The position numbers and the translations under genes were made by a program. Below the pieces are notes generated by a model, which searched no databases, had not been told where the DNA came from, and worked only from the letters and a program-made list of their open reading frames with translations. 12,281 nt of DNA from Promethearchaeota archaeon (GTDB taxonomy: Archaea > Asgardarchaeota > Lokiarchaeia > Sigynarchaeales > SOKP01), in contig JAGXNZ010000253.1 in NCBI GenBank assembly GCA_019894655.1, forward strand, positions 1 to 12,281, given 5' to 3'. This document shows positions 1 through 12,281 of this stretch, piece by piece (the first letter of the stretch is position 1; every line of letters starts with the position of its first letter).

Positions 1-2
1 CT

Positions 3-245
3 TCGGATCAGTCAATGATGGAAAAAACTGAAGAAAACATCCCAAAAATTATTAAGATTTTCCAAGAAATTCTGATGTTGTTAAGCGATATTTTAACGCT
101 TCCAATAAGAGTATTAATTTCTGAGGGTCATTACGGTCTAAAAACAGCTATAAATTCCGTTGTATCTGAAGAAGAAGGGTTGTTTGGAAGTATAAAAGAT
201 AGAATTGACACAATTTTTGATTATGTTCAAGAAATTAGGCAATAA
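3..245 (+). CDS. C-terminal part of an unrecognised protein (5' end outside window)
   Basis: The reading frame is open from the left edge to a TAA at 243-245. There are two adjacent ATG codons at 15 and 18, but no Shine-Dalgarno or well-placed TATA is visible in the few bases before them, so I treat this as the 3' end of a longer gene; a 76-residue protein starting at 15 is the alternative. The visible residues are mostly helical and amphipathic (IPKIIKIFQEILMLLSDIL, then a charged tail ending DYVQEIRQ), with one possible weakly hydrophobic helix. I recognise no family. The gene converges on the seven-helix gene downstream, and poly-T tracts lie directly after its stop. Confidence 0.45.
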   Translation, partial: SDQSMMEKTEENIPKIIKIFQEILMLLSDILTLPIRVLISEGHYGLKTAINSVVSEEEGLFGSIKDRIDTIFDYVQEIRQ

Positions 246-246
246 T

Positions 247-254
247 AAAAAAAA
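247..254 (-). terminator. poly-U terminator for the seven-helix membrane protein gene
   Basis: Eight consecutive A on the plus strand read as T8 on the minus strand, about 29 bases beyond the stop of the minus-strand gene. Archaeal RNA polymerase terminates at oligo-T tracts without needing a hairpin. The run sits directly after the stop of the opposing gene, so the two convergent genes share one short terminator zone. Confidence 0.45.
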
Positions 255-266
255 GAGGAATTTTAA

Positions 267-284
267 TTTTTTTTGATTTTTTTT
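267..284 (+). terminator. double poly-U terminator for the leftmost gene
   Basis: Two T8 runs (267-274 and 277-284) separated by GA follow the stop of the plus-strand gene by about 20 bases. Tandem T-runs are the usual archaeal intrinsic terminator. The second run overlaps the stop codon of the convergent minus-strand gene. Confidence 0.5.
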
Positions 285-981
285 AAGTTTTTAGACCTAA
301 ATACATGAAAAGTGCAAATGTCATCATCACTACTCTTACAAAACCAATAGCAATAGGTATAGTAAGTATAGAATCTAATGCTCCACAGACAACGAAAATT
401 ATAAATCCTAACGATAAATAAATAAATTTCTTTCTTAATTCCCCAGTTGCTTGTTTTGCTTTTATTAAGAAACCAATACCTAGAAAGACTAGAGCTGTTA
501 CGAGGAACAAAGCAATTAATAAAAATGTTGGATGCGTCCTAATAAAACTAGCGTCAATTAAACCCTCACCTGGGTTGATAAGTGTCCATGTGAAGGATTG
601 GTCTGTTTGGAACCATAGAAAGTATTCAAATATAATACCTAATATAATAAATGCTCCTACTAATATCCATTTTTTTTTAGGTATTAAAAGTTCACCACCA
701 AGATACATAGCAACAATTAATGTCGGAGCTACCCAAAGATAACTCAGCAATGAATATAATTCAATTGGTGTTATGTTAGTTCCTGTGAATGTAACTAGAA
801 TAAAGTCTATAAAAGGACCAAGCCATAGAAAGCCAACAAAAAGCATTGTCAATGCAGCGAATGTTAAGAGCTTTGCTTTTAATTTTATTGATTTATATAG
901 CGATAATATTGCAAAAATTGAAGCTGATAAAATAATACCTGTTGCCGTTAAGCCATCTAATAATCCTAATGCGTCAACCAT
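283..981 (-). CDS. seven-helix integral membrane protein, unknown function
   Basis: The 232-residue protein is almost entirely membrane-embedded. I see seven hydrophobic segments at about 10-29, 38-60, 74-99, 105-124, 150-173, 186-206 and 208-230. Positive charge clusters in the loops after helix 1 (four Lys, 30-37), helix 3 (PKKK, 101-104) and helix 5 (174-185). By the positive-inside rule this gives an outside N-terminus and inside C-terminus, the topology of rhodopsins and GPCRs. Helix 7 has no lysine, so it is not a retinal protein. The helix 5-7 region faintly recalls the 7TM sensor module found at the N-terminus of some histidine kinases, but no kinase, HAMP or other output domain follows. 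The ATG start is supported by an AAGGG about ten bases upstream. It is divergent from the S45 hydrolase gene. Specific function is unknown. Confidence 0.75.
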   Translation of the reverse strand: MVDALGLLDGLTATGIILSASIFAILSLYKSIKLKAKLLTFAALTMLFVGFLWLGPFIDFILVTFTGTNITPIELYSLLSYLWVAPTLIVAMYLGGELLIPKKKWILVGAFIILGIIFEYFLWFQTDQSFTWTLINPGEGLIDASFIRTHPTFLLIALFLVTALVFLGIGFLIKAKQATGELRKKFIYLSLGFIIFVVCGALDSILTIPIAIGFVRVVMMTFALFMYLGLKT

Positions 982-1026
982 ATCAATATCCCTTATTTTT
1001 TTTTTTGTTTAGTTTTATTTAAAATT

Positions 1027-1035
1027 CATATATAA
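1027..1035 (-). promoter_or_regulatory. candidate TATA box for the seven-helix protein gene
   Basis: On the minus strand this reads TTATATATG. It lies about 50 bases upstream of the ATG at 981, which would give a transcript start near 1005 and a leader of about 24 bases carrying the AAGGG element. A second TATA-like stretch (TTATAAATAC on the minus strand) lies at 1049-1058. In DNA this AT-rich the call is weak. Confidence 0.3.
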
Positions 1036-1085
1036 TATTGTGGATTTTGTATTTATAATTACTTCTTGATTAAATTTTATCTTCT

Positions 1086-1098
1086 TATCTTAAAGATA
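1086..1098. promoter_or_regulatory. small palindrome in the divergent intergenic region
   Basis: TATCTT-A-AAGATA is a perfect 6-bp inverted repeat around a single A. It sits near the middle of the 248-bp region between two divergent genes, where a shared operator would be expected. A palindrome this short and AT-rich can occur by chance. Confidence 0.2.
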
Positions 1099-1140
1099 GA
1101 CTAACTTTGTCCAAAAAACCCTTTATTTCAAAAAAAAAAG

Positions 1141-1152
1141 ATATTTTATAAA
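1141..1152 (+). promoter_or_regulatory. candidate TATA box for the S45 hydrolase operon
   Basis: ATATTTTATAAA follows a purine-rich A-tract that could serve as the BRE. It would place the transcript start near 1170-1175 and leave a leader of about 55 bases. A second AT-rich candidate at about 1168-1177 would give a leader of about 30 bases; the sequence alone does not decide between them. Confidence 0.25.
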
Positions 1153-1217
1153 GGAAATTGACATAGAATTATATTAGAATTTATTACAAAAAATTTGATA
1201 AACATTACTCTAATTTT

Positions 1218-1223
1218 AAAGGT
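1218..1223 (+). promoter_or_regulatory. Shine-Dalgarno-like site of the S45 hydrolase
   Basis: AAAGGT lies six bases before the ATG at 1230 and partly matches the archaeal anti-SD. It supports this start for the S45 gene. Confidence 0.35.
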
Positions 1224-1229
1224 TATATT

Positions 1230-3812
1230 ATGAGAAATCTTGCGAAGAAAGCTATAATAAAATTATCTATTTTTATACCGCTCGCAGTTATCGTTATGAC
1301 TATCTTTTCACTGCCCTTAATGGGTATTCCTCCTTTAGGGAACCTCTTATTTCCTGGAAACGGAGTATGGAAAGTTCCGGGAGAGCTTCCAGCAGCAGAA
1401 AGGTTAAACATACCATCGTTAAGAGGGGAAGTTACAGTTATTCGTGATGATTGGGGTATACCTCATATTTTTGCCGAATACGAAGAAGATCTCTTTTTTG
1501 CACAGGGGTATTGTCATGCTCAAGATAGGTTGTTCCAAATGGATATGTGGCGTCGTCAAGTACAAGGAAGAATGTCGGAAATTTTAGGAGAGAGTATGTT
1601 AACCAGTGATAAAATCATGCTTGCGAGGGGTATGTGGGATTCAGCTATTAAAACTGATGAATTATTAAGGGAAATGGATAATAATGGAACTCTTGAGTTT
1701 TTCAGTTCATTTGAAAAGTATGTTGATGGAATAAATTATTACATTGAATCTCATAACGATTTCAAACCATTAGAATACCATTTAACGGATTTCCAACCCA
1801 CTAAATGGACGACTGTTGACACCTTATGTTTAGTACAGGAAATGGCAAGACAGATGTCTTGGAATAGTCACGATTTAGAAAGATATGTTACTTTACAATC
1901 CTTGAATCACACATATTATAACGAACTTTTTGGAGAACCTTTACCTTATCAAATTCCAATCGTTCCCGATTACGGAGATTTCCCAGAAAGCCCTATGAAA
2001 GCGGGAATTGATTTGAAAGCTAATGCGGCTTTAAAATCAGAAATTTCAAACTTTCTAGAGAAGATACAAGAAATTGATTCAGAGAAAACCTTAATGGAGA
2101 ACCAAAAAGAACAAATAATCGGGTCAAATAATTGGGTTGTTAACGGCACTTTGAGCACCACGGGGGCTCCAATCCTCTGTAACGATATGCATCTTAGTTG
2201 GTTGATGCCAGGAGTATGGTATGAACAGCATTTAAAAGCTGAAGATACGGGATTTCATGTTTATGGTTTTATAATACCAGGGATGCCTGGTGTTGCTGTA
2301 GGTCATAATGAAAGAGTAGGTTGGGGATTTACAAACACAGGATATGATGTTATAGATTGGTATTATTATAATACGGATGGACCAAATAATTACATTTATG
2401 ATGGAGTGTCAACAGCTTACACACAAAAAACCTATAACATAAAAGTTAAAGATCAAGAAACAATTAAGTTCATAGTTAATTATACTGTTCATGGGCCTGT
2501 AATCAGTGATTTAATTAATTATGGATTAACTTCCTTTCTGGGAGACATTGTTTTAGCGCCAAAATGGACTGCTAACGATTATTTTTTCAATATTCTTGCT
2601 GGTAATGGGTTTGATCGGGCAAATAATAGAGCAGATTTTGACGAGGCCTCAAAATACTGGACACTTCTTGCTCAAAATATTGTATACGCAGACATAGATG
2701 GAAATATTGCTATTAGACCAACAGGAAAAGTACCGATTAGAGACGATTCTAAAATCCCTCCAGGACATTTTGGAAACGGATCACTACCATATAACGGTTC
2801 AAACGGTGAAGGTGAATGGATTGGATATATCCCTTTTGAAGAATTGCCTAATTCTTTTAATCCATCGCAAAAATATTTAGCTTCCGCAAATCAAATTGTC
2901 GCAGGATCAGAATACAAAAAATATTTTTTACAAAACGAATATGCAGATGGATATAGAGCAAGAAGAATAAATGAACTTCTTATGAATGCTGCTGACGGAT
3001 CTGTAAGTATAGAGACTATGAAAAATATTCAAAACGATGTGAATTCAACTGCAGCGAGGGCGTTCGTTCCAGATTTAATTGAAGTTATACACGATTATTA
3101 CGGTCCTGCAATTCCTACGAAAACTAATAATGTTCTCACAGAATTAGAAAACTGGGGTTTTATAATGGATAAGGAAGAAAGCGCGCCAACTATATATCGT
3201 AAATGGAGAGATTTTTTCCAAGACTTTACGTTTAACGACGAATCCACATTATATGAGATTAATATTCCCTCTAGAATTGTTGTATTAGAGTATTTAATGA
3301 AAGAAAATGAATCGTCTCATTGGTTCAATAATATCTCCACGCCTGAAAATGAAACTAGAGATGATATCATGATTCAAGCGTTAAATGCTACTATAGATTG
3401 GTTAGAAGATTTTTACAATTCAGAAGATCTAACTACTTGGAGATGGGGCGATCTCCATCAACTTTACTTCACCTCTCTCACTCAATTAGACTTCTTAAGT
3501 AAAGGTCCTTATGAAGCTGATGGGGAGAGGTATACAATCAATCCTTCAGGCGTAAATATAAAAAATGGAGTAGGTTATGCGAGAGGTGGCGCTTCTGAAA
3601 GATTAATTATCGACTTTAGCGACTTAAATAATTCTTTAAGCGTAATTCCTTCAGGACAGCGAGGTCTTTCAAACTCAAAACACTATTCAGACCAACTAGA
3701 ACAACTTTTTTTAGAAGGTAAATATCATTATCAATATTTCTCAAACACATTATACAACTTTCCCACTAGTTCAATTGAATCTAAATTATATTTCTTTCCA
3801 ACTGGAGGTTAA
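1230..3812 (+). CDS. penicillin acylase family (peptidase S45) Ntn-hydrolase, membrane-anchored
   Basis: This 860-residue protein is an S45 precursor. An N-terminal hydrophobic segment at about 8-33 after basic residues marks export or membrane anchoring, so the enzyme should act outside the cell. The A-chain carries the family motif DDWGIPHIFA, then a stretch ending AQDRLFQMDMWRR. Self-cleavage is predicted between Gly298 and Ser299 (GSNNWV), making Ser299 the N-terminal nucleophile of a B-chain of about 562 residues, close to the usual length. Further B-chain signatures are GHNERVGWGF, the Asn in LASANQ (Asn554, matching the oxyanion-hole Asn of penicillin G acylase) and the C-terminal GQRGLSNSKHYSDQ. 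The family hydrolyses amides such as penicillins, acyl-homoserine lactones and other N-acyl compounds; the substrate here cannot be read from sequence. It lies four bases upstream of a small membrane protein gene, an evident operon. Confidence 0.9.
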   Translation: MRNLAKKAIIKLSIFIPLAVIVMTIFSLPLMGIPPLGNLLFPGNGVWKVPGELPAAERLNIPSLRGEVTVIRDDWGIPHIFAEYEEDLFFAQGYCHAQDRLFQMDMWRRQVQGRMSEILGESMLTSDKIMLARGMWDSAIKTDELLREMDNNGTLEFFSSFEKYVDGINYYIESHNDFKPLEYHLTDFQPTKWTTVDTLCLVQEMARQMSWNSHDLERYVTLQSLNHTYYNELFGEPLPYQIPIVPDYGDFPESPMKAGIDLKANAALKSEISNFLEKIQEIDSEKTLMENQKEQIIGSNNWVVNGTLSTTGAPILCNDMHLSWLMPGVWYEQHLKAEDTGFHVYGFIIPGMPGVAVGHNERVGWGFTNTGYDVIDWYYYNTDGPNNYIYDGVSTAYTQKTYNIKVKDQETIKFIVNYTVHGPVISDLINYGLTSFLGDIVLAPKWTANDYFFNILAGNGFDRANNRADFDEASKYWTLLAQNIVYADIDGNIAIRPTGKVPIRDDSKIPPGHFGNGSLPYNGSNGEGEWIGYIPFEELPNSFNPSQKYLASANQIVAGSEYKKYFLQNEYADGYRARRINELLMNAADGSVSIETMKNIQNDVNSTAARAFVPDLIEVIHDYYGPAIPTKTNNVLTELENWGFIMDKEESAPTIYRKWRDFFQDFTFNDESTLYEINIPSRIVVLEYLMKENESSHWFNNISTPENETRDDIMIQALNATIDWLEDFYNSEDLTTWRWGDLHQLYFTSLTQLDFLSKGPYEADGERYTINPSGVNIKNGVGYARGGASERLIIDFSDLNNSLSVIPSGQRGLSNSKHYSDQLEQLFLEGKYHYQYFSNTLYNFPTSSIESKLYFFPTGG
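3804..3808 (+). promoter_or_regulatory. Shine-Dalgarno site deciding the start of the four-helix protein
   Basis: GGAGG, followed by TT, lies eight bases before the ATG at 3817 and overlaps the end of the S45 coding sequence. It selects this ATG over an in-frame ATG at 3775 that lies inside the upstream gene. Confidence 0.7.
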
Positions 3813-3816
3813 TAGC

Positions 3817-4221
3817 ATGGAAATTGCAAATCGAACGTTCTACATAAGTCTTATTGTGGTTTTATGCCTGACAATGTTACTAACTCTAATTCCAGTTTGG
3901 CAGTTAGTGATAATTCCGGGAATTATTGCGGGAATGCTTAACAAATCCTTAAAACGTGGGATTTTAAGTGGTTTTAGTGGAGTCACCCTCTCATGGGGGA
4001 TATATGTTCTTGTTGGAGTGTTTACGCGAAATGTCTATTTTTTGCTCGATCAATTCGGAGAGTTAATCTTTGGAGGAGGTTCTGGATGGATATTTTTAAT
4101 ACTAATAATGCTATTAGCAGCTATATTTGGGGCTGTTGGTGGAGGAATTGGCAACGGTATCATGACTCTAATTAATATTTACCTCGAGAAGCATCCTTAT
4201 CGAGATTCAAAAACAAAATAA
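3817..4221 (+). CDS. small four-helix membrane protein, unknown function
   Basis: With the start set by the strong GGAGG, the product has 134 residues. Hydrophobic segments lie at about 7-26, 28-41, 47-69 and 90-112. The second and fourth are glycine-rich (IPGIIAGML; FGAVGGGIGNGI), and a basic loop (KSLKRG, 43-48) lies between helices 2 and 3. The short C-terminal tail is charged. I do not recognise the family; the pattern resembles several short archaeal membrane-protein DUFs. It starts four bases after the S45 hydrolase stop, so it is almost certainly co-transcribed and possibly translationally coupled with it. A role in the export, anchoring or activity of that hydrolase is inference. Confidence 0.8.
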   Translation: MEIANRTFYISLIVVLCLTMLLTLIPVWQLVIIPGIIAGMLNKSLKRGILSGFSGVTLSWGIYVLVGVFTRNVYFLLDQFGELIFGGGSGWIFLILIMLLAAIFGAVGGGIGNGIMTLINIYLEKHPYRDSKTK

Positions 4222-4253
4222 GATTAAATTAAGACAAAACCCAATTTAACTAC

Positions 4254-4261
4254 TTTTTTTT
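4254..4261 (+). terminator. poly-U terminator of the S45 operon
   Basis: A T8 run about 30 bases after the four-helix protein stop is followed by CTCTATTTTT. It lies between two convergent genes and suits an archaeal oligo-T terminator. Confidence 0.5.
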
Positions 4262-4286
4262 CTCTATTTTTAAATTTAGAATACAG

Positions 4287-4296
4287 AAAATAAAAA
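4287..4296 (-). terminator. possible weak poly-U terminator of the roadblock gene
   Basis: The minus strand reads T5-A-T4 about a dozen bases after the roadblock stop codon. It is shorter than the other T-runs in the window and could be chance. Confidence 0.25.
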
Positions 4297-4308
4297 TTAT
4301 TGCGTATA

Positions 4309-4680
4309 CTAATCTAAAAGCGCCGCAATTCTGTTCGAGACGCTTTGGATATTGAGGAAAACCATTCCTAAACTAGAATTAGCGCTACATAAGGTACATA
4401 ATATAGCATTCTCACCCGCTTTAGAGAGAACAATAATTCCATTTAAACCTTCAATAAGGATTCTTTTTAACTCGCCTCTATCAAGTTCCTCAACCGCGCG
4501 CTCTGAAACGCTCTGTATAGCTGCTGACATTGCCGAAACTATACCGTCATTCACATCCCGGCTTAAAACGGAGCAAATTGGAAGTCCTTGAACGCTGACT
4601 ATAGCGGAACCCTCAATATCACTATTTACTGCGGATAATTTTCTTAGTAGGTCCGTGAGCTCGCTAATATTCTCAGACAA
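4309..4680 (-). CDS. roadblock/LC7 domain protein
   Basis: This is a 123-residue stand-alone roadblock/LC7 domain. The usual signatures appear in order: a first strand with the GLPICS motif (32-37), a long helix (VSAMSAAIQSVSERAVEEL), the G-x-L-x-x-I segment with GIIVLSKAGENAILCTL, then the final SSLGMVF strand and C-terminal helix. Such proteins dimerise and act as platforms for small GTPases (MglB for MglA; LAMTOR/Ragulator for Rag GTPases), and Asgard genomes encode many of them. The partner GTPase is not in this window. The start codon is TTG at 4680-4678, chosen because AGGAGG lies nine bases upstream; an ATG four bases further upstream is out of frame and stops after three codons. It diverges from the methionine aminopeptidase gene. 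Confidence 0.88.
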   Translation of the reverse strand: MSENISELTDLLRKLSAVNSDIEGSAIVSVQGLPICSVLSRDVNDGIVSAMSAAIQSVSERAVEELDRGELKRILIEGLNGIIVLSKAGENAILCTLCSANSSLGMVFLNIQSVSNRIAALLD

Positions 4681-4689
4681 CCATAAATA

Positions 4690-4695
4690 CCTCCT
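4690..4695 (-). promoter_or_regulatory. Shine-Dalgarno site supporting the TTG start of the roadblock gene
   Basis: On the minus strand AGGAGG (followed by TA) lies nine bases before the TTG at 4680 but only five before the out-of-frame ATG at 4684. The spacing favours TTG. Confidence 0.65.
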
Positions 4696-4734
4696 ATCTT
4701 TTTAACGAGAGTTTTAATAACTTGCAAATATTTT

Positions 4735-4765
4735 TCACTCAAGTATAAACCGTTGTAATGAGTGA
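4735..4765. promoter_or_regulatory. inverted repeat in the divergent roadblock/MetAP promoter region
   Basis: TCACTC (4735-4740) and GAGTGA (4760-4765) are perfect inverted copies separated by 19 bases. They lie between two divergent genes. This could be a two-half-site operator, but the arms are only six bases long and no second copy is apparent in the window. Confidence 0.2.
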
Positions 4766-4901
4766 TAAATCAATAACTTATATGTTCTATTAAAATTAAC
4801 TTTATTTAATTATTAATGTTTACCTTATTTTTTCTATTTTATAATGTATGTTGTATTTAATTAAAAAATATTTTTATCAATTTTATCATTACAATATATT
4901 A

Positions 4902-5882
4902 ATGAATGAAATAAACAAAATGAAAAATCAATCTGATCAAGGAAGTAGTAAGGAAGAAGCAGAAACTGAAGCCGAAGAAAAAAAATTGAAGTTTGAATCT
5001 CTTAATAAAGCAGGTAAAATCGCTCAAGAAGTAAAAAAATTCATTAGGCCACAAGTTGAGGTTGGTACAAATGTATTTAATCTTATTAAAAGTTCCGAAG
5101 CAAAGATCATCGAGTTAGGAGGAGAGTGGGGTTTCCCCATCAATGTAAGTATAAATAATACAGCAGCTCATTATACATCTCCAATTAAAGACGATGAACT
5201 TACTATTAATGAAGGAGATATTGTGAAAATTGATTTAGGAGTTCATATCGAAGGTTATATCGTTGATACTGCCTTTACCGTAAGTTTTAATGATGAAAAA
5301 ACCCTTGAAAATATAATTCAAGCGACTGAAGTAGCTCTTGAAGCAGCAAAAATGTTAGCTAAACCCAAAGTCAACACAAGGGAATTAGGAAAAAAAATAG
5401 AAGATATCGTTAAAGGATTTAAATTTAACCCTATAAAAGAATTAGGTGGACATCAAATCGAGAGATGGACGGTACACGGTAAAAAAAAGTTACCTGAATT
5501 GGGTAATCAAGGTGGGGACATTATGGAAGAAGGGGAAGTTTTTGCTATAGAAATTTTTGCCTCAACAGGAGAAGGAAGCGTTCATAATACAAATGCATCC
5601 TATATCTATGGATTGAATCCTTACGCAGGAAGAGTTCCGCTGAGGAGAAAAACATCTAAGCAAATTTTAGGGCATATCAATAAAAATTACAAAACCCTTC
5701 CTTTTGCAGAAAGATGGTTAGCTAAAGATTTTAGAATGGGTGTCGTTTTCGGACTCCAGGAGTTAATTCAGCAAGGAAAAATTCAAGTTCATTATGTTCT
5801 AGCAGAACAGAAGGGAGAATTTGTCGCTCAGAGTGAAGAAACGATATTAATAACTGAAGATGGATTTAAGCAGCTAACTTGA
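4902..5882 (+). CDS. map: methionine aminopeptidase, type 2 (MetAP2-like)
   Basis: It removes the initiator methionine from nascent proteins in the cytosol. All five metal ligands of the family are present: Asp111 and Asp122 (KIDLG...VDTAF), His184 (GGHQIERW), Glu217 (AIEIFAS) and Glu312 (AQSEETI). The type 2 signature SINNTAAHYT, with the substrate-contacting His90, is intact. The domain has the type 2 insertion and C-terminal architecture. Ahead of the catalytic core is an extra charged stretch of about 30 residues (SSKEEAETEAEEKK), longer than in most archaeal enzymes and reminiscent of the charged extension of eukaryotic MetAP2. The start is uncertain: an in-frame ATG at 4848 would add an odd Tyr/Leu-rich 18-residue leader, and ATG 4920 is also possible. 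I chose 4902 because an AT-rich TATA-like block lies about 27 bases upstream, which fits a leaderless mRNA. A glycosyltransferase gene follows after 37 bases. Confidence 0.92.
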   Translation: MNEINKMKNQSDQGSSKEEAETEAEEKKLKFESLNKAGKIAQEVKKFIRPQVEVGTNVFNLIKSSEAKIIELGGEWGFPINVSINNTAAHYTSPIKDDELTINEGDIVKIDLGVHIEGYIVDTAFTVSFNDEKTLENIIQATEVALEAAKMLAKPKVNTRELGKKIEDIVKGFKFNPIKELGGHQIERWTVHGKKKLPELGNQGGDIMEEGEVFAIEIFASTGEGSVHNTNASYIYGLNPYAGRVPLRRKTSKQILGHINKNYKTLPFAERWLAKDFRMGVVFGLQELIQQGKIQVHYVLAEQKGEFVAQSEETILITEDGFKQLT

Positions 5883-5890
5883 AATTGGAG

Positions 5891-5898
5891 ATATAAAA
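5891..5898 (+). promoter_or_regulatory. TATA box for a leaderless glycosyltransferase transcript
   Basis: ATATAAAA, preceded by the purine-rich GGAG as a possible BRE, is centred about 26 bases before the ATG at 5920. That is the archaeal TATA-to-start distance, so transcription would begin at or next to the start codon. No Shine-Dalgarno lies before the ATG, which agrees with a leaderless mRNA. Confidence 0.45.
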
Positions 5899-5919
5899 CC
5901 ACTTAACCTCAAAGAACTC

Positions 5920-7029
5920 ATGAAAAAACTAAAAATATGCCTTATTTCTTTAACTGTTTCTCCAGATAGTGTGGATGGCGAGGCAAAAGTCATCAGAGCA
6001 CTTTTTGAATATTTAAAAAAACAGGGACATAACGTTAAATTAGTCACTGGTAAATGGAACAAAGACTTAGACACTCCAGGCATTATTCAATTCGATTTAA
6101 TCAGAAAAAGGTTTCTATGGGCGCTTCATTTCTATTTTAAAGTCATTAGATACTTAAGAAGGAATAGATTCGATATTGTCCATGCAAATAGCGCAAAAGC
6201 TGCCTTACCAGTCATTTTATCTGGTCAGAAAAATTTCATAAGTACCATTCACGATTTTACTCCTTTTGAAACGCAACTCACAAAAATTCCATTAGAAAAG
6301 CTTTTAATTAAATTTGTTTCTAAAAGAGCATCTTCGATCCTAACAGTGTCTAATTTTGTTAAACATGAATTCCATCATTTTATTCCCACTATTGACAAGA
6401 ATAAAATTATAACGATTTACAATGGTATTGATGAAAAATACAAACCTTATCCGAATGAAGCTCAAAAGTTAAAAGAAAAACTAAATATTCATGGTCCAGT
6501 ATTATTATTTATTGGAAGAATAGCGCAGTATAAGGGTGTGAAAAGTATAATTGAAGCTTATAGGATAGTTAAAAGCGATATTCCCAATATTAATTTAGTT
6601 ATTGGTGGAAAACCTGACTTTTTAATGGAAAAGGAATACAATAACTGGGTTGCTGATTATAAAGACGTTCGTTTTTTAGGTTTTATCCCCGAAACTGATA
6701 TTCCATTCTATTTTTCTATGGGAGATATTTTTATAACATATTCATCTTCATCTGAAGGATTTGGATTAACCTCTTTGGAAGCTATTTCTTGTGGAACTCC
6801 TGTCATTTGTTCAGCAATTTCAGTATACAAAGAAATTTTAGAGGACCACGCACTTTTTGTTCCACCTAGAAATCCCCTTAAATTAGCAGAGACTATTAAT
6901 CTCCTACTGAGCGATGACGATCTAAGAAATCAATTAGTTATTGATGCTCAAAGATATATCCAAAAATACAGTTGGAACGCTGTAGGTAAAAGGTTAGAAA
7001 ACGAATACGAAAAATTTATGAGTCTCTAA
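5920..7029 (+). CDS. GT4-family glycosyltransferase
   Basis: This 369-residue cytosolic or membrane-associated GT-B enzyme should transfer a sugar from a nucleotide sugar to a glycan or lipid carrier. The N-terminal Rossmann half has ICLISLTVSPDSVDGEAKV and DIVHANSAKAALP (acceptor side). The linker IYNGID leads to the donor-binding half, with LFIGRIAQYKGV providing Arg200 and Lys205 for the diphosphate, and the E-x7-E motif Glu279...Glu287 in SEGFGLTSLEAISCGTPVI. All typical GT4 features are intact and the length is normal. Donor and acceptor cannot be read from sequence. The stop overlaps the tail of the opposing DUF354 gene by four bases. Other glycan genes on the opposite strand suggest a surface polysaccharide or protein-linked glycan pathway. 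Confidence 0.9.
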   Translation: MKKLKICLISLTVSPDSVDGEAKVIRALFEYLKKQGHNVKLVTGKWNKDLDTPGIIQFDLIRKRFLWALHFYFKVIRYLRRNRFDIVHANSAKAALPVILSGQKNFISTIHDFTPFETQLTKIPLEKLLIKFVSKRASSILTVSNFVKHEFHHFIPTIDKNKIITIYNGIDEKYKPYPNEAQKLKEKLNIHGPVLLFIGRIAQYKGVKSIIEAYRIVKSDIPNINLVIGGKPDFLMEKEYNNWVADYKDVRFLGFIPETDIPFYFSMGDIFITYSSSSEGFGLTSLEAISCGTPVICSAISVYKEILEDHALFVPPRNPLKLAETINLLLSDDDLRNQLVIDAQRYIQKYSWNAVGKRLENEYEKFMSL

Positions 7030-8135
7030 GAACGCCCCATGAGGTTTTTCTTAACAAATTTATAACAGATTTCATTTGGATTCTCAAAATTCAATATTTT
7101 TTCGCGAAAATGATTGGTAAACCTATCAGGTTTCGGTTTGGTTGAGAGAATTTCTAAAGATTTTTTTACAATTTCGTGACTCTCTTTTATATGTTGTAAA
7201 GGGAAGCCATTATTTATTAAAAAATGTTCCTGGGGTGCGGTCTCTCCTGGAAAAAATTCTATACTCGGTACATTTAATAAACTTGACTCACGTACTATTG
7301 TTCCACCGCCGCTGATTACTAAACTGCTGTAAAAACACAAATCAACCATATTTGGCATGTATCTTGTTATTTTTAAGTTGGAATTTCCTATGTAATTCTC
7401 CAATTTCTCGTTGAGAAATAACTCTTGCTTTTTCGTTCTTACAATTATCAAAAATTTATGATTTGGAAATTCTCTAAATATGGGAGGAAAGAACTCGCTA
7501 ATTAATGATTCTTCTGGTTTAAGAACATCAATAAAATAACTTGCAAATGAGGGTTCACTTCTTATAACTACGTATTCTCCCTTCTTTAGGTTATTGTCAT
7601 CAAGAACGGAAGGATTAGGTAGATATTCTGAAAGCCAAGCTATCTCGTCGATGCCATTATATCTTATTAATTTATTTGGATTTGCGTGGAGGTTTATATA
7701 CAGTTGTTCGGGAACACAAGTTGGAGTAATAATATTATCTAAATAGGGAAATAGTAATTTACATACTGGAACATTGCGAGGTTCGTCATTATAACCTATT
7801 GAAGAGATATTCAACCCATATGAGATTCTTGTACCTTCAACAGATGAAAATGTAATAAAATAATCTGGCTTAAAATTTACAACCTTAGGGTATAATTCCG
7901 CCAAACGGTTTATATATGACTTTAATTTTTTTTCTAAAGTGGCGCCTCCGTGTTTCCCTACTTTTTCATAAATTACTTCTAAATCGTCTAAAATTTGAAA
8001 GGTTGAATCGTAATCTCTTGCGGTAACAAGGAGGTCAGCTCCATCATTTCTAAATTTTTCTAAAAGAGATTTAAACATTATACCTGTTTTTGGTTCTTCT
8101 ACGTCAATCCAAATTTTCTTCCCTGATAAACTCAT
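7026..8135 (-). CDS. DUF354 family protein (GT-B glycosyltransferase-like)
   Basis: The 369-residue protein matches DUF354 throughout. Its N-terminus KIWIDVEEPKTGIMFKSLL is followed by VTARDYDSTFQILDDL, the YEKVGKHGG segment, KPDYFITF, NDEPRNVPVCKLLFPYLD with IITPTCVP, and the C-terminal donor-site-like loop Ser275-Gly-Gly-Gly278 in SGGGTIVRESSLLNVPS. The fold is predicted to be GT-B, related to the UDP-GlcNAc epimerase/MurG-type enzymes, and such genes usually lie in archaeal surface-glycan clusters. The biochemical reaction of the family is not well established. It is the last gene of the minus-strand series and lies 58 bases after the acyltransferase stop. The ATG start has no Shine-Dalgarno but a TATA-like element at the leaderless distance. 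Its TAG stop overlaps the TAA of the GT4 gene on the other strand. Confidence 0.85.
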   Translation of the reverse strand: MSLSGKKIWIDVEEPKTGIMFKSLLEKFRNDGADLLVTARDYDSTFQILDDLEVIYEKVGKHGGATLEKKLKSYINRLAELYPKVVNFKPDYFITFSSVEGTRISYGLNISSIGYNDEPRNVPVCKLLFPYLDNIITPTCVPEQLYINLHANPNKLIRYNGIDEIAWLSEYLPNPSVLDDNNLKKGEYVVIRSEPSFASYFIDVLKPEESLISEFFPPIFREFPNHKFLIIVRTKKQELFLNEKLENYIGNSNLKITRYMPNMVDLCFYSSLVISGGGTIVRESSLLNVPSIEFFPGETAPQEHFLINNGFPLQHIKESHEIVKKSLEILSTKPKPDRFTNHFREKILNFENPNEICYKFVKKNLMGRS

Positions 8136-8157
8136 AATTATACTAATTCTTTCAGTT

Positions 8158-8167
8158 ATTATTTAAA
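8158..8167 (-). promoter_or_regulatory. candidate TATA box for the DUF354 gene
   Basis: The minus strand reads TTTAAATAAT, centred about 27 bases before the ATG at 8135, the leaderless distance. This suggests that DUF354 may have its own promoter although it lies downstream of the acyltransferase gene. Confidence 0.3.
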
Positions 8168-8193
8168 AATTTTAAAAGGAGCATCTATACGAT

Positions 8194-8949
8194 TTAAATC
8201 CAATCTGCAGGTTTTTTTTTTAAAAATTTAGCAGGGTTTCCGACGACTATATCTCTTTCCTCAGTATTTTTTGTAACAACAGCACCTGCTCCAACAATTG
8301 TTCCTCTTTTTAAAGTTATTCCCGGAAAAATAATTGAGTTTGCACCTAGTGATACTTCGTTTTCAATTGTTGGACCAATTAAATCAAATTTCTTCCGCTC
8401 CATATATTTATCATTCGTTAATTTACAGAAAGGACCCATAAATACATTATCTCCAATTTTACAATGTAACGGAATATACACTCCTGTTTGAATACTAACG
8501 TCAATGCCTATTACTACATTACCATCAATAACCGAGTTAGTACCTATAACTGTATTATGTCCTATTGATGTTTTTTCCCTTATCATAACATTATGTCCTG
8601 TTTGACAATTGTTCCCAATTGAAACCTCAGAGTAAATTATAGTACCCGCTCTTATGGTACAATTTGTTCCAATAGAAATTAAGGGACTCTCATAATCCGT
8701 TATATTTCTCTGACTCTTTACATTTGTTAATAATTCTGCTCGTTGAGGGTGCCCAATAATACAATTTTCCCCTATATAAGTTCCCGATTGAATTAAAGCA
8801 TTTCCGTAAATTTTGACACCCGTAGAGATATAAACTCCGCTCTCTATTTTAACTCCTTTTCCTATTATTACAAATGTATCAATATATGCTTTTTTATCCA
8901 CAATAGCATTCTTATGAATAAAAGAATTATTTATATTTTCAAGTTTCAC
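8194..8949 (-). CDS. left-handed beta-helix sugar acyltransferase (WbpD/WlbB-like)
   Basis: The 251-residue protein is built of hexapeptide repeats ([LIV]-G-x4: VIIGKGVKI, TYIGENCIIG, VSIGNNCQTG, TSIGHNTVIG and others) forming a left-handed beta-helix. Members are trimeric and use acetyl-CoA or acyl donors. The core GHNVMIREKTSIGHN and the loop TNDKY (178-182) before SLGANSIIFPGITL and VGAGAVVTKN...VVGNPAKFL match bacterial N-acetyltransferases of amino sugars (UDP-2-acetamido-3-amino-glucuronate type). I infer acetylation of a nucleotide amino sugar for a surface or protein-linked glycan; serine or other sugar acetyltransferases are alternatives. The start is GTG at 8949; no in-frame ATG exists upstream and the first repeats begin at residue 11, so a later start is unlikely. 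An A10 run lies in the coding strand near the 3' end (codons for LKKK). Confidence 0.82.
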   Translation of the reverse strand: MKLENINNSFIHKNAIVDKKAYIDTFVIIGKGVKIESGVYISTGVKIYGNALIQSGTYIGENCIIGHPQRAELLTNVKSQRNITDYESPLISIGTNCTIRAGTIIYSEVSIGNNCQTGHNVMIREKTSIGHNTVIGTNSVIDGNVVIGIDVSIQTGVYIPLHCKIGDNVFMGPFCKLTNDKYMERKKFDLIGPTIENEVSLGANSIIFPGITLKRGTIVGAGAVVTKNTEERDIVVGNPAKFLKKKPADWI

Positions 8950-9011
8950 TTCTATGGATTCACTTTCTTTTGATTTTTAGTTAAAATATATTGTAAAAAT
9001 TATTAATTTAT

Positions 9012-9305
9012 TCATTTTACGCAACTACAAGGAGAGGAATTACACTTTATACACTTATTAGGGTATTTACTAACTAAAGATTTTTCTATATCGATATTTA
9101 AGATATTTGCAACAGAAAATGTCCAGGCTATAATGTCTGCTAACTCTTCAGAAATCTTTTCTTTATCTAATTCTTGGGCGTTTAATAAAGTGGCAAGCTC
9201 ACCAATTTCTTCAATAAGCCATATGAAAGTGCTTTTAATCCCTCGATTTAGGTCCTTTTTAAGGTAGAGGTTCTTGAGTAACGCTTGAAATTCCGACATA
9301 CGCAT
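9012..9305 (-). CDS. MazG-like nucleotide pyrophosphohydrolase with Cys-rich tail
   Basis: The product of 97 residues is a small all-alpha NTP pyrophosphohydrolase. The metal-binding motif of the family is visible as Glu32-Glu33-x2-Glu36 (WLIEEIGEL) and Glu54-x2-Asp57 (EELADIIAW). These enzymes hydrolyse NTPs or dNTPs to monophosphates and are usually thought of as pool-cleaning enzymes. The tail adds four cysteines (Cys85, Cys88, Cys93, Cys95: CIKC...CSC), a likely zinc site. The start at ATG 9305 gives MRMSEFQ, the usual N-terminus of archaeal relatives; the TTG at 9311 is possible but less likely, and ATG 9299 would also work. It follows the Sec61-beta gene after a gap of 42 bases and precedes the sugar acyltransferase gene on the same strand. 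Confidence 0.82.
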   Translation of the reverse strand: MRMSEFQALLKNLYLKKDLNRGIKSTFIWLIEEIGELATLLNAQELDKEKISEELADIIAWTFSVANILNIDIEKSLVSKYPNKCIKCNSSPCSCVK

Positions 9306-9347
9306 ATTCAAAAGTAATCAAATTCATAAAAAATGCCTTAAATAAAG

Positions 9348-9563
9348 TTACGAGGGAGTAAACAACCAACTAAAAATACCTAACCAAGCAAAATAGACTA
9401 TCAATATTAAAGCAACAGCTATGATAACAGTTGTTATCGGGCTAACTTTAATTCCAATTGAACTATCCTCAAAAAATCTCATCAAACCAGCGCCTCCTAA
9501 GGGCATTGGTGCGTTTCCGCTTCTTCTTTTTTTCCGTTTTGATTGGCTTCGTTGAGACGACAT
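9348..9563 (-). CDS. preprotein translocase subunit Sec61-beta
   Basis: The 71-residue tail-anchored protein is the small beta subunit of the SecYE-beta protein-conducting channel. The basic N-terminus (about 5-14, RSQSKRKKRR) is cytosolic. It is followed by the conserved archaeal/eukaryotic motif PLGGAGLMRFFEDSSIGIKV (21-40) and then by one transmembrane helix at about 43-65. Length and order are typical of archaeal Sec61-beta. The gene lies head to head with the ribophorin I-like gene, with 152 bases between them. No Shine-Dalgarno precedes the ATG; a TATA-like element sits at the leaderless distance. MazG-like, acyltransferase and DUF354 genes follow on the same strand. Confidence 0.92.
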   Translation of the reverse strand: MSSQRSQSKRKKRRSGNAPMPLGGAGLMRFFEDSSIGIKVSPITTVIIAVALILIVYFAWLGIFSWLFTPS

Positions 9564-9582
9564 TTATTATTTTTTTATTTAT

Positions 9583-9590
9583 TTTTATAA
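9583..9590 (-). promoter_or_regulatory. TATA box for leaderless Sec61-beta transcript
   Basis: The minus strand reads TTATAAAA, centred about 24 bases before the ATG at 9563. With no Shine-Dalgarno present, this suggests a leaderless or nearly leaderless mRNA. Confidence 0.4.
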
Positions 9591-9634
9591 ATTAATTAAA
9601 TTTAAAACAACACAAATAATAAGTTTTATCTCGA

Positions 9635-9647
9635 ATTATATAAAAAA
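9635..9647 (+). promoter_or_regulatory. candidate TATA box for the ribophorin I-like gene
   Basis: ATTATATAAAAAA would place the transcript start near 9665-9670 and leave a leader of roughly 50 bases carrying the AAAGGA element. The TTTATAAAGG at 9697-9706 is too close to the ATG to be the promoter. Confidence 0.25.
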
Positions 9648-9701
9648 ATATAATAAATTTTTATTAATGGTATTAATTATTGTTAGTTAATTCGAGTTTA
9701 T

Positions 9702-9707
9702 AAAGGA
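9702..9707 (+). promoter_or_regulatory. Shine-Dalgarno-like site of the ribophorin I-like gene
   Basis: AAAGGA lies eight bases before the ATG at 9716 and supports that start, which also places the signal peptide exactly at the N-terminus. Confidence 0.4.
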
Positions 9708-9715
9708 ATAAAATT

Positions 9716-11578
9716 ATGAGAAGAAAAAGTTTTTTCATTATATTTATTGGATTTTTATCTGTTATGATTTTATTTTCAGCTATTCAATATGATTTTTCAT
9801 ACAATTTTCAAAATCATCTCTCAGTTGAAGACCCTCAACTATCAAGCACTTTAGAAGGAGCAGATAACCTTTTAGTTGTAGGTTCAATAAGAACCACTGA
9901 TTTAAATACCTACGGTTTAGTAAATATAGAGGATAGGCTGACAATCTTAAACTATAATAACAATCCGATTAATTCATTTTTATTTGGATTAAAAGTTGAA
10001 GATTCAAATAAATTAATTTATTTTAACGCTATTGGTGAAACACAGAACACACTATTAATCGAAAGATCCCACGAAATAATGGATATTTACGAAATGATTA
10101 CTGTGTATTTTGACACGCCGTTATTACCATCACAAGAAATTACTTTGACTGTTCAACATTCATATATAAATTTAATATCTTATGTGACAACATTTATTGA
10201 TGATGAATTCACTCAGCTCTTAATATTTGAAGGGCCATTGTTTCCTCTTTTACCTTATAAGAGCGAAGGAAACATTAAATCAAATTATATATTACCGCAA
10301 GGATCTACTTTAGAATATAATAAAAGAATTGGTGGAATGGGAAATCTGGTTGGAGATAACAATTTATTGTACGATTTAGATTTCTACGAAGAAATTGATT
10401 ATCTAGAGCCTTTTTTATTAAACTTAGGTGAGGATAACGAAACAGGTATTGCTGTAAAAAATATGTTTACATCGAAATTAGAAATAGAAAAAATAGACAA
10501 GGATATTTACATATCTCCCTGGGGTATTATTAAAAATGTTGAAGAAATTACGATTGAAAATGTTGGAACTGAAGAAATCCTTTTTATATATTTGAAAATT
10601 CCAAGCAACGCAATGAATGTAAAGGTTTACGACGATCTGGGAGAGGTCTTAGGAGTAGCCCTCATAGAATTAATCGATGATGTTTCGACAAAAACTGTTT
10701 CTATACCATTATACCAGAATAGAGTTTCGCTGTCAGCAGCATCAAAATTTACGTTTTTTCTCGAATATTATCTACCTCCTGAAGGATATATATCCTTTAA
10801 TTGGCTCCAACAATCCATTTCAATAAACTTACTTACGACAAAATATGAATATTTAATATACGAACAAACTACCAATGTAATTATCGAAGGTTGTGGTATA
10901 GTTGACTATATGTCTTCATTACCAGAAGCTTTGAGTAGCTCGGGAAATTCTAAAGTTTTAGTATACAGCATAGAAAATGTTAGTCCACTAGTAGAGAAAA
11001 ATATACTACTAACTTTTACTATTGATTTATTTGAAATACTTATTAGACCTGTTGTGTTCGTTATGATCCTTGCCTTATTGTCGTCGATTTTCGTTCTTGC
11101 AATTAAGACCCTTAAAAGAGAGGAACAAGTATCGATCTTCAAAAAAGAATTCATCCCTACTAGTGAAATTAGAGAATTTTGTTCTTTGTTCGAAGTAATC
11201 AATGCATTAGTGCTGGAAATTAGAAAAGCAGAAAGTGAGACAAAACGGAAGAAGTTAGCAAAAAAGACTTATAAGAATTTATTAAGCAAAAACACGGCAA
11301 GAATAGACCAGATTAAAGAAGAAATCCGCCCTTTTAAGAAAATCTTGTTGGAGACGAGCGATACATTTAGTAATATTGTAAAAAGACTTGATGTGTTAGA
11401 TGCCGAAAGAATTAGCATTTCAGATAGCTTAAATCTCTTGGAGGCGCGATATAAAAGGGGAAAATTACCTTCTAAAGCAGCATACCAAAAATTATCAGAT
11501 GATTTCTTCAATAGACAAAAAAAATTAGATAGAACGATCGATAAGTATATTCAACAACTAAGAAGTTATTTATTGTAA
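9716..11578 (+). CDS. ribophorin I-like protein (putative oligosaccharyltransferase subunit)
   Basis: The architecture of this 620-residue protein equals that of eukaryotic ribophorin I: a signal peptide (1 to about 25), a beta-rich extracytoplasmic region of about 420 residues, one transmembrane helix (445-463) and a cytosolic helical tail (464-620). From memory of human RPN1, local similarities fall in the same order: IFEGPLF...PY (Phe171-Gly173; RPN1 VFEG...SPYP), SPWGIIKNVEEITIENVG (267-284; RPN1 SHWGNIAVEENVDLKHTG), VYDDLGEV (304-311; RPN1 YRDEIGNV), and near the end LEARYKRGKLPSKAAYQKL (575-593; RPN1 [20 protein letters not shown]). Ribophorin I is a non-catalytic subunit of the complex that N-glycosylates proteins emerging from the Sec channel, and homologues are known from Asgard archaea. 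Sec61-beta is divergent next door, and a Trm112-like gene follows after 23 bases. The catalytic STT3/AglB subunit is not in the window. Confidence 0.75.
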   Translation: MRRKSFFIIFIGFLSVMILFSAIQYDFSYNFQNHLSVEDPQLSSTLEGADNLLVVGSIRTTDLNTYGLVNIEDRLTILNYNNNPINSFLFGLKVEDSNKLIYFNAIGETQNTLLIERSHEIMDIYEMITVYFDTPLLPSQEITLTVQHSYINLISYVTTFIDDEFTQLLIFEGPLFPLLPYKSEGNIKSNYILPQGSTLEYNKRIGGMGNLVGDNNLLYDLDFYEEIDYLEPFLLNLGEDNETGIAVKNMFTSKLEIEKIDKDIYISPWGIIKNVEEITIENVGTEEILFIYLKIPSNAMNVKVYDDLGEVLGVALIELIDDVSTKTVSIPLYQNRVSLSAASKFTFFLEYYLPPEGYISFNWLQQSISINLLTTKYEYLIYEQTTNVIIEGCGIVDYMSSLPEALSSSGNSKVLVYSIENVSPLVEKNILLTFTIDLFEILIRPVVFVMILALLSSIFVLAIKTLKREEQVSIFKKEFIPTSEIREFCSLFEVINALVLEIRKAESETKRKKLAKKTYKNLLSKNTARIDQIKEEIRPFKKILLETSDTFSNIVKRLDVLDAERISISDSLNLLEARYKRGKLPSKAAYQKLSDDFFNRQKKLDRTIDKYIQQLRSYLL

Positions 11579-11592
11579 ATAATAAAAATTTC

Positions 11593-11597
11593 GGTGA
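11593..11597 (+). promoter_or_regulatory. Shine-Dalgarno site of the Trm112-like gene
   Basis: GGTGA matches the 3' part of the archaeal SD consensus and lies four bases before the ATG at 11602. It favours co-transcription with the gene upstream. Confidence 0.4.
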
Positions 11598-11601
11598 ATT
11601 A

Positions 11602-12225
11602 ATGAGACCGTGGTTGTGCGATATTTTAGCTTGTCCGATTGATAAATTTTTTCCGCTTGAGTTGATAATCTTTTCTTTTGAAACAGACGAAAAAGTTTTT
11701 AAAGAAATATTAAAAGCGTATGACAACAGAGACATAATTAGTATTAAAAAGGAAAATGTTATTGAAATTGAGCAAAGAAATGAAGAATTACTTCTCAAAG
11801 ACGAAATCGTGATTGAAAAAAGTAAAATTGGTATTTATTTAAAAGCAATAATTTCCAGTGTTAAAGAAGTAGATAATATGAGCGACAAATCTTCATATGA
11901 GCTAAGTAAGCGATGTATTCACATTATACAAAATGATATAAAACAAAAAATAAAAGCCTTCTCAAACAATTTAATGAATGAACATATTGATACAATTTTG
12001 CCAGAATTATATTTTTTAAACAAATTCAAAACTGATATTGAAATTGAAACGGGTTTGTTGTTCTGTTCTAAGTGTAAGAGATGGTTCCCAATCATCGAAA
12101 CTATTCCACAGATGTTACCGGATGAATATAGAGATGAAGAAGCAGACGTTCTATTTCTGAAAACCAATAAAGATTTATTAGAGAACGCATTTTTTAAACA
12201 AAATTTAAAACCATATAATCTATAA
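11602..12225 (+). CDS. Trm112-like methyltransferase activator with large insert
   Basis: Both halves of the Trm112 zinc-knuckle domain are clear. The N-terminal half is MRPWLCDILACPIDKFFPLEL. The C-terminal half is GLLFCSKCKRWFPI followed by IPQMLPDEYR (151-177), with Cys155-x2-Cys158. In the first half the position of the second cysteine in bacterial relatives is Asp14 (CPIDK), so metal binding there may be lost or may use Cys6 and Cys11. Between the halves lies an insert of about 125 charged, helical residues (roughly 22-148), making the protein 207 residues long against about 60 for compact archaeal forms and 135 for the yeast protein. Trm112 stabilises and activates methyltransferases acting on tRNA, rRNA and release factor aRF1. 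It follows the ribophorin I-like gene after 23 bases and lies just ahead of a tRNA gene. Confidence 0.85.
   Translation: MRPWLCDILACPIDKFFPLELIIFSFETDEKVFKEILKAYDNRDIISIKKENVIEIEQRNEELLLKDEIVIEKSKIGIYLKAIISSVKEVDNMSDKSSYELSKRCIHIIQNDIKQKIKAFSNNLMNEHIDTILPELYFLNKFKTDIEIETGLLFCSKCKRWFPIIETIPQMLPDEYRDEEADVLFLKTNKDLLENAFFKQNLKPYNL
12213..12219 (+). promoter_or_regulatory. candidate TATA box of the tRNA-Gln gene
   Basis: ATATAAT is centred about 24 bases before the first tRNA base at 12240, as expected for an archaeal tRNA promoter. It overlaps the last codons of the Trm112-like gene, so the tRNA probably has its own promoter inside that coding sequence. Confidence 0.35.
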
Positions 12226-12239
12226 AAAATTAATATTAA

Positions 12240-12281
12240 AGCCCGGTGGTGTAGTGGCCAAGCATCTGGGGCCTTGAACCC
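12240..12281 (+). tRNA. tRNA-Gln (UUG), truncated by the window end
   Basis: Only the 5' part is present. It reads acceptor strand AGCCCGG, T8-G9, a D-arm with stem GTGT paired to GCAT around AGTGGCCAA, C26, anticodon stem TGGGG, loop CCTTGAA and the start of the 3' stem, CCC. The order and sequence closely resemble archaeal tRNA-Gln. Pairing G31-C39, G30-C40 and G29-C41 fixes a seven-base loop, giving anticodon TTG (Gln). Position 33 is then C rather than the nearly universal T. In archaea this tRNA is normally first charged with Glu and then amidated by GatDE. The variable and T arms lie outside the window, so the call rests on the first 42 bases. Confidence 0.75.

Follow-up and report, generated by a model that had tools for sequence, protein, structure and literature searches.

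The gene at 9716..11578 on the + strand of the DNA stretch analysed here (the window, 12,281 nucleotides) encodes a member of the Ost1/ribophorin I (RPN1) family with the domain order and predicted fold of RPN1. We estimate a probability of roughly 0.87 that the protein is the Ost1/RPN1 subunit of a lokiarchaeal oligosaccharyltransferase (OST) and works as follows. The N-terminal part would be exported and fold into RPN1-type beta domains outside the membrane that support STT3, the catalytic subunit of OST; one helix would cross the membrane; and, on the cytosolic side, a basic bundle of four helices would dock on the ribosome beside the Sec61/SecY channel and keep the glycosylating enzyme close to emerging nascent chains.

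Domain order and predicted fold of the protein

The open reading frame is intact, starts with ATG at 9716, comprises 620 codons and ends at 11578. The protein and its parts are:

9716..11578, + strand: ribophorin I/Ost1 homologue, 620 aa (PF04597, E=1.2e-13; Foldseek ranks 1-8 are RPN1/Ost1 chains)
9728..9784, + strand: signal-peptide-like hydrophobic segment, residues 5-23 (hydropathy 2.59; helix 3-21 in the predicted model)
9842..11023, + strand: outer (lumen-equivalent) beta domains, residues ~43-436
11048..11104, + strand: transmembrane helix, residues 445-463 (highest hydropathy of all segments, 2.81; modelled as helix 438-477)
11105..11575, + strand: cytosolic tail, residues 464-620 (predicted helices 482-510, 516-547, 549-580 and 587-619)

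Based on hydropathy, 445-463 is the single strong membrane segment, which leaves a tail of 157 residues, and the protein is ribophorin I-like over its full length from the signal-peptide-like segment to the tail, as originally predicted. The protein matches the Pfam profile Ribophorin_I (PF04597) significantly over residues 58-285 (51.4 bits vs a cut-off of 25), a match that spans profile positions 7-229 of 437 and, thus, the N-terminal half only; an NCBIfam scan of the protein gave no match. Moreover, human RPN1 aligned to a profile of 20 Asgard sequences over chain residues 31-471 with E=1.9e-39. The motifs that had been proposed to follow the order in eukaryotic ribophorin I are all present (FEG at residue 171, PY at 180, WG at 269, YDDLGEV at 305 and LEARYKRGKLPSKAAYQKL at 575), and the corresponding stretches of human RPN1 are collinear with them in the outer part of this alignment. 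The motif at residue 575 was also proposed to resemble the human tail; the motif is there, but the likeness is weakly supported by sequence (see below).

In searches with the predicted model, ranks 1-8 in both Foldseek and VIA were RPN1/Ost1 chains. Together with hydropathy, these searches place one membrane helix after an outer fold of RPN1 type, and the model predicts a C-terminal four-helix bundle with the topology of mammalian and MK-D1 RPN1. Both the predicted outer fold and the predicted tail therefore resemble RPN1.

The 620-aa protein has 277 homologues at E<=0.001 and, among the 120 listed, most are full length (612-625 aa), arguing that the reading frame is not a chance one. The named source organisms among these 120 are Promethearchaeota or Lokiarchaeota archaea with two exceptions, labelled "subsurface metagenome" and "Nanopelagicaceae bacterium". 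Among GTDB contigs, matches came from seven loci (57-92% identity), all titled Lokiarchaeota or Lokiarchaeia, which points to a lokiarchaeal origin of the window. A search with the protein of locus L017 returned 10 matches, one of which bears an organism name (Promethearchaeota).

Conservation, spread and possible kinship of the tail

In an alignment of 35 sequences (the query plus 34 homologues taken from the 120 listed), 65 of 140 columns were invariant in residues 481-620 vs 47 of 410 in residues 31-440; because the members were picked to span identity, the contrast rather than the level of conservation is the result. Tail residues 465-620 have a net charge of +12 and the outer part (residues 31-440) one of -36; the net charge was positive in all 18 tails of set A3. 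The ribosome is slow-evolving, and a tail more constrained than the outer part is consistent with a ribosome interface. This contrast is not proof of one because outer domains often evolve fast.

Pfam Ribophorin_I matched in 127 of the 227 genomes of the phylum, 122 of them above cut-off. A tail profile matched in 209 of the 227 (204 at 2e-14 or better, as counted by hand from the table), although a tail-profile match alone does not prove RPN1 in each genome; among the tail matches listed, the open frame is mostly 566-760 codons long and sometimes 136-538. Similarly, an HMM of the lokiarchaeal tail matched 29 of the 30 loci L016-L045 at E<=0.026 and 24 of the 30 at E<=0.001. In genome G179 (L016/L077), one of the 18 genomes lacking a tail match, PF04597 scores higher than anywhere else in the phylum; the RPN1 frame there is truncated at the contig edge and is, therefore, no evidence of tail loss. 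Separately, the tail was found in long frames of 981 (G186) and 988 (G194) codons, and weak PF04597 matches below cut-off in frames of 993 (G204) and 1233 (G218) codons; these four perhaps represent an enlarged variant.

Among 392 relatives of genome G003, 223 had a match to the tail profile, including the 209 of the phylum. The remaining 14 matches (E 1.3e-7 to 8.0e-4) are in 165 genomes counted as outside the phylum by subtraction, and we tentatively read them as coiled-coil background. The full-length profile A2, run on these 14 genomes, G179 and 19 further outside genomes, matched in 8 of the 34: G179, five genomes in which only the tail part matched (G239, G260, G323, G330 and G342; all at E 9.9e-5 or weaker), and G228 and G270, where the match is to the outer part. 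The latter two matches are 315-aa proteins encoded at 1258-2205 (-) of L079 and 1417-2364 (+) of L078, in two genomes outside the phylum. Over their first part, they match the outer profile of RPN1 in its second half (E 2.6e-6 and 2.5e-6), and by eye the L078 protein is nearly the same as that of L079, in which the C-terminal end was scanned and found to be a DUF7343/winged-helix domain. They are not Ost1 as known; possibly, they carry an RPN1-like outer domain on a membrane-bound regulator. Ost1 has been reported in TACK archaea (Carilo et al. 2024, PMC11417166).

When a profile of 18 tails was searched against 177,635 PDB sequences, the MK-D1 tail (8WHN) came first, followed mostly by coiled-coil and other helical proteins, with E values from 0.0059 upwards; the 42 matches listed at E<=10 did not include human RPN1. 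Direct hhalign comparison of the Asgard with the human tail gave a probability of 10% (P 0.003) and placed the GKL motif in register. In a shuffle test, the tail scored 12.7 bits against the human one, and one of 4999 scored shuffles (5000 made) scored as high or higher; this test is suggestive only because letter shuffling leaves helical periodicity uncontrolled. In total, sequence comparison is weakly suggestive of kinship between the Asgard and human RPN1 tails, and Asgard and eukaryotic tails share too little alignable signal for a phylogeny.

REX1BD is a eukaryotic soluble protein of poorly known function reported with the proteasome lid. We think it doubtful that nearly all Asgard archaea share the bundle as a translocon module that dates from the Asgard stem or before and is more constrained than the glycosylation-side domain, and that REX1BD is a freed copy of it whose shape is nearer to that of the archaeal tail than is the shape of the human RPN1 tail. 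REX1BD (PF14966) was rejected as an assignment for the tail: two of the 18 tails matched at E<=1 (best E 0.015, 16.2 bits vs a cut-off of 24), and across the 227 genomes there was one match at E<=0.001 and none above cut-off. When the tail was taken by itself, its other Pfam matches (DUF7615, HalX, Relaxase_C and others) were all below cut-off where shown, as was that of the L042 tail to PspA_IM30 (1.1e-5).

The strong conservation of the tail within Lokiarchaeia would fit any important partner, and the link to the human tail described above is weak by sequence. Both observations are in line with an Asgard-specific role of the tail in an Ost1 homologue, e.g. in a larger translocon scaffold or a cytoskeletal link, with ribosome contact being incidental; we consider such a role unlikely. 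Finally, it is highly improbable that the protein is a cell-surface protein outside OST that shares the N-terminal beta fold of M1 aminopeptidases.

Genes around RPN1

The window also encodes:

1230-3812, + strand: penicillin-amidase family protein (E=1.3e-190)
4309-4680, - strand: Roadblock/LC7 protein (E=4e-15)
5920-9311, upstream of RPN1: genes for glycosyltransferase family 4, DUF354, hexapeptide-repeat transferase and MazG-like proteins (Pfam)
11602-12225, + strand: Trm112-like protein, 207 aa, starting 23 bases past RPN1

The glycosyltransferase/DUF354/hexapeptide/MazG run is conserved in order in L001, L003 and L006. L002, L004 and L005 carry relatives of the glycosyltransferase (59%) and DUF354 (43%) genes and a MazG gene, but the hexapeptide gene had no match there. 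RPN1 is also preceded by a protein that looks hexapeptide-like in the distant L077. The genes upstream of RPN1 are possibly glycan-building. The Trm112-like gene follows RPN1 in six of the seven lokiarchaeal loci, and the seventh (L005, from the same isolate as L007) ends inside RPN1; a Trm112-like match was also present in four of the 30 phylum loci L016-L045 with ~1 kb of flank (L032, L036, L040 and L045). The profile match itself is in two halves far apart (residues 5-165 to a profile of 40 positions), and the score against the NCBIfam archaeal Trm112 was 46.6 bits, under the cut-off of 77. STT3 is common in archaea; its presence in five of six related genomes is compatible with an Ost1-STT3 assembly.

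Proposed function and known systems

The bundle of mammalian RPN1 contacts the ribosome. In 2016, no archaeal homologues of non-catalytic OST subunits were reported (PMC4973528), and Ost1 in Asgard archaea was on record before 2023 (PMC10307638). Carilo et al. (2024) crystallised the tail of MK-D1 OST1, which forms a bundle of four helices in the human topology. They found that this tail recovers human ribosomes, as the human bundle does, while the MK-D1 extracellular domain does not (PMC11417166); there, the mammalian bundle is called the "ribosome interacting domain". Among the papers screened by title and abstract opening, none presented other structural work on the Asgard Ost1 tail. The ribosome-dock proposal is thus not new, having already been published and tested with the MK-D1 protein; the lokiarchaeal protein is one more sequence in that picture, to which the breadth (209/227 genomes) and conservation of the tail are useful additions.

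By analogy with the pull-down of its MK-D1 orthologue, the lokiarchaeal tail would bind ribosomes. That pull-down used human, not archaeal, ribosomes, and the coupling of glycosylation to translation is inferred: the protein would associate with STT3, dock on the cell's own ribosomes and, as in the eukaryotic complex, keep STT3 at the translocon so that glycosylation is co-translational. The spread of the tail in the Asgard phylum and the MK-D1 experiment support the original prediction that the ribosome-facing domain predates eukaryotes. In total, these observations support that the ER translocon, including the ribosome dock of its glycosylation enzyme, is an Asgard inheritance trimmed in yeast.

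Among the closest known systems is Promethearchaeum syntrophicum MK-D1 OST1 (8WHN), compared here by its tail alone, which has the same kind of bundle and a diverged sequence; the MK-D1 tail is ribosome-tested, whereas the 620-aa protein is known here from sequence and model. Human RPN1 (6s7o, 6s7t, 8b6l, 8pn9) shares the order of parts (outer domains, then one membrane helix, then a four-helix bundle at the C-terminus) at 16-19% identity to the lokiarchaeal protein; its tail is less basic (+3 vs +12), and its helix angles differ slightly from those of MK-D1 (Carilo et al., PMC11417166). By contrast, yeast Ost1 (6c26, 6ezn, 7oci, 8agb) is without the cytosolic bundle, as had been stated: its PDB chain has 476 residues and matches up to residue 462, vs 607 residues for the human chain. 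From these human and yeast PDB chains, loss of the tail in yeast is the simplest reading.
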